Source of the DNA: Roseospira goensis
Lineage (GTDB): Bacteria; Pseudomonadota; Alphaproteobacteria; Rhodospirillales; Rhodospirillaceae
Direction of reading: 5' to 3'
Assembly (NCBI RefSeq): GCF_014197795.1
Contig: NZ_JACIGI010000017.1
Span: 1 to 64,000, forward strand
Length of the DNA stretch: 64,000 nucleotides
In this document: piece by piece, positions 1 through 64,000 of the stretch
How the letters are laid out: every line of letters starts with the position of its first letter
Position numbering within the stretch: position 1 is the stretch's first letter
Made by a program: the position numbers and the translations under genes
The notes under the pieces: generated by a model
Databases searched by the model: none
Told to the model about the DNA's origin: nothing
The model's input: only the letters and a program-made list of their open reading frames with translations

Positions 1-217
1 CAACGGGGCCTCCCTGGCAGTCTGTGTCGTGTCGCAACTACCAGTGTGTCAGACCGTCCCGTTGTCCGCCCCTCCCCGATTTTCCGTCATGAACCCGTTT
101 TTTTGGGTCATCACGGAGGTTCGGGGTCGGCGGCCGTCGTCACGCCGACGCCACAACTCGGCGCGGGGCTCTTATCCTGTGTCGCCGGTCGCCGGCCGCC
201 GGTCGGCGGATCAGGGG

Positions 218-493
218 TCAGCGGGCCTGATTGTAGCTCTTGACCAGCTCGGTCAACGTCACGCCGATCTTGTCGCCTTCGGTGATGACCACCTCGCCGC
301 GGGCGACCAGGATGTCGTTGGCGTAGATCTCGACCGGCTCGCTGGTCTTCTGTTCCAGCTCCACCACGGCGCCACGGCCGAGCTTGAGGAGCTGGTTGAC
401 CCGCAGGTTGGCCTTGCCCAGCACCACCGCGATTTCGACCGGGACGTTGTAGACGGCCTGGTGCTGGCCCGTGGGTCTGGTCTCGCTGGCCAT
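218..493 (-). CDS. fliN: Flagellar motor switch protein FliN
   Basis: FliN is a C-ring (switch complex) component on the cytoplasmic face of the flagellar basal body. With FliG and FliM it sets rotation direction and helps dock the export apparatus. The 91-residue product is essentially one SpoA/surface-presentation domain: VPVEIAVVLGKANLRVNQLL near residue 17, LGRGAVVELEQ near 39, and the closing VARGEVVITEGDKIGVTLTE. That is close to the shorter alphaproteobacterial FliN proteins, which lack a long N-terminal extension. No other flagellar gene is adjacent here; fliI lies about 53 kb away, so flagellar genes appear scattered. The 217 bases downstream, to the window start, hold no gene that I can support. 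Confidence 0.93.
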   Translation of the reverse strand: MASETRPTGQHQAVYNVPVEIAVVLGKANLRVNQLLKLGRGAVVELEQKTSEPVEIYANDILVARGEVVITEGDKIGVTLTELVKSYNQAR

Positions 494-602
494 GGCGGGG
501 TCCGGTCTGGGGCGCCGCGTGGGGCGCCGGGGCGACAGGGAACGCGCGGTGCCCGTGGCCCCGCGTCCCTGCCACTGTAGTCCGAAAGCGTTAACGCCGC
601 CT

Positions 603-678
603 TACAGCCGATCGCTACAAACCGACATCGCGCCGCGAGTCCGGGCGCCGCGAGTCCGGTTTGTCGCAATCGGCTGCA
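603..678. repeat. Dispersed palindromic element, beta-type hairpin (copy C)
   Basis: Left arm TACAGCCGATCGCTACAAAC pairs imperfectly with the right arm GGTTTGTCGCAATCGGCTGC. The same arms occur near 7704-7767 and 58316-58379. The loop side carries a small tandem duplication of GCCGCGAGTCCGG. It sits in the 265-base gap between fliN and the small gene to its right, which holds no other recognisable feature. Confidence 0.75.
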
Positions 679-758
679 TCGCTGGTGACGGTCGGGTCCT
701 GTCCGGGACCCGGCGCGACGGCGGCGGTCTGCTTATCACATGGGGGCCGGCGTGGCGC

Positions 759-965
759 TCAGGCGCCGCCGGCACCCTCCAGCTCCTGCTTCAGCGCGGT
801 CGCGTAGGAGCCCCGCGCGACCTGGAACATCGCCGCCTGGGCCTGGGCGCGGGCGATTTCCTGGTCGGCGGTGCGCAGGGCCTGGATCAGGCCCCGAGCC
901 TTCTCCGACAGGCTGTCCAGCGGGTAGTCCTTGCCGTCGATCGTCACCGTCTGCTGTTCGGCCAT
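759..965 (-). CDS. Small conserved protein, DUF6447-like
   Basis: A 68-residue acidic to neutral protein. It starts with a short beta hairpin (TVTIDGKDYPLDSLSEKAR) followed by one long Ala/Gln-rich helix (residues 20-62, ending LKQELEGAGGA). This pattern matches small proteins grouped as DUF6447, whose function is unknown; the family assignment is from memory of the pattern. No signal peptide or membrane segment is visible. It lies between rpmE and fliN, all on the minus strand but well separated, so it is probably its own transcription unit. Confidence 0.7.
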   Translation of the reverse strand: MAEQQTVTIDGKDYPLDSLSEKARGLIQALRTADQEIARAQAQAAMFQVARGSYATALKQELEGAGGA

Positions 966-1048
966 GGTGCGGTCCTTTCGTCTCGATGGGGCTGGGATGA
1001 TGCAGGGTGGGGACAGGTCCGCCCCGCCCCGACCAACCGGCGTGCGAA

Positions 1049-1078
1049 ACGGCCCCCGGGAAGGGTCCCGGAGGCCGT
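1049..1078 (-). terminator. Rho-independent-type terminator of rpmE
   Basis: ACGGCCCCCGGGA (1049-1061) pairs with TCCCGGAGGCCGT (1066-1078) around the loop AGGG, with one C-A mismatch. On the minus strand the stem is followed by GTTTCG, a weak U tract. It lies 74 bases past the rpmE stop. Confidence 0.6.
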
Positions 1079-1151
1079 CGGTCGGAGCGCGGGGCGACCG
1101 GAGGCCCGACTCGCGGCCGCCACGATGCGGCCGTCCGGGTCGGGCCGGCGC

Positions 1152-1367
1152 CTACTTGAGGCCGAAGCCGGCGAACCGCTTGTTGAACTTCGCGACCTGG
1201 CCGCCCGTGTCGACGAGGCGCTGGACGCCGGTCCAGGCCGGGTGGCTCTTGGGGTCGATGTCCAGGCGCAGCGACTCGCCCTCGTAGGTCGACCGGGTCT
1301 TGAACTCGGTGCCGTCGGTCATGACGACGGTGATCTCGTGGTAGTCCGGATGAATATCGGCTTTCAT
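1152..1367 (-). CDS. rpmE: 50S ribosomal protein L31
   Basis: Bacterial L31 bridges the two ribosomal subunits. The 71-residue product opens with [20 protein letters not shown], a typical L31 N-terminus, and ends with the [24 protein letters not shown] motif (split here across residues 47-69). The CxxC/zinc cysteines found in some L31 proteins are absent, so this is the C-minus alphaproteobacterial form, which is not expected to act as a zinc reserve. The upstream AGAGCACC is a weak ribosome-binding site. The gene stands alone and is followed by a hairpin terminator. Confidence 0.95.
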
Positions 1368-1503
1368 GGTGCTCTCCCGCGCAAGAAGCGGCCCTTATAG
1401 CGGCCCGCCGGCACGGCTTCAAGACCGGATCCCGGCGTTCGGCGCCGGCCGCCGATCGCAAGCGGGCGTTCCGCTCTGAAACCAACAGATCGCGCCGAGT
1501 CAC

Positions 1504-1543
1504 GCTCGAAATCGGCCCCACCCCGGTGGTTCCGATTTCGAGC
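1504..1543. repeat. Palindromic element related to the dispersed family (copy F)
   Basis: GCTCGAAATCGG (1504-1515) and CCGATTTCGAGC (1532-1543) form a perfect 12-base stem with a 16-base loop. The CGAAATCGG/CCGATTTCG core is the inner part of the alpha-type hairpin at 7628 and 58240. It lies between rpmE and the outer-membrane-type gene, which diverge, so it could affect either promoter region. Confidence 0.6.
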
Positions 1544-1631
1544 GATCGGCGCTAACGCGCCTGTGGGAGAGTTGTCGCTGGGGCCGGGGGTGCCTACACT
1601 CAAAGGAACGACCTGCGAAGGAGTGACGAGG

Positions 1632-2540
1632 ATGGGCGCGTTCGCGCGCGGCGACGGCGCATCTGGTGCCGTTGCGGTCCGCAAGCCTGGCACGATGAAG
1701 ACTGGAACGGGTGTGGTCGCCGTGGTTGCGGCCGCCCTCTGGGTGGTCGCGCCGGGCGCGGCGGCCCGGGCCGCGGACACGGACACGGACACGGACACGG
1801 GGGCGGTCGCATCAAGCGCCAACCCGGCTGCCGCACCGTTGGCGGGGCCGACCGGGGCGCCGACGGACGGCCTGCGGCTGGTGACGCCCCTCGACGTCCC
1901 GGGCGCGGGGGCCGGGACCAGGACCGCCGCGCCCTGTGCCGGCGGCGGTGTGACGCCGCTGGCCGGCTGCCTGAGCCTGGGCGGTGGCCTGGAGCGCGCG
2001 CCGGGGGCGTTCGGCGTCGGCCTGGCCTACGGCCTGGACGGCTGGTTGTCGGTCGGTCTGGGCGTCGGCCTGGCGCCGGGCGTGGGTCCGGCGGATGGCG
2101 GTGCGGTCTCCAGCGCGGCGCCGCGACAGGCGCTCGCCCCGGCCACCGAACGGCTGGCCGGCAGCCTCAGCGCTCTGGTCGACCTCAACGCCGCCACCGG
2201 CCTGGACCTCTGGGGCTTCCGCTCCTATGTCGGCGCTGGTCTGGCGGCCGGGACCGTCAGTACCGCCGGCGGCATCCACCGCGACGACGCCGGGGGCGCC
2301 GTTGCGGTCGCGCCGCAGGACGGCATGGGCGTGGCCTGGGGTGCCGCCGCCGGCACCAACCTCAGTCTCGGCGACGGCCTGAGCCTCGACTTCGCCGTCC
2401 GCTACACCGACCAGCGCGCGCAGGGGTCGCTGGCGCAGGGCCTCACCCTCGGCGCCGGCGGTGGCCCGCGGTCCGCCGCCGGCGGCGACTCGGAGGGCGG
2501 GGATCACGGCATGTCGCTCGGGCTTCGGTTGCGGTTCTGA
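1632..2540 (+). CDS. Predicted outer-membrane beta-barrel protein (unrecognised family)
   Basis: I do not recognise the family. The start at 1632 is chosen because AAGGAG lies eight bases upstream; an internal ATG at 1695 lacks such a site. A long basic n-region leads to a hydrophobic core (VVAVVAAALWVVAPGAAARA) and a likely cleavage after ARAADT. The mature part is Gly/Ala-rich with alternating hydrophobic strands and ends in the aromatic strand MSLGLRLRF; a C-terminal Phe is typical of proteins handled by the BAM complex. An in-frame hexanucleotide repeat (GGACAC, about 1775-1799) encodes DTDTDTDTG just after the signal peptide. Role unknown; it could be a porin-like or adhesin-like surface protein. 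Confidence 0.6.
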   Translation: MGAFARGDGASGAVAVRKPGTMKTGTGVVAVVAAALWVVAPGAAARAADTDTDTDTGAVASSANPAAAPLAGPTGAPTDGLRLVTPLDVPGAGAGTRTAAPCAGGGVTPLAGCLSLGGGLERAPGAFGVGLAYGLDGWLSVGLGVGLAPGVGPADGGAVSSAAPRQALAPATERLAGSLSALVDLNAATGLDLWGFRSYVGAGLAAGTVSTAGGIHRDDAGGAVAVAPQDGMGVAWGAAAGTNLSLGDGLSLDFAVRYTDQRAQGSLAQGLTLGAGGGPRSAAGGDSEGGDHGMSLGLRLRF

Positions 2541-2554
2541 GTTCGTCGTGTGTT

Positions 2555-3289
<735 letters not shown>

Positions 3290-3587
3290 GCGGGCGTCCT
3301 CCGTGTACGGGAGCCGGTCGCGTGCAAACGGACTCACAAAGGTGAGAGGGTCTGGCCCGTGAAACGGCCCCAAGACGAATCAGTCAGAGCGGCGGCGGAC
3401 GCTAATGCAGAACGCGGCCGCTGGGAACCCGTGCCGGACGCACGTTGCCGTACGCGACCCGCCGCGCGCGACACACCGGCCGGGGCACGTTGACGGGGTT
3501 CGAGGGGCTCCCTAGATTTTCGCTCGGCCCGACTTCCCGGGTCCGATCCAGCGGGATCGGCCCGGATCAAGGGGATGGTACCATCCG

Positions 3588-4640
3588 ATGGTCACCCACA
3601 CGACACCCCTCAAGGACCTGGACGCCCGCTCGCGGGAGGTGTTTCAGCGTCTCGTCGACACCTTCGTCGAGACCGGCGAGCCGGTGGGCTCGCGCACGCT
3701 CTCGCGCATGATGTCGGTCAGCCTGTCGCCGGCCACCATCCGCAACGTCATGGCCGACCTGGAACACGAGGGCCTGCTGTACGCACCGCATGCCTCGGCC
3801 GGCCGCCTGCCCACCGAACTGGGCCTGCGCATGTTCGTCAACGGGCTGCTGGAGGTGGGCGCGCTGGACAGCGACGAGCGGGTGCGCATCGAGACCATGT
3901 GTCAGGCCGCCGGGCGCAGCCTGGAGGGCATGCTGGAGGAGGCCACGACCCTGCTGTCGGGCCTGTCGCGCTGCGCCGGGCTGGTGATCGCGCCCAAGAC
4001 GGACGCCGCGGTCAAGCACATCGAATTCGTCCACCTGGGGCCGGGGCGCGCCCTGGTGGTCATGGTCGGGGCCACCGGGGTGGTCGAGAACCGCGTCGTC
4101 GAGGTGCCGCGCGGGGTGCCGCTGTCGGCGCTGGCCGAGGCCACCAACTATCTGAACGCGCGGTTGTGCGACCGTACGCTGGACGAGGCGCGCGAAGCCA
4201 TCCTGGACGACCTGGAGTCGGACCGCAGCCTGCTGGATGACCTGTCGCGCAAGGTGGTGGCGGCCGGGCTGGCGACCTGGTCCGACGACAAGCCCGGCGC
4301 CGCGCTGATCGTGCGCGGTCAGGGCAACCTGTTGACCGAGGTGAGCGCGGCCCGCGACCTGGAGCGCATCCGCGCCCTGTTCGAGGTGCTGGAGACCAAG
4401 GAGCAGGTGCTGCGCATGCTCGACCTGGTGATCGGCGCCGAGGGCGTGCAGATCTTCATCGGCGCCGAGAACGACCTGTTCACGCTCGCCGGCTGCTCGC
4501 TGATCGTGGCGCCCTACCAGAACAGCCGCGAGGAGATCGTGGGCGCCATCGGTGTCGTCGGCCCCACGCGCATCAACTACCGGCGCATCGTGCCGCTGGT
4601 GGACTACACCGCCAAGGTGATCGGCCGCCTGCTCGGCTGA
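3588..4640 (+). CDS. hrcA: Heat-inducible transcription repressor HrcA
   Basis: HrcA represses class I heat-shock genes by binding CIRCE, and GroEL keeps it active. The 350-residue protein has an N-terminal winged helix (LDARSREVFQRLVDTFVETG, then GEPVGSRTLSR and LSPATIRNVMADLEHEGLL), the GRLPTELGLRMFV segment and the C-terminal dimerisation domain ending IVPLVDYTAKVIGRLL. I see no CIRCE inverted repeat upstream, so autoregulation is not evident; the target is presumably groESL elsewhere. An overlapping ATG at 3575 is in another frame. grpE follows 57 bases later, probably in the same operon. Confidence 0.96.
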   Translation: MVTHTTPLKDLDARSREVFQRLVDTFVETGEPVGSRTLSRMMSVSLSPATIRNVMADLEHEGLLYAPHASAGRLPTELGLRMFVNGLLEVGALDSDERVRIETMCQAAGRSLEGMLEEATTLLSGLSRCAGLVIAPKTDAAVKHIEFVHLGPGRALVVMVGATGVVENRVVEVPRGVPLSALAEATNYLNARLCDRTLDEAREAILDDLESDRSLLDDLSRKVVAAGLATWSDDKPGAALIVRGQGNLLTEVSAARDLERIRALFEVLETKEQVLRMLDLVIGAEGVQIFIGAENDLFTLAGCSLIVAPYQNSREEIVGAIGVVGPTRINYRRIVPLVDYTAKVIGRLLG

Positions 4641-4697
4641 GGGCCGATCACCGGCCGGCGCCGCCTTCTTCCCTGCATTTCTGGATACGGACACGCG

Positions 4698-5456
4698 ATG
4701 ACCCAGAACACCGCCAAGGACCAGACGCAGCGCGAGGCTCCCGCCGCCGGCGCCGATCCCGACATCGTGGTCGGCCCCGAGGACATGCTGAACTATGACC
4801 GTCCGGGCGCGGATGCCTCCGCGCCGGGCGCCGACGCGGGGGCGAGCGACGGGACCGCCGACTCGGGCGAGGCCGCGCCCGCCGACCCGGCGGCGCGCAT
4901 CGCCGAGCTGGAGGCCGAGGTGGCGCGGTTGAAGCGCGACCATCTGAACGCCCTGGCGGAGGCGGAGAACGCCAAGCGCCGGGCCGACAAGCGCATCCAG
5001 GACAACACCAAGTACGCGGTCGCCAACCTGGCCAAGGCCATCCTGCCGGTGGCCGACAACATGGAGCGGGCGCTGGCCGCCGCGCCGGAGCAGGCCCGGG
5101 TGCTCGACCCGCACCTGAAGAACCTGGCGGTCGGGGTCGAGATGACGGCCAAGGAGCTGATGAACGCCTTGGCGCAGTACGGCGTCCAGCGCATCGAGGC
5201 GCAGGGCCAGCCGTTCGACCCCAACCTGCATCAGGCCATGCAGGAGATGGAGAACCCCGACGTGCCCGCGGGTACCGTGGTGCAGGTCTACCAGGAGGGG
5301 TACGTCATCCACGACCGTCTGTTGCGGCCGTCGATGGTGGTGGTCTCCAAGGGCGGCCCCAAGCGCACCGCGCAGACGCCGCCGCCGGGGGGTGATGCGG
5401 GCACCAGCGGCTCGACGGGTGGCGGTGGCGGCGGGCGCGTCGACACCAGCGCCTGA
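4698..5456 (+). CDS. grpE: Nucleotide exchange factor GrpE
   Basis: GrpE releases ADP from DnaK. The 252-residue protein has a disordered acidic N-terminus (residues 1-60) and a long coiled coil (ARIAELEAEVARLKRDHLNA to AENAKRRADKRIQDNTKYAV). It continues with the conserved core ILPVADNMERALAAAPEQ, the small beta domain FDPNLHQAMQEMENPDVPAG and a C-terminus VIHDRLLRPSMVVVSKG. A Gly/Ser-rich tail after residue 225 is not part of the fold. It follows hrcA directly, the usual hrcA-grpE pair; dnaK is not in the window. Confidence 0.96.
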   Translation: MTQNTAKDQTQREAPAAGADPDIVVGPEDMLNYDRPGADASAPGADAGASDGTADSGEAAPADPAARIAELEAEVARLKRDHLNALAEAENAKRRADKRIQDNTKYAVANLAKAILPVADNMERALAAAPEQARVLDPHLKNLAVGVEMTAKELMNALAQYGVQRIEAQGQPFDPNLHQAMQEMENPDVPAGTVVQVYQEGYVIHDRLLRPSMVVVSKGGPKRTAQTPPPGGDAGTSGSTGGGGGGRVDTSA

Positions 5457-5555
5457 CGGCGCCGCGCCGCGGCGTCCGACCCTTTGGACGCGGGGGCAAG
5501 GGGTCTATACTGGACCGACTCCCAGGCGGTCCCAACAGCAGGGAGACCCCGACCC

Positions 5556-7163
5556 ATGACCACAGCGCCCGTTGCCTCCGGTGCCTCCGGTGTCGCCCCC
5601 GGCCCGGTGCGGCCGCCGGCCATCGCCGGCGCCTTCTATGCCGGCGACGCCGCCGCCCTGCGGCGTGACGTGGCCGCCATGCTGGAGGCCGGCCGCGCCG
5701 CGCGCGCCGCCGAGGCCCCGGTGCCCAAGGCGGTGATCGCGCCGCATGCCGGCCACGTCTACTCGGGCGCGCTGGCGGCGCGGGCCTACGCCCGGCTGGA
5801 GCCGGCGCGCGAACGCCTGCGCCGTGTTGTGCTGATCGGCCCCGCGCACCGGGTGCCGTTCCACGGAATAGCTCTGTCCGGTGCCGCCGCCTGGCGCACG
5901 CCGCTGGGCGACGTGCCGCTGGACCAGGCGTGGGCGCGCGAGCGGCTGGCGGGGATTGCGGGCGTGGCGGTGCGTGACGAGGCCCACGCCGCCGAGCATT
6001 GCCTGGAGGTGCATCTCCCGTTCCTTCAGGCGACGCTGGGGGATGCCGCCCTGGTGCCGCTGCTGGTCGGCCGGGCGGAGCCGGCCCAGGTCGCGCGCGT
6101 GCTGGAGGCACTGTGGGACGGCCCGGAGACGGTCCTCATCGTCAGTTCCGACCTCAGCCATTTCCTGGACTACGACCGCTGTTGCAGCCGCGACGCCGGC
6201 ACCGCCGCCGCCATCGAGGCCCTGGACAGCGCGGTGATCGGTCCGCACGAGGCCTGCGGCTGTACGCCGGTCAACGGCCTGCTGAGCCTGGCGCGCGCGC
6301 GGGGCCTGCGGGTCGAGCGGCTGGGGCTGTGTAATTCGGGGGATACCGCCGGGCCGCGCGACCGTGTGGTCGGGTACGGCGCCTGGGCGTTCCACGATCC
6401 CGACGGCGACCGCGCCCGTGTCCCCGGCGCGGCCGCGGCCGCGGCGTCCGAGCCGGGGGACGCGGCCGCCGCGCACGCGGATCCCGCGGCGGGCACGGAG
6501 GCGCTGGTGCGCGCCCATGCCGCCGCCCTGATCCGCCTGGCCGCGGGCGGGCTGGAGCACGGGGTGCGTCACGGCCGCGCGCCGGGGCTGGATCTCGACC
6601 AGGTGCCGGCAGCCCTGCGGGCGCCCGGCGCCGCCTTCGTCACCCTGACCCGGGCCGCGGACGACCGCCTGCGCGGCTGCATCGGCTCGGTCGAGGCGGC
6701 GCGTCCGCTGGCCCTGGACGTGCTGGCGCATGGCTACAACGCCGGCTTCCGCGACGGCCGCTTCCCGCCGGTGACCGCGGAAGAGCTGGCGGGGCTGTGC
6801 GTCTCCGTGTCGGTGCTGACGCCGGCGGTGGCGCTGCCGGTGGCCGACCGGACCGACCTTCTGGGCCGCATGCGGCCGGGGGTGGACGGGCTGATCATCG
6901 AGGACCGCGTGGGCGGGCAGGTCCGGCGTGGCCTGTTCCTGCCGCAGGTGTGGGAGCAGCTCCCCGATCCGGCCCTGTTCCTGGCCCACCTGATGCGCAA
7001 GGCCGGCCTGCCGGAGACGCATTGGTCGGCCAGCGTGCGCGTCTCCCGGTTCGAGACGCGCGGCGTGAAGGCCACCCCGTGGGCCGGCTCTGGGGCCGGC
7101 TCTGGGGTCGGCCCCGGGGTCGGCTCTGGGGCCGGCTCTGGGGCCCTGAAGGCGACGGCATGA
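5556..7163 (+). CDS. MEMO1-AMMECR1 fusion protein (AmmeMemoRadiSam proteins B and A)
   Basis: A 535-residue fusion. Residues ~18-290 are a MEMO1-like domain. They keep the metal-site motifs: APHAGH (His about 64), GPAHRVPF (His about 98), VSSDLSHF and CGCTPVNGLL, the last matching the MEMO1 active-site Cys. Residues ~335-510 are an AMMECR1 domain with the signature LRGCIGSVEA. The two modules are normally encoded beside a radical-SAM protein (the AmmeMemoRadiSam trio), but no radical-SAM gene is in this window. The start at 5556 has AGGGAG upstream. The C-terminus is a low-complexity Gly/Ser tail made by a repeated GGCTCTGGGG unit (7086-7146). The next gene overlaps by ATGA. The biochemical role of the trio is unsettled; redox or metal chemistry is suspected. 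Confidence 0.88.
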   Translation: MTTAPVASGASGVAPGPVRPPAIAGAFYAGDAAALRRDVAAMLEAGRAARAAEAPVPKAVIAPHAGHVYSGALAARAYARLEPARERLRRVVLIGPAHRVPFHGIALSGAAAWRTPLGDVPLDQAWARERLAGIAGVAVRDEAHAAEHCLEVHLPFLQATLGDAALVPLLVGRAEPAQVARVLEALWDGPETVLIVSSDLSHFLDYDRCCSRDAGTAAAIEALDSAVIGPHEACGCTPVNGLLSLARARGLRVERLGLCNSGDTAGPRDRVVGYGAWAFHDPDGDRARVPGAAAAAASEPGDAAAAHADPAAGTEALVRAHAAALIRLAAGGLEHGVRHGRAPGLDLDQVPAALRAPGAAFVTLTRAADDRLRGCIGSVEAARPLALDVLAHGYNAGFRDGRFPPVTAEELAGLCVSVSVLTPAVALPVADRTDLLGRMRPGVDGLIIEDRVGGQVRRGLFLPQVWEQLPDPALFLAHLMRKAGLPETHWSASVRVSRFETRGVKATPWAGSGAGSGVGPGVGSGAGSGALKATA

Positions 7164-7630
7164 TCCAGCCCCAGCGCAGCGGCCCGCCCCTGTGGCAGAT
7201 GATCGTGGGCACGGCGGTGGCGCTGGGGGCGTCGGCGGGGCTGGTGTTCTGGCTCGATTCCGTGTCCCAGAAGACCGCCGACTCGGCGTCCGGGGAAGGG
7301 GTCGAGAGCGCCGACGGCTGGACCACGGAACTGCCGGCCCGGTTCGAGGGCACCTGGGTCGTGGGCGGGGCCTGCGACAGCGACAGCGCGCCGCTCATCG
7401 TGCTGTCCAACGGCGGCTACCGCTGGCGCGACGGGCCGACCAACTGGGGCTTCGCGCGCGGCCGCTACCACTACGACAGCCCGGCCTCCAACCGGGTGAT
7501 GTTCCGGCTCAACAAGCTCAACAGCCCGCACGACGGCACGGCGGACTACGTGCTGACGGTGTCGGGACCGCAGCTCAAGAAGTACAACCTGAAGAGCCGG
7601 ACCACGGTCGAATACGAAAAGTGCGATTAG
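7160..7630 (+). CDS. Membrane-anchored hypothetical protein
   Basis: I do not recognise this 156-residue protein. It overlaps the MEMO1-AMMECR1 gene by ATGA, so it is translationally coupled to it. One N-terminal transmembrane segment (residues ~12-32, MIVGTAVALGASAGLVFWL) is followed by a short acidic linker and a periplasmic domain. That domain has an early FEGTWVVGGACDSDSAPLIV segment and a final Cys near the C-terminus (EKCD), so a disulfide is possible. The fold looks lipocalin-like or META-like (FEGTW...), but this is only suggestive. The stop codon TAG is the first triplet of a dispersed palindromic element. Confidence 0.6.
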   Translation: MIQPQRSGPPLWQMIVGTAVALGASAGLVFWLDSVSQKTADSASGEGVESADGWTTELPARFEGTWVVGGACDSDSAPLIVLSNGGYRWRDGPTNWGFARGRYHYDSPASNRVMFRLNKLNSPHDGTADYVLTVSGPQLKKYNLKSRTTVEYEKCD

Positions 7631-7767
7631 AGCCGATTGTTCGAAATCGGACCCGCAGATGCGGTCCGGTTTCCAACGTGAATCGGGTCTAAATTATTGA
7701 TTCTACAGCCGATTATCGCGACGAACCGAAATCGTGCCGCGAGGCCGGTTTGTCGCAATCGGCTGTA
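7628..7767. repeat. Composite palindromic element, alpha plus beta hairpins (copy A)
   Basis: The alpha hairpin (7628-7691) starts TAGAGCCGATTGTTCGAAAT and has a partly decayed right arm. It is followed by the A/T-rich spacer AAATTATTGATT, then the beta hairpin (7704-7767) with arms TACAGCCGATT and AATCGGCTGTA. The same layout, better preserved, occurs at 58240-58379. It lies between convergent genes, so it could act as a bidirectional terminator, but the conserved arms and spacer indicate a repeat family. Confidence 0.85.
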
Positions 7768-7778
7768 GGGGCGCCGCC

Positions 7779-8240
7779 TCAGGCCCGATGGTAGGGATGC
7801 CCGCCCAGGATCGCCTGGGCGCGGTAGATCTGCTCCGCCAGCATGGGGCGCACCAGCCGGTGCGGCCAGGTCATCGCGCCCAGTGAGAGGGTGAGGTCGG
7901 CGCGCGCCAGGACCGCCGCGTCGTGGCCGTCGGCGCCGCCCACCAGGAACGCGACCGTGCGCGTGCCCCGGTCGCGCACGCGGCCCAGATGGGCGGCGAA
8001 CGCGGCGCTGGACAGCGTGCGGCCGCCGCCGTCCAGCACGACCACATGGGCGCCCTCCGGCACCTGGTCCAGCACCAGCCGGCCCTCGCGGGCGATGCGT
8101 TCGGCCGTGGGGAGGGGGCGGCGCTCGTCCACCTCGCGCAGCGTGAGTGACCAGCCGCGCAGCCGGCCGGCATAGTCGCGCAACAACGCCACGTCGGGGC
8201 CGTCCTTGACGCGCCCAACGGCGATCAGAAGCAGGTTCAC
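7779..8240 (-). CDS. rlmH: 23S rRNA (pseudouridine-1915-N3)-methyltransferase RlmH
   Basis: RlmH methylates pseudouridine 1915 in helix 69 of 23S rRNA. It is a small SPOUT-class enzyme acting as a dimer on the 70S ribosome. The 153-residue protein begins MNLLLIAVGRVKDGP, has the SAM-binding knot segment VAFLVGGADGHDAAVLARADLT (split here at ~105-126) and ends with the characteristic GGHPYHRA, the counterpart of the HPYHR(E/N) tail of the family. It follows rsfS by 20 bases in the nadD-rsfS-rlmH block. Confidence 0.94.
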   Translation of the reverse strand: MNLLLIAVGRVKDGPDVALLRDYAGRLRGWSLTLREVDERRPLPTAERIAREGRLVLDQVPEGAHVVVLDGGGRTLSSAAFAAHLGRVRDRGTRTVAFLVGGADGHDAAVLARADLTLSLGAMTWPHRLVRPMLAEQIYRAQAILGGHPYHRA

Positions 8241-8260
8241 GCCTCAACCCAGCGCGCGGC

Positions 8261-8716
8261 TCAGCGCGACGCCGCCATCATCAGGGGCGTCGGCGGGGCG
8301 GCCATCCCGGGCACGGCGGCACCGGGCGTCGCCCCGTAGGGCGCGGTCGCGCCGCCGGCGGCCCGGGTCGGTCCGGGGACGCCCCACATCTTTTCAAGGT
8401 TGTAGAAGGCCCGGACTTCCGGTCGGAAGACGTGCACCACGACGTCGCCGGCGTCGATCAGCACCCAGTCGCACTGGGGCATGCCCTCGACGGTGGGCCG
8501 CAGGCCCTCGCCCTTCAGGGCCTCCACCAGATAGTCGGCGAGGGCGCCGACATGGCGGGCCGACTGGCCGGAGGCGATGACCATGGCGTCCGCGTAGTCG
8601 CTTTTGCCCGCCAGGTCGATGCGGACCACGTCCTCGGCCTTGTGGGAGGCCAGATTGGTTTCGATCGCGTCGACGATGTGGTCCACGCTCGTCGGATCGA
8701 AGGCTGCGGTAGCGAT
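8261..8716 (-). CDS. rsfS: Ribosomal silencing factor RsfS (possible ATC start)
   Basis: RsfS binds L14 and blocks subunit joining under starvation. The family core is clear: EDVVRIDLAGKSDYADAMVI, SGQSARHVGALADYLVEAL, then MPQCDWVLIDAGDVVVHVFR and the final RAFYNLEKMWG. A Gly/Ala/Pro-rich tail of about 35 residues follows. Start choice is unusual. The first standard start is GTG at 8686, with no ribosome-binding site. Ten codons earlier an in-frame ATC (8716-8714) lies seven bases after AGGA in GAAAGGACC. I give the longer form (151 residues); if wrong, the gene is 8261-8686. It sits between nadD and rlmH. Confidence 0.82.
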   Translation of the reverse strand: MATAAFDPTSVDHIVDAIETNLASHKAEDVVRIDLAGKSDYADAMVIASGQSARHVGALADYLVEALKGEGLRPTVEGMPQCDWVLIDAGDVVVHVFRPEVRAFYNLEKMWGVPGPTRAAGGATAPYGATPGAAVPGMAAPPTPLMMAASR

Positions 8717-8841
8717 GGGTCGGTCCTTTCTCGCTTATCGGGTCTCGCCGTTGGGATGCAGGTTCTTGCTCAATGTGCGCCAGAGGATCACGCCACGCCT
8801 GCGTGGGGGCGCGCCACGGCCCGCATCGCCGGCCCCGCACC

Positions 8842-9459
8842 TCACGCAACCCAGCCATCCCGTGCGCGGATGGCGGTGGCGGACGCGCTGTGGCGCCGGA
8901 TCGGCAGAAACACCCACGCCGGTGGAGGGGCGAGCGCCAGCCGAGTCGCGGCCCGCTCGGGCCGGCGGCCGGCCGCATAACGCCGCGCCGCCCGCGCGGA
9001 CACCGGTACCAAAGAGTACCCTGGGCGGTCGAAGACCGCAACCGGAACGATTTCCATGAGCGTGGTCCAGGACCGCCAGCGTGGCAACTGGGCCAGGTTG
9101 TCGGCCCCCATCAGCCAGACGAAGCGGACGCGCGGGAAGCGCCGCTGCAACAGCCGCACCGTGTCGACGGTGTAGCGCGTGCCCAACTGGGCCTCGATCC
9201 CGGTCGGCACGATACGCGGGTGGCGCTGCACCGCCTGGGCGCGGGTCAGCCGGCGCGCCATCGGGGCCATGGGCTGGCCGGTTTTCAGCGGGTTGCCGGG
9301 CGAGACCAGCCACCAGACCTGATCCAGGTCGAGCCGGCGCAGCGCCTCCAGGCTGACGTGGCGGTGGCCGGCGTGGGCGGGGTTGAACGAGCCGCCCAGC
9401 AGGCCGATGCGGACACGGCGGCGGTCGCCGTAGGGCGGCGGGGTCAGGAAACGCGGCAT
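8842..9459 (-). CDS. nadD: Nicotinate-nucleotide adenylyltransferase
   Basis: NadD makes deamido-NAD+ from nicotinate mononucleotide and ATP. It has the nucleotidyltransferase motif GGSFNPAHAGH near residue 20, the substrate-loop segment WWLVSPGNPLK, the FVWLMGADNLAQLPRW block and the closing SATAIR motif (the SxTxIR that binds ATP). The start at 9459 (MPRFLTPPPYG) gives 205 residues; an ATG at 9480 would add seven, and neither has a clear ribosome-binding site. It is the first gene of the nadD-rsfS-rlmH block and diverges from the ABC exporter. Confidence 0.93.
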   Translation of the reverse strand: MPRFLTPPPYGDRRRVRIGLLGGSFNPAHAGHRHVSLEALRRLDLDQVWWLVSPGNPLKTGQPMAPMARRLTRAQAVQRHPRIVPTGIEAQLGTRYTVDTVRLLQRRFPRVRFVWLMGADNLAQLPRWRSWTTLMEIVPVAVFDRPGYSLVPVSARAARRYAAGRRPERAATRLALAPPPAWVFLPIRRHSASATAIRARDGWVA

Positions 9460-9726
9460 GGCGACCGGGTGTGGAAGCATCGGGGCGAGCGGGTACAGGC
9501 CGGGATCGAACCACGCCCGCGACCGCCCCGGCAAGCGAAAGCGGGCGGCGCACGGAGGCAGACCCTGTTCGCGCGCGGGGCGTACCGGCCGTCCGCCCGC
9601 CTTGCGCGGCGGCGCGCCTGGGATTAGGTCAAAGGGCACCAATCCCTTTCTCGCGCCGGCCCGGGGCCGTTCCCCGGCCCGGACCGGGCGCGCCCCGACC
9701 GCGAGATCCGCCCCGATGAGACAGCC

Positions 9727-11607
9727 GTGAGAAAACGGACCCCCGAGATGCCCCCGCGCGCGCCCGAGGGTGTGCGCGGCGACTGGCGTGTGCTGCGCCG
9801 CCTGCTGCCCCACCTGTGGCCCAAGGATGCCCCCGCCCTGCGTGCCCGCATGGTTCTGGCCATGGGGCTGCTGCTGCTGGCCAAGGTGGCCACCGTCTAT
9901 GTTCCCATCTTCTACAAGGAGGCCGTGGACGCGCTGTCGGTGCCGGCGACCATCACCGCCGTCCCGGTGCTGATGATCGTGGCCTACGGGCTGGCGCGGG
10001 TCGGGGTGGTGCTGTTCAACGAACTGCGTGATCTGGTGTTCGCCCGCGTGGTCGAACGCGCCATGCACGTGGTCGGGCTCGACACCTTCCGCCACCTGCA
10101 TGCGCTGTCGCTGCGCTTCCACATGGACCGCCAAACCGGCGGCCTGTCGCGGGTGATCGAGCGCGGCACCCGGGGCATCGAGATTGTGCTGCGCCTGTTC
10201 GCTTTCCGCGCCGGTCCGGCGCTGATCGAACTGGCGATGGTCTGCGGCATCCTGTGGTGGTTGTACGACTGGACCTTCGCCGCCGCCATCGTGGTCACCA
10301 TCGCCGTCTACATTCTCTGGACGCTGGCGATCACGGACTGGCGGCTGGCGTTCCGGCGCACCATGAACACCCACGACGCCGAGGCCAACACCAAGGCCAT
10401 CGACAGCCTGCTGAACTACGAAACGGTCAAGTATTTCGGCAACGAGGAGCACGAGGCGCGCCGCTTCGACCGCGCCCTGACCGCCTACGAGGACGCCGCG
10501 GTCAAGTCACACAGCTCGCTGTCGCTGCTCAACATCGGACAGGGGGCGATCATCTCCGTCGGCCTGGTGGTCATCATGTCGATGGCCGGGCGCGGCATCG
10601 TCGCCGGCACCATGACTCCGGGCGACTTCGTGCTGGTGAACACCTACCTGCTCCAGCTCTATCAGCCGCTGAACTTCCTCGGCATGGTCTACCGGGAGAT
10701 CAAGCAGGCCCTGGTCGACATGGAGGTCATGTTCGGCCTGCGCGACCAGCCGCCGGAGATCGCCGACCCGCCCGGCGCGCCCGCCCTCGACGTGACCGGG
10801 GGCACGGTGCGGTTCGAGGGCGTGCGCTTCGCTTATGGGCCGGAGCGCGACGTGCTGCGCGGCATCGACCTGGAGGTGCCGGCCGGTCGCACCGTGGCCA
10901 TCGTCGGGCCGTCGGGGGCGGGCAAGAGCACCATCGGCCGGCTGCTCTACCGCTTCTACGACGTCACCGGCGGCCGCGTGACCATCGACGGCCAGGACGT
11001 CCGCGCCGTCTCCCAGGCCTCGCTGCGCCGGGTCATCGGCGTGGTGCCGCAGGATACGGTGCTGTTCAATGACACCATCGGCTACAACATCGCCTACGGC
11101 AATCCGGACGCCCCCTGGTCAGAGGTGGAGCGGGCGGCCAAGCTGGCCTCCCTGCACGACTTCGTGCGCATGCTGCCGAAGGGGTACGACACCACGGTGG
11201 GGGAACGCGGGCTGAAGCTGTCCGGCGGCGAGAAGCAGCGCGTCGCCATCGCCCGCGCCATTCTCAAGGATCCGGCGATCCTGCTGTTCGACGAGGCCAC
11301 CAGCCAACTCGACAGTCACACCGAAAAGGACATCCAGGCCGCCTTGCGGCAGGTGTCGAGCGGGCGTACCACCCTGGTGATCGCGCACCGTCTGTCGACG
11401 GTGATCGACGCCGACCGCATCGTGGTCCTGGACGGCGGCCGGGTGGCGGAAAGCGGGACCCACGAGGACCTGCTGGCCCTGGGCGGACGCTATGCCGCGC
11501 TGTGGCGCAAGCAGCAGGAGGCCCAGGCCCTGGAGGCGCGCCTTGAAGTGGCGGCGCGCGATCCCGACACCGACCAGGAAGCGCGCGCGCACGACGCCCC
11601 CGCCTGA
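9727..11607 (+). CDS. Atm1-type ABC exporter (half-transporter)
   Basis: A 626-residue half-transporter. Six membrane helices occupy residues ~40-320, with the Atm1-family cytoplasmic stretch DSLLNYETVKYFGNEEHEA. The nucleotide-binding domain follows: Walker A GPSGAGKST (~399), Q-loop GVVPQDTVLFNDTI, signature LSGGEKQR, Walker B AILLFDEATS and the H-loop VIAHRLS. Bacterial Atm1 proteins export glutathione conjugates of heavy metals; the mitochondrial ones export a sulfur species. The GTG start at 9727 gives MRKRTPEM; an ATG at 9748 is possible. It diverges from nadD and no partner gene is obvious. Confidence 0.88.
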   Translation: MRKRTPEMPPRAPEGVRGDWRVLRRLLPHLWPKDAPALRARMVLAMGLLLLAKVATVYVPIFYKEAVDALSVPATITAVPVLMIVAYGLARVGVVLFNELRDLVFARVVERAMHVVGLDTFRHLHALSLRFHMDRQTGGLSRVIERGTRGIEIVLRLFAFRAGPALIELAMVCGILWWLYDWTFAAAIVVTIAVYILWTLAITDWRLAFRRTMNTHDAEANTKAIDSLLNYETVKYFGNEEHEARRFDRALTAYEDAAVKSHSSLSLLNIGQGAIISVGLVVIMSMAGRGIVAGTMTPGDFVLVNTYLLQLYQPLNFLGMVYREIKQALVDMEVMFGLRDQPPEIADPPGAPALDVTGGTVRFEGVRFAYGPERDVLRGIDLEVPAGRTVAIVGPSGAGKSTIGRLLYRFYDVTGGRVTIDGQDVRAVSQASLRRVIGVVPQDTVLFNDTIGYNIAYGNPDAPWSEVERAAKLASLHDFVRMLPKGYDTTVGERGLKLSGGEKQRVAIARAILKDPAILLFDEATSQLDSHTEKDIQAALRQVSSGRTTLVIAHRLSTVIDADRIVVLDGGRVAESGTHEDLLALGGRYAALWRKQQEAQALEARLEVAARDPDTDQEARAHDAPA

Positions 11608-11743
11608 GCCCACCCGGGGGCGGGGCCGCACCCTGCGGCGGTCGCGGCCCGTTGGCGCGGGCCGGCGATCGGGCTACCATGCGGTCCACCGGTCGGCCCG
11701 CGGCGCGGTGGTCGTGGTCCGGCGTCGCCGAGGGGGAAGAGCC

Positions 11744-14170
11744 ATGCGTCGCCTTGTTCCGTTCCCGAACGCCCGCCGTCCCCGGCCGGGCCGCGCCATC
11801 GCCCCCGCGCTGCTGGTCGCGCTGACGGTCGCACTGACGGTCGCGCTGACGGTCGCCGCGGTCCCCACGCTCGCCGCCGACCCGCCCCGCAAACAGCCGG
11901 CGTTGCCGCCGCTGCCGACGCTGGACCGCACCCTGGACCCGGAGATCGGCATCGGCCGCATCGCCGATCTGGTGCGCCAGCGGGTGGTTGGCGCGCTGAG
12001 CCTGCTCGGCTCGCTGACCGAGGGCGATATCATCGCCACCGAGGGTCCGATCACCGCCAGCGAGACGCCCGACGGCGGCGCCCGGGTGCTGTTCGAGGAC
12101 CTCACCATGCGGGCCGGCACGGCGCAGGGCGTGCCGGTGGTGATCGCCTTCGGCGATGTCAGCGTGGACGCCACCGACGCCGGCGGGGGCCGGGTCGCCT
12201 ACCGCTCGTCCGTGCCCGGGCCGATCCTGATCTATCACGAGGGGGCGCCGGTCGCGGAACTGACGATGGGCACCCTCGACCTGCAGGGCGAGATCGACCC
12301 CGAGACTCCACTGTTCGGCCGCGACCGCATCCGCATCGGCGATGCGCGGCTGCGCCTCGACGATCAGGCCCGCGACGCGCTGCTGCTCACGCTCACCGCC
12401 GCGGACCTGGAGTCCCGCTCGGACGTGGCCGAGGACGGGACCCTGGAGGCGACCCTGACCATGAGCGGGAACGGGCTGGGCGTGGCGCGCGGCGAGCGCG
12501 ACCCGACCATCGCCGTCGCCACCCTGGAGGCCACCAACGTCTACGACGGGGTGCCGGGGGCCTGGCTGGAGGTGCTCGACTTGATGGCGGCCACGGAGCG
12601 GCTGCCGACGCTGGAGGCGATGACCGCCACGGTGGCCCGGGTGATGGGGCAGAACGAACTGGGCAACAACGACTCGCGCCTGGAGACCACCGGCATCGAG
12701 GTGTTCGTCTCGCCGACGGAGTCGGTCACCATCGACCGGCTCGGCGTCGACATGGTGATGGACGAACCGATCGGGGGAACGCCGCGCGGGCGGTCGGTCC
12801 TGACGTTGGACGGGCTGCGCACCCGCGGCCGCGATCTGCCGGTGGCCATCGACCTCGGCGCGCTGCGTCTGACCAGCGAGGGCCAGGGCCTGGAGGTGGG
12901 ACGGCTGCGGGCGTTCATGGCGGAGACCATGCAGACGGTCTCTGCCCTCGACCTGGACCCGCAGGCGCCGCCGCAGCCGCTGCCGCCGGCGGTGGAGGCC
13001 CGCCTGATCGACGGCATGCTGGCGCTGGTGCGCGACCTGGGGATCGGCGACGCCGAGGTGACGATGGCGCTCTCCGGCCTGTCGGTGCGTCAGGCCCGCA
13101 CCCAGGTTCTCGGGCTGGAGCGGCTCCAGATCGGGGGCGGCTGGACCGAGACCGCGGCCGGGCGCCTGGACGGACCGGGCACCCTCGACCTGCGCGGGCT
13201 GAGCGTCAACGACCCCAGCCTGGGCCTGCCCTGGCGGGTGGACCGGGTGGCGGTGGACAGCGTGACCCGCGGCTTCGATCTGCGCGCCGTCCGGGAGTTG
13301 ATCGTGCTGTTCGCAGAGGCCGGCAGGGTCACCGGCGGACCGCCGACCGCCGGGGATCTCGCGGCGCTGGCCGACGGCATGGCGATCGCCGGCGGGTCGC
13401 TGCGGGTCGGCCTGGAGGGGGTGGCCGTGGGCTCCGAGATGAACCCCATGGGTGGCCTGGGTCGCGCCGACCTGACGGTCGAGATCGACCCGGCGGAGCC
13501 CGGAGAGCCGGTGTCCGACGCCCGGCTCACCTTCGACCTCGCGGCCCTGGACGCGGGGCCGAGCGCCGCGCGCACGCTGCCGCCGGCGCTGATTCCGTCC
13601 GAGGCCGGCCTGGCCCTGCGCGGCGATGACCTGCCGCTGCCGGCCCTGACCCGGCTGGGCATGACGACGCCGGCCGACCCGATGGCGGCGGACGCCGCCA
13701 TGGAGCGCGCCACGGCGGCGCTGATGGCCGAACACAGCCCCGAGGTCACGCTGGAGACCCTGGGCGTGGCGGCGCCGGCCTATGGGGTCGAGGGCCAGGG
13801 GCGCCTGACCATGGCCGGGGTCGGTCCGCAGGCCATGGAGGGCGCCATGTCCCTGGCGATCCAGGGGCTCGACGACACCATGACCCTGTTGCAGGAGCGC
13901 GCCCGCACCGACCCTGCGATGCAACAGCCGCTGCTGGCCCTGCTCGCGCTGCGCGGCCTGGGTCGGGTCAGCGCCCCCGGCACCCATGTCTACGATATCG
14001 TGATGACGCCGGACGCGGGCCTGCTCATCAACGGTACACCGGCGGCCGCGCTGCTGGCCGCTCCGCCGGGCGAAGCGGCGCCGCAACCTGGGGACGCGCC
14101 GGACGCCCGGCCGGACGAGCCGCCGGCGGAGTCCACCGGCCCGCAGAAGCCGCGTCGGACACCCGAGTAG
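11744..14170 (+). CDS. Large exported protein of unknown family
   Basis: I do not recognise this 808-residue protein. The start at 11744 follows GGGGGAAGAG. The signal peptide core is built from a near-perfect 12-base tandem repeat (GCGCTGACGGTC and variants, about 11817-11856), giving ALTVALTVALTVA, and ends VPTLAADP. The mature protein is acidic, apparently without cysteine, with long alternating amphipathic strands and many short DGxxxARG-like segments. It resembles the many-stranded periplasmic proteins of the DUF945/AsmA style but carries no motif I can name. The last 40 residues are Pro/Ala-rich and disordered. The gene stands alone. Confidence 0.7.
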   Translation: MRRLVPFPNARRPRPGRAIAPALLVALTVALTVALTVAAVPTLAADPPRKQPALPPLPTLDRTLDPEIGIGRIADLVRQRVVGALSLLGSLTEGDIIATEGPITASETPDGGARVLFEDLTMRAGTAQGVPVVIAFGDVSVDATDAGGGRVAYRSSVPGPILIYHEGAPVAELTMGTLDLQGEIDPETPLFGRDRIRIGDARLRLDDQARDALLLTLTAADLESRSDVAEDGTLEATLTMSGNGLGVARGERDPTIAVATLEATNVYDGVPGAWLEVLDLMAATERLPTLEAMTATVARVMGQNELGNNDSRLETTGIEVFVSPTESVTIDRLGVDMVMDEPIGGTPRGRSVLTLDGLRTRGRDLPVAIDLGALRLTSEGQGLEVGRLRAFMAETMQTVSALDLDPQAPPQPLPPAVEARLIDGMLALVRDLGIGDAEVTMALSGLSVRQARTQVLGLERLQIGGGWTETAAGRLDGPGTLDLRGLSVNDPSLGLPWRVDRVAVDSVTRGFDLRAVRELIVLFAEAGRVTGGPPTAGDLAALADGMAIAGGSLRVGLEGVAVGSEMNPMGGLGRADLTVEIDPAEPGEPVSDARLTFDLAALDAGPSAARTLPPALIPSEAGLALRGDDLPLPALTRLGMTTPADPMAADAAMERATAALMAEHSPEVTLETLGVAAPAYGVEGQGRLTMAGVGPQAMEGAMSLAIQGLDDTMTLLQERARTDPAMQQPLLALLALRGLGRVSAPGTHVYDIVMTPDAGLLINGTPAAALLAAPPGEAAPQPGDAPDARPDEPPAESTGPQKPRRTPE

Positions 14171-14403
14171 AGGGCCGGACGAGGGGCGCGCGTGACGGCG
14201 GATTGTCACGGTTTTACGGTGAGTTGACTGGCAAAGTCTGATATGGTGATGGAAACTCGCCGTGGCCCCGCCAGGCGCGCACCGGTCAGGCGTGACTCGC
14301 GCCCGGCCCACGGTTCGCGGGTCGGGGCCGACGGGCGCGGGATCCATCGCATCAGCAAGCCCTCACCCCTCCGGCGACGGGGGCGGGCGGGAAGACGGCG
14401 GCC

Positions 14404-16704
14404 ATGACAGCGTCCACTCTCGACCACTTCGCCTTTGCAGAGCAGCCCTTCGCGCCGAGTCCGAATCCGGCCCACCACTTCGTCGCCGAGGGCGGGACCG
14501 ACGTGCCGGCGACCATCATGGCGGCGCTGGATCGGGGCGAGGCCCTGATCAAGCTCACCGGCGACCCGGGCACCGGCAAGACCCACACCTGCCAGGTTCT
14601 GGAAACGAAGCTGCACGGGACCTGGCCGGTGGCGCTGGTGACCGCCCCGCCCAACGACGAGGGCCGGTCGCTGCTGGGCGCCGTGTGCCGCGGCTTCGGG
14701 CTGTCCGAGCGGGACACCTGGGCCGAGATGACGGGCACGCTGGGCACCTTCCTGGAGGATATCGAGGCGCGCGGTGAGAACGCCGTGCTGATCGTGGACG
14801 AGGCCCAGGTCCTGGACGTCACCGGCCTGGAGGCGCTGCGCCTGCTGACCACGCTGGAGGTGCGCGACGCCCGGGTGCTGCGGATCGTCATGGTCGGCCA
14901 GCCGGCGTTGGACGACCTGTTGGAGCGTTCGGCGCTGCGCCAGCTCGCCGAGCGCGTCGACCTGGCGCTGACCACCGAGCCGTTCACGCCCGACCAGGCG
15001 TTGGCCTATATCGACCACGAGATCGACCTGTGCCGGCGCGAGGGCGTCGATTTCGACCCCATGACCGCCGACGCGAAACAGAAGATCGCGGCCGCCTCCC
15101 GCGGTGTCCCGCGGGCCCTCAACGCGCTGTGCGACCGGGCGCTGAATCTGGCCGCCGAAGACGGGGTGCCGCGCGCGACCGGCGCGCATGCCGAGGCCGC
15201 GATCGCCGCCGTGGCCGAGCCGGCGCCCGGCGCCGCCGCCAGCTCCCGAGACCGCGCTGGGCGGCGGGGTGGGCGCCGCCTGGCCCTGGTGGCGTCGCTG
15301 CTGGGCCTGCTCGCGATCGGCGGGGGTGCGCTCTGGGTCGCCGGCCACTCGGACTCCATGGGTGTGCTGCTGCCTCCGGCCCCGGGCGACAGCGACGGGG
15401 CCGACGGGGACTCGGCGGTGCCCGTGCTGAGGGGGATCCCGTCGGAGGCGCGGCCGGAGGCGGATCCCTTGCCGCGCCGCGTTGATGCGGCGGCGCGGGA
15501 CACGGAGGCGTCCGAAACTGTGGCCGCCGAGACCGCGACCGCAGAGGCCCCGGATGAGACCCCCGCTGAGACCCCCGCGCGCGAGGCCCGCCCGGCGGAC
15601 GCGATGCCAGAGGATGACACGGGCACGGCGCCCCCGGAGCCCGTCACCGGGCGCGAGGCCCCCGCGCCGACCGTGCCCGCGACATCGGCGCCGCCGGAGA
15701 CGGCCATGGCGACGTCGGCCCGACCTGAGCCGGACCCTGACTCTGAGCCGGAGCCTGAGCCGGCCGCCCCGGTCCCGGAGCCGGCCGACCTGTCGCCGCC
15801 GGATATCCCGCTGTCGCCCGGAGCTACCGCCGAGGACGCGCGCGTGGCCGAGGCCCTCGCCCGCCTGCGCGGCCTGCGCGCCCGCCAGGCCGAGTCCGAG
15901 GGGGCGGCCGGGGGGGCGACCGCCGTGGCCCCGTCCGTACCGACGGATCCCGGGACATCGAGCGGGCCGGTTGCCGGGACCGGGGCGGCGACACCGGCGC
16001 CGGCGCAGCCGAACGGCGACCCGGGAGCTGTGGCGGGAGCCGTGGCGGGATCCGAGACGGACGCGCCGCCGCCAGCCGGAACCGAAGGGCCGCCGCCCAC
16101 GGCCGTGCCGGGACCCGACACCGCCCCCGGGTCCGTGGCCGAGCGGGCGCGGACGCAGACCGCCCCGGTCCGGCCGGACGGCGCCGCGTCCGAGCCGGGG
16201 GCCTCGCTTCCGGGTGTGCTGCAACTCGTGCCGGGCGCCCTGCGCGCGGCCGGGGCGCCCGAGACCGCGCGGCCCGACCAACTCGCCCGCGCCGCCGCGA
16301 TCGTGCCGCCGCCCCCGCCCAAGCCGCCGGTGCCGGCGCGGCCCGCCGCCGAGCGAACGCCCGCACCAGCGCCCGCGTCCGCGCCGGCTGCGGTTTCTGC
16401 TCCTGCTGCGGTGCCGCAGGGTCGCGACGCGGCGGCGCACGCCGCCGCCCGCGAAGCCGATGCACGTGATACCGCGACCCTCAACAGCCTGAGCCTGCGA
16501 GCGGCCCGCGAAGGCCGCACGCCGCCGGTCCAACCGCAGCGCCCGAATGGCACCGGCGCGGTGCCCCAGGACCCGGCACGAGTCGGGTCGGCCCCCTGGT
16601 CTCCGGGGACGTCGGCCCCGCAGCCGGCGCGGCCGGCGGAGGCCCGGCCGGACGGCATCGAGATCCCGCCCAATCCGCCGTGGCCCGGCGCGGTGCGGCC
16701 GTGA
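14404..16704 (+). CDS. ExeA/GspA-like AAA ATPase with transmembrane segment and long disordered tail
   Basis: A 766-residue protein. Residues 1-270 form an ExeA-type AAA+ domain: FAFAEQPFAPSPNPAHHF at the start, Walker A GDPGTGKT (~54), Walker B AVLIVDEAQVLD, sensor region IVMVGQPALDDLL and the C-terminal PRALNALCDRALNLA helix. A single membrane helix follows (residues ~297-318). The remaining ~440 residues are Pro/Ala/Glu-rich, apparently disordered and probably periplasmic. GspA/ExeA proteins help assemble secretin channels by binding peptidoglycan, usually through a C-terminal domain; no such domain is evident here. No secretion-system gene is next to it. Confidence 0.8.
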   Translation: MTASTLDHFAFAEQPFAPSPNPAHHFVAEGGTDVPATIMAALDRGEALIKLTGDPGTGKTHTCQVLETKLHGTWPVALVTAPPNDEGRSLLGAVCRGFGLSERDTWAEMTGTLGTFLEDIEARGENAVLIVDEAQVLDVTGLEALRLLTTLEVRDARVLRIVMVGQPALDDLLERSALRQLAERVDLALTTEPFTPDQALAYIDHEIDLCRREGVDFDPMTADAKQKIAAASRGVPRALNALCDRALNLAAEDGVPRATGAHAEAAIAAVAEPAPGAAASSRDRAGRRGGRRLALVASLLGLLAIGGGALWVAGHSDSMGVLLPPAPGDSDGADGDSAVPVLRGIPSEARPEADPLPRRVDAAARDTEASETVAAETATAEAPDETPAETPAREARPADAMPEDDTGTAPPEPVTGREAPAPTVPATSAPPETAMATSARPEPDPDSEPEPEPAAPVPEPADLSPPDIPLSPGATAEDARVAEALARLRGLRARQAESEGAAGGATAVAPSVPTDPGTSSGPVAGTGAATPAPAQPNGDPGAVAGAVAGSETDAPPPAGTEGPPPTAVPGPDTAPGSVAERARTQTAPVRPDGAASEPGASLPGVLQLVPGALRAAGAPETARPDQLARAAAIVPPPPPKPPVPARPAAERTPAPAPASAPAAVSAPAAVPQGRDAAAHAAAREADARDTATLNSLSLRAAREGRTPPVQPQRPNGTGAVPQDPARVGSAPWSPGTSAPQPARPAEARPDGIEIPPNPPWPGAVRP

Positions 16705-17143
16705 TCCGATCGCGCCACGCCGCGCCGCGCGGTCCCGGGGGCGCCCAACCTTGAGATATTTTAGTCGTTGGGATGCCCTGAATACGTAGAGGCGTTGAAA
16801 CAATAATCGGTCCAGGTCGGACCCGCCTTGCGGATCATTGCTTTTCGGTGTCCCGGAATCGCACTATCGTGACCCGTGATCGACGCGGGGCGTCTGGCGG
16901 GCGGCGCCGACCCTGGCCGGATGTTCCCCCGGATGCCCGCGTCGCCCTGGATCAGTCTGCCCGTGCGGCGGCCGGCCAGAGCCTGTCCGGCTCGCCGGTG
17001 GTGCGTGTCGCCGCGCCACCGCGCCACAGCCTGTCCGGTGTCGCGGGCCGGTCGGCGGCCGTCCGGGGGGCGGCAACCGGTCGGCACCAACCGGTCGGCA
17101 CCAACCGGTCGGCACCAACCAACGAAGTCGTAAGGGAGGAACC
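16705..17143. other. Intergenic region upstream of the TRAP operon
   Basis: These 439 bases contain no gene I can support. They begin with an unusually A/T-rich stretch (about 16752-16810) that is a plausible promoter region. They end with a 14-base tandem repeat and the dctP ribosome-binding site AAGGGAGG. Confidence 0.5.
17075..17120. repeat. 14-base tandem repeat before dctP
   Basis: Three exact copies of AACCGGTCGGCACC (17075-17088, 17089-17102, 17103-17116) plus AACC. Each unit contains the palindrome ACCGGT. The array ends about ten bases before the AAGGGAGG ribosome-binding site of dctP, so it lies in the leader or at the promoter. It could bind a regulator in tandem or arise from slippage. 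Confidence 0.85.
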
Positions 17144-18163
17144 ATGATGAACCGTGTCATGACCACGCTGGCCACCGCCGGCGTCGCCGTCGGTCTGGCC
17201 CTGACCACGTCGGCGCCGGCCTGGGCGGCCTGCGATGACGGCGAAATCGTCATCAAGTTCAGCCATGTCACCAACACCGACAAGCATCCGAAGGGCATCG
17301 CCGCGTCGCTGCTGGCCGACCGGGTGAACGCCGAGATGGACGGCCAAGCCTGCATGGAGGTCTTCCCGAACTCCACCCTGTACAACGACGACAAGGTGCT
17401 GGAGGCGATGCTGTCCGGCGACGTGCAGCTGGCGGCCCCCTCGCTGTCGAAGTTCGAGAAGTTCACCAAGCAGTTCCGCCTGTTCGACCTGCCCTTCGTG
17501 TTCGAGGATATCGAGGCGGTCAACCGCTTCCAGACCTCCGAGCACGGCCAGGCGATGCTGGACTCCATGCAGCGTCGCGGCCTGCAGGGCCTGGCCTTCT
17601 GGCACAACGGCATGAAGCAGATGTCGGCCAATCGGCCGCTGCTGGCGCCGGAGGACGCCGAGGGCCTGAAGTTCCGCATCCAGCAGTCCGACGTGCTGCA
17701 GGCCCAGTTCGAGGCGCTCGGCGCCAACCCGCAGAAGATGGCCTTCTCCGAGGTGTACGGCGCGCTGCAGCAGGGCGTGGTGGACGGCCAGGAGAACACC
17801 TGGTCCAACATCTACGGCCAGAAGTTCTTCGAGGTGCAGGACGGCATCACCGAAACCAACCACGGCATTCTCGACTATCTGGTGGTCACCTCCACCGAGT
17901 GGCTGGACGGCCTGGACCCTGAGGTGCGCGATCAGTTCCTGACCATCCTCGACGAGGTCACGGAAACCCGCAACGCCGAGTCCTTCGCCGTCAACCAGCG
18001 CAACAAGGACCTCATCGTCGAGGCCGGCGGCGTCGTGCGCACCCTGACGCCGGAGCAGCGCCAGCAGTGGGTCGCGGCCATGCAGCCGGTGTGGGATCAG
18101 TTCATGGACGACATCGGCGAGGACCTGCTGAGCGCGGCCCTGTCGTACAACTCGACCAACTGA
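17144..18163 (+). CDS. dctP: TRAP transporter substrate-binding protein, DctP type
   Basis: Periplasmic receptor of a tripartite ATP-independent transporter, which uses a sodium or proton gradient to import organic acids. The 339-residue protein has a Sec signal peptide cleaved near APAWAACD. Family motifs follow: IKFSHVTNTDKHPKG, the DLPFVFEDIEAVNRF segment, the Arg-containing GLKFRIQQSD (the arginine that binds the carboxylate), and FSEVYGALQQGVVDGQENTW. The motifs fit C4-dicarboxylate-type DctP receptors, but the ligand cannot be fixed from sequence. AAGGGAGG lies just before the start. It is the first gene of dctP-dctQ-dctM. Confidence 0.92.
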   Translation: MMNRVMTTLATAGVAVGLALTTSAPAWAACDDGEIVIKFSHVTNTDKHPKGIAASLLADRVNAEMDGQACMEVFPNSTLYNDDKVLEAMLSGDVQLAAPSLSKFEKFTKQFRLFDLPFVFEDIEAVNRFQTSEHGQAMLDSMQRRGLQGLAFWHNGMKQMSANRPLLAPEDAEGLKFRIQQSDVLQAQFEALGANPQKMAFSEVYGALQQGVVDGQENTWSNIYGQKFFEVQDGITETNHGILDYLVVTSTEWLDGLDPEVRDQFLTILDEVTETRNAESFAVNQRNKDLIVEAGGVVRTLTPEQRQQWVAAMQPVWDQFMDDIGEDLLSAALSYNSTN

Positions 18164-18200
18164 CCGACCCCACCCAACCAGACCAGAGACGGACCGAACC

Positions 18201-18228
18201 GATGGCCCGGCCACCACGCCGGGCCATC
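18201..18228 (+). terminator. Strong hairpin between dctP and dctQ
   Basis: GATGGCCCGGC (18201-18211) and GCCGGGCCATC (18218-18228) form a perfect 11-base stem with loop CACCAC. No U tract follows. In TRAP and ABC operons such hairpins after the receptor gene protect the upstream mRNA from 3' exonucleases or cause partial termination, so the receptor is made in excess. Confidence 0.8.
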
Positions 18229-18320
18229 GTGCCGTTTGCCGTCCGCCCATGGTGCGCTGCACAGGGGAGGGTGGGCGCGCGGCCGGTTCGGGGACCCGTC
18301 ACCGCCGGGAGGACGCGTTC

Positions 18321-18995
18321 ATGCAGGCCAGACCCACCGAAGGGACGGGTGGGGTGATCGACGACATCGAGCGCATCGGCATCGCCACGGTGCTGGGCCT
18401 GATGACGCTGGTCACCTTCGCCAACGTGGTGGCGCGCTATGTCTTCAACTCGAACATCCTGTGGGCCCTGGAGACCACGGTCTTCCTGTTCGCCTGGCTG
18501 ATCCTTCTGGGCGCCTCGCACGGCGTCAAGATTTCGGCGCATATCGGCGTTGACGTGATCCTGAACCTGCTTCCCCCAGGTCTGCGCAGGGCCATGGTGC
18601 TGCTGTCGGTGGGTCTGTGCCTGGTGTTCAGCGGCCTGTTGCTGGTCGGGGCCTGGCAGTACTGGTGGCCGTTCGCCACCACGCGGGCCTGGTTCGAGGT
18701 CAATGACATTCCGATGGTCTTCTTCCCCGATCTGATGGCCGAGCTGTTCAACGAAGGGGAAGAGTACGAGAAGATGCCGCGCTTCATCCCCTACGCGGCC
18801 CTGCCCATCGGCCTGTTGCTGTTGACGCTGCGGTTCCTCCAGGCCGGCTGGCAGATCGCCACAGGGCGCCGGGACATGCTGATCGCCAGCCATGACTCCG
18901 AGAGCGAAGAGATGATGGCCGAGATGAGCCGCGAGGCCGACGCCGGCACGCTGGACCAGGCCTTGCACCCCTCACGCCGGGACGGGGAGCGCTGA
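18321..18995 (+). CDS. dctQ: TRAP transporter small membrane subunit DctQ
   Basis: Small permease subunit with four membrane helices. The start at 18321 is chosen because GGAGGA lies seven bases upstream; the longer reading from 18249 overlaps the leader and lacks a site. In the 224-residue form, helix 1 is IGIATVLGLMTLVTFANVVARYVF, here with the family motif NVVARYVFNSNILWALE. Helix 2 is LFAWLILLGASHGVKISAHIGVD, and the last two flank an inserted loop (~residues 110-150, WWPFATTRAWFEVND to EEYEKMPRF). That loop is longer than in minimal DctQ proteins. It is followed three bases later by dctM. Confidence 0.88.
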   Translation: MQARPTEGTGGVIDDIERIGIATVLGLMTLVTFANVVARYVFNSNILWALETTVFLFAWLILLGASHGVKISAHIGVDVILNLLPPGLRRAMVLLSVGLCLVFSGLLLVGAWQYWWPFATTRAWFEVNDIPMVFFPDLMAELFNEGEEYEKMPRFIPYAALPIGLLLLTLRFLQAGWQIATGRRDMLIASHDSESEEMMAEMSREADAGTLDQALHPSRRDGER

Positions 18996-18998
18996 GCC

Positions 18999-20363
18999 AT
19001 GTCCGTCGTCCTTCTCTTCGTCATGGTGATCGGCTTCATGCTGCTGGGCGTGCCGGTCGCCGTCTCCCTGGGCCTGTCGAGCACCATCTTCCTGCTGGTC
19101 TATTCGGAGGCCTCGCTCGGCTCCATCGCCCAAACGCTGTTCAGCGCCTTCGACGGCCACTACACCCTGCTGGCCATCCCGTTCTTCGTGCTCGCCTCGG
19201 CCTTCATGTCGACCGGCGGCGTGGCGCGACGCATCATCCGCTTCGCCATCGCCTGTGTCGGCCATTTCAAGGGCGGTCTGGCCATGGCCTGCGTGTTCGC
19301 CTGCACGCTGTTCGCCGCCCTGTCGGGGTCGTCGCCCGCCACCGTGATCGCCATCGGCACCATCGTCATCGCCGGCATGCGCGAGGTGGGCTATACGCGC
19401 GACTTCGCCGCCGGCGTCATCGCGAACGCCGGCACACTGGGGATCCTGATTCCGCCGTCCATCGTCATGGTGGTCTATGCCGCGTCGGTCGATGTGTCGG
19501 TGGGGCGCATGTTCCTGGCCGGCGTCATCCCGGGGCTGATCGAAGGCCTGATGCTGATGACCGGCATCTACATCATCGCGCGCATCCGCAATCTGCCGTC
19601 GCAGGACTGGGCGGGATGGCGCGAGATCCTGGCCTCGGCCTGGGACGCGCTGTGGGGTCTGTTCCTGATCATCATCATCCTCGGCGGCATCTACGGCGGT
19701 GTCTTCACGCCCACGGAGGCCGCCGCCGTCGCGGCGGTGTATGCCTTCCTGATCGCCCACTTCGTCTACCGCGACATGGGGCCGTTCAAGGACGGGCTCG
19801 GCCGGCTGTCGCTGGTCCCGGTCAAGGCGCTCAGCGTGCTGTGGCACAAGGACACCCAGCATGCGCTGTACGAGGCCGGCAAGCTGACCATCATGCTGAT
19901 GTTCATCATCGCCAATGCCTTGATCCTGAAGCATGTGCTGACCGAGGAACGGATCCCGCAGATGATCGCGGAGGCGATGCTGGGCGCCGGCCTGGGCCCG
20001 ATCCTGTTCCTGGTCATCGTGAACATCATCCTGCTGATCGGCGGCCAGTTCATGGAACCGTCGGGCCTGATCGTCATCGTCGCCCCGCTGGTCTTCCCGA
20101 TCGCCATTGAACTGGGGATCGACCCCATCCACCTGGGGATCATTATGGTGGTGAACATGGAAATCGGCATGATCACCCCGCCGGTGGGGCTCAACCTGTT
20201 CGTCACCTCGGGGGTGGCGAACATGCCCATGCTCGACGTGGTCCGGGCACAGCTCCCGTTCCTGATCATCTCGTTCATCTTCCTCATCCTGATCACCTAC
20301 TTTCCGGTGCTCTCCACGTGGCTGCCGACCACCCTGATGGGACCGGAGTTGATCACGCAATGA
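18999..20363 (+). CDS. dctM: TRAP transporter large membrane subunit DctM
   Basis: The 454-residue ion-coupled carrier subunit. It is hydrophobic throughout and carries family hallmarks: GFMLLGVPVAVSLGLSS at the start, FFVLASAFMSTGGVARRII, the CTLFAALSGSSPATVIAIG hairpin, GTLGILIPPSIVMVVYA and GGIYGGVFTPTEAAAVAA, with a final VGLNLFVTSG. It has GGGGAGC as ribosome-binding site. An insert at residues ~250-290 (YRDMGPFKDG to LWHKDTQHALYEAG) fits the longer DctM subtype. Its stop overlaps the start of the BON-domain gene by ATGA. Confidence 0.93.
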   Translation: MSVVLLFVMVIGFMLLGVPVAVSLGLSSTIFLLVYSEASLGSIAQTLFSAFDGHYTLLAIPFFVLASAFMSTGGVARRIIRFAIACVGHFKGGLAMACVFACTLFAALSGSSPATVIAIGTIVIAGMREVGYTRDFAAGVIANAGTLGILIPPSIVMVVYAASVDVSVGRMFLAGVIPGLIEGLMLMTGIYIIARIRNLPSQDWAGWREILASAWDALWGLFLIIIILGGIYGGVFTPTEAAAVAAVYAFLIAHFVYRDMGPFKDGLGRLSLVPVKALSVLWHKDTQHALYEAGKLTIMLMFIIANALILKHVLTEERIPQMIAEAMLGAGLGPILFLVIVNIILLIGGQFMEPSGLIVIVAPLVFPIAIELGIDPIHLGIIMVVNMEIGMITPPVGLNLFVTSGVANMPMLDVVRAQLPFLIISFIFLILITYFPVLSTWLPTTLMGPELITQ

Positions 20364-21004
20364 TGCGGCGATGGGGCAGGGGGGCGGTGCCGCTGCTGGC
20401 GGCGGCCCTGACCCCGGCCCTGGTGGCCGGGTGCAGCCCGGTCGGCATGGCGGTCGGCGCCGGCGCGGTGGCCGCCACCGCCGCGTCGGAGGAACGCGGC
20501 CTGGGGGGCGTGGTGGACGACGCCGCCATCCAGGCCGAGATCAACCGGCTGTGGCTGGAGCACGATCTGGATCTGTTGCGGCGCGTCGACATGACGGTGC
20601 GCGAGGGGCAGGTGCTGTTGACCGGGGCGGTCGCGGCGCCGCGCACCCGGGTGGACGCGGTGCGGCTGGCCTGGCGGGCGCGCGGGGTCAAGGCGGTCAT
20701 CAACGAAATCGAGATCGACGAGGGCGCCACCGTGGTCGATCAGGCCGCGGACGCCGCCATCGCCCAGAAGATCGAGGCGCGGCTTCTGTTCGACCGCAAG
20801 GTGCGGTCGATCAACTATACCGTCGATGTGGTGAACGGCACCGTCTACCTGCTCGGTGTGGCGCAGAGCCGGGAAGCCCTCGACCGGGCCATCGCCTATG
20901 CGCGGGATACCCGGGGTGTACGCCGCGTCGTCAGCCACGTGCGCATCAAGGGCGAGGACGCGCCCGCCGGAACCGGCGCCGACCCCTCGGCACCGATGCT
21001 CTGA
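20360..21004 (+). CDS. BON-domain lipoprotein
   Basis: A 214-residue lipoprotein. A short signal peptide ends in the lipobox LVAGC, so Cys about 27 would be lipidated. Two BON domains follow: residues ~65-125 (VDMTVREGQVLLTGAV, then ARGVKAVINEIEI) and ~140-205 (RSINYTVDVVNGTVYLLGVA, then GVRRVVSHVRI). BON proteins such as OsmY and DolP bind phospholipids and help maintain the outer membrane. It overlaps dctM by ATGA and may be co-transcribed with it. No link to transport is known, so this may be only shared transcription. A hairpin terminator follows at 21017. Confidence 0.85.
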   Translation: MMRRWGRGAVPLLAAALTPALVAGCSPVGMAVGAGAVAATAASEERGLGGVVDDAAIQAEINRLWLEHDLDLLRRVDMTVREGQVLLTGAVAAPRTRVDAVRLAWRARGVKAVINEIEIDEGATVVDQAADAAIAQKIEARLLFDRKVRSINYTVDVVNGTVYLLGVAQSREALDRAIAYARDTRGVRRVVSHVRIKGEDAPAGTGADPSAPML

Positions 21005-21016
21005 GGGGCGCGAACC

Positions 21017-21040
21017 GGTTCCACGCCGGAGCGTGGGACC
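21017..21040 (+). terminator. Hairpin terminator after the TRAP/BON operon
   Basis: GGTTCCACGC (21017-21026) pairs with GCGTGGGACC (21031-21040) around loop CGGA, with one G-U pair. It lies 12 bases after the BON-gene stop and before the convergent thpR. Confidence 0.6.
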
Positions 21041-21102
21041 GAGAAAGGGGGCTCGCGCCCACGCTCCCGTGGGGGCGCCGGTCTTGGGATGACACGGTGC
21101 GA

Positions 21103-21639
21103 TCAGCGCAAAGGATAGCGGGCCAGCGGCGTGTACTGGGCGCCGTCGCGCGTCAGGTGACTCTCGAAGAGCACCACCGCCTCGGCCGTGAACGGCGGAA
21201 AGGCGCGGTCGTTGTGGGCGCCGATGAAGCCCGCCAGCCGCGTCGGATCCGGGTTGCGCAGGCGGGCGAGGGTGACATGCGGCGTGAACTTGCGGCCCTC
21301 CGGCGGGAAGCCGGCGCGCACCGCGGCCCCCTCGACCCGTTGCTGTAGGGTCAGCAGGGCCGGGTCCTTCGCCGCCGCCACCCACACCGCCGTGACCTTG
21401 CGGCCCTGGCCGAAGGTGCCGATGCCCTGCAGGTGGACCGGCGCGGGTGGCCCGCGCAGGGTTGCCAGCTCGGCGTCCAGGTCCTCCGCCTGGGCCGGGT
21501 CGGTCTCGCCCAGGAAGCGCAGCGTCAGATGCAGGTTGTCGGCCTCGACCCAGCGCGCCCCGGGCAGGCCGATGGCCAGGGCGGCCAGCGTCTGGCGCAA
21601 GTCGTCCGGTGGTTCGATGCCGAGGAACAGGCGCATCAC
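21103..21639 (-). CDS. thpR: RNA 2',3'-cyclic phosphodiesterase (LigT/ThpR family)
   Basis: A 2H phosphoesterase that opens 2',3'-cyclic phosphates on RNA. The 178-residue protein has both catalytic HxT/S motifs: HLTLRFLGE near residue 43 and HVTLARLRN near residue 126, plus the start MMRLFLGIEPPDDLRQ. The in vivo substrate of bacterial members is uncertain. Its start overlaps the stop of the TesA-like esterase by four bases, so the two are co-transcribed. Confidence 0.9.
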   Translation of the reverse strand: MMRLFLGIEPPDDLRQTLAALAIGLPGARWVEADNLHLTLRFLGETDPAQAEDLDAELATLRGPPAPVHLQGIGTFGQGRKVTAVWVAAAKDPALLTLQQRVEGAAVRAGFPPEGRKFTPHVTLARLRNPDPTRLAGFIGAHNDRAFPPFTAEAVVLFESHLTRDGAQYTPLARYPLR

Positions 21640-22433
21640 TCCACCCGATCCAGCAGGGCCTCGACCTGGGGCAGGATGCCCTCGACCATCACCGCGACGC
21701 CGTCGGCGGTGGGGTGGATGCCGTCGGGCTGGTTGAGCGCCGGATCGGCGGCCACGCCCTCCAGGAAGAACGGATAGAGCAGGGCGCCGGTTTCCTCCGC
21801 CACGTCGGGAAAGACGCTGTTGAACGCCTGGCCGTAGTCGCGGCCCAGGTTGGGCGGCGCCTTCATGCCGGCGATCAGGACCGGGATGCCCGCGTCCTGG
21901 AACCGCGTCACGATGGCGGTCAGGTTGGCGCGCGTGTCCGCGGGATCGAGCCCGCGCAGCCCGTCGTTGCCGCCCAGCGCCACGATGGCGGCGTCCGGAT
22001 CCTGGGCCAGCACCCAGTCCAGCCGCGCCCGCCCGCCGGCGGTGGTGTCGCCCGAGACGCCCCCGTTCAGGACCGTGACATCGTGGCCGCGGTCGCGCAG
22101 GGCCTGTTCGAGCTGCACCGGGAACGCGGCCTCCTGGGGCAGGTTGTAGCCGGCCGTCAGGCTGTCCCCGAACGCCAGCAGGCGCACCGTGTCGGCCCAG
22201 GCCGGTCCCGGCCGGCCGATCAGCCCGGCCAGAAGCACGAGCGCGACCGCCAGGCCGCCGGCGCGCGCCCGCCGCGCGTTGATCCCGGGGTTATGGAGCC
22301 CATATGCCGGCTGTGCGTTTCCGGTATGGGTGGCGTCCTGAGCCGCCCCGCCGCGTGATCGGCGCGCGGGCGGGCGCACGTATACCGTCTTGCCCGGACC
22401 CGTTTTCCGCTGACGAAGGACTGCCAGGACCAT
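21636..22433 (-). CDS. TesA-like GDSL/SGNH arylesterase (start uncertain)
   Basis: A periplasmic SGNH hydrolase related to TesA, a lysophospholipase and thioesterase. Block I is LLAFGDSLTAGYNL (catalytic Ser), block II has NGGVSGDTT, block III GGNDGLRG, and block V has the Asp/His pair in PDGIHPTADG. The mature enzyme is about 180 residues. A signal peptide (AGGLAVALVLLAGLIGRPGPAWA) precedes it. The start is a problem: the nearest in-frame ATG (22433) gives a 45-residue basic extension and touches the divergent ABC gene start at 22432. A later, non-standard start near 22283 would free about 150 bases for a shared promoter. TesA beside YbbA/YbbP is a conserved arrangement. Confidence 0.85.
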   Translation of the reverse strand: MVLAVLRQRKTGPGKTVYVRPPARRSRGGAAQDATHTGNAQPAYGLHNPGINARRARAGGLAVALVLLAGLIGRPGPAWADTVRLLAFGDSLTAGYNLPQEAAFPVQLEQALRDRGHDVTVLNGGVSGDTTAGGRARLDWVLAQDPDAAIVALGGNDGLRGLDPADTRANLTAIVTRFQDAGIPVLIAGMKAPPNLGRDYGQAFNSVFPDVAEETGALLYPFFLEGVAADPALNQPDGIHPTADGVAVMVEGILPQVEALLDRVE

Positions 22434-23142
22434 GAGCCACTCCCCGACGCCGCCGACCATCCGCCTGCGCGGCCTGGACCTGACCCTGACGGGTCCGGCC
22501 GGCGCGGTCAACATTCTGCGGGGTGTCGACCTGACCGTGGATCAGGGCGCGGCGGTCGGCGTCGTCGGCCCGTCCGGGGCCGGCAAGTCCAGCCTGCTGA
22601 TGGTCATCGCCGGACTGCAACGACCCACCGCGGGCGCCGTGACGGTCGCCGGGCACGATCTGGGCGCGATGGACGAGGACGCGCTGGCGCGCTGGCGGCG
22701 CGCGCACGTCGGCGTGGTGTTCCAGGGCTTCCACCTGATTCCGACCATGACGGCGGAGGAGAACGTGGCCGTGCCGCTGGAGTTCGCCGGCCGCCGGGAT
22801 GCCTTCGACGTCGCCCGCGGTCAGCTTGAGGCGGTCGGTCTGGGACACCGCCTCGGCCATTACCCGGGGCAGCTCTCCGGCGGCGAGCAGCAGCGTGTGG
22901 CGCTGGCGCGGGCCTTCGCGCCCGGCCCCCGCCTGCTGCTGGCCGATGAGCCGACCGGCAACCTCGACGGCGAGACCGGCGCGCTTGTCATGGACCTGCT
23001 GTTCCGCCTGCACGCCGAACAGAACACCACCCTGATGCTCATCACGCATGACCTGGCCCTGGCACGGCGCTGCGACCGGACCATCCGCATCGAGGACGGC
23101 CGCCTGACGGATTCGGGCGCGAGCCGGGCGGCGGCGGAATGA
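22432..23142 (+). CDS. ABC transporter ATP-binding protein, YbbA/LolD-like
   Basis: A 236-residue ATPase of the LolD/MacB group. It has Walker A GPSGAGKSS near residue 46, the Q-loop segment GVVFQGFHLIPTMTAEENV, signature LSGGEQQR, Walker B LLLADEPTGNLD and the H-loop ITHDLALA. These ATPases drive mechanotransmission rather than classical transport. It overlaps the large permease by ATGA and diverges from the TesA-like gene, matching the tesA/ybbA/ybbP layout of other proteobacteria, where the role is linked to lipid or cell-envelope maintenance. Confidence 0.9.
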   Translation: MSHSPTPPTIRLRGLDLTLTGPAGAVNILRGVDLTVDQGAAVGVVGPSGAGKSSLLMVIAGLQRPTAGAVTVAGHDLGAMDEDALARWRRAHVGVVFQGFHLIPTMTAEENVAVPLEFAGRRDAFDVARGQLEAVGLGHRLGHYPGQLSGGEQQRVALARAFAPGPRLLLADEPTGNLDGETGALVMDLLFRLHAEQNTTLMLITHDLALARRCDRTIRIEDGRLTDSGASRAAAE

Positions 23143-25673
23143 GCGGCGCGCTGCCCCTCTCGGTCCGGTTGGCGCTGCGCGAGATGCGCGGTGGCTTGGC
23201 CGGGTTCCGTGTCCTGGTCGCCTGCCTGGCGCTGGGGGTGTTCGCCATCGCCGCCGCCGGCTCGCTGAACCGGGCCATCCAGGCCGGCCTGGAAGCCGAC
23301 GCCCAGGCCCTGCTCGGCGGCGATCTGGAGGTGGAGCGGCGCTATCAGCCGCCCGACGCCGAGCAGATGGCGCTGATGCGCGCGGTCGCCACGGTCGCCG
23401 AGACCGTGGACATGCGCGCGATGGCGATTGCGCCGGGGCCGGACGGGGCGCGGGCGCTGGTGGAGCTGAAGGCCGTGGGCGACGGCTACCCGCTCTACGG
23501 CCGCATGGTCCTTTCGGGCGGCGGGGCGCTGGCCGACGCGCTGGCCGAACGCGAGGGCACCTGGGGCGCCGTGGCGGATCCGAACCTGCTCGACCGCCTG
23601 GGGCTGTCGGTGGGCGACCGCCTGCGCATCGGCGAGGCCACGGTGCGGGTGCGCGACAGCATCGTGCGCGAGCCGGACCGGGTGGCGAGCATGTTCACGC
23701 TCGGGCCGCGCCTGATGATTCACCGCGACGCGCTGCCGGCTACCGAGCTGATCCAGCCCGGCAGCCTGGTGACCTTCGACACCCTGTTGCGTGCCGACCA
23801 GGGCGTGACGCCGGCCGAGATCCGGACCCGTCTGACCGACGCCTTCCCCGACGCCGGGTGGCGCCTGCGCGGCACCGACCAGGCCGCGCCCGGCCTGACC
23901 CGGTTCCTTGAGAACCTGACCCTGTACCTGACCCTGGTCGGGCTGACGTCGCTGTTGGTGGGCGGCATCGGGGTGGCGAACGCGACCCGCGCCTATCTGC
24001 AGGGTCGCATGACCACCATCGCCACGCTGAAGTGCCTGGGGGCGCCGGCGGGCGTGATCTTCCGTATCTACTTCATCCAGATCGGGTTGCTCGCGCTGCT
24101 GGGCATCCTGCTTGGCGTCACCGCCGGCGTGGCGGCGCCGTTCCTGGCCCAGGCGGTGGCCGGGGACTGGCTGCCGGTGCGGCTGCGGGTGGCGGTCTAC
24201 GCCGAGCCGGCGCTGCTGGCGCTGGCGAGCGGCGCGCTGGTGGCGTTGGTGTTCGCGGTCTGGCCGCTGGCGCGGGCGCGCGATATCCCGGCGCTGGCGA
24301 TCTTCAAGGGCGCCCTGGCCGAGGCCGGCGGCTGGCCGCGGCGGCGCTATCTGGTGCTGCTGGGGGGGGCGCTCGCGGCGTTGGTGGCGCTGACCATCCT
24401 GACCGCCGTCGATCCGCGCTTCGCCGCCGTGTTCGTCGCCGGGGCGGCGCTGTCCATGGCGCTGTTCGGGCTGGCGGCGCTGGCGGTGCGCGACCTGGCC
24501 CGCCGCGCCGGGCGGTTGGCGCGCGGCCGGCCGGGCCTGCGGCTGGCGCTGGCCAACCTGCACCGGCCGGGGGCCGCCACCGGCTCGGTGGTGCTGTCGC
24601 TGGGTCTGGGGCTGTCGGTCCTGGTGATCGTGGCGCTGATCCAGGGCAACCTCAACCGCCAGATCGACGAGCGCCTGCCGGCGGAGGCGCCGTCGTTCTT
24701 CTTCATCGACATTCAGCCGCCGCAGCTCGACGGCTTCAAGGCGGTGCTGGCCGAAACCGAGGGGGTGGGGCGCACCGCCTTCGCCGACATGGTGCGCGGC
24801 CGCATCACCGCGCTCGACGGGGTGCCGGCGGCCGAGGCCGAGGTCCACCCCGACGCCCGGTGGGCGCTGCGCGGTGATCGCGGCTTCACCACGGGGGACG
24901 CCGCGCCGGAGGACGCCGAGATCGTGCGCGGGGCCTGGTGGCCGGCGGACTACGACGGCCCACCGCTGTTCTCCCTGACCGAGGAACTGGCGCAGGGCTT
25001 CGGCCTCGACATCGGCGACACGCTGACGGTCAACATTCTGGGCCGCGAGATCACGGGCGAGGTGGCGAACACCCGCAAGGTCGACTGGGGCTCGTTGCGC
25101 ATCAACTTCACCTTCATGGTCTCGCCCAGCGCGCTGGCCGGGGCGCCGCGCACCTGGATCGCCACGGTGCGGGTCGACGAGGCCCATGAAACCGCCCTCG
25201 AACGCGCCGTCACCGATGTCTTCCCCAATGTCTCCGCGATCCGGGTGAAGGGGGCCCTGGAGACGGTGCGTGGGATCCTGGATACCGCGGCGCGCGCCAT
25301 CACCGCCACCGCCGCCGTGACCCTGGTGGCCGGCGCCCTGGTGCTGGCCGGGGCCTTCGCCGCCGGGCATGGGCGGCGGGTCTACGAGGCGGTGGTGCTG
25401 AAGGTGGTGGGGGCGACGCGGGGCGCGCTGCTGCGCGGCTACCTGCTGGAATACGGCCTGCTGGGGCTGGCGACCGGGCTGATCGCGGCCGCCGTGGGCA
25501 CCGTCGCGGCCTGGGCGGTGGTGGTGTTCGTCATGGATGCCGGCTGGGTGTTCCTGCCGGACGTGGTGCTGGGGACGGTGGTTGCCTGCGTGCTGGTCAC
25601 GTTGGCGGCCGGCTACCTGGGGACGTGGCGGGCGCTGGGCGGACAGGCGGCCCCCTACCTGCGCAACGAGTAG
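23139..25673 (+). CDS. ABC transporter permease, YbbP-like (double FtsX)
   Basis: An 844-residue permease of the MacB/FtsX superfamily with ten predicted membrane helices. There is an N-terminal helix (LVACLALGVFAIAAAGSL), a first periplasmic domain (~40-245), an FtsX block of three helices (~265-405, with the GGIGVANATRAYLQGRMTTI segment), two central helices (~410-460), a second periplasmic domain (~515-705) and a final FtsX block (~715-835) ending GTWRALGGQAAPYLRNE. This is the size and layout of YbbP. It pairs with the ATPase encoded just upstream. Confidence 0.9.
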   Translation: MSGALPLSVRLALREMRGGLAGFRVLVACLALGVFAIAAAGSLNRAIQAGLEADAQALLGGDLEVERRYQPPDAEQMALMRAVATVAETVDMRAMAIAPGPDGARALVELKAVGDGYPLYGRMVLSGGGALADALAEREGTWGAVADPNLLDRLGLSVGDRLRIGEATVRVRDSIVREPDRVASMFTLGPRLMIHRDALPATELIQPGSLVTFDTLLRADQGVTPAEIRTRLTDAFPDAGWRLRGTDQAAPGLTRFLENLTLYLTLVGLTSLLVGGIGVANATRAYLQGRMTTIATLKCLGAPAGVIFRIYFIQIGLLALLGILLGVTAGVAAPFLAQAVAGDWLPVRLRVAVYAEPALLALASGALVALVFAVWPLARARDIPALAIFKGALAEAGGWPRRRYLVLLGGALAALVALTILTAVDPRFAAVFVAGAALSMALFGLAALAVRDLARRAGRLARGRPGLRLALANLHRPGAATGSVVLSLGLGLSVLVIVALIQGNLNRQIDERLPAEAPSFFFIDIQPPQLDGFKAVLAETEGVGRTAFADMVRGRITALDGVPAAEAEVHPDARWALRGDRGFTTGDAAPEDAEIVRGAWWPADYDGPPLFSLTEELAQGFGLDIGDTLTVNILGREITGEVANTRKVDWGSLRINFTFMVSPSALAGAPRTWIATVRVDEAHETALERAVTDVFPNVSAIRVKGALETVRGILDTAARAITATAAVTLVAGALVLAGAFAAGHGRRVYEAVVLKVVGATRGALLRGYLLEYGLLGLATGLIAAAVGTVAAWAVVVFVMDAGWVFLPDVVLGTVVACVLVTLAAGYLGTWRALGGQAAPYLRNE

Positions 25674-25682
25674 GGGCGGCCC

Positions 25683-26834
25683 TCAGGCCCGCCGCAGCAC
25701 CAGCGCGAGCAGGCCCAGCACCGCCAGCGGCCCCAGTTGAAGGCCGGTGGCCTCGGCCAGGGGCGCCAGCAGCAGCGGCGCACTCCAGATCACCGCCAGT
25801 GCGGCGCGTTCGCCCGCGCGCCACCCCGTCCGTGTGGCGTCCAGGGCGACCAGGCCGAGCGGCAACGCCAGCAGCACCAGATCGTGATCATTGACGTGCG
25901 GCGGCACCAGCAAGAGGGCGCAGATCGTCGCCGCGAGGGTCATCGGCGCGGCGGGGCGGCATGCCCAGAGCCAGGTTGCCACCGCCGCGCCGATCAGCGC
26001 GGTCATCGCCTGGCCGGCATAGGCGACCGCCACGGGCGCCCCGGTCAGGCGCAGCGCGGCGAAGGCGCTCGGCATCTTGTCCCAGGGAACGGCCCCCGTT
26101 TCGAGCAGGGCAGTGGTCTGGCCCAGGTGTCGGAGGAAGGCCGACCATGGATCGGGACCCAGGACGAGCAGGCTCAGGGCGATGAGGCCGGCCACGACGG
26201 CGGTCGCCGCGGCGAGGGTGCGCCACTGTCGGCCGGCCAGCAGGGCGAGCGGGATCACCAGCCCCAGGTGGGGCTTGAAACAGGCAAGTCCGATCAGCCC
26301 GCCAGCCAGCAGCGGACGCCGGGGCACCAGCCACAGGCCGCCGCCGAGCAGAGCCAGGCTGAAGACTCCCGTCTGACCCTGAAGCAGGTTCACGAAAGCC
26401 GCCGGGAACGCCAGCGCGAGCATCACCGCCAGCGTACTCCGCATGAGTGGGCGCAGCGCCGTCAAATAGGCCGCCAGCCCCAGCCCGCTCCACACCGCCA
26501 GGGCCCAGGCCCAAGGCAGCAGGCCCAGCGGCATCAGCAGGAGCTGGAACACCGGGGGATAGGAGAAGACATAGCCGAGGGTGACCTCCGGGAGGGCCTG
26601 GCGGCCGGCCTCGAACAGGTGACCGATGTCCCAGGCCGCCGCAGGCTCGCCCGCCACGGCGAGGCGGGCGGCGCTCCAGAAGGCGAGGAAATCGTTGCCC
26701 AACGGCCGTCCGAGCGGGTCGAGGCCGTCGGGAGACACCGCCACAAACACCACCAGTGTGACCGCGTACAGCACCAGCACGATCCGCATGTAGGCCGAGA
26801 CGCGCTGCGCGTTGAGCCAGGGGGGGCGTGTCAT
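25683..26834 (-). CDS. DUF2029/GT87-like polytopic membrane glycosyltransferase
   Basis: A 383-residue membrane protein with about ten helices. After the first helix (IVLVLYAVTLVVFVAVSPDG) come the features of the GT87/DUF2029 group: RPLGNDFLAFWSAARLAVAG, a short acidic segment before AWDIGHLFEAG, then VFSYPPVFQLLLMPLG. These enzymes use polyprenyl-phospho-mannose or similar donors to add sugars outside the membrane. The best-known members are mycobacterial mannosyl- and arabinosyl-type transferases. The start at 26834 has GGAA upstream; longer readings run into non-conserved sequence. It is convergent with the YbbP gene, with only nine bases between stops. Substrate unknown. Confidence 0.75.
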   Translation of the reverse strand: MTRPPWLNAQRVSAYMRIVLVLYAVTLVVFVAVSPDGLDPLGRPLGNDFLAFWSAARLAVAGEPAAAWDIGHLFEAGRQALPEVTLGYVFSYPPVFQLLLMPLGLLPWAWALAVWSGLGLAAYLTALRPLMRSTLAVMLALAFPAAFVNLLQGQTGVFSLALLGGGLWLVPRRPLLAGGLIGLACFKPHLGLVIPLALLAGRQWRTLAAATAVVAGLIALSLLVLGPDPWSAFLRHLGQTTALLETGAVPWDKMPSAFAALRLTGAPVAVAYAGQAMTALIGAAVATWLWACRPAAPMTLAATICALLLVPPHVNDHDLVLLALPLGLVALDATRTGWRAGERAALAVIWSAPLLLAPLAEATGLQLGPLAVLGLLALVLRRA

Positions 26835-26994
26835 CGGGATTCCGGTCTTCGTCTGGTCGGCGGCGTGTTGGCGCGATCCGTCGCGTGTCGTGGCGAGGAT
26901 GGTGGCTCCCCGCCGGTACGGCAACCCGTATCCCTTGACGGCGCGGTCCGCACCGGTGCCAATACGGGGGTTGGCCCTCCGCCCGGTATGGTCC

Positions 26995-27549
26995 ATGGCT
27001 GCCTTGATCCGTCTGTACGTCGCCGTCACCCTGGATGGGTTCCTCGCCTCGCCCGATGGCGGGGTGGAGTGGCTCGCCCCCTTCGACGACCAGGATTTCG
27101 GCTACGCGGCGTTCTACGAGCGGGTCGGGCTGCTCATCATGGGCCGCGAGACCTACGACCAGACCCTCTCGTTCGGCCCCTGGCCGTACGGCGCCCGGAC
27201 CTGTCGCGTGCTGACCAGCCGGCCGCTGGGCCGTGACGCCCCGCCCGGCGTGGCGCGCTGGGACGGCAACACTGCCGGCCTGATCCGGGCGGCGCGCGGG
27301 CACGACGACGGCGACGTGTGGGTCGTGGGCGGGGCGCGCACCATCGGGTTGTTCCTGCGCCACGGCGTGGTCGATCAGATTGACATGTTCGTGATGCCGG
27401 TGTGGTTGGGTCGCGGCCTCAGGCTGTTTCCGGAGACGCCGCCGCGTCTGCTGCCGACCCTGGTGCGCACCCAGAAGCACGCCAGCGGGGTGGTGCAGCT
27501 CACCTACCGCACCCGGCCGCCGTTCACCGTCACCGCGGCGCCGGGGTGA
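26995..27549 (+). CDS. Dihydrofolate-reductase-fold protein (RibD C-terminal family)
   Basis: A 184-residue protein of the RibD C-terminal/DHFR-like family. It starts IRLYVAVTLDGFLASPDGGV and has LLIMGRETYDQTLSFGPWPY, LTSRPLG, and the NADPH-binding loop VWVVGGARTIGLFLRHGVVD. It then gives IDMFVMPVWLGRGLRLF. Such proteins are often annotated as dihydrofolate reductase, but most are uncharacterised NADPH-dependent reductases. The ATG at 26995 is preferred because homologous sequence begins there. Its stop codon is the first TGA of a G-rich tandem repeat. Confidence 0.85.
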   Translation: MAALIRLYVAVTLDGFLASPDGGVEWLAPFDDQDFGYAAFYERVGLLIMGRETYDQTLSFGPWPYGARTCRVLTSRPLGRDAPPGVARWDGNTAGLIRAARGHDDGDVWVVGGARTIGLFLRHGVVDQIDMFVMPVWLGRGLRLFPETPPRLLPTLVRTQKHASGVVQLTYRTRPPFTVTAAPG

Positions 27550-27609
27550 CGGGGGGTGACGGGGGGTGCCGGGGGTGCCGGGGGTGACGGGGGTGACGGG
27601 GGTGACGGG
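27543..27609 (+). repeat. G-rich minisatellite with quadruplex potential
   Basis: Eight runs of three to six G are separated by TGAC or TGCC (unit GGGGGTGAC or GGGGGTGCC, about nine bases). It fills the gap between two convergent genes and supplies the stop codon of the upstream one. Four-base loops between G-runs of at least four fit an intramolecular G-quadruplex on the plus strand. Confidence 0.9.
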
Positions 27610-27614
27610 TCGGT

Positions 27615-28265
27615 CTACGCCCCCTCCGGTCGCACGGTGCCGCTGTGATGGGCGTAGGTCGCCCAGGTTGGCCGGTAGTCCGCGTCGGCCTGGTCACCCC
27701 AGCCGGTCCAGCCCGGGCGTTCGCCGCGCGCGAACAGCTCCAGGCGCGGCCCGGGCGAGCAGGCCTCGATCAGATCATACAGTTCGTCCGGCTTGCGGGA
27801 GTGTTCGCGCTTGCGGGTCGCGAGCAGGTTCACCTGGCGGCGGGCCGGGGCGAGGGTGCGGGCGTTGCGGCCGCGCACGCCGAACAGCACCAGTTCGGTG
27901 ACGTTGCGGAAGTAGAACCCGACCCCGCGCCCGTCGCTGCCGCCGTCGGCCCGAACCTTGTGCCAGACCAGATTGGTCTTGTAGGTGAAGCCCCAGGCCG
28001 CCAGCACCGCCAGGCCCTCCGGCAGCAGGGCGTTGGGGACCCAGAGGTAGCAGTGCGCCGGATCGGTGGTCAGCTCGGACACCGGCAGAGCGGCGATCTC
28101 GTCCACCGTCAGGGTGCCGTAGCGCGACAGCCGGCGATGTTCCGGGGCCATCTTGCCGGTGCGGTTCACGAACCGCCAGGGCGGATCGGCGAGGACCGTG
28201 GCGAACCGGGTGGCCCCCGCGCGCGCGCGCAGGTCGGCCGCCGCCTGGGCGGCGACCTCCGTCAT
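27615..28265 (-). CDS. MT-A70-family adenine methyltransferase
   Basis: A 216-residue protein with the catalytic ADPPW motif near residue 28. Further MT-A70 features follow: YGTLTVDEIAALPV, CYLWVPNALL, a GFTYKTNLVWHK block and the C-terminal segment KPDELYDLIEACSPGPRLELFARG (split here across ~165-188). MT-A70 proteins methylate adenine N6 in DNA or RNA. In bacteria many are phage-borne or orphan DNA methyltransferases. No restriction enzyme or phage gene is nearby. Its start overlaps the histidine-kinase stop by four bases, an unexpected operon partner. Confidence 0.85.
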   Translation of the reverse strand: MTEVAAQAAADLRARAGATRFATVLADPPWRFVNRTGKMAPEHRRLSRYGTLTVDEIAALPVSELTTDPAHCYLWVPNALLPEGLAVLAAWGFTYKTNLVWHKVRADGGSDGRGVGFYFRNVTELVLFGVRGRNARTLAPARRQVNLLATRKREHSRKPDELYDLIEACSPGPRLELFARGERPGWTGWGDQADADYRPTWATYAHHSGTVRPEGA

Positions 28266-29800
28266 GCCCCGGTCTCCGCCGCCGGGCCATCGGTCGCGGG
28301 GGCCTGGTCGTCGGGGTCGGGTGCGACCCGGGGCAGCCGCAGACTGATGCGGGTCCCGGCGCCGGGGCTGCTGTCCACGATCAGGCTGCCCCCGAGCACG
28401 TGGGTGGTCTGGGTCAGCGCGATACCCATGCCGAGCCCGGTATTGCCGCCGGCGCGGTTGGTGGTCTGGAACGGCTCAAACAGCCGGTCCTGGATCGCGG
28501 GGTCGATGCCGCGGCCGTCGTCGGTGATGTCGACGCGGACATGATCGGGGCCGTCGGCGCGGGCCGAGACGGTGATGGTGCCGGGGGCGGCGCCGGCGCC
28601 GCCGGCCTTGGTCTCGGCGGTCTCGGCGGTCTCGGCGGTCTCGGCGGGCGCAAAGGCGTGGGTGAGGGCGTTGAGGACCAGGTTGGTGACCACCTGCGAC
28701 AGGGCGCCCGGGTAGCTGTCCATGCTCAGGCCGGGGTCGGCGCGCAGGCCGACGGCGTGCGGGCTTCGCCGCAGCCGCGGCCGCAGGCTGATGAGAACCT
28801 CGGCCAGGTATTCCGAGAGATCGAAGGGGCGGCGCTGGGCACTGGCGCGGTCGACCGCCACATCGCGCAGGCTGGCCACCAGTTCGGCGGCGCGGCCCAG
28901 GTTGCCGGCGGCCAGGGCGCTGGATTCCGCGCAGTCGGCGAGCGCGCGGTCCAGGTCGGCCTTGCGCAGATCCCCGCGATCGAGGGCGGCTTGGGCCTCG
29001 CGGGCGCGGCTCTCCGCCAGCGACACGGCCGTCAGGGCGGTGCCGATGGGCGTGTTGACCTCGTGCGCCACGCCCGCCACCAGCCGCCCCAGCGAGGCCA
29101 TCTTGTCGGACTGCACGAGATGGGCCTGGGCGGCCTCCAGGGTCTTCACCGTGCCGTTCAGCGTCTCCAGCGTGCGGTCGCGGGCCAGGCGCAGGCGCAC
29201 GCTCTCGGCCACCGTGTTCTCGTTGATCTTGGCGAAGGACACGATGAACGCGGCGAAGATCAGCATGCCGAGGCCGTAGGTCACGTCGATGGCCGTCCCC
29301 TGCAGCAGCCCGTAGACGGCGATCGGCGGCACCGCCAGGGCGGCGAAGCCGGCCACCAGCAGGAAAGACGCGCTCTCCGCCGCCAGGCTGCCCGCGACCA
29401 TGCCCAGGATCATTGCCGCGACCAGGAACCGCTCCGGTTCGGGCGCGCTCGCGAACACCCACAACCCGCCCAGGCCCCAGGCCAGGCTGTTGCCGAGCGA
29501 GACGAGGAAGAACAGGCGGTGCCAGCGGACGGCCGCCGTCACCGGACCCGGGTCGGCGCGATAGCGGCTGTAGACGCGGTGGGCGATGGTGTTGTTGAGC
29601 GCCAGCAGGGCCACCAGCGCCCCCAGCGGGGGCAGGGCCGCCGTGTTCCAGAGCGGCAGCACCAGGAGCGAGGCCGTGAAGGGGTTGGCGGCCAGGGACA
29701 GCGGCGTGCCCTGGCGCACCAGCAGGTCGTTGAGCGCCTTGCGCACCGCCAAGGGGTCGGGACGGGGGCCGTCGTCCGGTGTCGGGTCCGCCATCGTCAT
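28262..29800 (-). CDS. Membrane sensor histidine kinase (orphan)
   Basis: A 512-residue kinase. Six or so membrane helices in residues ~45-215 are followed by a coiled coil and the phosphoacceptor region LVAGVAHEVNTPIGTALTA (H-box His ~260, HExN type). The ATPase domain has the N-box NLVLNALTHAF, G1 DDGRGIDP and G2 GLGMGIALTQ. Between the N-box and G1 a four-fold nine-base repeat (28610-28645) inserts AETAETAETAET, so the loop length may vary between strains. No response regulator is adjacent. It lies between the CNT transporter and the MT-A70 gene, all on the minus strand with tight spacing. Confidence 0.88.
   Translation of the reverse strand: MTMADPTPDDGPRPDPLAVRKALNDLLVRQGTPLSLAANPFTASLLVLPLWNTAALPPLGALVALLALNNTIAHRVYSRYRADPGPVTAAVRWHRLFFLVSLGNSLAWGLGGLWVFASAPEPERFLVAAMILGMVAGSLAAESASFLLVAGFAALAVPPIAVYGLLQGTAIDVTYGLGMLIFAAFIVSFAKINENTVAESVRLRLARDRTLETLNGTVKTLEAAQAHLVQSDKMASLGRLVAGVAHEVNTPIGTALTAVSLAESRAREAQAALDRGDLRKADLDRALADCAESSALAAGNLGRAAELVASLRDVAVDRASAQRRPFDLSEYLAEVLISLRPRLRRSPHAVGLRADPGLSMDSYPGALSQVVTNLVLNALTHAFAPAETAETAETAETKAGGAGAAPGTITVSARADGPDHVRVDITDDGRGIDPAIQDRLFEPFQTTNRAGGNTGLGMGIALTQTTHVLGGSLIVDSSPGAGTRISLRLPRVAPDPDDQAPATDGPAAETGA
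28610..28645 (-). repeat. In-frame nine-base repeat in the histidine-kinase gene
   Basis: Four exact copies of GGTCTCGGC on the plus strand, translated on the minus strand as repeated Ala-Glu-Thr. Slippage would add or remove three residues per unit without a frameshift. Confidence 0.9.
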
Positions 29801-29807
29801 CGCGGCC

Positions 29808-31064
29808 TCACCACGTCACCAGGCCGACCACGGCCCCGGTCATCAGCGTCGCCAGGGTGCCCGACAGGATGGTGCGCCCGCCCAGCGCCACGATGTCGCT
29901 GCGGCGCTCCGGGGCCATCGCGGTGAGGCCGCCCAGCATGATGCCCAGGCTGCCGAAGTTGGCGAAGCCGCACAGGGCATAGGCCATGATGAGTTCGCTG
30001 CGCGGCGACAGGGCGTCGTCGGGCAGCCGCGCCATGCCGGCATAGGCCAGCAGTTCGTTGAGGATGGTCTTGATGCCCATGAGAGACCCGGCCGTCGCCG
30101 CCTCCGCCCACGGGATGCCGATCAGCCACACCACCGGCGCCATCACCCAACCCAGCATGCGTTCCAGGGTCAGCGGCTCGCCCGCCACGGCCGGCAGCAC
30201 CCCGAGGATCTGGTTCAGCAGGCTGACCAGCGCGACCATGACCAGCAGCATGGCCGTGACGTTGATGAGCAGGGAGACACCGTCGCGCGTGCCCAGCAGC
30301 ACCGCCTCCATGGTATTGTTGGCCTCCGGCGGCGGCAGGCTGAGGCGGGCTTCGGTCGGCTGCTCGTCCGGGTCGCCGGGCACCAGCATGAGCGCCAGCG
30401 CCAGCGCCGCCGGCGCGCTGATGAGCGAGGCGATCAGGATATGGGCCAGGGGGGTGTCGAGGATGCCGTCGAGGAAGCTGGCGTAGAGCACCATGACGGT
30501 GCCGGCGATGGTGGACATGCCGACCGTCATCATCATGAACAGTTCGGCCCGCGTCATGGCGGCGATGTAGGGGCGGATGAACAGCGGTGCCTCGATCATG
30601 CCGACGAACACGTTGGCACCCGAGGACAGCCCGACCGCGCCGCCGACCCGCATGGTGCGGTTCAGCACCCAGGCCATGGCGCCGACCACCAGCGGCAGGA
30701 CACGCCAGTAGAACAGCACCGAGGTGATCGCGCTGACCACCAGGATCAACGGCAGGGCCTGGAACGCCAGCACGAAGGCCGCGCCCGGCCAGGGTTCGTC
30801 AAAGGGGCGCTCGCCGCCGCCCAGATAGCCGAACACGAAGGTGGTGCCGGCCTCGGTGGCACGTTGCAGCGCCAGCACTGCCTGGTTGAGCCACACGAAC
30901 ACGGTGGCGGCGCCCGGGGTCTTGAGCAGGATCAGCGCCAGGACCGGTTGCAGCGCCAGCCCGATCAGCACCGGGCGCCATCGGATGTCGCGGCGCCGTT
31001 CGCTCAGCGCCCAGCACAGGGCGACGATGGCGATGATCCCCAGCAGTCCCTGCGCCGCCCCCAT
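29808..31064 (-). CDS. Concentrative nucleoside transporter (CNT/NupC family)
   Basis: A 418-residue inner-membrane symporter that imports nucleosides with H+ or Na+. It shows the CNT motifs GLSSGANVFVGMIEAPLFIRPY (split here at ~193-214), MTRAELFMMMTVGMSTIAGTV and, near the C-terminus, LMAYALCGFANFGSLGIMLGG (IMAYALCGFANFGSLGI here), followed by GRTILSGTLATLMTGAVVG. The short N-terminal helix fits bacterial members. The histidine-kinase gene follows eight bases downstream, so the two are probably co-transcribed. Whether the kinase senses nucleosides cannot be told from sequence. Confidence 0.9.
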   Translation of the reverse strand: MGAAQGLLGIIAIVALCWALSERRRDIRWRPVLIGLALQPVLALILLKTPGAATVFVWLNQAVLALQRATEAGTTFVFGYLGGGERPFDEPWPGAAFVLAFQALPLILVVSAITSVLFYWRVLPLVVGAMAWVLNRTMRVGGAVGLSSGANVFVGMIEAPLFIRPYIAAMTRAELFMMMTVGMSTIAGTVMVLYASFLDGILDTPLAHILIASLISAPAALALALMLVPGDPDEQPTEARLSLPPPEANNTMEAVLLGTRDGVSLLINVTAMLLVMVALVSLLNQILGVLPAVAGEPLTLERMLGWVMAPVVWLIGIPWAEAATAGSLMGIKTILNELLAYAGMARLPDDALSPRSELIMAYALCGFANFGSLGIMLGGLTAMAPERRSDIVALGGRTILSGTLATLMTGAVVGLVTW

Positions 31065-31167
31065 GCGCCCGTCCCCCTTCGCTGGCCTGGTTCCGCGGAG
31101 GGGCAGTATAGGCGCCTGGGGTCGGGGGGCAACAGGCGCGGCGGTCGCTGCCCCGCGCCCGCGGCCG

Positions 31168-32502
31168 TCAGTTCGAGGCCGCGACCCCCTCCGGCTGGCC
31201 CACCACCACGGTGGTCAGCGCCGCCGGATCCATCAGGCGGTCGGCGACGCGGCGGGCGTCGTCCAGGCTCACGGCCTCGATGTAGGCGTTGCGCTCCTCC
31301 AGGTAGGCCGGCGGCAGGTCCTCCTTCTGCATCGCCACCAGGATGCGCGCGATCGCCCCGGTCGAGGTGAAGCGCAGCGGCCAGGCCCCGGTCAAGTAGG
31401 TCTTGGCGTCGGCCAGTTCCTCGGCGGTCGGCCCCGCGCTGGCCATGCGCGCCCATTCGGCGCGGATCAGGTCCAGGCTCTCGGCGATGCGGGCGTTGCT
31501 GGTCGCCACCCCGCCCATCCAGACCGGGGCGTGGTCCAGCGGCAGGAGGTAGCTGTACACCGAATAGGCCAGCCCGCGCGCCTCGCGCACCTCCGCCATC
31601 AGGCGGGACGAGAAGCCGCCGCCGCCCAGGATGTAGTTGACCACATAGGCCGCATACCAGTCGGGGTCCGCCCGGTCGAGGCCGCCGTGGCCGAACAGGG
31701 CGACGCTCTGCGGCACCGGCCGGTCGATCACGACGGTCTCGCCCGTCGCCCGGGCCTCGGCCTCGGGCACGTCCGGCAGATGCGCGGAGGCCGGCAGGTC
31801 GCCGAACGCGGTGTCCACGAGGTCGGCCAGCCGCTCCGGGGTCACGTCGCCGGCCACCCCGATCATCAGGCGGTCGCGCGTCATCTGGCGGCGGGCGAAG
31901 TCCTTCAGGTCCGCGCCGGTGATGGCGGCGACGGTCTCGGGGGTGCCCTCGGGGGCACGGCCATAGGGGTGGTCCGGGAACAGGGCGGCGAACCAGGCCC
32001 GGCGCGCGATCTCCTGCGGGTCGTTCTGATCGTAGCGCAGCCCGGCCAGCACCTGACCGCGGATGCGCTCGACCGCGTCGGCATCGAAGCGCGGGCTGGT
32101 CACCGCCAGCCGCAGCAGGTCGATGGCCTCGTCCAGGTTCTCCGTCAGGGTTCGGAGGGTGCCGCCGAAGGAGTCGCGGCCGGCGTCGAAGTCGAGGTCG
32201 ATCGCCAGGTCCGCTAGCCGGCGCTGGAACGCCTGGGAGTCCAGGTTGCCGGCGCCTTCGTCCAGCAGCCCGGCGGCCATGGTGGCGAGGCCAGCCTTGC
32301 CGTCGGGGTCGAGGGCGGCGCCGCCGGCGAAGGCGAACTCGATCGTGACCATGGGGTTGGCGTGGTCCTCGACCAGCCAGGCCTCCAGGCCGCCGGGGCT
32401 GGTCACGGTGGCGACGTCGATGGCACGGGCGGAGGGAACGGCGGCGACCATCAGCGCGAGGGCGCCGGCCAGCGCCCCCAGGATGCGCGAGGGCAGGGGC
32501 AT
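31168..32502 (-). CDS. M16 peptidase-like protein, catalytically inactive partner
   Basis: A 444-residue secreted M16 (pitrilysin) family protein with signal peptide cleaved near VPSARAID. It aligns with its neighbour over the whole length, but the zinc motif HxxEH is missing. The equivalent region reads GKAGLATMAAGLLDEGAGN. It keeps the second-domain GLAYSVYSYLLPLDHAPVW block with the Tyr typical of inactive-chain substrate binding. In two-gene M16 systems one chain has zinc and the other supplies the substrate arginine/tyrosine pair. AGGAG precedes the start. It lies 17 bases after the active subunit, so the two form one operon and likely one heterodimer. Confidence 0.88.
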   Translation of the reverse strand: MPLPSRILGALAGALALMVAAVPSARAIDVATVTSPGGLEAWLVEDHANPMVTIEFAFAGGAALDPDGKAGLATMAAGLLDEGAGNLDSQAFQRRLADLAIDLDFDAGRDSFGGTLRTLTENLDEAIDLLRLAVTSPRFDADAVERIRGQVLAGLRYDQNDPQEIARRAWFAALFPDHPYGRAPEGTPETVAAITGADLKDFARRQMTRDRLMIGVAGDVTPERLADLVDTAFGDLPASAHLPDVPEAEARATGETVVIDRPVPQSVALFGHGGLDRADPDWYAAYVVNYILGGGGFSSRLMAEVREARGLAYSVYSYLLPLDHAPVWMGGVATSNARIAESLDLIRAEWARMASAGPTAEELADAKTYLTGAWPLRFTSTGAIARILVAMQKEDLPPAYLEERNAYIEAVSLDDARRVADRLMDPAALTTVVVGQPEGVAASN

Positions 32503-32519
32503 GGGTCGGGCTCCTCTCG

Positions 32520-33953
32520 TCAACTCGTGGTCTCGGGCAGCAGGATGGCGGTGGCGCTGCTGGCGCCGCCGAAGACGGCGCGGGCGGCCGCCATGACGTC
32601 CTCCGGGGTGACGGCGGCGATGTCCTCGGGCCAGCGTTCCACGTCGTCCACGGTGCTGCCGGTGGCCAGGGCGGCCCCGATGATGCGCGCCGCGCCGAAC
32701 ACGCTGTCGCGGGCGTAGACCACCGACGCCTTCAGCCGGCGCTTGGCGCCGGCCACCTCGGCGTCGGTGACGCCCTCGGCGAGCAGGCGGGCGATCTCCG
32801 CTTCGACGGCGGCCTGCACGTCGGTGGGCGTGCGGCCGGCGGCCGGCGTGGCGGAGAGGGTGAAGGTGCCGTAGTCCACCGCGCGGCCATCGTAATAGGT
32901 GCGGGCGGACACGGCCACCTCGTCCTCGACCACCAGCCGCTCGTACAGCCGGCTGACCGGGCCGCCGCCCAGCAGTTCGGCCAGCACCTGGAGGGCGGGG
33001 TAGAGGGCGGTGTCGCCGGCATTGCGGCTGGGCGCGACGATGCGCCGCCACCAACTGGCCTGGCCGACCTGGGGGTGGTCCATGGTCACGGTCACGTCTG
33101 CCGCCGGCGGCAGGTCGCGCACCCGAGCCCGCGCCGGCGTCTCCGGGGCCGCCGGCACACGCCCGTAGGTCCGCTCGGCGATCGGTCGCAGCGCCTCGGC
33201 CGTGACGTCGCCGGCCACCACGACGACCGCGTTGTTGGGGGCATAGAAGCGATCGTAGAACGCCAGCGCGTCCGCCCGGTCCAGCGCGGCCAACTCGTGC
33301 GCCCAGCCGATCACCGGGTTCTTGTAGGGGTGCACGACCCACAGCGCCTGATCCAGCCGTTCGCCGAGCAGGGCGGCGGGCTCGTTCTCGGTGCGGCTCA
33401 GGCGCTCCTCGATCACCACCGAGCGCTCGGTCAGGACGTCGTCCTCGGCCAACCGCAGATTGGCCATGCGGTCGGCCTCCATCTCCATGACCAGGTCGAG
33501 CCGGTCGCGGGCGATGTTCTGGTAGTAGCCGGTGAAGTCACTGCTGGTGAAGGCGTTGTCGCGGCCGCCATTGCGCGCGATGATCTTGGAGAACTCGCCG
33601 GGCGGGATCGTCTCCGTGCCCTTGAACATCAGGTGTTCGAGCAGGTGGGCGATGCCGGACTTGCCCGGCGGCTCGTCGGCCGCGCCGACCTTGTACCAGA
33701 CCATATGCGTGACGACGGGCACACGGTGGTTGGGCACCACCACCACCTGCAGGCCGTTGTCCAGCGTGAAGGTCTCCGGCTCGAACATCTGGGCGCGGGC
33801 CGTGGCCGGGGCGAGCAGCAGGGCCGCCAGCAGCGTCAGCGCCAGCAGGACGCCGGACCACAGGGCGAAGCGGGCGCGGGCCTCGGCCTGCGCGCGGGCG
33901 GAGACAGCGATGGCGCGGGCGCGCCGGCGGGCGGACGGAGGGTTGGACGGCAT
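32520..33953 (-). CDS. M16 zinc metallopeptidase, active subunit
   Basis: A 477-residue periplasmic peptidase. A long basic n-region and membrane core (LWSGVLLALTLLAALLLAPA) form the signal peptide, cleaved near TARAQMF. The inverted zinc motif is HLLEHLMFKGTE (HxxEH, about residues 110-114), with the distal Glu in the DNAFTSSDFTGYY/LVMEMEADRM region. The ATG at 33953 is preferred to a TTG at 33971. It is followed by the inactive partner gene. Such pairs degrade small peptides, signal peptides or specific substrates in the periplasm; the substrate here is unknown. Confidence 0.92.
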   Translation of the reverse strand: MPSNPPSARRRARAIAVSARAQAEARARFALWSGVLLALTLLAALLLAPATARAQMFEPETFTLDNGLQVVVVPNHRVPVVTHMVWYKVGAADEPPGKSGIAHLLEHLMFKGTETIPPGEFSKIIARNGGRDNAFTSSDFTGYYQNIARDRLDLVMEMEADRMANLRLAEDDVLTERSVVIEERLSRTENEPAALLGERLDQALWVVHPYKNPVIGWAHELAALDRADALAFYDRFYAPNNAVVVVAGDVTAEALRPIAERTYGRVPAAPETPARARVRDLPPAADVTVTMDHPQVGQASWWRRIVAPSRNAGDTALYPALQVLAELLGGGPVSRLYERLVVEDEVAVSARTYYDGRAVDYGTFTLSATPAAGRTPTDVQAAVEAEIARLLAEGVTDAEVAGAKRRLKASVVYARDSVFGAARIIGAALATGSTVDDVERWPEDIAAVTPEDVMAAARAVFGGASSATAILLPETTS

Positions 33954-34077
33954 GGACGACCCCTGTGGCAAGTCGGACGGGAACGCTCGGCCTTTATATG
34001 GTCGGTGGTCGGGTTTGGCTCAACGGCGAGAGGGGGCGCCCACCAGAGCTTGCAGTCCTCCGCCGATACTCCAATTA

Positions 34078-34108
34078 TCCTCCTTGAAGGAGGGGACCTG
34101 GAGAGGGT
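34078..34108 (+). promoter_or_regulatory. 5' leader hairpins upstream of the ribbon-helix-helix gene
   Basis: CCTCCTTGAAGGAGG is a short inverted repeat whose left arm is an anti-Shine-Dalgarno sequence. It is followed by GGACC...GGTCC with a seven-base loop. Both lie 25-55 bases before the 34133 start, so they may fold the leader, but the GGAGG is too far to be the site used. Confidence 0.35.
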
Positions 34109-34132
34109 CCATTTCGACGGGGACATGTCACG

Positions 34133-34393
34133 ATGACCAAGGCCCGCGTTCAGTTCGATCTGACGCCCGAGCGGCTGGCGGAGCTGGACCACCTGATGGC
34201 GGTGTGCGGCTTCGAAACCCGCAAGGAGCTGTTCAACACCGCGCTCTCGTTCTTCGAGGCGGCGGTGGAGGAGGCCCGCAAGGGCAACGACATCGCCGCC
34301 GTGAACGAGGAGGCCCAGACCTACAGCCGCCTGGTCCTGCCAGCGCTGGCACGGGTGACACGCTCCGCCCGGCGCGACGTGGCGGCGGAATAG
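34133..34393 (+). CDS. Small ribbon-helix-helix-like DNA-binding protein
   Basis: An 86-residue protein that looks like a ribbon-helix-helix regulator. A beta strand, ARVQFDLTPERLAELDHL, is followed by GFETRKELFNTALSFFEAAV, the pattern of MetJ/Arc-type folds. The C-terminal half is a helix ending RRDVAAE. No toxin gene or obvious target is next to it. It lies downstream of the divergent M16 operon and 80 bases before the AhpD-like gene. It could be a solitary regulator or an antitoxin remnant. Confidence 0.65.
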   Translation: MTKARVQFDLTPERLAELDHLMAVCGFETRKELFNTALSFFEAAVEEARKGNDIAAVNEEAQTYSRLVLPALARVTRSARRDVAAE

Positions 34394-34473
34394 CGATGCG
34401 CCGCACACCCTGGCGGAAACACGGGACCGGCGGTAGCATCCGGTCCCTTCCCTCTCGCCAGAAAGGACCCGCC

Positions 34474-34884
34474 ATGGCCACCGTTGCCCCGCCCGCCGAC
34501 CCCGAGGCCGATCCGCGCGTCAAGGCCGTCTTCGACGACATCCGCGCCACCCGCGGTACCGACTTCATCAACAACGTCTGGCGCTATCTGGCGTTCGACC
34601 CGGCGCTGCTGGAGAGCGTGTGGGCCGACATCAAGGCGGTGATGGCGACCCCGTCGGCGCTCGATCCCAAGACCAAGGAGATGCTCTACGTCGCCGTCTC
34701 GATCGCCAATGGCTGCGACTACTGCACCCACTCCCACACCGCCGCCGCCCGCACCAAGGGCATGACCGACGCCGAACACGCCGACCTGCTGCGCGTGGTG
34801 GGGACCGCGTCGCGCCTGAACGCCTTGCTGAACGGCCTGCACGTCCCGGTGGATCCGGCATTCGAGCGTGCCCCCCGGCCCTGA
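34474..34884 (+). CDS. Carboxymuconolactone decarboxylase/AhpD-like protein
   Basis: A 136-residue all-helical protein of the AhpD/CMD superfamily. The redox motif CDYCTHSH near residue 88 is the CxxCxxxH signature of peroxidase-type AhpD-like proteins, preceded by DPKTKEMLYVAVSIANG. AAAGGA sits eight bases before the ATG. Members with this motif act as alkyl hydroperoxidases or general thiol-disulfide proteins. It lies just upstream of the arsenic operon but is separated from it by a regulatory gap and is not a known ars gene. Confidence 0.85.
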   Translation: MATVAPPADPEADPRVKAVFDDIRATRGTDFINNVWRYLAFDPALLESVWADIKAVMATPSALDPKTKEMLYVAVSIANGCDYCTHSHTAAARTKGMTDAEHADLLRVVGTASRLNALLNGLHVPVDPAFERAPRP

Positions 34885-34974
34885 GCCCCCCGTCCGCTGG
34901 GTGATCCGCGGCCCTCCGCCGGGAAAGCGTTGCGGGGGGCGTCCGAAGATATTTCGATGACTGTGAAAATGAGC

Positions 34975-35011
34975 TGGACATCCAGCCTCAATTCGACGAA
35001 TATCGAAATAT
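34975..35011 (+). promoter_or_regulatory. arsRC promoter and probable ArsR operator
   Basis: A candidate -35 TGGACA (34975-34980) and -10 GAATAT (34998-35003) are 17 bases apart. The predicted start of transcription falls on or next to the ATG at 35010, so the mRNA may be leaderless; no ribosome-binding site is visible. The palindrome ATTCGACGAAT (34991-35001) lies between the boxes, and ATCGAAATAT (35002-35011) is the exact inverted copy of ATATTTCGAT at 34949-34958. These are good candidates for repressor sites. Confidence 0.6.
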
Positions 35012-35897
35012 GGATCCGACGCTGATCGCCGAGATGATGGCCGCCCTGGCCGCCGAACCCCGCATCCGCGCCCTGCAGGCGCTGGTGCGGGCGGGGGCGA
35101 AAGGCGTGCCGGCCGGGGACCTGGCCCGCCGGTGCGGCGTCGCGCCCTCCACCATGTCCTTCCATCTGACCCAGATGCGCACCGTGGGTCTGGTGGAAAG
35201 CCGGCGCGAGGGGCGCACGCTGCACTATGTCGCCAACCTGATCGCCCTGGAGGCCCTGGGGCACGGCGTCATGACGGGGTTCTGTCCGGCCCTGCTGCCG
35301 GGCGCCGCTGCCTTGCCCACCATCGCGCCTGGAGACCCCGCCATGCCCGCCAACGATGGACACCGGCCCCTGAATGTCCTGTTCCTGTGCAGCGGCAATT
35401 CGGCCCGCAGTCAGATCGCGGAGGCCATCCTGACCCGCGAGGGCGCCGGCCGGTTCCAAGCGTTTTCCGCCGGGTCCCACCCGCGCGAGACCGTCGACCC
35501 GCAGGCCCTGGCGGCGTTGCGCCGGGCCACCCTGCCGACCGCGGGGTTGCGGCCCAAGAGCTGGGACGACTTCGCGCGCCCGGACGCGCCGCGGATGGAT
35601 TTCGTCTTCACCGTCTGCGATGACGCCGCCGGCGAGACCTGCCCGGTCTGGCCCGGTCAGCCGATGACCGCCCACTGGGGGGTGCCCGATCCGGTCGCCT
35701 TCACCGGGTCGGACGCCGCCAAGGCCGCCGTGTTCAATGACACGGTCCGCATGCTCTACACCCGGATCGCGATCTTCGTTCAACTTCCGGTCACTTCTCT
35801 GGACCGACTCGCCCTTCAGCACAAGGTCGATGCCATCGGGGCCATGCCCCGGGACCCCGAGGCCACCGCGCCCGTCGCGGCGTCGGGGCCCGCGTGA
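35010..35897 (+). CDS. ArsR-ArsC fusion: arsenic repressor joined to arsenate reductase
   Basis: Residues 1-95 are an ArsR/SmtB winged helix (LAAEPRIRALQALVRAGAKG, then DLARRCGVAPSTMSFHLTQM and GLVESRREGRTLHYVAN). Residues ~118-265 are an ArsC of the low-molecular-weight phosphatase type, with the P-loop VLFLCSGNSARSQIAEAIL (Cys x5 Arg/Ser), an internal Cys pair (VCDDAAGETCPVW) for thioredoxin-coupled recycling, and HWGVPDP. The ELCVCDLC arsenite site of classical ArsR is absent. Only single cysteines near 46 and 92 remain in the ArsR part, so sensing must use other residues. It heads the operon arsRC-Δgap-arsJ. Confidence 0.9.
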   Translation: MDPTLIAEMMAALAAEPRIRALQALVRAGAKGVPAGDLARRCGVAPSTMSFHLTQMRTVGLVESRREGRTLHYVANLIALEALGHGVMTGFCPALLPGAAALPTIAPGDPAMPANDGHRPLNVLFLCSGNSARSQIAEAILTREGAGRFQAFSAGSHPRETVDPQALAALRRATLPTAGLRPKSWDDFARPDAPRMDFVFTVCDDAAGETCPVWPGQPMTAHWGVPDPVAFTGSDAAKAAVFNDTVRMLYTRIAIFVQLPVTSLDRLALQHKVDAIGAMPRDPEATAPVAASGPA

Positions 35898-35932
35898 CGG
35901 CCGGTCCGGACGCCACCCCCAAGGATCGCCTG

Positions 35933-36013
35933 ATGACTCTGCGGATCGGCATCAACGGCTTCGGCCGCGTGGGCCGGCTGGTCGCCAACATTGCAGGGGC
36001 GCTGCCATCATGA
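35933..36013 (+). pseudogene. Remnant of the arsenic-operon glyceraldehyde-3-phosphate dehydrogenase gene
   Basis: AAGGATC followed by ATG opens a 26-codon frame, MTLRIGINGFGRVGRLVANI then AGALPS and TGA. The first 17 residues are the unmistakable NAD-binding N-terminus of GAPDH (IGINGFGRVGRL). The remaining ~310 codons are gone. The stop overlaps the arsJ start as ATGA. In known arsenate-resistance operons a dedicated GAPDH makes 1-arseno-3-phosphoglycerate, which ArsJ exports, so this is the right gene in the right place, deleted down to its start. The remnant could still couple translation to arsJ. Confidence 0.88.
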
Positions 36014-37245
36014 GCGACGTCAAGGCCTATGCCGCCATCACCGCGGCCTACTGGGCGTTCACGCTGACCGACGGCGCCCTGCGCGTGCTGGTGCTGCTGC
36101 ACTTCCACACCCTGGGCTATGGCCCCCTGGAGGTGGCGACCCTGTTCCTGCTCTACGAGGTCATGGGCATCGTCACCAATGTTGCGGGCGGCTGGCTGGG
36201 GGCGCGCTACGGCCTGCGGCTGACGCTGCTGCTGGGGCTGGGGGTGCAGGTGGTGGCCCTGGTCATGCTGTCGCTGGTCCGGCCCGACTGGGCGGTGGCG
36301 CTGTCGGTGGCCTACGTGATGGTCGCGCAGGCGCTGTCCGGCGTGGCCAAGGACCTGACCAAGATGAGCAGCAAATCCGCCGTCAAGCGGGTGGCGGGCG
36401 AGGGCGCGCTGTTCCGCTGGGTGGCGATGCTCACCGGCTCCAAGAACGCCCTCAAGGGTGTCGGCTTCCTGCTGGGCGGGGTGCTGTTGCAGACGCTGGG
36501 CTTCCAGGGTGGCCTGTGGCTGATGGCGGGGGCCCTGGCGCTGGTGCTGGTGGCCTCGCTGGTCACGGTTCACGACACGCTGGGCCGCGCCAAGGAAAAG
36601 GCGCTGGGCCGCCACCTGTTCAGCAAGACGCGCGAGATCAATCTGCTCTCGGCGGCGCGGATCGTGTTGTTCGCCTCTCGCGATGTGTGGTTCGTGGTCG
36701 GCGTGCCCCTGTTCCTGTACGAGCGCATGGGCTGGAGCTTCGCCGGTGTGGCGGGGTTCCTGGCGGCGTGGATCATCGGGTACGGCCTCGTGCAGGCGGC
36801 GGTCCCGGCCCTGCTGCGCGGCACCACGACTGCCGCGACGGCGGCCAAGGCGACGCGGCTGTGGGGCTTCGTGCTGGCGGCCGTGCCGGCGCTGATCGCG
36901 GCGGCGCTGACGCCGGACCTGCTGGGCGGCTGGGTCGACGACCGGGTGGCGCTGATCGGCGGGCTGGCCGTGTTCGCCCCCCTGTTCGCGATCAACAGCG
37001 CGCTGCATTCGTACCTGATCGTGGCCTATTCCGACGCCGACAAGGTCGCGCTCAACGTCGGCTTCTACTACATGGCCAACGCCGTCGGGCGCCTGGGCGG
37101 CACGGTCCTGTCCGGGCTGGTCTATCAGCTTGCCGGACTGGCGGCCTGTCTGTGGGTCTCGGCCGCGCTCCTGGTGGCGGCGGCGGCGGTGGCCCTGGCC
37201 CTGCCGACGACACCGCAGGCGGACCGGCGCCCGCTGGCGGTGTGA
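36010..37245 (+). CDS. arsJ: Organoarsenical efflux MFS transporter ArsJ
   Basis: A 411-residue major-facilitator protein matching ArsJ. It starts MSDVKAYAAITAAYWAFTLT, with DGALRVLVLLHFHTLGYGPL, LYEVMGIVTNVAGGWLGARY, and the characteristic GVAKDLTKMSSKSAVK loop and NALKGVGFLLGGVLL. ArsJ exports 1-arseno-3-phosphoglycerate, made by GAPDH from arsenate. Together they give arsenate resistance without reduction. The start overlaps the GAPDH remnant by ATGA. Without an operon GAPDH, the pump must rely on the housekeeping enzyme or on leftover function. Confidence 0.92.
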   Translation: MSDVKAYAAITAAYWAFTLTDGALRVLVLLHFHTLGYGPLEVATLFLLYEVMGIVTNVAGGWLGARYGLRLTLLLGLGVQVVALVMLSLVRPDWAVALSVAYVMVAQALSGVAKDLTKMSSKSAVKRVAGEGALFRWVAMLTGSKNALKGVGFLLGGVLLQTLGFQGGLWLMAGALALVLVASLVTVHDTLGRAKEKALGRHLFSKTREINLLSAARIVLFASRDVWFVVGVPLFLYERMGWSFAGVAGFLAAWIIGYGLVQAAVPALLRGTTTAATAAKATRLWGFVLAAVPALIAAALTPDLLGGWVDDRVALIGGLAVFAPLFAINSALHSYLIVAYSDADKVALNVGFYYMANAVGRLGGTVLSGLVYQLAGLAACLWVSAALLVAAAAVALALPTTPQADRRPLAV

Positions 37246-37478
37246 CGCGGGTCGCGACGCCGCGCCGGCCGGCGCGGACCGGCACGGCGGGCGGGGCCGT
37301 TGCGGGGCGGGACTCCGGTGCGGAAAAAAGTGTCGCCCGCCCCCTTCCCATGGCACCGACCCTGTGATACACACCCTCCCCCGGCCGGGCCGCCCATCGG
37401 GGCACACGGCCGAAGCCGGGGTCGCGCACGGCGGTGGTTGATCACCGATCCGGGCCGGGCAAGCGGCCACTCCCCTGC

Positions 37479-37552
37479 TGGGGGATAGTTTAACGGTAGA
37501 ACAGCGGACTCTGACTCCGTCAGTCCAGGTTCGAATCCTGGTCCCCCAGCCA
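37479..37552 (+). tRNA. tRNA-Gln (anticodon CTG)
   Basis: A full cloverleaf. Acceptor TGGGGGA pairs with TCCCCCA. The D arm is GTTTAACGGTAGAAC and the anticodon arm is GCGGA/CTCTGAC/TCCGT, with CTG in the loop. The T arm is CCAGGTTCGAATCCTGG, and CCA is encoded (37550-37552). It reads CAG codons. The first gene downstream is a tyrosine-recombinase remnant, so this gene is the likely attachment site of a former island. Confidence 0.96.
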
Positions 37553-37743
37553 CTGATTTTGTTACGCTTTTTTGCCCCCGCCGCGCCACTTCGGGCGGGC
37601 GGTTGGCAGCCGGTGTTTCCGCCCTGTTCCAGCAGCGCCATGGCCGCCTGAGTCAGGCGGCGCGCATCGACCCGGTCGGTGTATCGGGCCGTCATCTGCG
37701 CTGTCGCGTGGCCGAGCCAATGCTGGGTCTCAGGGGAAATCGC
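37553..37743 (-). pseudogene. C-terminal remnant of a tyrosine recombinase (integrase)
   Basis: Reading the minus strand, the fragment SPETQHWLGHATAQMTARYT then DRVDARRLTQAAMALLEQGG is the C-terminal end of a phage-type integrase. It includes the LGH box (second catalytic His region) and the catalytic Tyr of TARY. Everything upstream (the N-terminal and most of the catalytic domain) is missing; a stop codon lies just beyond 37743. It abuts the 3' end of tRNA-Gln, the usual position of an integrase next to its attachment site. Confidence 0.8.
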
Positions 37744-37819
37744 ATTTGAAAAGTCGTGGTCGCGTTTGGGGATGAAACGGATTCTTTAGGGGACTCCCAT
37801 TCCAGGTTCGGGAGGCTCC

Positions 37820-38057
37820 GTGTCCTGGTTTCTGGATGCGTTTGGCGACGTGCCGGACCCTCGGGCGTCAAACGCGCGGCATGATCTCCTTGAAGGTCTG
37901 ACGATTGCCCTGATGGCGTCGATCTGCGGGGCGGAAGACGGCTCGGATTTCGGGGATTTCGCGGTCGACCGCGAGGCCCTGTTCCGCGAGTTTCTGACCC
38001 TGACGCACGGGATCCCGAGCCACGGCACGTGTTCCCGGATCGTCCTGGAGCGCGGCG
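37820..38057 (+). pseudogene. N-terminal fragment of an ISAs1-type transposase
   Basis: MSWFLDAFGDVPDPRASNAR begins a typical ISAs1/H-repeat transposase N-terminal region, followed by HDLLEGLTIALMASICGAED and LTLTHGIPSHGTCSRIV. The frame then ends at 38077. The rest of the protein continues in another frame further on, after a large internal loss. Confidence 0.82.
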
Positions 38058-38375
38058 GGATGACCTGTTCCGACTGAAGACCAACCGGCCCGCCCTGCAT
38101 GACATGATCGCCGGATCCTTCACCGCGCCCGACGGGACGGCCGACCTGCCGGTCGCCGAGACCACGGACGCCGATCACGGTCGCATCGACGTGCGCCGGG
38201 CCATGGTGGGCACCGATCTGTCCTGGCTGCGCGGCACCAAGACGTCCTGCGCCGAACCGGCCCTGAACGTCCTTCGGCGCGCCACGCCGGGCATCTCCAT
38301 TCGCCGCAAGCGCAAGCGCAAGCGTTGCGGATGGACCAACGAGTTCGCAAGAACCATCATCGGCCAAATGCGATG
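38050..38375 (+). pseudogene. Middle and C-terminal fragments of the same ISAs1-type transposase
   Basis: In a different frame from the upstream fragment: DDLFRLKTNRPALHDMI, then ETTDADHGRIDVRRAMVGTD, and after another loss ALNVLRRATPGISIRRKRKR followed by CGWTNEFARTIIGQMR. These match the catalytic-core strand (ETTxxxHGRIExR) and the C-terminus of ISAs1-type transposases. Between them about half of the domain is missing. The RKRKRKR stretch comes from a CGCAAG repeat (about 38303-38326). No intact inverted repeats are recognisable. Confidence 0.75.
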
Positions 38376-38476
38376 GCCCTGGACGTGTCGGGCCGCCCCC
38401 TTGACGCGATGCCCCGGCGGCCCGACCTTGCCGCCTGTCCCGGGCGCGCACGCCCGCCTCTGCCGCGGAGTCCCGC

Positions 38477-40000
38477 ATGGATGCCCCCACCGCCTACGCC
38501 CGCCTGAAGACCCGCTTCGGCCGCCTGTCGCACCTGGGCGACGCCACCGAGATGCTGCATTGGGACCTGTCCACGGTGATGCCGCCGGGCGGGGCCGAGG
38601 CCCGCGCCGCCCAGCTTGCCACCCTGCGCGCGCTCGGCCACGACCTGCTGACGGCCCCGGAGGTGGGCGACCTGCTGGACGCCGCCGAGACCGGCGAGGC
38701 GGCCGCCCTCGACCCCTGGGACCGCGCCAACCTGGCGGAGATGCGCCGGGCCTGGCGGCACGCCACGGCGCTGACCGGCGATCTGGTGGAGGCCCACTCG
38801 CGGGCCTGCTCGGCGTGCGAGATGACCTGGCGCGCGGCCCGCGCGGCCGACGACTTCGCCGCCGTCAAGGGGCCGCTGCGGACGGTGCTCGACCTGACCC
38901 GCGAGATCGCGGCCGCCAAGGCGGAGTCGCTCGGGCGGACGCCCTATGACGCGCTGCTCGACGAGTACGAGCCGGACGCCGCCGCGGCCGAGATCACGGC
39001 CGTGTTCGACGACCTTGCGGCCGACCTGCCGGGGTTGCTGGACGACGCCCTGGCGGCGCAGGCGCGCGACGAGGGCGGGGCGGCGCCGGCTCCCCCGCCC
39101 GGTCCCGTGCCGGCGGCGCGGCAACGCGCCCTGGCGGCGCGGCTGATGACGGCCTTGGGCTTCGACTTCCGGCACGGCCGCCTGGACGAGAGCCTGCATC
39201 CCTTTTGCGGCGGTGTACCCGACGACGTGCGCATCACCACCCGCTATGACGAGGCCGATTTCACCGGCGCCGTCATGGGGGTGCTGCACGAGACCGGCCA
39301 TGCCCTGTACGAGCGCGGTCTGCCGGCCGCCTGGCGCGACCAGCCGGTGGGTCGGGCCCTGGGCATGGCGGTGCACGAAAGCCAGAGCCTGCTGATGGAG
39401 ATGCAGGCCTGCCGCTCGCGCGCCTTCCTGTCGTTCGCCGCACCGCTGATGGCGGAGATGCTGAACGGCGGCCCCGGCCCGGGCTGGGATGCCGAGACCC
39501 TGTACCGTCTCTACACCCGGGTGCGGCCCGGCCTGATCCGGGTGGATGCCGACGAGGTGACCTATCCGGCGCATATCATCCTGCGCTTCCGGCTGGAGCG
39601 CGCGCTGTTGAGTGGGGACCTGGCGCTCGACGACCTGCCGGGCGCCTGGCGCGACGGCATGCAGGATCTGCTTGGCGTGACGGTGCCGGACGACCGGTCG
39701 GGGTGCCTCCAGGATATCCACTGGTACGACGGCGCCTTCGGCTATTTTCCCACCTACACCCTGGGGGCGATGACGGCGGCCCAGCTCTTCCGCGCCGCCG
39801 TCGCGGCGGTGCCGTCGATCCCCGACGATCTGGCGCGCGGCGACATGGGCGGGCTGCTGGGGTGGCTGCGCACCCACGTGCACGGCCTGGGGCGCAGCGT
39901 GTCGGCGCGCGAGATGCTGGTGCGCGCGACCGGCGCGCCGCTCGACGCGGCGGTGTTCAAGGCCCACCTGCGCCAACGCTACATCGAGCGGGCGGGGTAG
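38477..40000 (+). CDS. Carboxypeptidase Taq (M32 family)
   Basis: A 507-residue cytoplasmic metallocarboxypeptidase. The M32 core motifs are present: HETGHALYERGLP near residue 272 (HExxH zinc site), HESQSLLMEMQ for the third ligand, the GTRYDEADF-type strand (ITTRYDEADFTGAVMGVLHE, overlapping) and the C-terminal DIHWYDGAFGYFPTYTLGAM. It removes C-terminal residues with broad specificity. The start has GGAG upstream. It begins just after the transposase remnant, so the island ends here. The next gene starts eight bases later. Confidence 0.92.
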   Translation: MDAPTAYARLKTRFGRLSHLGDATEMLHWDLSTVMPPGGAEARAAQLATLRALGHDLLTAPEVGDLLDAAETGEAAALDPWDRANLAEMRRAWRHATALTGDLVEAHSRACSACEMTWRAARAADDFAAVKGPLRTVLDLTREIAAAKAESLGRTPYDALLDEYEPDAAAAEITAVFDDLAADLPGLLDDALAAQARDEGGAAPAPPPGPVPAARQRALAARLMTALGFDFRHGRLDESLHPFCGGVPDDVRITTRYDEADFTGAVMGVLHETGHALYERGLPAAWRDQPVGRALGMAVHESQSLLMEMQACRSRAFLSFAAPLMAEMLNGGPGPGWDAETLYRLYTRVRPGLIRVDADEVTYPAHIILRFRLERALLSGDLALDDLPGAWRDGMQDLLGVTVPDDRSGCLQDIHWYDGAFGYFPTYTLGAMTAAQLFRAAVAAVPSIPDDLARGDMGGLLGWLRTHVHGLGRSVSAREMLVRATGAPLDAAVFKAHLRQRYIERAG

Positions 40001-40008
40001 GCGACGCG

Positions 40009-40695
40009 ATGACCCGCGCGGCGGCCCTGGATCCGCTGATCGCCGCGTGTCGGGCCCGGCTGGCCCGGCTGCGGGCGGACCGGTCCCCGACGGGCGGTGC
40101 GGCCGCCGCGGCCGGATGGGCCGGCGTGCCGCAGGAGGCGGCCTGTTTCCGGGATGGCCTGGTGTGGCGCACGGAGGAACTGGGCCGCTGTGCGTGCGAC
40201 TGCTACGGCCGGGGCGACACGGTGGCCGCCGTCATTCTGACGCGTGGCGTGATCGAGGATACGGCCGCCCTGTGGTACCTGAAGGCCCTGATGCGCCGGA
40301 CGCTGGACGCCGGCCCCGTGCAGGATCGCGACGTCGTGGAGGCCGCGTTCATGGCCCTGCTGGTGGGCCGCAAGGATGGGCCGCACGGCGCGCCCCGGGG
40401 CGTCAATGTCCTGACCATGCTGCGGCACCTGGAAAAGGACCGGCCGGACTTCGGGACCCTGTACGACGCCCTGTGCGAGATCGCCCACCCGAGCGGGGCC
40501 GGCACCGCCGGGGCCTACGGCGGCCTGGTCGACGACGGGGGGACATCGGCCGAAGCGGGCCATCTGGCCGAGACCGGGCTGGGGTTCCTGCTCCGCGCGC
40601 TCGATCTGTTCGAGGCGCTGCACGCCGAGGTCACCGCGCTGCTGCCGGCGCTGGCGGCGCTGTGGGCGGCGCTGCCGGATCGGCCGGCGCGGTGA
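40009..40695 (+). CDS. Hypothetical helical protein
   Basis: I do not recognise this 228-residue protein. It is mostly helical, without signal or membrane segments. A central block, TVAAVILTRGVIEDTAALWY, then VVEAAFMALLVGRKDGPHG and YDALCEIAHPSGAG, resembles DUF5677-type or similar Glu/His-containing helical proteins, but only in general pattern. Five cysteines cluster at residues ~14-65 (ACRARL, ACFRDG, CACDCYG), which could bind a metal. It starts eight bases after the M32 gene and probably shares its transcript. Confidence 0.6.
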   Translation: MTRAAALDPLIAACRARLARLRADRSPTGGAAAAAGWAGVPQEAACFRDGLVWRTEELGRCACDCYGRGDTVAAVILTRGVIEDTAALWYLKALMRRTLDAGPVQDRDVVEAAFMALLVGRKDGPHGAPRGVNVLTMLRHLEKDRPDFGTLYDALCEIAHPSGAGTAGAYGGLVDDGGTSAEAGHLAETGLGFLLRALDLFEALHAEVTALLPALAALWAALPDRPAR

Positions 40696-40788
40696 CGCGG
40701 CTCCGTCGTGCGGCAGCGTTGATTGGATCGGGCGGCGTCGCTACGTTCGAGCCAACCCCATACGGCCCCGCACGGAGGACCCGCGACC

Positions 40789-41634
40789 ATGACGTTCACC
40801 GGCACCCAGACCTATGTCGCCACCGAGGATCTGGCGGTGGCCGTCAATGCCGCCGTGCGGCTGCAACGGCCGCTGCTGGTCAAGGGCGAACCCGGCACCG
40901 GCAAGACCGTGCTGGCGCAGGAGGTCGCGGACGCGCTCGGCCTGCCGCTGATCGCCTGGCACATCAAGTCCACCACCAAGGCCCAGCACGGCCTGTACGA
41001 ATACGACGCGGTCTCGCGGCTGCGCGATTCCCAGCTTGGCGATGAGCGGGTGCACGACATCCGCAACTACATCAAGCGCGGCCGCATGTGGGACGCCTTC
41101 ACCCACGACGGCGGGGCGGTGCTGCTGATCGACGAGATCGACAAGGCCGACATCGAGTTCCCCAACGACCTGCTGCTGGAACTCGACCGCATGGAGTTCC
41201 ATGTGCACGAGACCGGGGAGACGGTGCGGGCGGCGACGCGGCCGGTGGTCATCATCACGTCGAACAACGAGAAGGAACTGCCGGACGCCTTCCTGCGCCG
41301 CTGCTTCTTCCACTACATCAAGTTCCCCGACCCGGAGACCATGGAAGAGATCATCGCGGTGCACTTCCCCGACATCAAGGCCAACCTGGTGCGGGATGCG
41401 TTGCGGGTTTTTTACGACGTGCGCGAGGTGCCGGGGCTGAAGAAGAAGCCGTCGACCAGCGAACTGCTGGACTGGATCAAGCTGCTGATGGCCGACGACG
41501 TGACGGCCGAGGCGCTGCGCTCCGGCGACGTCAAGAAGGTGCTGCCGCCGCTGCACGGGGCGCTGCTGAAGAACGAGCAGGACGTGCACCTGTTGCAGCG
41601 CCTGGCCTTCCTGGCCAAGCGCGAGCGGCGCTGA
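40789..41634 (+). CDS. MoxR-family AAA+ ATPase
   Basis: A 281-residue AAA+ ATPase of the MoxR/CoxD-like group. Walker A GEPGTGKT lies near residue 35, Walker B AVLLIDEIDKAD near 112, sensor 1 ITSNNEKELPDAFLRRC with the arginine finger, and a C-terminal lid ending LLQRLAFLAKRERR. GGAGG precedes the start at 40789. MoxR ATPases act with a VWA-domain protein to mature metal or other enzymes. The next gene is on the other strand beyond a strong terminator, so the partner is missing. Confidence 0.88.
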   Translation: MTFTGTQTYVATEDLAVAVNAAVRLQRPLLVKGEPGTGKTVLAQEVADALGLPLIAWHIKSTTKAQHGLYEYDAVSRLRDSQLGDERVHDIRNYIKRGRMWDAFTHDGGAVLLIDEIDKADIEFPNDLLLELDRMEFHVHETGETVRAATRPVVIITSNNEKELPDAFLRRCFFHYIKFPDPETMEEIIAVHFPDIKANLVRDALRVFYDVREVPGLKKKPSTSELLDWIKLLMADDVTAEALRSGDVKKVLPPLHGALLKNEQDVHLLQRLAFLAKRERR

Positions 41635-41661
41635 CCCGGGCGCGGGATCGTCGGGCGGATC

Positions 41662-41700
41662 GCATCCCCTGCGACCCGGAGAGCGGGTCACAGGGGACGC
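41662..41700 (+). terminator. Long hairpin terminator after the MoxR gene
   Basis: GCATCCCCTGCGACCCG (41662-41678) pairs with CGGGTCACAGGGGACGC (41684-41700) around loop GAGAG, with two mismatches. It lies 27 bases after the moxR stop. There is no clear U tract. Confidence 0.7.
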
Positions 41701-41732
41701 GTGAATGATCCCTCACTAGTAGACGCAGGTCT

Positions 41733-41788
41733 GCAGAGTTACGCGCCAAAATGGGACCGGGGCGCGATTCCAAGTTGGCGCGATCTGC
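41733..41788. repeat. Palindromic element, gamma-type hairpin (copy E)
   Basis: Arms GCAGAGTTACGCGCCAAAAT and CCAAGTTGGCGCGATCTGC pair imperfectly. The same sequence, reverse-complemented and better paired, is at 53184-53239. It abuts the stop of the Na+/alanine symporter gene. Confidence 0.8.
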
Positions 41789-41789
41789 C

Positions 41790-43136
41790 CTAGTCCTTGT
41801 TGGCCTGGAAATAGGCCCTGCTGATGGCGAACACGGTGCCACTGAGGGCGATCAGCGCGATCAGGTTCGGGATCGCCATCATGGCGTTCATGATGTCGGC
41901 GATGGTCCAGATCAGGCCCAGGTTGCCGATGGCCCCGACGACCAGCGCCAGCACCCAGATGACCCGGAACGGCATCTTGATCCGCGGCCCGAAGATGAAC
42001 TGGGCCGCGCGTTCGCCGTAGTAGCTCCAGCCGAGCACGGTCGTGAACGCGAACACCACCAGGCCGAGGCTCACGATCCAGTGGCCGCCGGGCAGGCCGG
42101 TCTCGAAGGCCAGGGCGGACAGCTCGGCGCCGGTCTCGCCGCTGGTCCAGGCCCCGGTGATGATGATGACCAGGGCGGTCATGGTGCAGACGATGATGGT
42201 GTCGATGAAGGTACCCAGCATGGCGACGCAGCCCTGGCGCACCGGGTCGTTGGTCTTGGCGGCGGCATGGGCGATGGGGGCGCTGCCCAGGCCGGCCTCG
42301 TTGGAGAACACGCCGCGGGCGACGCCGAACTGGATGGCCGCGACCACGGCCGCGCCGGTGAAGCCGCCGGCCGCCGCCGTGCCGGTGAAGGCGTCGGTGA
42401 AGATCATGCCGAGCGCCGCCGGCACCGCGCTGTAGTTGGCGCCCAGGATGATGAGGGCGCCCGCCACGTACAGGATGGCCATCAGCGGCACCAGGTGCTC
42501 GGCGACGCTGCCGATGCGCCGCACGCCGCCGACGATGACCAGGAAGGTCAGGACCGCCAGCACGAGACCGGTCGCGAGGGTGGGCACGCCGAACGAGCCC
42601 TCCAGCGCCTTGGCGACCGAATTGGCCTGCACGGTGTTGCCGATGCCGAAGGCGGCGATGGTGGCGAAGAAGGCGAACACCCAGCCCAGCCAGGCCCAGC
42701 GACCGCCCAATCCGTTGCGGATGTAGTACATCGGGCCGCCGACGTAGCGCCCGGTCTCGTCGGTCTCGCGGTAGCGCACCGCCAGCACCGCCTCGGCGTA
42801 CTTGGTGGCCATGCCCACCAGCGCCGTCAGCCACATCCAGAACACCGCGCCGGGGCCACCCAGGTAAATGGCCGTGGCCACGCCGGCGATGTTGCCGGTG
42901 CCGATGGTGGCCGACAGCGCCGTGGTGAGCGCCTGGAACGGTGTGATCTCGCCCTCGTGGCCTTCCACCACCTTGCGGCCGCCCAGCATGAGCCGGAACC
43001 CGTAGCCCAGCTTGCGCACGGGCAGCAGGCGCAGGCCGAGGGTGAGGTACAGGCCGGTGCCGAGCAGCAGCACCAGCATGACCGGTCCCCAGACGAAACT
43101 GCTCACGTCTCCCAGAAGAGATGACACATAGTCCAT
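41790..43136 (-). CDS. Sodium:alanine/glycine symporter (AGCS family)
   Basis: A 448-residue membrane symporter that imports alanine or glycine with Na+. The family signature region is clear: EGEITPFQALTTALSATIGT then GNIAGVATAIYLGGPGAVFW and MWLTALVGMATKYAEAVLAV. Later come GRYVGGPMYYIRNGLG and GLGSAPIAHAAAKTNDPVRQ. Length and about eleven helices match the family. An inverted repeat (AAGACT...AGTCTT, 43151-43174) lies in the leader 15 bases before the start and may be regulatory. It lies next to a glycine betaine demethylation cluster on the other strand, so glycine uptake would fit. Confidence 0.93.
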   Translation of the reverse strand: MDYVSSLLGDVSSFVWGPVMLVLLLGTGLYLTLGLRLLPVRKLGYGFRLMLGGRKVVEGHEGEITPFQALTTALSATIGTGNIAGVATAIYLGGPGAVFWMWLTALVGMATKYAEAVLAVRYRETDETGRYVGGPMYYIRNGLGGRWAWLGWVFAFFATIAAFGIGNTVQANSVAKALEGSFGVPTLATGLVLAVLTFLVIVGGVRRIGSVAEHLVPLMAILYVAGALIILGANYSAVPAALGMIFTDAFTGTAAAGGFTGAAVVAAIQFGVARGVFSNEAGLGSAPIAHAAAKTNDPVRQGCVAMLGTFIDTIIVCTMTALVIIITGAWTSGETGAELSALAFETGLPGGHWIVSLGLVVFAFTTVLGWSYYGERAAQFIFGPRIKMPFRVIWVLALVVGAIGNLGLIWTIADIMNAMMAIPNLIALIALSGTVFAISRAYFQANKD

Positions 43137-43770
43137 GTCGACTGACCTCTAAGACTGGAATGAATCAAAGTCTTGCGCGGGCGCGCGGACGGGCCTGGCG
43201 AGGGATGCCGTCGGAGCGGTCCCGCCGAGGACCACAGCCGCGGCCTCTGGCCTCTCCGGTCCGGCGGCCCGCCGCGGCCGGCGCCGGCGCGGAGACTGCG
43301 CGTCGGTGGCCACCCTCTGTCAACTGTCGAAGACTCGGGCCTGGAGCCGGAGGGGGACCGCGGGCGCCGTCGGTCGACCGGGACAGCGCGTGTCGGCATG
43401 CGCAAAGCTGGCACCGGCCATGCTTGATTGTTGACCCTGTGAAGGGGAGACCCGGCCCGCTGTGGGCACGGGCGCGGCGGGCGCGGCGGGCACGGGGGGG
43501 CCGGGGCAATGCGACTCGACCGTGCCCGCATCGTCGGCATCGCCCACGCAGGCGGTCGGGTAAGGCCCGATGGGCGGGTGACGGCCCGGCCTGCCCGGTG
43601 GTTGGCCCCTCATATACAAGGATTTTTCTGTTGCGGGTGCGAAAGGCCAGGGTTTCGAAATTCGAATGGCGGAACTGGGATAAAGGATGTCGGATTCAAG
43701 ATAACCGCCGGTGCGGGCGGCTGGCACGGTTGCCGTGTCAAGACCTTTCCCACGAGCGGAGCACGGATCC
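43137..43770. other. Divergent intergenic region with inverted repeats
   Basis: These 634 bases between two divergent genes hold no supported gene. I see the repeat AAGACT...AGTCTT (43151-43174) before the symporter, and the A/T-rich patch TTCGAAATTCGAA (43654-43666), two copies of TTCGAA sharing one base spacer, before the methyltransferase gene. The latter is a good operator candidate. I looked for a glycine riboswitch and saw no convincing one. Confidence 0.5.
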
Positions 43771-45165
43771 ATGGACACGCCCCTTTCCCCCGATACCCCC
43801 GTCGTGAATGCCGCCGCCGCCACGGTCGAGGCCGCCGTGGCTGCCGCCAGCCTCGATCCGACCACCCGCCAGTGCCCGACGGTCGACCAGTCCGACCGCA
43901 CGGTGCCCATCAACCTGCGCCAGAGCGGGCCGACTCCGGTGCAGATGCTGATCTCCACCCGGGTCCGGAAGTCGCCGTACTGGCACCTGGCGCACAAGGC
44001 GGGCTGCTGGCGCGCCACCGTCTACAACCGCATGTACCACCCGCGCGGCTATGTGCGGCCGGAGGACGGCGGCGCCATGGTCGAGTACGACGCGCTGGTC
44101 AACCACGTCACCATGTGGAACGTGGCCGTCGAGCGGCAGATCCAGGTCAAGGGGCCCGACGCCGAGGCGTTCGTGAACACGGTCGTCACCCGCGACGTCA
44201 CCCGGATCGCGCCGATGCGGGGCAAGTACGTGATCCTGTGCAACGAGGAGGGCGGCATCCTCAACGATCCCGTTCTGCTCCGCCTGTCCGAGGACGAGTT
44301 CTGGTTCTCGCTGTCCGACAGCGACCTTGAGATGTGGCTGCGCGGCGTGAACCTGGGCCTTGGCATGGATGTGACCATCAAGGAGATCGACGTCGCCCCG
44401 GTGCAGATTCAGGGACCCAAGTCCAAGGCGCTGATGGAGGATCTGGTTGGTCCGGCGATCCGGGACGTGCCCTACTACGGCCTGCTGGAGGCCCAGGTGG
44501 GCGGCCGTGACGTGGTCATCTCGCAGACCGGGTTCTCGGGCGAGGCCGGCTACGAGATCTACCTGCGCGATGCCACCCTGTACGCCGACGACATGTGGAA
44601 CGCGGTCCTGGAGGCCGGGCAGAAGCACAACCTGATGGTCATCGCCCCCGCCCACCACCGCCGCATCGCCGCCGGGATCCTGTCCTGGGGCCAGGACCTG
44701 GACCAGGAGACGCTGCCGTTCCAGTGCAACCTGGGCTACCAGGTGCCGCGCAAGAAGACCGCCGACTACATCGGCAAGGCCCGCCTGGAGCAGGTGCGCG
44801 CCGAACTGGAGGCGGGCGGTGAGCCCTACGCCATGCAGCTCGTCGGCATGGTCCTGGGCGGCCAGCCGATCACCGACTACGCGCCGGACTTCTGGTTGAT
44901 CTCCGGCGCCGATGCCGGCGCGCCCCTCGGCTACGTCACCTCGCCCTGGTACTCGCCGGAGCTGGGGACCAACATCGCCATGGGCTATGTCCCCTATGGC
45001 CTGCGGCACGAGGGCACCCGGCTGACCGTGTGGCTGCCCGACGCGTACGCCGAGACGGCCGGCGCGCCGGTCAACGCGCAGGTGGTGCCGATGCCGTTCC
45101 GGGCCTCGGCCAATCCCAGCGCGCGCGAACTGGCGCGCGGTCAGGGCCGCGACAGCGCCTATTAA
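43771..45165 (+). CDS. GcvT/DmdA-like tetrahydrofolate-dependent demethylase
   Basis: A 464-residue GcvT-fold protein of the DmdA branch. After a 55-residue Ala/Val/Thr-rich N-terminus come DALVNHVTMWNVAVERQIQVK, RDVTRIAPMRGKYVILCNEE with GGILNDPVLLRLSEDEFWFS, then VAPVQIQGPKSKALMEDLVG, GFSGEAGYEIYL and HHRRIAAGILSWGQDLD. DmdA moves a methyl group from dimethylsulfoniopropionate to tetrahydrofolate. The longer size and the neighbours metF-like, fhs and bet genes suggest glycine betaine or a related substrate. The function is inferred from context. It leads dmdA-like/metF/fhs on the plus strand; a perfect hairpin (GAACCCGGG/CCCGGGTTC, 45183-45223) follows. Confidence 0.75.
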   Translation: MDTPLSPDTPVVNAAAATVEAAVAAASLDPTTRQCPTVDQSDRTVPINLRQSGPTPVQMLISTRVRKSPYWHLAHKAGCWRATVYNRMYHPRGYVRPEDGGAMVEYDALVNHVTMWNVAVERQIQVKGPDAEAFVNTVVTRDVTRIAPMRGKYVILCNEEGGILNDPVLLRLSEDEFWFSLSDSDLEMWLRGVNLGLGMDVTIKEIDVAPVQIQGPKSKALMEDLVGPAIRDVPYYGLLEAQVGGRDVVISQTGFSGEAGYEIYLRDATLYADDMWNAVLEAGQKHNLMVIAPAHHRRIAAGILSWGQDLDQETLPFQCNLGYQVPRKKTADYIGKARLEQVRAELEAGGEPYAMQLVGMVLGGQPITDYAPDFWLISGADAGAPLGYVTSPWYSPELGTNIAMGYVPYGLRHEGTRLTVWLPDAYAETAGAPVNAQVVPMPFRASANPSARELARGQGRDSAY

Positions 45166-45182
45166 TGGTCTGATGGCCCGCC

Positions 45183-45223
45183 GAACCCGGGCCGGGAACC
45201 CAGGCGGGGTTCGTCCCGGGTTC
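45183..45223 (+). terminator. Hairpin after the DmdA-like gene
   Basis: GAACCCGGG (45183-45191) pairs perfectly with CCCGGGTTC (45215-45223), with further internal pairing possible. It lies 18 bases after the stop and before the metF-like gene. It could be an attenuator or mRNA stabiliser within the operon. Confidence 0.5.
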
Positions 45224-45358
45224 CGCCCGGCGCTGCGCCGCATCGGTGTGCCACATCGGTGCGGGGCGGCGCGGGGCGGGGCCGGCCCCGCCTGGGACCA
45301 GCGTCCCAAGACACGCGCCGCACCACGCGCGGCAGCCCCGCACCCGCCGGAGGGGATC

Positions 45359-46273
45359 ATGCCTTACGACAGTCTCCATGCCGCTCCGGTCGCCGCCCGG
45401 GCGGTCGCGCCGGCCGCGGTGCCGGACGGCGTCTCGCTGGAGGTCACGCCCGGCGTGGCCGCGAAGATCCCGTCCTTCGCCGCCCTGCTGCCGCCCGGCA
45501 CGGCGGTCTATGTCACCAATCTGCCCGGAACCGACGTGGCCCAGGCCATGACGCTGTGCCGGCGGCTGCGCGACGAGGGCCTGCGCCCGGTGCCCCATCT
45601 GGCGGCGCGCGGCCTGAAGAGCCGGGCCGATCTGGCCGACTGGCTCGACCGGGCCGTGCACCAGGGCGGCGCGCGGCAGATCCTGTTGATCGCCGGCTCC
45701 GGCGACCGTCCGGCCGGGCCGTTCCGCGACACCCTGGCGGTGCTGGACAGCGGTCTGCTGGAGGCCGCCGGCCTGGAGGGCTTCGGCGTCGCGGGCCATC
45801 CGGAGGGCCATCCCAACGCCGGCCCGGCGGTCCTGCGCGAGGCCCTGTTGCGCAAGCAGGCCTTCGCCGAGTCGCACGGCCTGTCGGCCTGGATCGTCAC
45901 CCAGTTCGCGTTCAGCGCCGCCCCGGTGCTGCGTTGGGCGGAGGGGCTGGCGGCCGCCGGCGTCACGCTGCCGATCCGCGTCGGTCTGCCGGGACCGGCC
46001 AAACCCGCCACCCTCATCACGTATGCGCGCCAGTGCGGCGTCGGCGCCTCGTTGCGGGTGCTCACGCGCCGGCCGGATGTCATGGCCGGGCTGTTGCGGG
46101 CCTGGACGCCGGACGCCATCGTCGCCGATCTTGTCCGCGCCGGACGGTCCGAGGGGCCGGCGCGCATCGCTGGGGTGCACCTGTTCCCGTTCGGCGGCTT
46201 CGCCAAGGCGGCGGGCTGGGCCGGCGCCGCCCTGGGCGGGCCGGCGGGCGCGGCCGTGGCGGCGGCCCACTGA
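45359..46273 (+). CDS. Methylenetetrahydrofolate reductase-like protein (MetF family)
   Basis: A 304-residue MetF-superfamily protein, at the short end of the family. Core segments: [72 protein letters not shown], then [20 protein letters not shown] and [11 protein letters not shown]. In this cluster it would run in reverse, oxidising 5-methyl-THF to methylene-THF. It may be a distinct subgroup dedicated to methyl oxidation and not the MetF of methionine synthesis. GGAGGGG precedes the start. fhs follows 58 bases later. Confidence 0.8.
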
Positions 46274-46331
46274 CGGCGGGACATGCGTCCCACGGCATCA
46301 CGCGATCCATTGTCGCGCAGAGGGGGTTTCC

Positions 46332-48116
46332 ATGACCTATCACACGGTGGGCGCCGCCCAGGCTCCCTTCGACGTCACCTCGCCCGGCCCGGCGGTGGCC
46401 CCGGCCGCCCGGCCGGTCGAAGACGACGGCCTGCCGCCGCCAGGGACGCCGGATATCGAGATCGCCCGCGCCGCCCGGCCGCGTCCGATCCTGGCGCTGG
46501 CCGAGGATCGGCTGGGCCTACCGGCCGAGGCGCTGATCCCGCACGGCCACACCAAGGCCAAGGTGACGCTCGACCATATCGCCGGCCTCAGGGCGCGCAC
46601 GCGCGGCAAGCTGGTGCTGGTGACCGCGATCACGCCGACCCCGGCGGGCGAGGGCAAGACCACGACCACGGTCGGGCTGGGCGACGGCCTCAACCGCATC
46701 GGCCACCACGCCGCGGTGTGCCTGCGCGAGCCGTCGCTGGGGCCGTGCTTCGGCATGAAGGGCGGGGCGGCCGGCGGCGGCCGTGCGCAGGTGATCCCGA
46801 TGGAGGACATCAACCTCCACTTCACCGGCGATTTCCACGCCATCGGCGCCGCCCACAACCTGCTCGCCGCGTTGATCGACAACCATCTGCACTGGGGCAA
46901 CGCTCAGGATATCGACCTGCGCCGGGTGAGCTGGCGCCGGGTGATGGACATGAACGACCGCGCGTTGCGCACCATCACCCTGGGCCTCGGCGGCGCGGCC
47001 CATGGTGTGCCGCGCGAAGGCGGCTTCGATATCACCGTGGCCTCGGAGGTGATGGCGATCCTGTGCCTGGCGACGGATCTGGCCGACCTGGAACGCCGCC
47101 TGGGGGACATCGTCATCGGCCAGCGCCGCGACCGCACGCCGGTGTTCGCCCGTGATCTGGGGGCCGCCGGGGCCATGGCGGTGCTGCTCAAGGATGCGCT
47201 GGCGCCCAATCTGGTGCAGAGCTTGGAGGCCAACCCGGCCTTCATCCATGGCGGGCCGTTCGCCAATATCGCCCACGGCTGCAATTCGGTGATGGCGACC
47301 GACACCGCGCTGCGCCTGGCCGACGTGGTGGTGACCGAGGCCGGCTTCGGCGCCGACCTGGGGGCCGAGAAGTTCCTGCACATCAAGTGCCGGCAATCGG
47401 GCCTGCGGCCGCATGCCGCGGTGGTGGTGGCGACGGTGCGGGCGCTCAAGATGCACGGCGGCGTCGCCAAGGGCGACCTGGGTACACCCGATGCCGACGC
47501 CGTGCGCCGCGGCGGCGTCAACCTGCGCCGCCACGTCACCAACCTGCAGCGCTTCGGGCTGGCGCCGGTGGTGGCGGTCAACCGTTTCACCGGCGATGCC
47601 GACGCGGAACTCGATGCGGTGCGCGCCCTGTGCGATGACCTGGGGGTGCCCATGGCGCTGGCGTCGCACTGGGCCGAGGGCAGCCACGGCAGCGCCGAGC
47701 TGGCCCGGCTGGTGGCCGAGCGCCTGGACGGACCGGCACCCGAGGTGCGGTTCCTGTACGACGAGGCGACGCCGCTGGCGGACAAGATCCGCGCCGTGGC
47801 GACTCAGCTCTACGGCGCCGCGGACATCGCGCTGGATCCGGCAGCGGCGCGCCGTCTGGCCGAGATCGCGGACCTGGGCTACGGCCACCTGCCGGTGTGC
47901 ATTGCCAAGACCCAGTACAGCTTCAGCAGCGATCCGGCCGCCAAGGGCGCGCCCGTGGGCCACGTCCTGCCGGTGCGCGAGGTGCGGCTGGCCGCCGGGG
48001 CGGGGTTCGTCGTGGCGGTCTGCGGCGACATCATGACCATGCCGGGGCTGCCGCGCGATCCGGCGGCGCTGCACATCGGCTTGGACGCGGGGGGCGAGAT
48101 CGTGGGCTTGACGTGA
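46332..48116 (+). CDS. fhs: Formate-tetrahydrofolate ligase
   Basis: A 594-residue Fhs. Motifs run in order: residues ~100-120 [20 protein letters not shown] (ATP site), [40 protein letters not shown], then [13 protein letters not shown] and [20 protein letters not shown]. Fhs links formate and THF with ATP. In catabolic direction it releases formate and makes ATP from 10-formyl-THF. A 45-residue Pro/Ala-rich N-terminus is extra. It is the last gene of the DmdA-like/MetF/Fhs unit; FolD is not in the window. A perfect terminator hairpin follows. Confidence 0.93.
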
Positions 48117-48146
48117 TCCGTGCGGACTCGCCGCGCGCGTTCGAGG

Positions 48147-48179
48147 ACGCCGCGCCGGAGCGCCTCCCCGGCGCGGCGT
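48147..48179. terminator. Bidirectional terminator between fhs and choX
   Basis: ACGCCGCGCCGG (48147-48158) pairs perfectly with CCGGCGCGGCGT (48168-48179) around a nine-base loop. It lies between convergent genes and on the plus strand is followed by TCCTCCTCC. Confidence 0.7.
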
Positions 48180-48206
48180 TCCTCCTCCGGATGCGTGTCG
48201 CCCGCG

Positions 48207-49181
48207 CTACTCCATCAGCGCCGCCTCGACGGCCGGCAGCCCGGGTGCGCCGTCGACCGTGGTCACGCCCTCCAGCCACGGCGCCAGCAGGTCGGGGTTG
48301 GCGGCCAGGTACTTGGTCGCCGCACTTTCGGCGGTCTCGCCGTGGTCGAGGATCGCGCCCATCAGGATGTTCTCCATCTCCACCGTGAAGGCGAGGTTAT
48401 TCAGGAACCGGGCCAGGTTGGGGCATTCGTCCGACAGGCCCGCGCGGGTCAGGGTGTGCACGGTGGCGCCGCCCTGGTTCGGCCCGAAGTAGGCGTCGCC
48501 GCCGGTCAGGTAGACGATGTCCATCTTGGTGTTCATCGGATGCGGCGCCCAGCCCAGGAAGGCGATCCACTCCTCGGACTGCCAGGCGCCGCGGGCCTGC
48601 AGCAGCATGCCGGCCTCGGAGCTTTCGATAAGCTGCCAGTCGGCCAGCCCGAAGGCGTCGGCGTCGATCATGTCCTGGATCAGCAGGTTGCCGTCGTTGC
48701 CGGGCTCGATGCCGTAGATCTTGCCGCCGAACCTGTCCTTGTGGGCGTCCAGGTCGGCCAGGTCGGTGACGCCGGCGTCGGCGGCATACTGCGGCACCAC
48801 CAGGGTGTACTTGGCGCCCTCCAGGTTGGTGCGCACACGGTCGATGGCGCCGCTGTCCAGGCGCTCCTGGACCATGCCGGCCATGGACGGCATCCACAGC
48901 CCCAGGAAGACGTCGATGTCGCCCTGTTCCAGGCCGATGAAGGTGAGCGGCACGCTGGTCACCTTGACGTCGGTGTCGTAGCCCAGCGCATCCAGCACGG
49001 TGGTGGCGACCCCCGTGGTGGCCTGGATATCGGTCCAGCCGACCTCGGCCAGGCGGACCTGACGGCAGGACTCGGACACCTCGGCCAGGGCCGGGCCGGC
49101 GGCGGCCGTGGTGGCCAGCGCGCCCAGGGTCAGGGCGGCACCGGCGAGCGTGGTCTTGGTCTTGGTCTTGGTTGGGGTCAT
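48207..49181 (-). CDS. Choline/glycine betaine ABC transporter substrate-binding protein (ChoX-like)
   Basis: A 324-residue periplasmic receptor of the OpuAC/ProX group. The signal peptide has an unusual start, MTPTKTKTKTT, from a six-base repeat (TTGGTC, about 49151-49174), and ends PALAEV. The mature part has RLAEVGWTDIQATTGVATTV, the pattern of choline-binding ChoX, then FLGLWMPSMAGM with binding-box Trp residues and WIAFLGWAPHPMN. AGGGAG precedes the start. It is the last gene of the betI-betB-betA-choX run. The permease and ATPase genes usually linked to it (choW, choV) are absent here and must be elsewhere. Confidence 0.88.
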   Translation of the reverse strand: MTPTKTKTKTTLAGAALTLGALATTAAAGPALAEVSESCRQVRLAEVGWTDIQATTGVATTVLDALGYDTDVKVTSVPLTFIGLEQGDIDVFLGLWMPSMAGMVQERLDSGAIDRVRTNLEGAKYTLVVPQYAADAGVTDLADLDAHKDRFGGKIYGIEPGNDGNLLIQDMIDADAFGLADWQLIESSEAGMLLQARGAWQSEEWIAFLGWAPHPMNTKMDIVYLTGGDAYFGPNQGGATVHTLTRAGLSDECPNLARFLNNLAFTVEMENILMGAILDHGETAESAATKYLAANPDLLAPWLEGVTTVDGAPGLPAVEAALME

Positions 49182-49236
49182 GGGTGTTGCTCCCTGTGGG
49201 GCTTGTCTGTGTGTCGGCGGCGGACAGTCTGACCCG

Positions 49237-50943
49237 TTACGGGGTCGCATTGAAGGGGCGGTCGCTCCTTGACCGCTGCCGGGTCTCCCAGCCCTCGACC
49301 AGCGAGACCGGCGCCGCCTCGGGCGGCAGCGGCGTCCGGCCCCGGATCACATCGGCCAGCTTCTCCGCCAGCATGATCGTGGGGGCGTTCAGGTTGCCGG
49401 AGACGATGCTCGGCATGATCGCGGCATCGACGACGCGCAGGCCCTCGACCCCGTGCACCCGGCCCGCCGGCGAGACGACGGCCATCGGGTCGCTGTCCGG
49501 CCCCATGGCGCAGGTGCAGGAGGGGTGATAGGCGCTCTCCACCAACTGCCGCGCCCAGGCGTCGATCTCGGCGTCGGTGCGCACGTCCGGTCCCGGCGCC
49601 ACCTCGCCGTCGTTGAAGGGCGCGAGGGCCGGCTGGGTCATGATCTCGCGCGTCAGCTTGATGCCGTCGCGCATCTCGCGGCGGTCGCGCTCGGTGGAGA
49701 AGTAGTTGAACTGGATCCGCACCTTGTCGCGGGGATCGGCCGACCGCAGCCTGACCCAGCCGCGGCTCTCGGGGCGCATCGGCCCCACATGGGCCTGATA
49801 GCCGTGCATGTCCTGCATGCCGCTGCCGTCGTAGGCGGCGGCGACGGGCAGGAAGTGGTACTGGATGTTGGGGTGCTTCACGCCCGGCTCGGAGCGGATG
49901 AAGCCGCCCGCCTCGAAGTGGTTGGTGGCCCCCGGGCCGGTGCCGCGCAACAGCCATTCCAGGCCGATCCGAAGCTGATTCTGCGGCTTCAGGACACCGT
50001 ATAGGGTCTCGGCCGTCTTGCAGCGGTACTGCACGTAGACCTCGGGGTGATCCTGGAGGTTGGCCCCAACCCCCTTCAGGTCCACCAGCGGGTCGATCCC
50101 GTGTTCGCGCAGCGCGTCGGCATCGCCGATGCCCGACAGCATCAGCAGGTGCGGTGAGTTGAAGGCGCCGCCGGCGAGGATCACCTCCCGCGTCGCGCGC
50201 GGGCGCTTGGTGCCGTCGGGGGCCTTCAGTTCCACGCCGACCGCCGTGCGGCCCTCGAACAGCACGCGGCCCACCAGCGCGCGGTCGATCAGGGTCAGGT
50301 TGCGCCGCTTCAGGGCCGGGCGCAGGTAGCCGACGGCGGTAGACGAGCGCCGGCCCTTGCCGACGCTCATGTCCATGGGGCCGAAGCCCTCCTGGCTTTC
50401 GCCGTTCAGGTCGTCGGTGCGGCGGTAGCCGGCCTGCACCCCGGCCTCGATGAAGGCATCGTAGAGCGGGGTCCAGCGGGTGCCGCGGGTGACCTTCGTC
50501 GGGCCGCCGACCCCGTGGTAGGGGTTGGGGCCGACCTGCGGGAAGTCCTCGCTCTTCTTGAAGTAGGGCAGGCAGTGGGCGTAGTCCCAGGACGGATCCC
50601 GGGTCTGTTCGGCCCAGCGGTCGTAGTCCAGGGCATGGCCCCGGATGTAGCACATGCCGTTCACCGAGCTGGACCCGCCCCACACCTTGCCGCGCGGCTG
50701 ATACATGCGGCGGCCGTCGACGTGGGGTTCGGGCTCGGTCTCGTAGGCCCAGTTGAACGTCTTGGTCTTCAGCGGCCAGGCGAAGGTCGCCGGCATGTGG
50801 ATGTACAGGCTCCAGTCGCGCCAGCCGGCCTCGATCAGCAGCACGGAGACATCGGGGTCCTCGGTCAGCCGGTTGGCCAGCACGCAGCCGGCGGATCCGG
50901 CGCCGACGATGATGTAGTCGTAGCGGCTCTTGAGGGCGGGCAT
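49237..50943 (-). CDS. betA: Choline dehydrogenase
   Basis: A 568-residue FAD-dependent GMC oxidoreductase that oxidises choline to betaine aldehyde at the membrane. N-terminal FAD fold YDYIIVGAGSAGCVLANRL, the GMC signature-1 block PRGKVWGGSSSVNGMCYIRG, signature 2 GAFNSPHLLMLSGIG, the catalytic His in HPSCTCAMG and the closing VSGNLNAPTIMLAEKLAD. It starts at the betB stop (TGATG), so the two are translationally coupled. A longer upstream reading is an overlap with betB and is rejected. Confidence 0.95.
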   Translation of the reverse strand: MPALKSRYDYIIVGAGSAGCVLANRLTEDPDVSVLLIEAGWRDWSLYIHMPATFAWPLKTKTFNWAYETEPEPHVDGRRMYQPRGKVWGGSSSVNGMCYIRGHALDYDRWAEQTRDPSWDYAHCLPYFKKSEDFPQVGPNPYHGVGGPTKVTRGTRWTPLYDAFIEAGVQAGYRRTDDLNGESQEGFGPMDMSVGKGRRSSTAVGYLRPALKRRNLTLIDRALVGRVLFEGRTAVGVELKAPDGTKRPRATREVILAGGAFNSPHLLMLSGIGDADALREHGIDPLVDLKGVGANLQDHPEVYVQYRCKTAETLYGVLKPQNQLRIGLEWLLRGTGPGATNHFEAGGFIRSEPGVKHPNIQYHFLPVAAAYDGSGMQDMHGYQAHVGPMRPESRGWVRLRSADPRDKVRIQFNYFSTERDRREMRDGIKLTREIMTQPALAPFNDGEVAPGPDVRTDAEIDAWARQLVESAYHPSCTCAMGPDSDPMAVVSPAGRVHGVEGLRVVDAAIMPSIVSGNLNAPTIMLAEKLADVIRGRTPLPPEAAPVSLVEGWETRQRSRSDRPFNATP

Positions 50944-52424
50944 CAGTAGGGGGCCTCCAGGGGTCCGGGTTCCACATAGACGCTCTTGACGCGGGTGACG
51001 TGCTCCAGCGCGGCGCGGCCGTTCTCGCGCCCCAGGCCGGACTGTTTCACGCCGCCGAAGGGCATCTCGATCGGGGTGATGTTGTAGGTGTTGATCCACA
51101 CCACGCCGGCCTCCAGGCGGGCGGCGACGCGGTGGGCGCGGGTCAGGTCGCGGGTCATGACGCCGCCGGCCAGGCCGACGGGCAGGCTGTTGGCGCGGGT
51201 CACCGCCTCGTCCTCGGTGTCGAACGGCAGCACGGTCATGACGGGGCCGAAGATCTCGTCGCGGCACAGGGGCAGGGCGTCGTCCTCGGCCAGGAACACC
51301 GTCGGGCGGACGAACGGCTTGCCGGCGAGCGCCGGATCATCGGGAGCGCCGCCGCCGGTCAGCAGCCGGGCGCCGTCGGCCCTGGCGCGGTCGATATGGG
51401 CCAGGACAGACCGATGGTGCTCGGGCGAGATCAGCGGCCCCATCTGGGTCGCCGGATCCAGCGGATCGCCCAGCCGGATGGCCTCGGCACGCGGCAGCAG
51501 GCGGGCCAGGACCGCGTCCAGGATGCCGCGCTGCACGAACACCCGGGTGCAGTTGGTGCAGATCTGGCCCTGGGTATAGAAGTTGCCGAGGATGGCGGCG
51601 GAGACCGCGTCGTCCACGTCGGCGTCGTCGAACACCAGCAGCGGCGACTTGCCACCCAGTTCCAGCGTCAGGACCTTGAGCGTGGCGGCGCTGTCGGCCA
51701 TCACCGCCTTGCCGGTGTTGATCTCCCCGGTGAAGGAGATCTTGGCGATGCCCGGGTGCGCGGTCAGCATCCGGCCCACCGCCGCGTCGCCCTGCACCAG
51801 GTTGAACAGGCCCGGCGGCGCGCCGGCCTCGTGCAGGACCTCGGCCAGGATGGTGGCGGACAGCGGGGTCTGTTCGGCCGGTTTGAACACCATGGCGTTG
51901 CCGGCGGCCAGGGCCGGGGCGGTCTTCCAGCACGCGATCTGGAACGGGTAGTTCCAGGCGCCGATGCCGCCCACCACGCCCAGGGGCTCGCGCCGGGTGT
52001 AGAACCAGGGGCCGGCGCCGTCACCGGACAGGGTCTGCGTCTCGCCGCCGATGGTGGGCGCCAGCGCCGCGAAATACTCCAGGCAGTCCGCCCCCGAGTC
52101 CACGTCGGCCTCCGGCGTCTCCTGGATCGGCTTGCCGCCGTCCAGACTTTCCAGGCGGGCGATCTCGTCGCGGCGGGCGCGGATCAGATCGGCGGCCCGG
52201 GCTAGCACGCGGCCGCGTGCCGCGCCGCCCAGTGCCGCCCAGGCGCGTTGCGCGTCGCGGGCGGCGGCCACGGCGGCGTCGACATCGGCCGCCGATGCCG
52301 TCTGTACCGTGGCGATCACGTCCCCGCTGAACGGGCTGCGGGTCTCGAAGGTGGTCCCCGAGGTCGCGGGACGCGGGGCGCCGCCGACGAACAGGGGCCT
52401 GGGATCGGGGGGGGAGTCGGTCAT
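50943..52424 (-). CDS. betB: Betaine aldehyde dehydrogenase
   Basis: A 493-residue NAD(P)+-dependent aldehyde dehydrogenase that makes glycine betaine from betaine aldehyde. It has the NAD-fold segment GIGAWNYPFQIACWKTAPAL, FKPAEQTPLSA, the Glu general base in LTLELGGKSPLLVF, and the catalytic Cys in GQICTNCTRVFV. The C-terminus ends with FGGVKQSGLGRENG. The YFAALAP and EGINTGK-type residues (FTGEINTGKAVM) fit BetB. It overlaps betI by four bases and betA by one, so all are in one operon. Its product would feed the opposing demethylation genes. Confidence 0.95.
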   Translation of the reverse strand: MTDSPPDPRPLFVGGAPRPATSGTTFETRSPFSGDVIATVQTASAADVDAAVAAARDAQRAWAALGGAARGRVLARAADLIRARRDEIARLESLDGGKPIQETPEADVDSGADCLEYFAALAPTIGGETQTLSGDGAGPWFYTRREPLGVVGGIGAWNYPFQIACWKTAPALAAGNAMVFKPAEQTPLSATILAEVLHEAGAPPGLFNLVQGDAAVGRMLTAHPGIAKISFTGEINTGKAVMADSAATLKVLTLELGGKSPLLVFDDADVDDAVSAAILGNFYTQGQICTNCTRVFVQRGILDAVLARLLPRAEAIRLGDPLDPATQMGPLISPEHHRSVLAHIDRARADGARLLTGGGAPDDPALAGKPFVRPTVFLAEDDALPLCRDEIFGPVMTVLPFDTEDEAVTRANSLPVGLAGGVMTRDLTRAHRVAARLEAGVVWINTYNITPIEMPFGGVKQSGLGRENGRAALEHVTRVKSVYVEPGPLEAPY

Positions 52425-53032
52425 GGTGATGCCTGTTTCGAGTCCTGCGCCTCACGGAGGGCGGTGTGCAGATAGTGGACGGCCAGCGCCCGGGTCTCGG
52501 CCGGGTCGATGCCGCCGTGGTCGAGGGCGGCGCGCAGCCACAGGCCGTCGATCAGCGTGGACAGCCCCAGGGTGATGCGCGCCACGGCCTCCGGATCGTC
52601 GGGCAGCAGCGCCTTCAGCGCGTGCCGCAGGTTGCTGTGCAGCCGGGCGCTGTTGATGCGCTGGATGCGCGCCAGCCGCGGGCTGTGGTTCAACCGGCCC
52701 CAGAACGCCAGCCAGACCGCGCTGGTGTCGGGGCGGAACTGGTCCGGCCCCAGGTTGGCGTCGATGACCGCGTGCAGCCGCTCCAGCGGGGTGGTCGCGG
52801 CGGCCAGCCGGCGCGCCGTCTCGCGACCCAGCTCGCGGCCGATGTGGCCCATGGTGGCCTCCATCAGCTCGGCCTTGTCGCCGAAGTAGTGCCCGACGAT
52901 TCCCGCCGTCAGGCCGGCCCTCTTGGCGATGCGGGCCAGACTGGCGGCCTCCGGGCCGTCCTCGTGGATGGCCTGGATGCAGGCGCGGATGAGGTCGCGG
53001 CGGCGCTGGTCCTTGAGGCTCGGTCGACCCAT
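52421..53032 (-). CDS. betI: Transcriptional repressor BetI
   Basis: A 203-residue TetR-type regulator that represses choline oxidation genes and responds to choline. The N-terminal helix-turn-helix is RIAKRAGLTAGIVGHYFGDK (~34-53), followed by AELMEATMGHIGREL. The ligand domain includes AWLAFWGRLNHSPRLARIQR and the SLIDGLWLRAALDHGGID segment characteristic of BetI. It is the first gene of betI-betB-betA-choX. The palindrome at 53056-53071, 24 bases upstream, is a likely operator. Confidence 0.94.
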   Translation of the reverse strand: MGRPSLKDQRRRDLIRACIQAIHEDGPEAASLARIAKRAGLTAGIVGHYFGDKAELMEATMGHIGRELGRETARRLAAATTPLERLHAVIDANLGPDQFRPDTSAVWLAFWGRLNHSPRLARIQRINSARLHSNLRHALKALLPDDPEAVARITLGLSTLIDGLWLRAALDHGGIDPAETRALAVHYLHTALREAQDSKQASP

Positions 53033-53055
53033 GGCGATACGGTGCCTTTATTTGA

Positions 53056-53071
53056 TTGTTCATGCAAACAA
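53056..53071 (-). promoter_or_regulatory. Candidate BetI operator
   Basis: TTGTTCATGCAAACAA is a perfect inverted repeat TTGTT-N6-AACAA, just before betI and within an A/T-rich patch that also carries overlapping TTTG...CAAA symmetry. It would cover the promoter of the operon. BetI is expected to regulate itself. Confidence 0.55.
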
Positions 53072-53183
53072 AAAATTCCGGGAGGGGAAGGCGGACGGGG
53101 AGCCGCGCGAGCGTCTCGGCCCCAGGCGCCCGCCGAGTCCGCCGGCATGCCCGACGCACAGGCGTCCGTTGACGGTCACGGGG

Positions 53184-53284
53184 GCAGATCGCGCCAAAAT
53201 GGAATCGCGCCGCGGTCCCATTTTGGCGCGCGACTCTGCTTTAAAATCAATAATGTAGAGCCGATTCATGCCCGAAATCGGCTC
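53184..53284. repeat. Composite palindromic element, gamma and alpha remnants (copy D)
   Basis: The gamma hairpin (53184-53239) has arms GGCAGATCGCGCCAAAATGG and CCATTTTGGCGCGCGACTCTGC. Then comes an A/T-rich spacer TTTAAAATCAATAATG, the reverse of the spacer in copies A and B, then a shortened alpha hairpin TAGAGCCGATT...AATCGGCTC (53256-53284). The element is thus in the opposite orientation. It lies in the 350-base gap between betI and the 3' end of fliI, which holds no gene. Confidence 0.8.
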
Positions 53285-53384
53285 GCGGGGAAGCCCCGCA
53301 GCGGCACGGCACCGGGCGCTCTGGCCGGATCGGCCCGTGCGCGTGCAGGGGCGAGGGCGGCAAGGGTGGACGACGACGGGGCGC

Positions 53385-54749
53385 TCAGCCGGTCGCGGTG
53401 CCGTCCTGGCCGGCGCCGTCCGGCGTCGTCTCCAGGATCCGGCGCAGCAGGGCGTAGCCGGTCTCAAGGTCGGTGGCCTCGTCCTTCCGCTGCGCCAGGA
53501 AATCCTCGATCATCGGATAGTAGTGGATGGCGGCATCCACCTCCGGGTTCGAGCCGGCGCGGTAGGCGCCCAGGCGGATCAGTTCCGCCATGTCCTCGTA
53601 GGTGGTGATGATCCTGCGCGCAGTGTTGACCAGCAGGGTCTGGTCATCGGTGTTGCAGGCCGGCATGGTGCGCGAGACCGAGCGCAGGATGTTGATGGCC
53701 GGATAGCGGTTGCGCTCCGCGATGGCGCGGTCGAGCACGATATGACCGTCGAGGATGCCGCGCACGGCGTCGGAAATGGGCTCGTTGTGGTCGTCGCCCT
53801 CCACCAGCACCGTGAACAGGCCGGTGATCGACCCGGTGCCGGGCACGCCCGGCCCGGCGCGTTCCAGCAGGCGCGGCAGTTCGGCGAACACGGTCGGGGT
53901 ATAGCCCTTGCTGGCCGGCGGTTCCCCGGCCGAGAGGCTGATCTCGCGTTGGGCCATGGCGAAGCGGGTCACGGAATCCATCAGGCACAGCACGTTGCGT
54001 CCCTGGTCGCGGAAGTACTCCGCCACCGTCAGGGTGGCGTAGGCGGCCTGGCGGCGCATCAACGGTCCCTCGTCGGAGGTCGCCAGCACCACCACGCTGC
54101 GGGCCAGGCCGGCCGCGCCCAGGTCGTCCTCGATGAACTCGCGGGCCTCGCGGCCGCGTTCGCCGACCAGCCCGATGACCACCACTTCGGCCTTGGAGTG
54201 GCGGATCAGCATCGACAGCACGGTGGACTTGCCGACCCCGGAGCCGGCGAAGATGCCCATGCGCTGGCCCTCGCAACAGGTCAGGAAGGTGTTGAGCGCG
54301 CGCACCCCCAGGTCCAGCTTGCCGCCGACGCGCCGGCGCTGGTGCGCTGGCGGCGGCTGGGCGCGCACGGGGTAGGGGTGCTCGCCCAGCGGCATCGGCC
54401 CCTGGCCGTCCACCGCCTCGCCGAAGGCGTTGATGACGCGGCCCAGCCAGGTGTCGGTGGGGCGCAGCATGGGGGCGCTTTCGGTCAGTTCGGCCCGGCA
54501 GCCGAGTCCCACCCCGTCGAGCCCGCCGTAGGGCAGCAGCAGCGCGTGGCCGGCGCGGAATCCGACCACCTCGCAGGGCACCGACCGGTCGTCGCGCGCG
54601 ATCACCCGGCAGCGGTCGCCGACCGACAGGTTGCCCTGGACGCCGCCGATCTCGATGACGAGTCCCCGCACACTGGCGACTCGGCCGAACAGCCGTTCCG
54701 TCGGCAGACGCTCGATTTCGCCGATGAGGGTCTGGATCAGGCCGACCAT
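53385..54749 (-). CDS. fliI: Flagellum-specific ATPase FliI
   Basis: The 454-residue export ATPase. It energises the flagellar type III export gate as a hexamer with FliH. Walker A GSGVGKST near residue 166, GLVGERGREAREFIEDDLG, the family signature MDSVTRFAMAQREISLSAGE with PPASKGYTPTVFAELPRLLE, and a C-terminal QRKDEATDLETGYALL. The start MVGLIQTL at 54749 is preferred over the long 54845 reading. No fliH or fliJ is next to it in the window. It diverges from ctrA, with a palindrome between them that may link flagellar and cell-cycle control. Confidence 0.94.
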   Translation of the reverse strand: MVGLIQTLIGEIERLPTERLFGRVASVRGLVIEIGGVQGNLSVGDRCRVIARDDRSVPCEVVGFRAGHALLLPYGGLDGVGLGCRAELTESAPMLRPTDTWLGRVINAFGEAVDGQGPMPLGEHPYPVRAQPPPAHQRRRVGGKLDLGVRALNTFLTCCEGQRMGIFAGSGVGKSTVLSMLIRHSKAEVVVIGLVGERGREAREFIEDDLGAAGLARSVVVLATSDEGPLMRRQAAYATLTVAEYFRDQGRNVLCLMDSVTRFAMAQREISLSAGEPPASKGYTPTVFAELPRLLERAGPGVPGTGSITGLFTVLVEGDDHNEPISDAVRGILDGHIVLDRAIAERNRYPAINILRSVSRTMPACNTDDQTLLVNTARRIITTYEDMAELIRLGAYRAGSNPEVDAAIHYYPMIEDFLAQRKDEATDLETGYALLRRILETTPDGAGQDGTATG

Positions 54750-54852
54750 CGCAGACGCTCTCCGCAAAAAACCGCACGATCGGTCACCGTGGCATGGCGT
54801 GGAACCCGAAGCAACCGAGTCGCGTTGACCAACACCGACCCCCATGCTAAAG

Positions 54853-54868
54853 CTTAACGAAAGTTAAG
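54853..54868. promoter_or_regulatory. Palindromic TTAA site between fliI and ctrA
   Basis: CTTAACGAAAGTTAAG is a perfect inverted repeat (CTTAAC-GAAA-GTTAAG), containing two TTAA half-sites six bases apart. The CtrA box is TTAA-N7-TTAA; the spacing here is one base short. It is centred about 110 bases from both divergent starts, so CtrA self-control or fliI control is plausible. Confidence 0.5.
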
Positions 54869-54969
54869 ACCTGGGGAAACAAGACCCGATGCGGGTGTCC
54901 GGCAGGGCCGGCGCCTGAGTGCAACGCGGGCCGGGGGGCTGCTTTCTTCAACCGGCAGGGGCTGGCAGC

Positions 54970-55671
54970 ATGCGGGTTCTCATCATCGAGGACGATCCGG
55001 CCACGGCCGAGGGCTTGGCGCTGATCCTGCGGCGCGAGGGCTGGGTGGCCGACACCACCGATCTCGGCGAGGACGGCCTGGAGATCGGCAAGCTCTACGA
55101 CTACGACATCATTCTGCTCGATCTGATGCTGCCCGACATGGACGGGCTGGACGTCATCCGCGGGCTGCGCGCGGCGCGCGTCGAAACGCCGGTGCTGATC
55201 CTCTCGGGCATCGACGAATCGTCGCGCAAGGTCAAGGGGCTGGGCATCGGCGCCGATGACTACCTGACCAAGCCGTTCGACCGCGGCGAACTGCTGGCGC
55301 GCATCCAGGCCATCGTCCGCCGCGCCCGCGGCCATGCCCAGCCGGTGGTCCGGGTCGGGCGCCTGACCATCAACCTGGAAACCCGCGCCGCCGAGGTGGA
55401 CGACCAGCCGCTGCATCTGACGGGCAAGGAGTACGGGATCCTGGAACTGCTGGCGATGCGTCGCGGCAGCACCCTGACCAAGGAGCAGTTCCTCAACCAC
55501 CTGTACGGCGGCATGGATGAACCAGAGTTGAAGATTATCGACGTCTTCATCTGTAAGCTGCGCAAGAAAATCGCCAAGGCCACCGGCCAGGAGACCTATG
55601 TGGAGACGGTCTGGGGCCGGGGGTACCGCCTCTGCGAGCCCAGCGACACGCCCTCGGCCAAATCGGCCTGA
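54970..55671 (+). CDS. ctrA: Cell-cycle/flagellar response regulator CtrA
   Basis: A 233-residue OmpR-type regulator of the CtrA group. The receiver domain ([20 protein letters not shown]) has the phosphoacceptor Asp in [15 protein letters not shown] (about residue 51), Lys in [10 protein letters not shown]. The DNA-binding domain has [20 protein letters not shown] and [20 protein letters not shown], closing [12 protein letters not shown]. This conserved combination identifies CtrA. In Rhodospirillales CtrA is generally linked to motility rather than to an essential cell cycle. It is divergent from fliI, which fits. Confidence 0.95.
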
Positions 55672-55719
55672 TCCAAACCGGCCCGGACCCAAGCCGGCCT
55701 CACAGGGCAGTCGGTCGCG

Positions 55720-56709
55720 TTATCCTGTCCGCAGCAGGCGGTTGAGCCCCAAGAACGCCGGGTTGGGGTGGGTCACCACGCGGGTCGGCACGCCCGCCAG
55801 ATAATCCCGGAAGCGACCCTTGGCCTCGAAGCGGGCGCGGAACGGCGAGGCCCGGAACAGCGGAAGCGTCGCCGGCACGATGCCGCCCAGGATGTAGACC
55901 CCGCCCAGCGCCCCCGTGCTCAGCACCAGGTTACCGGCCACCGTGCCCAGCAGGGCGAACACCATCGCCACCGCCCGTGCCGCCAGCGGGTCGTTGCCGT
56001 CCAGCGCGGCGGCGGTGATGGCATCCGGGCTCTCGTGGAACGGCCCCTCGGCGCCCAGCGCCCGCAACGTGCGGTGCAGCAGCAGCAGGCCCGGCCCACT
56101 GATCAGCCGCTCCGCCGAGACGTGATCGTGCGTCTCCCACAGGCGGGCGATCACCGCCGCCTCGTCCGCGTTGCCGGGGGCCAGGGTGACGTGACCGCCC
56201 TCGGTCGCCAGCGCGCGGTAGCCGCCCGCCCCCTCGGGCACCAGCAGCGCCACGCCCAGGCCGGTGCCCGGGCCGAGCGCGGCGATGGGCGCGTCGGCCT
56301 GGCCCGGTCCGTCCGGTCCCACCGCGACCCAGTCGGACGCCGCGAGGTCCGGGATCGCCAGCGCGTTGGCGACGAAATCGTTGACCACATGCAGGGTCTT
56401 CAGGCCCAGCGCCGCCCGGGCGTCGCTGATCGAGAAGGTCCAGTCGTGGTTGGTCAGGGTGACGGTGTCGCCGGTGACCGGACAGGCCACGCACCAGGCG
56501 GCGCGGTCCGGCGGCGCGTCGGGCGCGTGGCGGGCGACGACGGCGCGGGCGGCGGCCACCGGGCCGTCGAAGTCCCGGGTGGCGACGCGCTCCCGCGCCA
56601 GCACGGCCCCGGCCTCGTCCACCAGGGCGAAGCGGGCATTGGTGCCGCCGATGTCGGCGATCAGGGCCGGCCGCGCCGGCCCGACCGGGGGCGGGGCCGG
56701 TGCCGTCAT
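55720..56709 (-). CDS. glk: Glucokinase
   Basis: A 329-residue glucokinase of the bacterial Glk type, phosphorylating glucose with ATP. It has the ATP/phosphate strand LIADIGGTNARFALVDE, the sugar-binding segment VNDFVANALAIPDL, GPGTGLGVALL and ALATEGGHVTLAPGN, with GGIVPATLPLF near the C-terminus. A Pro-rich 14-residue start precedes the fold. It overlaps otsA by ATGA. In this cluster it would phosphorylate the glucose released by the GH65 enzyme, giving glucose 6-phosphate for OtsA. Confidence 0.93.
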   Translation of the reverse strand: MTAPAPPPVGPARPALIADIGGTNARFALVDEAGAVLARERVATRDFDGPVAAARAVVARHAPDAPPDRAAWCVACPVTGDTVTLTNHDWTFSISDARAALGLKTLHVVNDFVANALAIPDLAASDWVAVGPDGPGQADAPIAALGPGTGLGVALLVPEGAGGYRALATEGGHVTLAPGNADEAAVIARLWETHDHVSAERLISGPGLLLLHRTLRALGAEGPFHESPDAITAAALDGNDPLAARAVAMVFALLGTVAGNLVLSTGALGGVYILGGIVPATLPLFRASPFRARFEAKGRFRDYLAGVPTRVVTHPNPAFLGLNRLLRTG

Positions 56710-58142
56710 CCGGCGTCCGAGGCGGCGGGGGCCGCGGTGGTCGCGGTGCCGGCGCGCCGCTCCGCCAGCGTCGGCACGGCGCGCAGCACGGACAGGAAGG
56801 CCTCGCGCCAGTGTTCCAGCGAGTTGTCGCGCACCTTGGCGATCATGCTTTCCCAGCGCTCCCGGCGCTCCTCCAGCGACATGACCAAGCCCTGGTGCAG
56901 CGCCGCCGCCACGCCGTCGTGGTCGTAGGGGTTGACCAGCAGGGCGGCGTCCAGCTCACGCGCGGCGCCCGCAAAGCGCGACAGAACCAGGACGCCGGGA
57001 TAGCTGGGGTCCTGACTGGCGACGTATTCCTTGGCCACCAGGTTCATGCCGTCGCGCAACGGTGTGACGACGCCGACCCGCGACAGGCGGAAGAAGCCGG
57101 CCAGGGTCTCGCGCTGGAAGTTCTTGGTCAGGTAGTGCAGCGGCATCCAGTCGAAGTCACCGTAGCGGCCGTTGATGTAGCCGGCGAGCCCCTCCAACTC
57201 GTCGCGGATGGCCTTGTACTCCGGCACCTCGGAGCGCGACAGCGGCGCGATCTGCATCATCGACACCTGGCCGCGATGGTCCGGGTAGGTCTCCAGGAAG
57301 CGTTCGAACGAGCGGAAGCGTTCCGGAATGCCCTTGGAGTAGTCCAGTCGATCGACGCCGATCATCAGGCTGCGATTGTGCAGGGTGCGCTCCAGGCGCC
57401 GCGCCGCGCCCAGCTCGACGGCCCGGGCGGAGGCCTCCTCCATCTGACCGCGCTCAATGCCGATGGGGAAGACCTCGGCCCGGACCACCCGGCCGTAGGC
57501 GTGGAAGGTCTGTTCGTCGATCAGTTCGCCCTTGGTCTCGTAATGGATGTAGTCGCGGAAGGCGCGCAGGTCATTCTCGGTCTGGAAGCCGATCACGTCA
57601 TAGGCGCACAGGGACTTGACCAGCAGCGCGTGACTCGGCAGCGCCAGCAGCACCTCCAGGGCCGGGAACGGGGTGTGCAGGTAGAAGCCCATGGGGTGCT
57701 CGACCCCGAGCGCGCGCAGCTCCCGGCCCAGCGGGATCATGTGGTAGTCGTGCACCCAGATGTGATCGTCGTCCTCGATCAGGGGGCGCAGCTTGTCGGC
57801 GAACAGCGTGTTGACGCGCAGGTACCCGGTATAGTTCTCGTGGCTGAACTCGGCCAGGTCGAGTCGATAGTGAAACAGGGGCCAGAGGGTGCGGTTGGCG
57901 AAGCCGTTATAGTATTCGTTGTAGTCCTTGCGGCCCAGATCGAGTGTGGCGTAGGTCACCGGCCCGACCTCGGTGATCGCGGGCTTCTCGGCGGTCTGGG
58001 CCGCCGTCTTGCCGCTCCAGCCGAACCAGACGCCGCCACAGCTTTGCAGCGCATCGCGCAGCGCGACCGCGAGGCCGCCGGCGGTGGCCGACTGGGCATC
58101 GGGCACGGCGACCCGGTTTGAGACCACCACGAGACGAGACAT
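56706..58142 (-). CDS. otsA: Trehalose-6-phosphate synthase (UDP-forming)
   Basis: The 478-residue GT20 enzyme joins UDP-glucose and glucose 6-phosphate. N-terminal MSRLVVVSNRVAVP and AGGLAVALRDALQ, the donor/acceptor motif HDYHMIPLGRELRALG, GVDRLDYSKGIPERFRSFER and the C-terminal block GMNLVAKEYVASQD, then GVLVLSRFAGAARELDAALL. The start at 58142 has a strong AAGGAGG five bases upstream; a further Met at 58157 is rejected. It is followed by glk and preceded by the GH65 gene across a 356-base gap that contains a composite palindrome. Confidence 0.95.
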   Translation of the reverse strand: MSRLVVVSNRVAVPDAQSATAGGLAVALRDALQSCGGVWFGWSGKTAAQTAEKPAITEVGPVTYATLDLGRKDYNEYYNGFANRTLWPLFHYRLDLAEFSHENYTGYLRVNTLFADKLRPLIEDDDHIWVHDYHMIPLGRELRALGVEHPMGFYLHTPFPALEVLLALPSHALLVKSLCAYDVIGFQTENDLRAFRDYIHYETKGELIDEQTFHAYGRVVRAEVFPIGIERGQMEEASARAVELGAARRLERTLHNRSLMIGVDRLDYSKGIPERFRSFERFLETYPDHRGQVSMMQIAPLSRSEVPEYKAIRDELEGLAGYINGRYGDFDWMPLHYLTKNFQRETLAGFFRLSRVGVVTPLRDGMNLVAKEYVASQDPSYPGVLVLSRFAGAARELDAALLVNPYDHDGVAAALHQGLVMSLEERRERWESMIAKVRDNSLEHWREAFLSVLRAVPTLAERRAGTATTAAPAASDAG

Positions 58143-58239
58143 GGATCCTCCTTGCACACCAGAACCGCGGGCGCCTCGTCGAGCCGACGCGCCGGACCCG
58201 GCGATCCGGCCATATCCCCACCGCCGGGTCTCATCACTC

Positions 58240-58379
58240 TAGAGCCGATTGTTCGAAATCGGAACCGCAGATGCGGTCCGATTTCGAACGTAAATCGGCT
58301 CTAAATTATTGATTTTACAGCCGATTATCGCGACAAACCGAAGTCGTGCCGCGAGTCCGGTTTGCCGCAATCGGCTGTA
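58240..58379. repeat. Composite palindromic element, best-preserved copy (copy B)
   Basis: The alpha hairpin (58240-58303) has arms TAGAGCCGATTGTTCGAAAT and ATTTCGAACGTAAATCGGCT around loop AGAT, with the pairs GTTCGAAATCGG/CCGATTTCGAAC and ACCGC/GCGGT. It is followed by the spacer AATTATTGATTT and the beta hairpin (58316-58379), arms TACAGCCGATT and AATCGGCTGTA. It lies in the 356-base gap between otsA and the GH65 gene. Copy A at 7628-7767 is almost identical. Confidence 0.9.
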
Positions 58380-58498
58380 GTGCAGCCGACGCCCGATGGG
58401 AACCGCGAGGGTTTGCGCTGCCCTGGAAAATATCCTTTTTACAATGGATTAGGTGTTCTGCCGGGGCATGGTCCGGCCGCCGGCGCGGGCCCCGGGGG

Positions 58499-60949
58499 TC
58501 AATCCGCGGCCGCCCGGCCGACCTCGGCGGCGCCGCCGCCGGACAGGTTGAAGGTCACCGACTCACCCGGTTGCAGGTCGCGGGTCTCGCCGCGCACGCA
58601 GATGGTCAGCGGCTGCGCCCACCCGGTCTGGGCGGCCACCGTCATCTCGTCCTGCTGCATGGTCACGTGCAGCCAGCTTCCCAGGTGGCGCAGCTTGAGC
58701 TTGAGCGTGCCCATGCGCTCGACGAACACCGGGTCGAAATGCAGGGCGCCGTCGCGGACGTCCAGGCCGGTGAAGCAGCGTTGCACCAGGTCGACGGTGC
58801 CGGCCATGGCGCCGAGGTGGATGCCCTCCGGCGTGGTGCCGCCCTGGATGTCGTCGATGTCGGAATGCAGCGCCTGGGTGAACAGCTCCCAGGCCTTCTC
58901 CGGGTGGCTGCGCGCCATCACGGCGGCGTGCACCATGTAGGACAGCGTGGAGCCGTGCGACGTGCGGGCCAGGTAGTAGTCGATGTTGCGCTGCCACTGC
59001 TCCAGCGTCAGGGGTTCGTAGCCCAGGCGCTGCATCAGTTCGGACAGCTCCTCGCGCGAGAACAGGTAGAACAGCATCAGGACGTCGGCCTGCTTGGACA
59101 GCTTGTAGCGGTTGGCGCTGTCGCCCTCGGCCTCGAGGATGCGGTCCAGGCGCTGGATGTCGCCGTACTTCTCGCGGTAACCCTCCCAGTCGAACTCCTT
59201 CAGGTTCTCGTAGCCCTCGAACTGGCTGATGATGCCGTCGTCGTGGAAGCAGACGGTGAGCTTGCGGCTCATGTCGTCCCACAGCGCGAGTTCGCGCTCG
59301 TCCAGCATCAGCTTGTCCATCAGCTCGTCGCGGTGGGCGGCGTCCAGGCTGGCCAGCACCCGCATGGCCGAGGTGCACAGCCACGCCACCATCACATTGG
59401 TATAGGCGTTGTTGTTCAGGCCCGCGGTTTCGGTGTCGGGATAGGCTTCGTGGTACTCGTCCGGCCCCATGACGCGGTGGATCTCGTACCGTCCGGTCTG
59501 GGCGTTGAAGTGCGTGAGCGAGGCGAAGAAGCGGGTGATCTCCAGCATCAACTCGGCACCGCGCAGCTCCAGGAAGTGCTCCGAGCCGGTGATCTGGTAG
59601 TGACGCCAGACGTTATAGGCGATGGCCAGGCTGACGTGGCGCTGGATCGAGCTGTTGTCCGGGACCCAGCGGCCCGAGCGCGGGTTGAGGTGGACCTTCT
59701 GGCTTTCCTCGCGGCCGTCGCTGCCCGACTGCCACGGGAACATGGCCCCCTTCAGGCCGGCTTCGTAGGCAGCATGGCGCGCCGCCGGCAGGCGCAGGTG
59801 GCGGTAGCGCAGGCACGAGCGCGCGATCGCCGGCAGCCGGAAGTTCAGGAACGGCAGGATGAACAACTCGTCCCAGAACACGTGCCCGCGATAGGCCTCG
59901 CCGTGCCAGCCGCGCGCCGGCACGCCCACGTCCAGGTCGATGGTGTTCGGCGACAACGTCTGCAACAGGTGGAACATGTGCAGCCGGAGGATCATCTGGA
60001 TGCGGCTGCTGCGGTCCAGCACGATGTCGCAGCGGTCCCACAGCATGCACCACATCCGCTCGTGGTCATGCGCGAGCCGCTGGAACGCCGGCGCGTGGAT
60101 GACCGCCTCGCGGGCCGCGACGCCCGGCTCGGAGATGGCCGTGTCGCGGGAGTTGTAGAGACTCGCGAGCTTCTCGACCACGAGGGTCTCCCCGTGGCCC
60201 ACATCGACGCGGATGGTCTGACGGGCGTAGCCGGCCTCGGTCTCGGTCGACGACTTGGCCTCGAAGGCGTGCGGGTTCGAGACCACCCGGGTGCGCGCCG
60301 CCTGAGAGACCCGCAGATGCGACTGCTTGGTTTCGACCAGCAGGTGCAGCATGGTCTCCCCGGTGTCCGGGTTCTCGAACGGCTCGGCGGCCACCGGGTT
60401 GATGTGCGAGCTGTTGAGATCGCGGTAGCGGCGCACGCCGGCGTTGATGACGCGCCCGTCGAGGCCGGACAGCACCTCGACCCGGCCCGACCAGTTGTGC
60501 GCGGTGAGCGACAGTTCCAGCCCGCCCAGGTGCTTTTCCGCCATGCTGGCCAGGCGCCGGGTCTGGAGCGTGCTCTCGCGGCCCTTCTTGTCCGTGAACC
60601 GCACCTCGACCTTGAGAATGCCCCGGTAGAGGTCCAGTTCCTGGCGGAACGATTCGACCGAGACGGCCTGGATGTTGAACCAGTCGCCGTCGTCGATGCG
60701 GAACGTCAGCGCCGACCAGTTCGGCAGGTTGACCAGGTCCTCGTTCTCGATGATGCGGCCGGCGATCTCGGTCTGTGCCCGGTTGTACCCGCCGGCCAGG
60801 TAGGTCGCTGGATAGTGGGTCTCGTCCGCCATCACCCAGCAGAAGGCGCCGCGGGTGACGTAGTAGCCGTTGCCGGTGGCGCACAGGGCCTCAAGCAGAC
60901 CTTGGTTCTTCGGATCGAACTGGTCGTAGACCAGGGACCATTCGGACAT
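58499..60949 (-). CDS. GH65 family trehalose/maltose phosphorylase
   Basis: An 816-residue GH65 enzyme. The N-terminal beta domain (1-290) leads to a catalytic (alpha/alpha)6 barrel with the GHVFWDELFILPFLNFRLP segment, the catalytic acid Glu in RVMGPDEYHEAYPDTE (about 500) and the phosphate-binding ARTSHGSTLSYMVHA. These inverting phosphorylases split an alpha-glucoside with phosphate, giving beta-glucose 1-phosphate. With pgmB and glk here, trehalose phosphorylase is the best guess; maltose or trehalose-6-phosphate phosphorylase cannot be excluded. It lies between otsB and otsA on the minus strand. Confidence 0.85.
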   Translation of the reverse strand: MSEWSLVYDQFDPKNQGLLEALCATGNGYYVTRGAFCWVMADETHYPATYLAGGYNRAQTEIAGRIIENEDLVNLPNWSALTFRIDDGDWFNIQAVSVESFRQELDLYRGILKVEVRFTDKKGRESTLQTRRLASMAEKHLGGLELSLTAHNWSGRVEVLSGLDGRVINAGVRRYRDLNSSHINPVAAEPFENPDTGETMLHLLVETKQSHLRVSQAARTRVVSNPHAFEAKSSTETEAGYARQTIRVDVGHGETLVVEKLASLYNSRDTAISEPGVAAREAVIHAPAFQRLAHDHERMWCMLWDRCDIVLDRSSRIQMILRLHMFHLLQTLSPNTIDLDVGVPARGWHGEAYRGHVFWDELFILPFLNFRLPAIARSCLRYRHLRLPAARHAAYEAGLKGAMFPWQSGSDGREESQKVHLNPRSGRWVPDNSSIQRHVSLAIAYNVWRHYQITGSEHFLELRGAELMLEITRFFASLTHFNAQTGRYEIHRVMGPDEYHEAYPDTETAGLNNNAYTNVMVAWLCTSAMRVLASLDAAHRDELMDKLMLDERELALWDDMSRKLTVCFHDDGIISQFEGYENLKEFDWEGYREKYGDIQRLDRILEAEGDSANRYKLSKQADVLMLFYLFSREELSELMQRLGYEPLTLEQWQRNIDYYLARTSHGSTLSYMVHAAVMARSHPEKAWELFTQALHSDIDDIQGGTTPEGIHLGAMAGTVDLVQRCFTGLDVRDGALHFDPVFVERMGTLKLKLRHLGSWLHVTMQQDEMTVAAQTGWAQPLTICVRGETRDLQPGESVTFNLSGGGAAEVGRAAAD

Positions 60950-61036
60950 GGGTCGCGGACCTTTCGTGGCTGGGCGTGGCTTTGGGTGTGGCGGGGACGG
61001 GGTCGGGTTCTGCGGCCGGTGGGCCGGACGCCGGCG

Positions 61037-61870
61037 CTAGGGGGTCAGGCGGCGCAGCAGGTCCAGCACCTGCCCGGGATCGTCGACGCGGAAGTCGGCG
61101 GCCGAGACGCGGCCGGTGTCGCTGTCGCTGGCCGGCGCGGCCAGCACGCCGATGCCTCCCATCGTCTGTAGCGCCTTGAACGCGTCCTCGTCGGTGACGT
61201 CATCGCCGAAGAACATCGGCACGTGGCCCGGATCGTCCAGGCGCAGGGTGGCGAGCAGGTGACTGACCGCCTTGCCCTTGTCCCAGTCGATATCGGGCTG
61301 GATCTCGAACACCTTCTTGCCCGGCTTTTCCTTCAGGTCAGGGACGGCGCCCAGGAGCCGGTCCAGCACGCTGCGGAACACCGGATACTCCTCGTCGGCC
61401 ACCAGCCGGTAGTGGGCGGCCACCGAGAACTTCTTGCGCTCCACCAGCGCCCCCGGGATCGAGTCGAGCCCCGCCTTAAGGCGCCGCTCCACCTCGTCCA
61501 TGAGCGCGGTGTAGTCCCCGATGCCCTCCAGCGTCAGGGTGCCGTCGTCGGGGGTGTGGATATCGAAGCCGTGACTGCCGGCGAAGATCAGGCTGTCGAT
61601 GCCGACCAGCTTCTCGACGTCGGGCCGGTCGCGGCCGCTGACCACCGCCACCGGACGCTTGCGCGCCAGGGCATCGACCACCGCGCGGCCCTCGTCCGAC
61701 AGGATGGCATCCTGGGGCCGGTCGACGATCGGCGTCAGGGTGCCGTCGTAGTCCAGGAAGATGGCCGGCTCGCGCCCCTTGAGGGCGGCCGTCAGGGTGT
61801 CGAACGCCTCCAGGGCGTGCGGCAGGTCGCGCACGGAGCGCAGCCGGGGTTCGGGGGTCTCAGGCGTCAC
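61037..61870 (-). CDS. otsB: Trehalose-6-phosphate phosphatase
   Basis: A 277-residue HAD phosphatase converting trehalose 6-phosphate to trehalose. Motif I IFLDYDGTLTPIV (catalytic Asp), motif II VVSGRDRPDVEKL, the cap segment FAGSHGFDIHTPD, motif III/IV with GKAVSHLL and FFGDDVTDEDAF. The GTG at 61870 is chosen because it overlaps the pgmB stop by eleven bases and gives a length near that of other OtsB proteins; an earlier GTG at 61909 is possible. It is coupled to pgmB and followed 87 bases later by the GH65 gene. Confidence 0.93.
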   Translation of the reverse strand: MTPETPEPRLRSVRDLPHALEAFDTLTAALKGREPAIFLDYDGTLTPIVDRPQDAILSDEGRAVVDALARKRPVAVVSGRDRPDVEKLVGIDSLIFAGSHGFDIHTPDDGTLTLEGIGDYTALMDEVERRLKAGLDSIPGALVERKKFSVAAHYRLVADEEYPVFRSVLDRLLGAVPDLKEKPGKKVFEIQPDIDWDKGKAVSHLLATLRLDDPGHVPMFFGDDVTDEDAFKALQTMGGIGVLAAPASDSDTGRVSAADFRVDDPGQVLDLLRRLTP

Positions 61871-62618
61871 GGAGAAAGTCTCCCAAGTCCTTGACAACAA
61901 TGTCGGCACCGTTCTCGCGCAGGGCGTCTTCGCCCAGCCCGCGGTCGACCCCGATGACCAGCCCGAAGCCGCCGGCGCGGCCGGCCTGGACGCCCACGAT
62001 GGCGTCTTCGACCATGATGCTCTCGGCCGGTGTCACGCCCACCAGACGGGCGCCTTCGATGAAGGTGTCGGGCGCGGGCTTGCCCGGCAGGCCCTTCGCG
62101 GCGGCCGAGATGCCGTCGACCTGGGCCTCGAACAGGTCGGTCAGGCCGGCGCTTTCGAGCACGGGGCCGCAGTTCTTGGACGACGAGACGACGACGGCAT
62201 GCAAACCGTCGGCGCGCAGGCGCCGGATCAGCGCCACGGCGCGGTCGAAGACCGTCACGCCGTCGCGTTCGATCACCGCGTTGAACTCCAGGTTCTTGCG
62301 GTTGCCGAGGCCGCAGACGGTCTCGGCGTCGGGGGGATCGTCGGGCGTTCCCTCCGGCAGGGTGATGCCGCGCGAGGCCAGGAAGGTGCGCACACCGTCG
62401 TAGCGGGGCTTGCCGTCCACGTGCTGAAGGTAGTCGTCGTGGGTGAACGGCACGAACGGGGCGCCGGTCTGGTCCGACCGGGCCTTCAGCACCCCGTCGA
62501 ACAGGCGTTTCCAGGCCGCGGCGTGCACGGCGGCGGTGTCGGTGACCACGCCGTCGAGGTCGCAGATGATGGCCTTGAGGCCCTTGCCCTCCCACGGCCA
62601 GGGTGTCGGGTGCGTCAT
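61860..62618 (-). CDS. pgmB: Beta-phosphoglucomutase
   Basis: A 252-residue HAD mutase of the PgmB type. Motif I AIICDLDGVVTDTAAVHAAA (nucleophile Asp and catalytic second Asp), cap segment HVDGKPRYDGVRTFLASRG, motif II VVVSSSKNCGPVLESAG, and KPAPDTFIEGARLVGVTPAE with motif IV MVEDAIVGVQAGRAGGFGL. It converts beta-glucose 1-phosphate to glucose 6-phosphate, the product of GH65 phosphorylases. The start at 62618 has AAGGGGGG upstream. It is the first gene of the minus-strand trehalose cluster. Confidence 0.93.
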   Translation of the reverse strand: MTHPTPWPWEGKGLKAIICDLDGVVTDTAAVHAAAWKRLFDGVLKARSDQTGAPFVPFTHDDYLQHVDGKPRYDGVRTFLASRGITLPEGTPDDPPDAETVCGLGNRKNLEFNAVIERDGVTVFDRAVALIRRLRADGLHAVVVSSSKNCGPVLESAGLTDLFEAQVDGISAAAKGLPGKPAPDTFIEGARLVGVTPAESIMVEDAIVGVQAGRAGGFGLVIGVDRGLGEDALRENGADIVVKDLGDFLRDA

Positions 62619-63101
62619 GTCCCCCCTTCCTTGGGTGCGGGCCGGCGCCTCCGTCACGGGACGGACGCGCGGGCGTCGGATGGCGGATGAGCGGGCCGTC
62701 CTCGGACAACCGGCGGGATGCGCCGACGACGGGCGATCGGGCCGCGCACGACAAATCCCCCGGCGCGCGAGCCCAACGACGACGGCCCGAACATCATAAC
62801 GGCATTCCTCGGGTCAGGTCACCCCCTTGGCGGGCGGTTGTCGCCGGACTGACACGACGGCCGGTCGCCCGGGGCGGACGATCGGGCCATCGGGCCTTGC
62901 AATGATCGCGTCGGACGGGCACTTTGGTATGATAGTGCCCACTTCTTTAGAATGAGCCTTTTGGAATGAGCCTTGCCCGCTGACCCTTGCCAGCGAGGCC
63001 GTCCCGGGGCGGGGTCGGTGGGCAAGGCCGCCCGTGGTCCCGGATCCCGCAGCGTCGGGTCTGGTGGGTCGATGGGGGCGGGCCAGAGGAGGTGCCGAAC
63101 C
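62619..63101. other. Intergenic region between the trehalose cluster and the Phe/Pro-rich gene
   Basis: These 483 bases carry no supported gene. There is a patch with a direct repeat, GAATGAGCCTT twice (about 62951-62974), and TTTGGTATGATAG at 62925-62937, an extended -10-like sequence (TGGTATGAT) without a clear -35. These are the likely promoter elements of the plus-strand gene at 63102; the other end would drive pgmB. Confidence 0.4.
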
Positions 63102-63575
63102 ATGTTTCCGTTCTTCCCGTTCGGGTTCGTCCCGCCGTTTCCGTTCCTGTTCCCGTTCGCCGCGATGGCCGGCGGGCGGGCATTCGGCCTTGGTGCCACC
63201 GACGCCGAGACCGGGGACGGGGAGGGCGACGGGGCAGAGGCGCGCCCCGCCGGGCCGTCGTTCGGCCTCGCGCCGTCGGCACTGATGGGCATGGCGATGA
63301 TGCCGGCGATGGCGCCGTTCGCCCTCGGCAGCCGGCTGGCCCGGGCGGTCGAGGACGCCGGCCAGGTGGCCGCGCAGGTGCGCGAGTCCCTGCAGCGGGA
63401 CGAGGGGCCGGTGCACGTGATGGTCGGCGATCCGAACGGGCCGCTGGGCCTGGCCATCGGGCTGACCTTCATCAAGGGCACGGCGCGCCCGGCCCTGCGC
63501 GATGCCACGGCCACGGCATCCGCGCCGCGCCTGGAGGACATGGTGGACGTCACCCCGGCGCGACACCCCGCCTGA
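63102..63575 (+). CDS. Small protein with Phe/Pro-rich hydrophobic start (unknown)
   Basis: I do not recognise this 157-residue protein. AGGAGG lies nine bases before the ATG. Its first 25 residues, MFPFFPFGFVPPFPFLFPFA, form a Phe/Pro-repeat hydrophobic segment that is not a normal signal peptide or membrane helix. Then come an acidic linker, a short Met/Ala-rich helix (SALMGMAMMPAMAPFALGSR) and a C-terminal domain ending DMVDVTPARHPA. It could be membrane-associated or bind a hydrophobic surface. It stands between the pgmB gene and the OmpA-type gene. Confidence 0.6.
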   Translation: MFPFFPFGFVPPFPFLFPFAAMAGGRAFGLGATDAETGDGEGDGAEARPAGPSFGLAPSALMGMAMMPAMAPFALGSRLARAVEDAGQVAAQVRESLQRDEGPVHVMVGDPNGPLGLAIGLTFIKGTARPALRDATATASAPRLEDMVDVTPARHPA

Positions 63576-63668
63576 GCGCCGTCGCCGGCCGGCGGGAAGG
63601 GCTGGTCCTGTCCGCCGGGCGGCGGCCGCGGGAGCCCGGTCAACAGTCCGGTCCGTAGTCCAGCCTGG

Positions 63669-64000
63669 TCAGTAGTCCAGATAGATCTCGGCGCGGCGGT
63701 TGCCGGCCTCCCCGGTCGGCATGATCTCGTAGTACACCGGCTGGCTGTCCGAGACCGCGCCCACGTACAGGAAGCGGCCCGGCACGCCGGCGCTCATCAA
63801 CGCGTCGGCCACCCGGTTGGCGCGCGCCAGCGAGATGTTGAAGTTGACCAGCTTGTGGCGGGCGATGTCCATGGCCCCGGTGCGGCTGGAGGCATGCCCG
63901 ACCACCCGCACCACGCCGCCGTACTGCCGCTGCAGGGCCGCGACCTGCTCCAGCACCTGGCGGTCGCGGCCGGACAGACCGGCCGAGCCGTTGCCGAAGT
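63669..64000 (-). CDS. OmpA-family peptidoglycan-binding domain (partial, runs off window)
   Basis: The C-terminal part of an OmpA-like protein, entering from the right edge. The reading frame remains open to 64000. The visible ~110 residues include VVRVVGHASSRTGAMDIARH, LARANRVADALMSAGVPGRF and the final GEAGNRRAEIYLDY, the peptidoglycan-binding domain with Asp/Arg site residues. The start, signal and any N-terminal barrel or lipobox are outside the window. The stop codon precedes position 63669 on this strand. Confidence 0.9.
   Translation of the reverse strand, partial: FGNGSAGLSGRDRQVLEQVAALQRQYGGVVRVVGHASSRTGAMDIARHKLVNFNISLARANRVADALMSAGVPGRFLYVGAVSDSQPVYYEIMPTGEAGNRRAEIYLDY

Follow-up and report, generated by a model that had tools for sequence, protein, structure and literature searches.

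A gapdh-arsJ gene pair for arsenate efflux was reportedly described from P. aeruginosa DK2 by Chen et al. in 2016. The locus studied here lies in the first 64,000 nucleotides of contig NZ_JACIGI010000017.1 of Roseospira goensis (assembly GCF_014197795.1; this whole stretch is "the window" below). It resembles that pair in that its ArsJ belongs to the same family above the cut-off, stands in an ars operon and has a counterpart in a sister species with an intact gap gene in place; it differs in that the window's dedicated GAPDH gene is cut to 26 codons, and no ars-type GAPDH was found elsewhere in the genome. Halomonas GFAJ-1 also has a gapdh-arsJ arsenate efflux pair, and for Halomonas it is described that an ArsJ homologue together with gapdh conferred arsenate resistance on E. 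coli and that, in a strain lacking the acr3 operon, arsenate resistance was abolished or severely weakened once mfs2 (arsJ) and gapdh were disrupted (PMC5930303); the disruption result, as given in that source, speaks for the need of a dedicated enzyme.

The V. cholerae var operon, arsR-varG-varH-arsJ, can be counted as like the window's, with ArsJ described there as the main arsenate resistance determinant, without reduction and arsenite export (PMC9601151). In the account given in that paper, losing arsJ does most harm at 1 mM As(V) and losing the dedicated GAPDH matters mainly at 10 mM; the glycolytic Gap is active on arsenate but is judged insufficient to replace the dedicated enzyme, and export of free As(V) is proposed. 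The paper also mentions ArsJ species that lack a GAPDH (VarG) and asks whether the form exported depends on how ArsJ differs between species with and without a GAPDH (PMC9601151). The var operon differs from the window's in having a dedicated GAPDH and a phosphatase, whereas neither VarG nor a separate VarH-like gene was seen in the window operon, which has instead an ArsC-type domain fused to ArsR. Fusions of this kind are known from Leptospirillum, Microbacterium and Sinorhizobium (PMC6205960), and like them the window's protein carries ArsR and ArsC parts in one polypeptide; unlike the fusions described there, it is followed by a gap remnant and arsJ, and no acr3 or arsB was found in the genome. 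As far as these sources go, gapdh-arsJ pairs, ArsR-ArsC fusions and the mention of GAPDH-less ArsJ species are already known; no gap remnant next to arsJ was encountered in the open-licence literature searched.

The first gene of the window's operon, arsRC (35010–35897, + strand), encodes a 295 amino acid protein in which an ArsR-type regulator is fused to an LMW-phosphatase-type ArsC (HTH_metalloreg, 55.3 bits, cut-off 55; LMWPc, 55.8 bits, cut-off 23.2; the arsC_pI258 profile gives 57.2 bits, under its cut-off of 174.3). The cysteines in CSGNSAR and in the VC...TC pair, which we take to be the ArsC active-site cysteines, are kept, and matching cysteines align in both close relatives (see below). 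We note that ArsC is kept with these cysteines although no arsenite exporter of the Acr3, ArsB or aquaglyceroporin kind was found in the genome, a pairing that our best explanation leaves unexplained. Directly upstream of arsRC is a putative operator-like inverted repeat, TTCGA-N6-TCGAA (34992–35007, found by eye), which by eye is identical in Roseospira navarrensis and has one mismatch in Rhodospira trueperi. The last gene, arsJ (36010–37245, + strand), encodes a 411 amino acid MFS efflux permease (NF033734, 550.2 bits, cut-off 400). A scan for consensus promoters and terminators between 34700 and 37500 found nothing.

Between these two genes lies a frame of 26 codons and a stop (35933–36013, + strand) that translates as MTLRIGINGFGRVGRLVANIAGALPS. 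It has its own start, a Shine-Dalgarno-like AAGGA of the former gap (35921–35925, + strand) 7 bases upstream of its ATG, and a TGA stop (36011–36013) that overlaps the arsJ start at 36010 in the sequence ATGA (36010–36013, + strand); the R. trueperi frame is built in the same way. The initial annotation had placed this frame and its overlap exactly, and had read it as an exact GAPDH N-terminus followed by a stop, which is right for codons 1–16 (35933–35980, + strand; 91.7% DNA identity to the R. navarrensis gap) and wrong for the last ~9 codons (35981–36013, + strand), which in the alignment with the two relatives match the GAPDH C-terminus through its original stop, with the junction at about 35980–35986. 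Residues 4–21 match Pfam Gp_dh_N, the GAPDH NAD-binding domain (E 4.6e-5 against the whole library, 24.1 bits), a score under the curated cut-off of 31.7 bits, as expected because the match spans just 18 residues. Judged by alignment, the remnant is an internal in-frame deletion product of a GAPDH gene that joins both gene ends. It lacks both the SCTTN region of the catalytic cysteine and a complete fold. A simple N-terminal truncation was also considered and is ruled out, since the tail aligns with the GAPDH C-terminus.

An ArsJ protein scan with one genome per species gave 558 confirmed loci, of which the best 80 were kept. The two closest among these best 80 of 558, in R. navarrensis (L002) and R. 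trueperi (L003), encode ArsJ proteins that are each 91% identical to the window's, and the remaining 78 are at most 66% identical to it. R. navarrensis has the order arsRC, gap, arsJ, acr3, where gap is intact (338 codons, L002:1232–2248, with SCTTN) and shares an ATGA overlap with arsJ; R. trueperi has arsRC, a 25-codon gap remnant (L003:3927–4004, MPPRIGINGFGRMGRLAATVAGARP and a stop) and arsJ, the latter two again sharing ATGA. The initial annotation had proposed that the operon's dedicated GAPDH was removed while a short frame still overlaps the arsJ start, and had suggested looking for an intact gap at this position in a relative; the R. navarrensis gene bears the proposal out. The window and R. 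trueperi remnants share 82.7% identity over 25 codons, which is too low for two copies of a single record, and their one difference in length is 3 bases; start, frame and ATGA are preserved in both. Assembly error, which the initial annotation had raised against its own reading, is very unlikely, because the separate assembly of R. trueperi carries the same junction. A chance match of the remnant to GAPDH is ruled out by the intact R. navarrensis gap in the same place and the matching R. trueperi remnant.

When the first 120 bases of the R. navarrensis gap are compared with its last 120, the longest exact repeat is CCGCATGG, at positions 33 and 972; its two copies are 939 bases apart and in frame. 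The intact gap is 1017 bases long and the R. trueperi remnant 78, and the 939 missing bases are exactly the repeat spacing; the window remnant has 81 bases, the 3 extra ones lying beside the stop. An 8-base repeat on its own could arise by chance in GC-rich DNA, and the repeat-mediated reading is supported because the repeat spacing equals the deletion size, not by the repeat alone; the 939-bp deletion between the repeats is deduced from the R. navarrensis and R. trueperi loci rather than from the window itself. On our reading, the dedicated arsenate GAPDH of an arsRC-gap-arsJ operon was lost when about 939 bp were deleted in frame from the inside of its gene, with short direct repeats in the first and last codons of gap as the probable endpoints.

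The initial annotation had also called for a search of the genome for another GAPDH, and exactly one was found in the window genome (G000; 98.64% complete, 81 contigs); R. trueperi (G036) likewise has one, and R. navarrensis (G033) has two. The remnant letters of G036 and the gap letters of G033 are the same as those of L003 and L002, respectively. The single GAPDHs of G000 and G036 score 378.5 and 370.6 bits, respectively, against a cut-off of 450 bits for the ArsJ-associated family, and by this measure the window genome's sole GAPDH is of the housekeeping kind; the family search found no ars-type GAPDH above the 450-bit cut-off elsewhere in that genome. Acr3 is present above cut-off in four of the seven genomes of the genus (G034 has only a 22.3-bit fragment) and has no match (TIGR00832) in G000 or G036, and neither ArsB (PF02040) nor aquaglyceroporins (MIP, PF00230) were found in any of the seven. 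In searches that covered Acr3, ArsB and MIP, neither remnant genome therefore showed an arsenic exporter other than ArsJ. On this gene content, the pump must now work without a dedicated partner in both remnant species.

We favour, with a probability of roughly 0.6, a repeat-mediated in-frame loss of gap in which the gap start signal was kept for arsJ translation and ArsJ acts on the product of the housekeeping GAPDH or on free arsenate. The 25–26 codon frame keeps the ribosome-binding site, start codon and stop of gap; ribosomes starting at the old gap start would be carried to arsJ by the ATGA overlap, and arsJ expression would thereby have survived the loss of gap. ArsJ would then most likely export 1-arseno-3-phosphoglycerate made by the sole housekeeping GAPDH, or free arsenate; the former corresponds to one of the initial annotation's three alternatives, that ArsJ works with the housekeeping GAPDH.

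Other arsJ loci indicate how often gap is missing. Among the best 80 of the 558 loci, arsJ is at a contig end in three (L034, L076 and L080); a gap match is present in the locus for 74 of the other 77, and is lacking in L003, L006 and L053. L003 is the R. trueperi remnant, L006 has out-of-frame GAPDH C-terminal debris just upstream of arsJ, and no gap trace was seen at L053. Plasmid carriage was considered and set aside, all 66 plasmid records with an ArsJ match being under 60% identity. The window's order, represented by 318 genomes, has 80 arsJ places above cut-off in 78 genomes, and all 80 were examined, with ~1.5 kb of upstream sequence for most of the first 34 and ~3 kb for most others. 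Two (L152 and L166) were set aside with only 110 and 61 bases upstream, and in the 78 evaluable loci gap adjoins arsJ in 65 and does not in 13. Within the 65, contig starts truncate L110 and L178, and the gap start of L181 looks frameshifted. A GAPDH family search of the 13 gapless genomes and G033 found an ars-type GAPDH above cut-off elsewhere in seven of the 13, on other contigs in G239, G240, G243, G244, G245 and G101 and ~1.6 kb upstream of arsJ in G173; G236 (81% complete) has just a C-terminal GAPDH fragment. No ars-type GAPDH was found in the other five (G000, G036, G168, G305 and G312), the absence from G312 being less sure because that genome is 88% complete, and a clear gap scar stands beside arsJ in four of these five (G000, G036, G168 and G312).

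The scars differ in what is left of gap. G168 (L154, the same record as L006) has the GAPDH C-terminal debris, has lost the gap start and has AGAGGA upstream of arsJ. The arsJ gene of G312 (L170), which belongs to another genus, begins MTAKIDINGFGRRDSNPLKNYA, a GAPDH start fused in frame to ArsJ, and that of G305 (L169) begins MTAELEHPLKNFA. The leaders of L169 and L170 align with those upstream of gap in L174, L176 and L181, and because of this alignment the L169 arsJ probably uses the former gap start too. With the start rule used for scoring, gap and arsJ overlap in L174, L176 and L181 by 17, 17 and 11 bases, respectively, compared to 4 in R. navarrensis, and such an overlap is present in 25 of 136 scored loci (138 were tried, L011 being without a start call and the run-on frame of L018 being discarded; some genomes are in both sets). 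These events, which are only three, suggest that the start of gap was kept where arsJ was coupled to gap. The L170 fusion and the overlaps in gap-bearing relatives lend comparative support to the initial annotation's idea that the remnant may be a translational starter for arsJ. A wider reading can be put forward tentatively, at less than even odds: ArsJ may be a stand-alone arsenate pump, exporting free arsenate or relying on a glycolytic GAPDH, that arose by recurrent deletion of gap from overlapping gap-arsJ pairs, the gap start being kept either in a coupled mini-frame, in Roseospira and Rhodospira, or in an arsJ fusion, in another genus.

It is less probable, and in our opinion unlikely, that the remnant is a passive scar, with arsJ using its own ribosome-binding site and the deletions, perhaps independent, too recent for the frame to have decayed. 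A Shine-Dalgarno-like site does precede arsJ itself; it is predicted to be weaker in the window (anti-SD energy −5.7 kcal/mol, versus −8.6 in R. trueperi and −9.5 in R. navarrensis) but present, so the remnant may be dispensable. The predicted energies for the remnant's own site are −5.2 in the window and −5.9 in R. trueperi, and in predicted RNA folds at the arsJ start the mean unpaired value of the SD region is 0.46 in the window, 0.35 in R. trueperi and 0.16 in R. navarrensis. The arsJ DNA tree slightly favours a group of R. navarrensis and R. trueperi over one of the two remnant species, in line with two deletions having occurred at one repeat pair; grouping the window with R. trueperi is not rejected by arsJ DNA (AU p 0.139; codon positions 1 and 2, p 0.325), the three species stay unresolved in the arsJ protein tree, and a single ancestral deletion is neither proved nor rejected by the trees. 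Against the passive scar, the window and R. trueperi share the junction and the GGG and CCA codons of the remnant tail, which suggests a single deletion, both species preserve start, frame and overlap, and the gap start was retained in parallel in L170. The divergence of the two remnants is uneven: codons 1–16 have 6 differences in 48 bases compared to an arsJ four-fold rate of 0.28 (P 0.009; 0.027 at a rate of 0.25), and codons 17–25 have 7 in 27, about the four-fold rate (P 0.50). The rate in the tail speaks for a scar, and so does the fact that the residues conserved in the remnant are those already conserved in GAPDH. If one deletion preceded the split, codons 1–16 would have changed less than expected from the arsJ four-fold rate and codons 17–25 would not; if there were two recent deletions, the conservation of codons 1–16 would be old GAPDH constraint.

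The initial annotation's alternative of a decaying operon, in which the loss of gap came first and arsJ and arsRC have ceased to be of use, is improbable, since ArsJ and ArsRC look constrained. The dN/dS ratio is 0.11–0.17 for arsJ in three species pairs (0.16–0.17 in the pairs with the window) and 0.22–0.25 for arsRC in the three pairs, both reading frames are open in both remnant species, and the operator-like repeat is preserved. A set of 136 distinct gap-linked ArsJ sequences has 117 columns with at least 95% conservation; the window's ArsJ departs from these at 4 columns, which is high in the range of that set (median 0, maximum 5) and in decay's favour, but R. navarrensis with its intact gap departs at 3, as does R. 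trueperi. The operon is missing from four of the seven genomes of the genus (arsJ is absent from G032, G034, G035 and G037), as decay would have it, and the window's ArsJ has 11 derived sites versus 3 in R. navarrensis (p 0.057; R. trueperi 7 versus 3, p 0.34), which also counts for decay but is no more than suggestive of faster ArsJ evolution after gap loss. That the 25–26 residue peptide is itself functional is highly improbable: codons 4–12 differ between the window and R. trueperi by 3 synonymous and 0 amino-acid changes, and the slow divergence of codons 1–16 would favour it if the deletion predates the split, but the conserved part is the GAPDH NAD-binding motif, constrained before the deletion, its 18 residues presumably cannot form that fold, and only two such sequences are known.

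On the favoured reading, that gap was lost in frame while its start signal was kept for arsJ, the scars show a route by which a translationally coupled operon can lose one gene and still express the one after it. The form that is exported, arseno-phosphoglycerate or free arsenate, becomes directly testable, as R. navarrensis has the dedicated GAPDH and R. trueperi lacks it, with 91% DNA identity between the two arsJ genes. If ArsJ is indeed a stand-alone pump, such close ArsJ proteins with and without a GAPDH would be a natural experiment on the ArsJ cargo.

Fusion of the GAPDH first codons (MTAKIDINGFGR) to the start of ArsJ is found in frame at the arsJ locus of genome G312 (L170), and the gap leaders of three gap-bearing relatives, L174, L176 and L181, can be aligned with the leaders of L170 and of L169 (genome G305). 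The last of these relatives, L181 (genome G310), has an apparent frameshift in the gap N-terminus shortly past its GINGFSRMGRLG-like start, which is either a sequencing error or early decay. In a Filomicrobium MAG a single open frame spans both gap and arsJ (L018:2861-5245); this frame could hide a stop codon at ambiguous bases, one of which is within the gap-arsJ linker. Out-of-frame GAPDH C-terminal debris (WYVNEW) is present immediately 5' of arsJ at L006:3935-3990 (the same locus as L154), and represents a separate loss of gap.

In the window, arsJ is followed on its 3' side by a tRNA-Gln (ctg) gene at 37479-37552, and past it by a short frame at 37820-38077 that we take to be transposase-like. 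At the other end of the operon, within 34988-35012, an operator-like repeat abuts the arsRC ATG and no Shine-Dalgarno-like site is present for arsRC, the best energy being 0.1 to 0.3 across the three species; the arsRC message is possibly leaderless. The ArsC domain of arsRC (35010-35897) and its cysteines are retained in two genomes, those of Roseospira goensis and Rhodospira trueperi, in neither of which a genome search found an arsenite exporter (acr3 or arsB); the retained domain may have a role in sensing or in another route.
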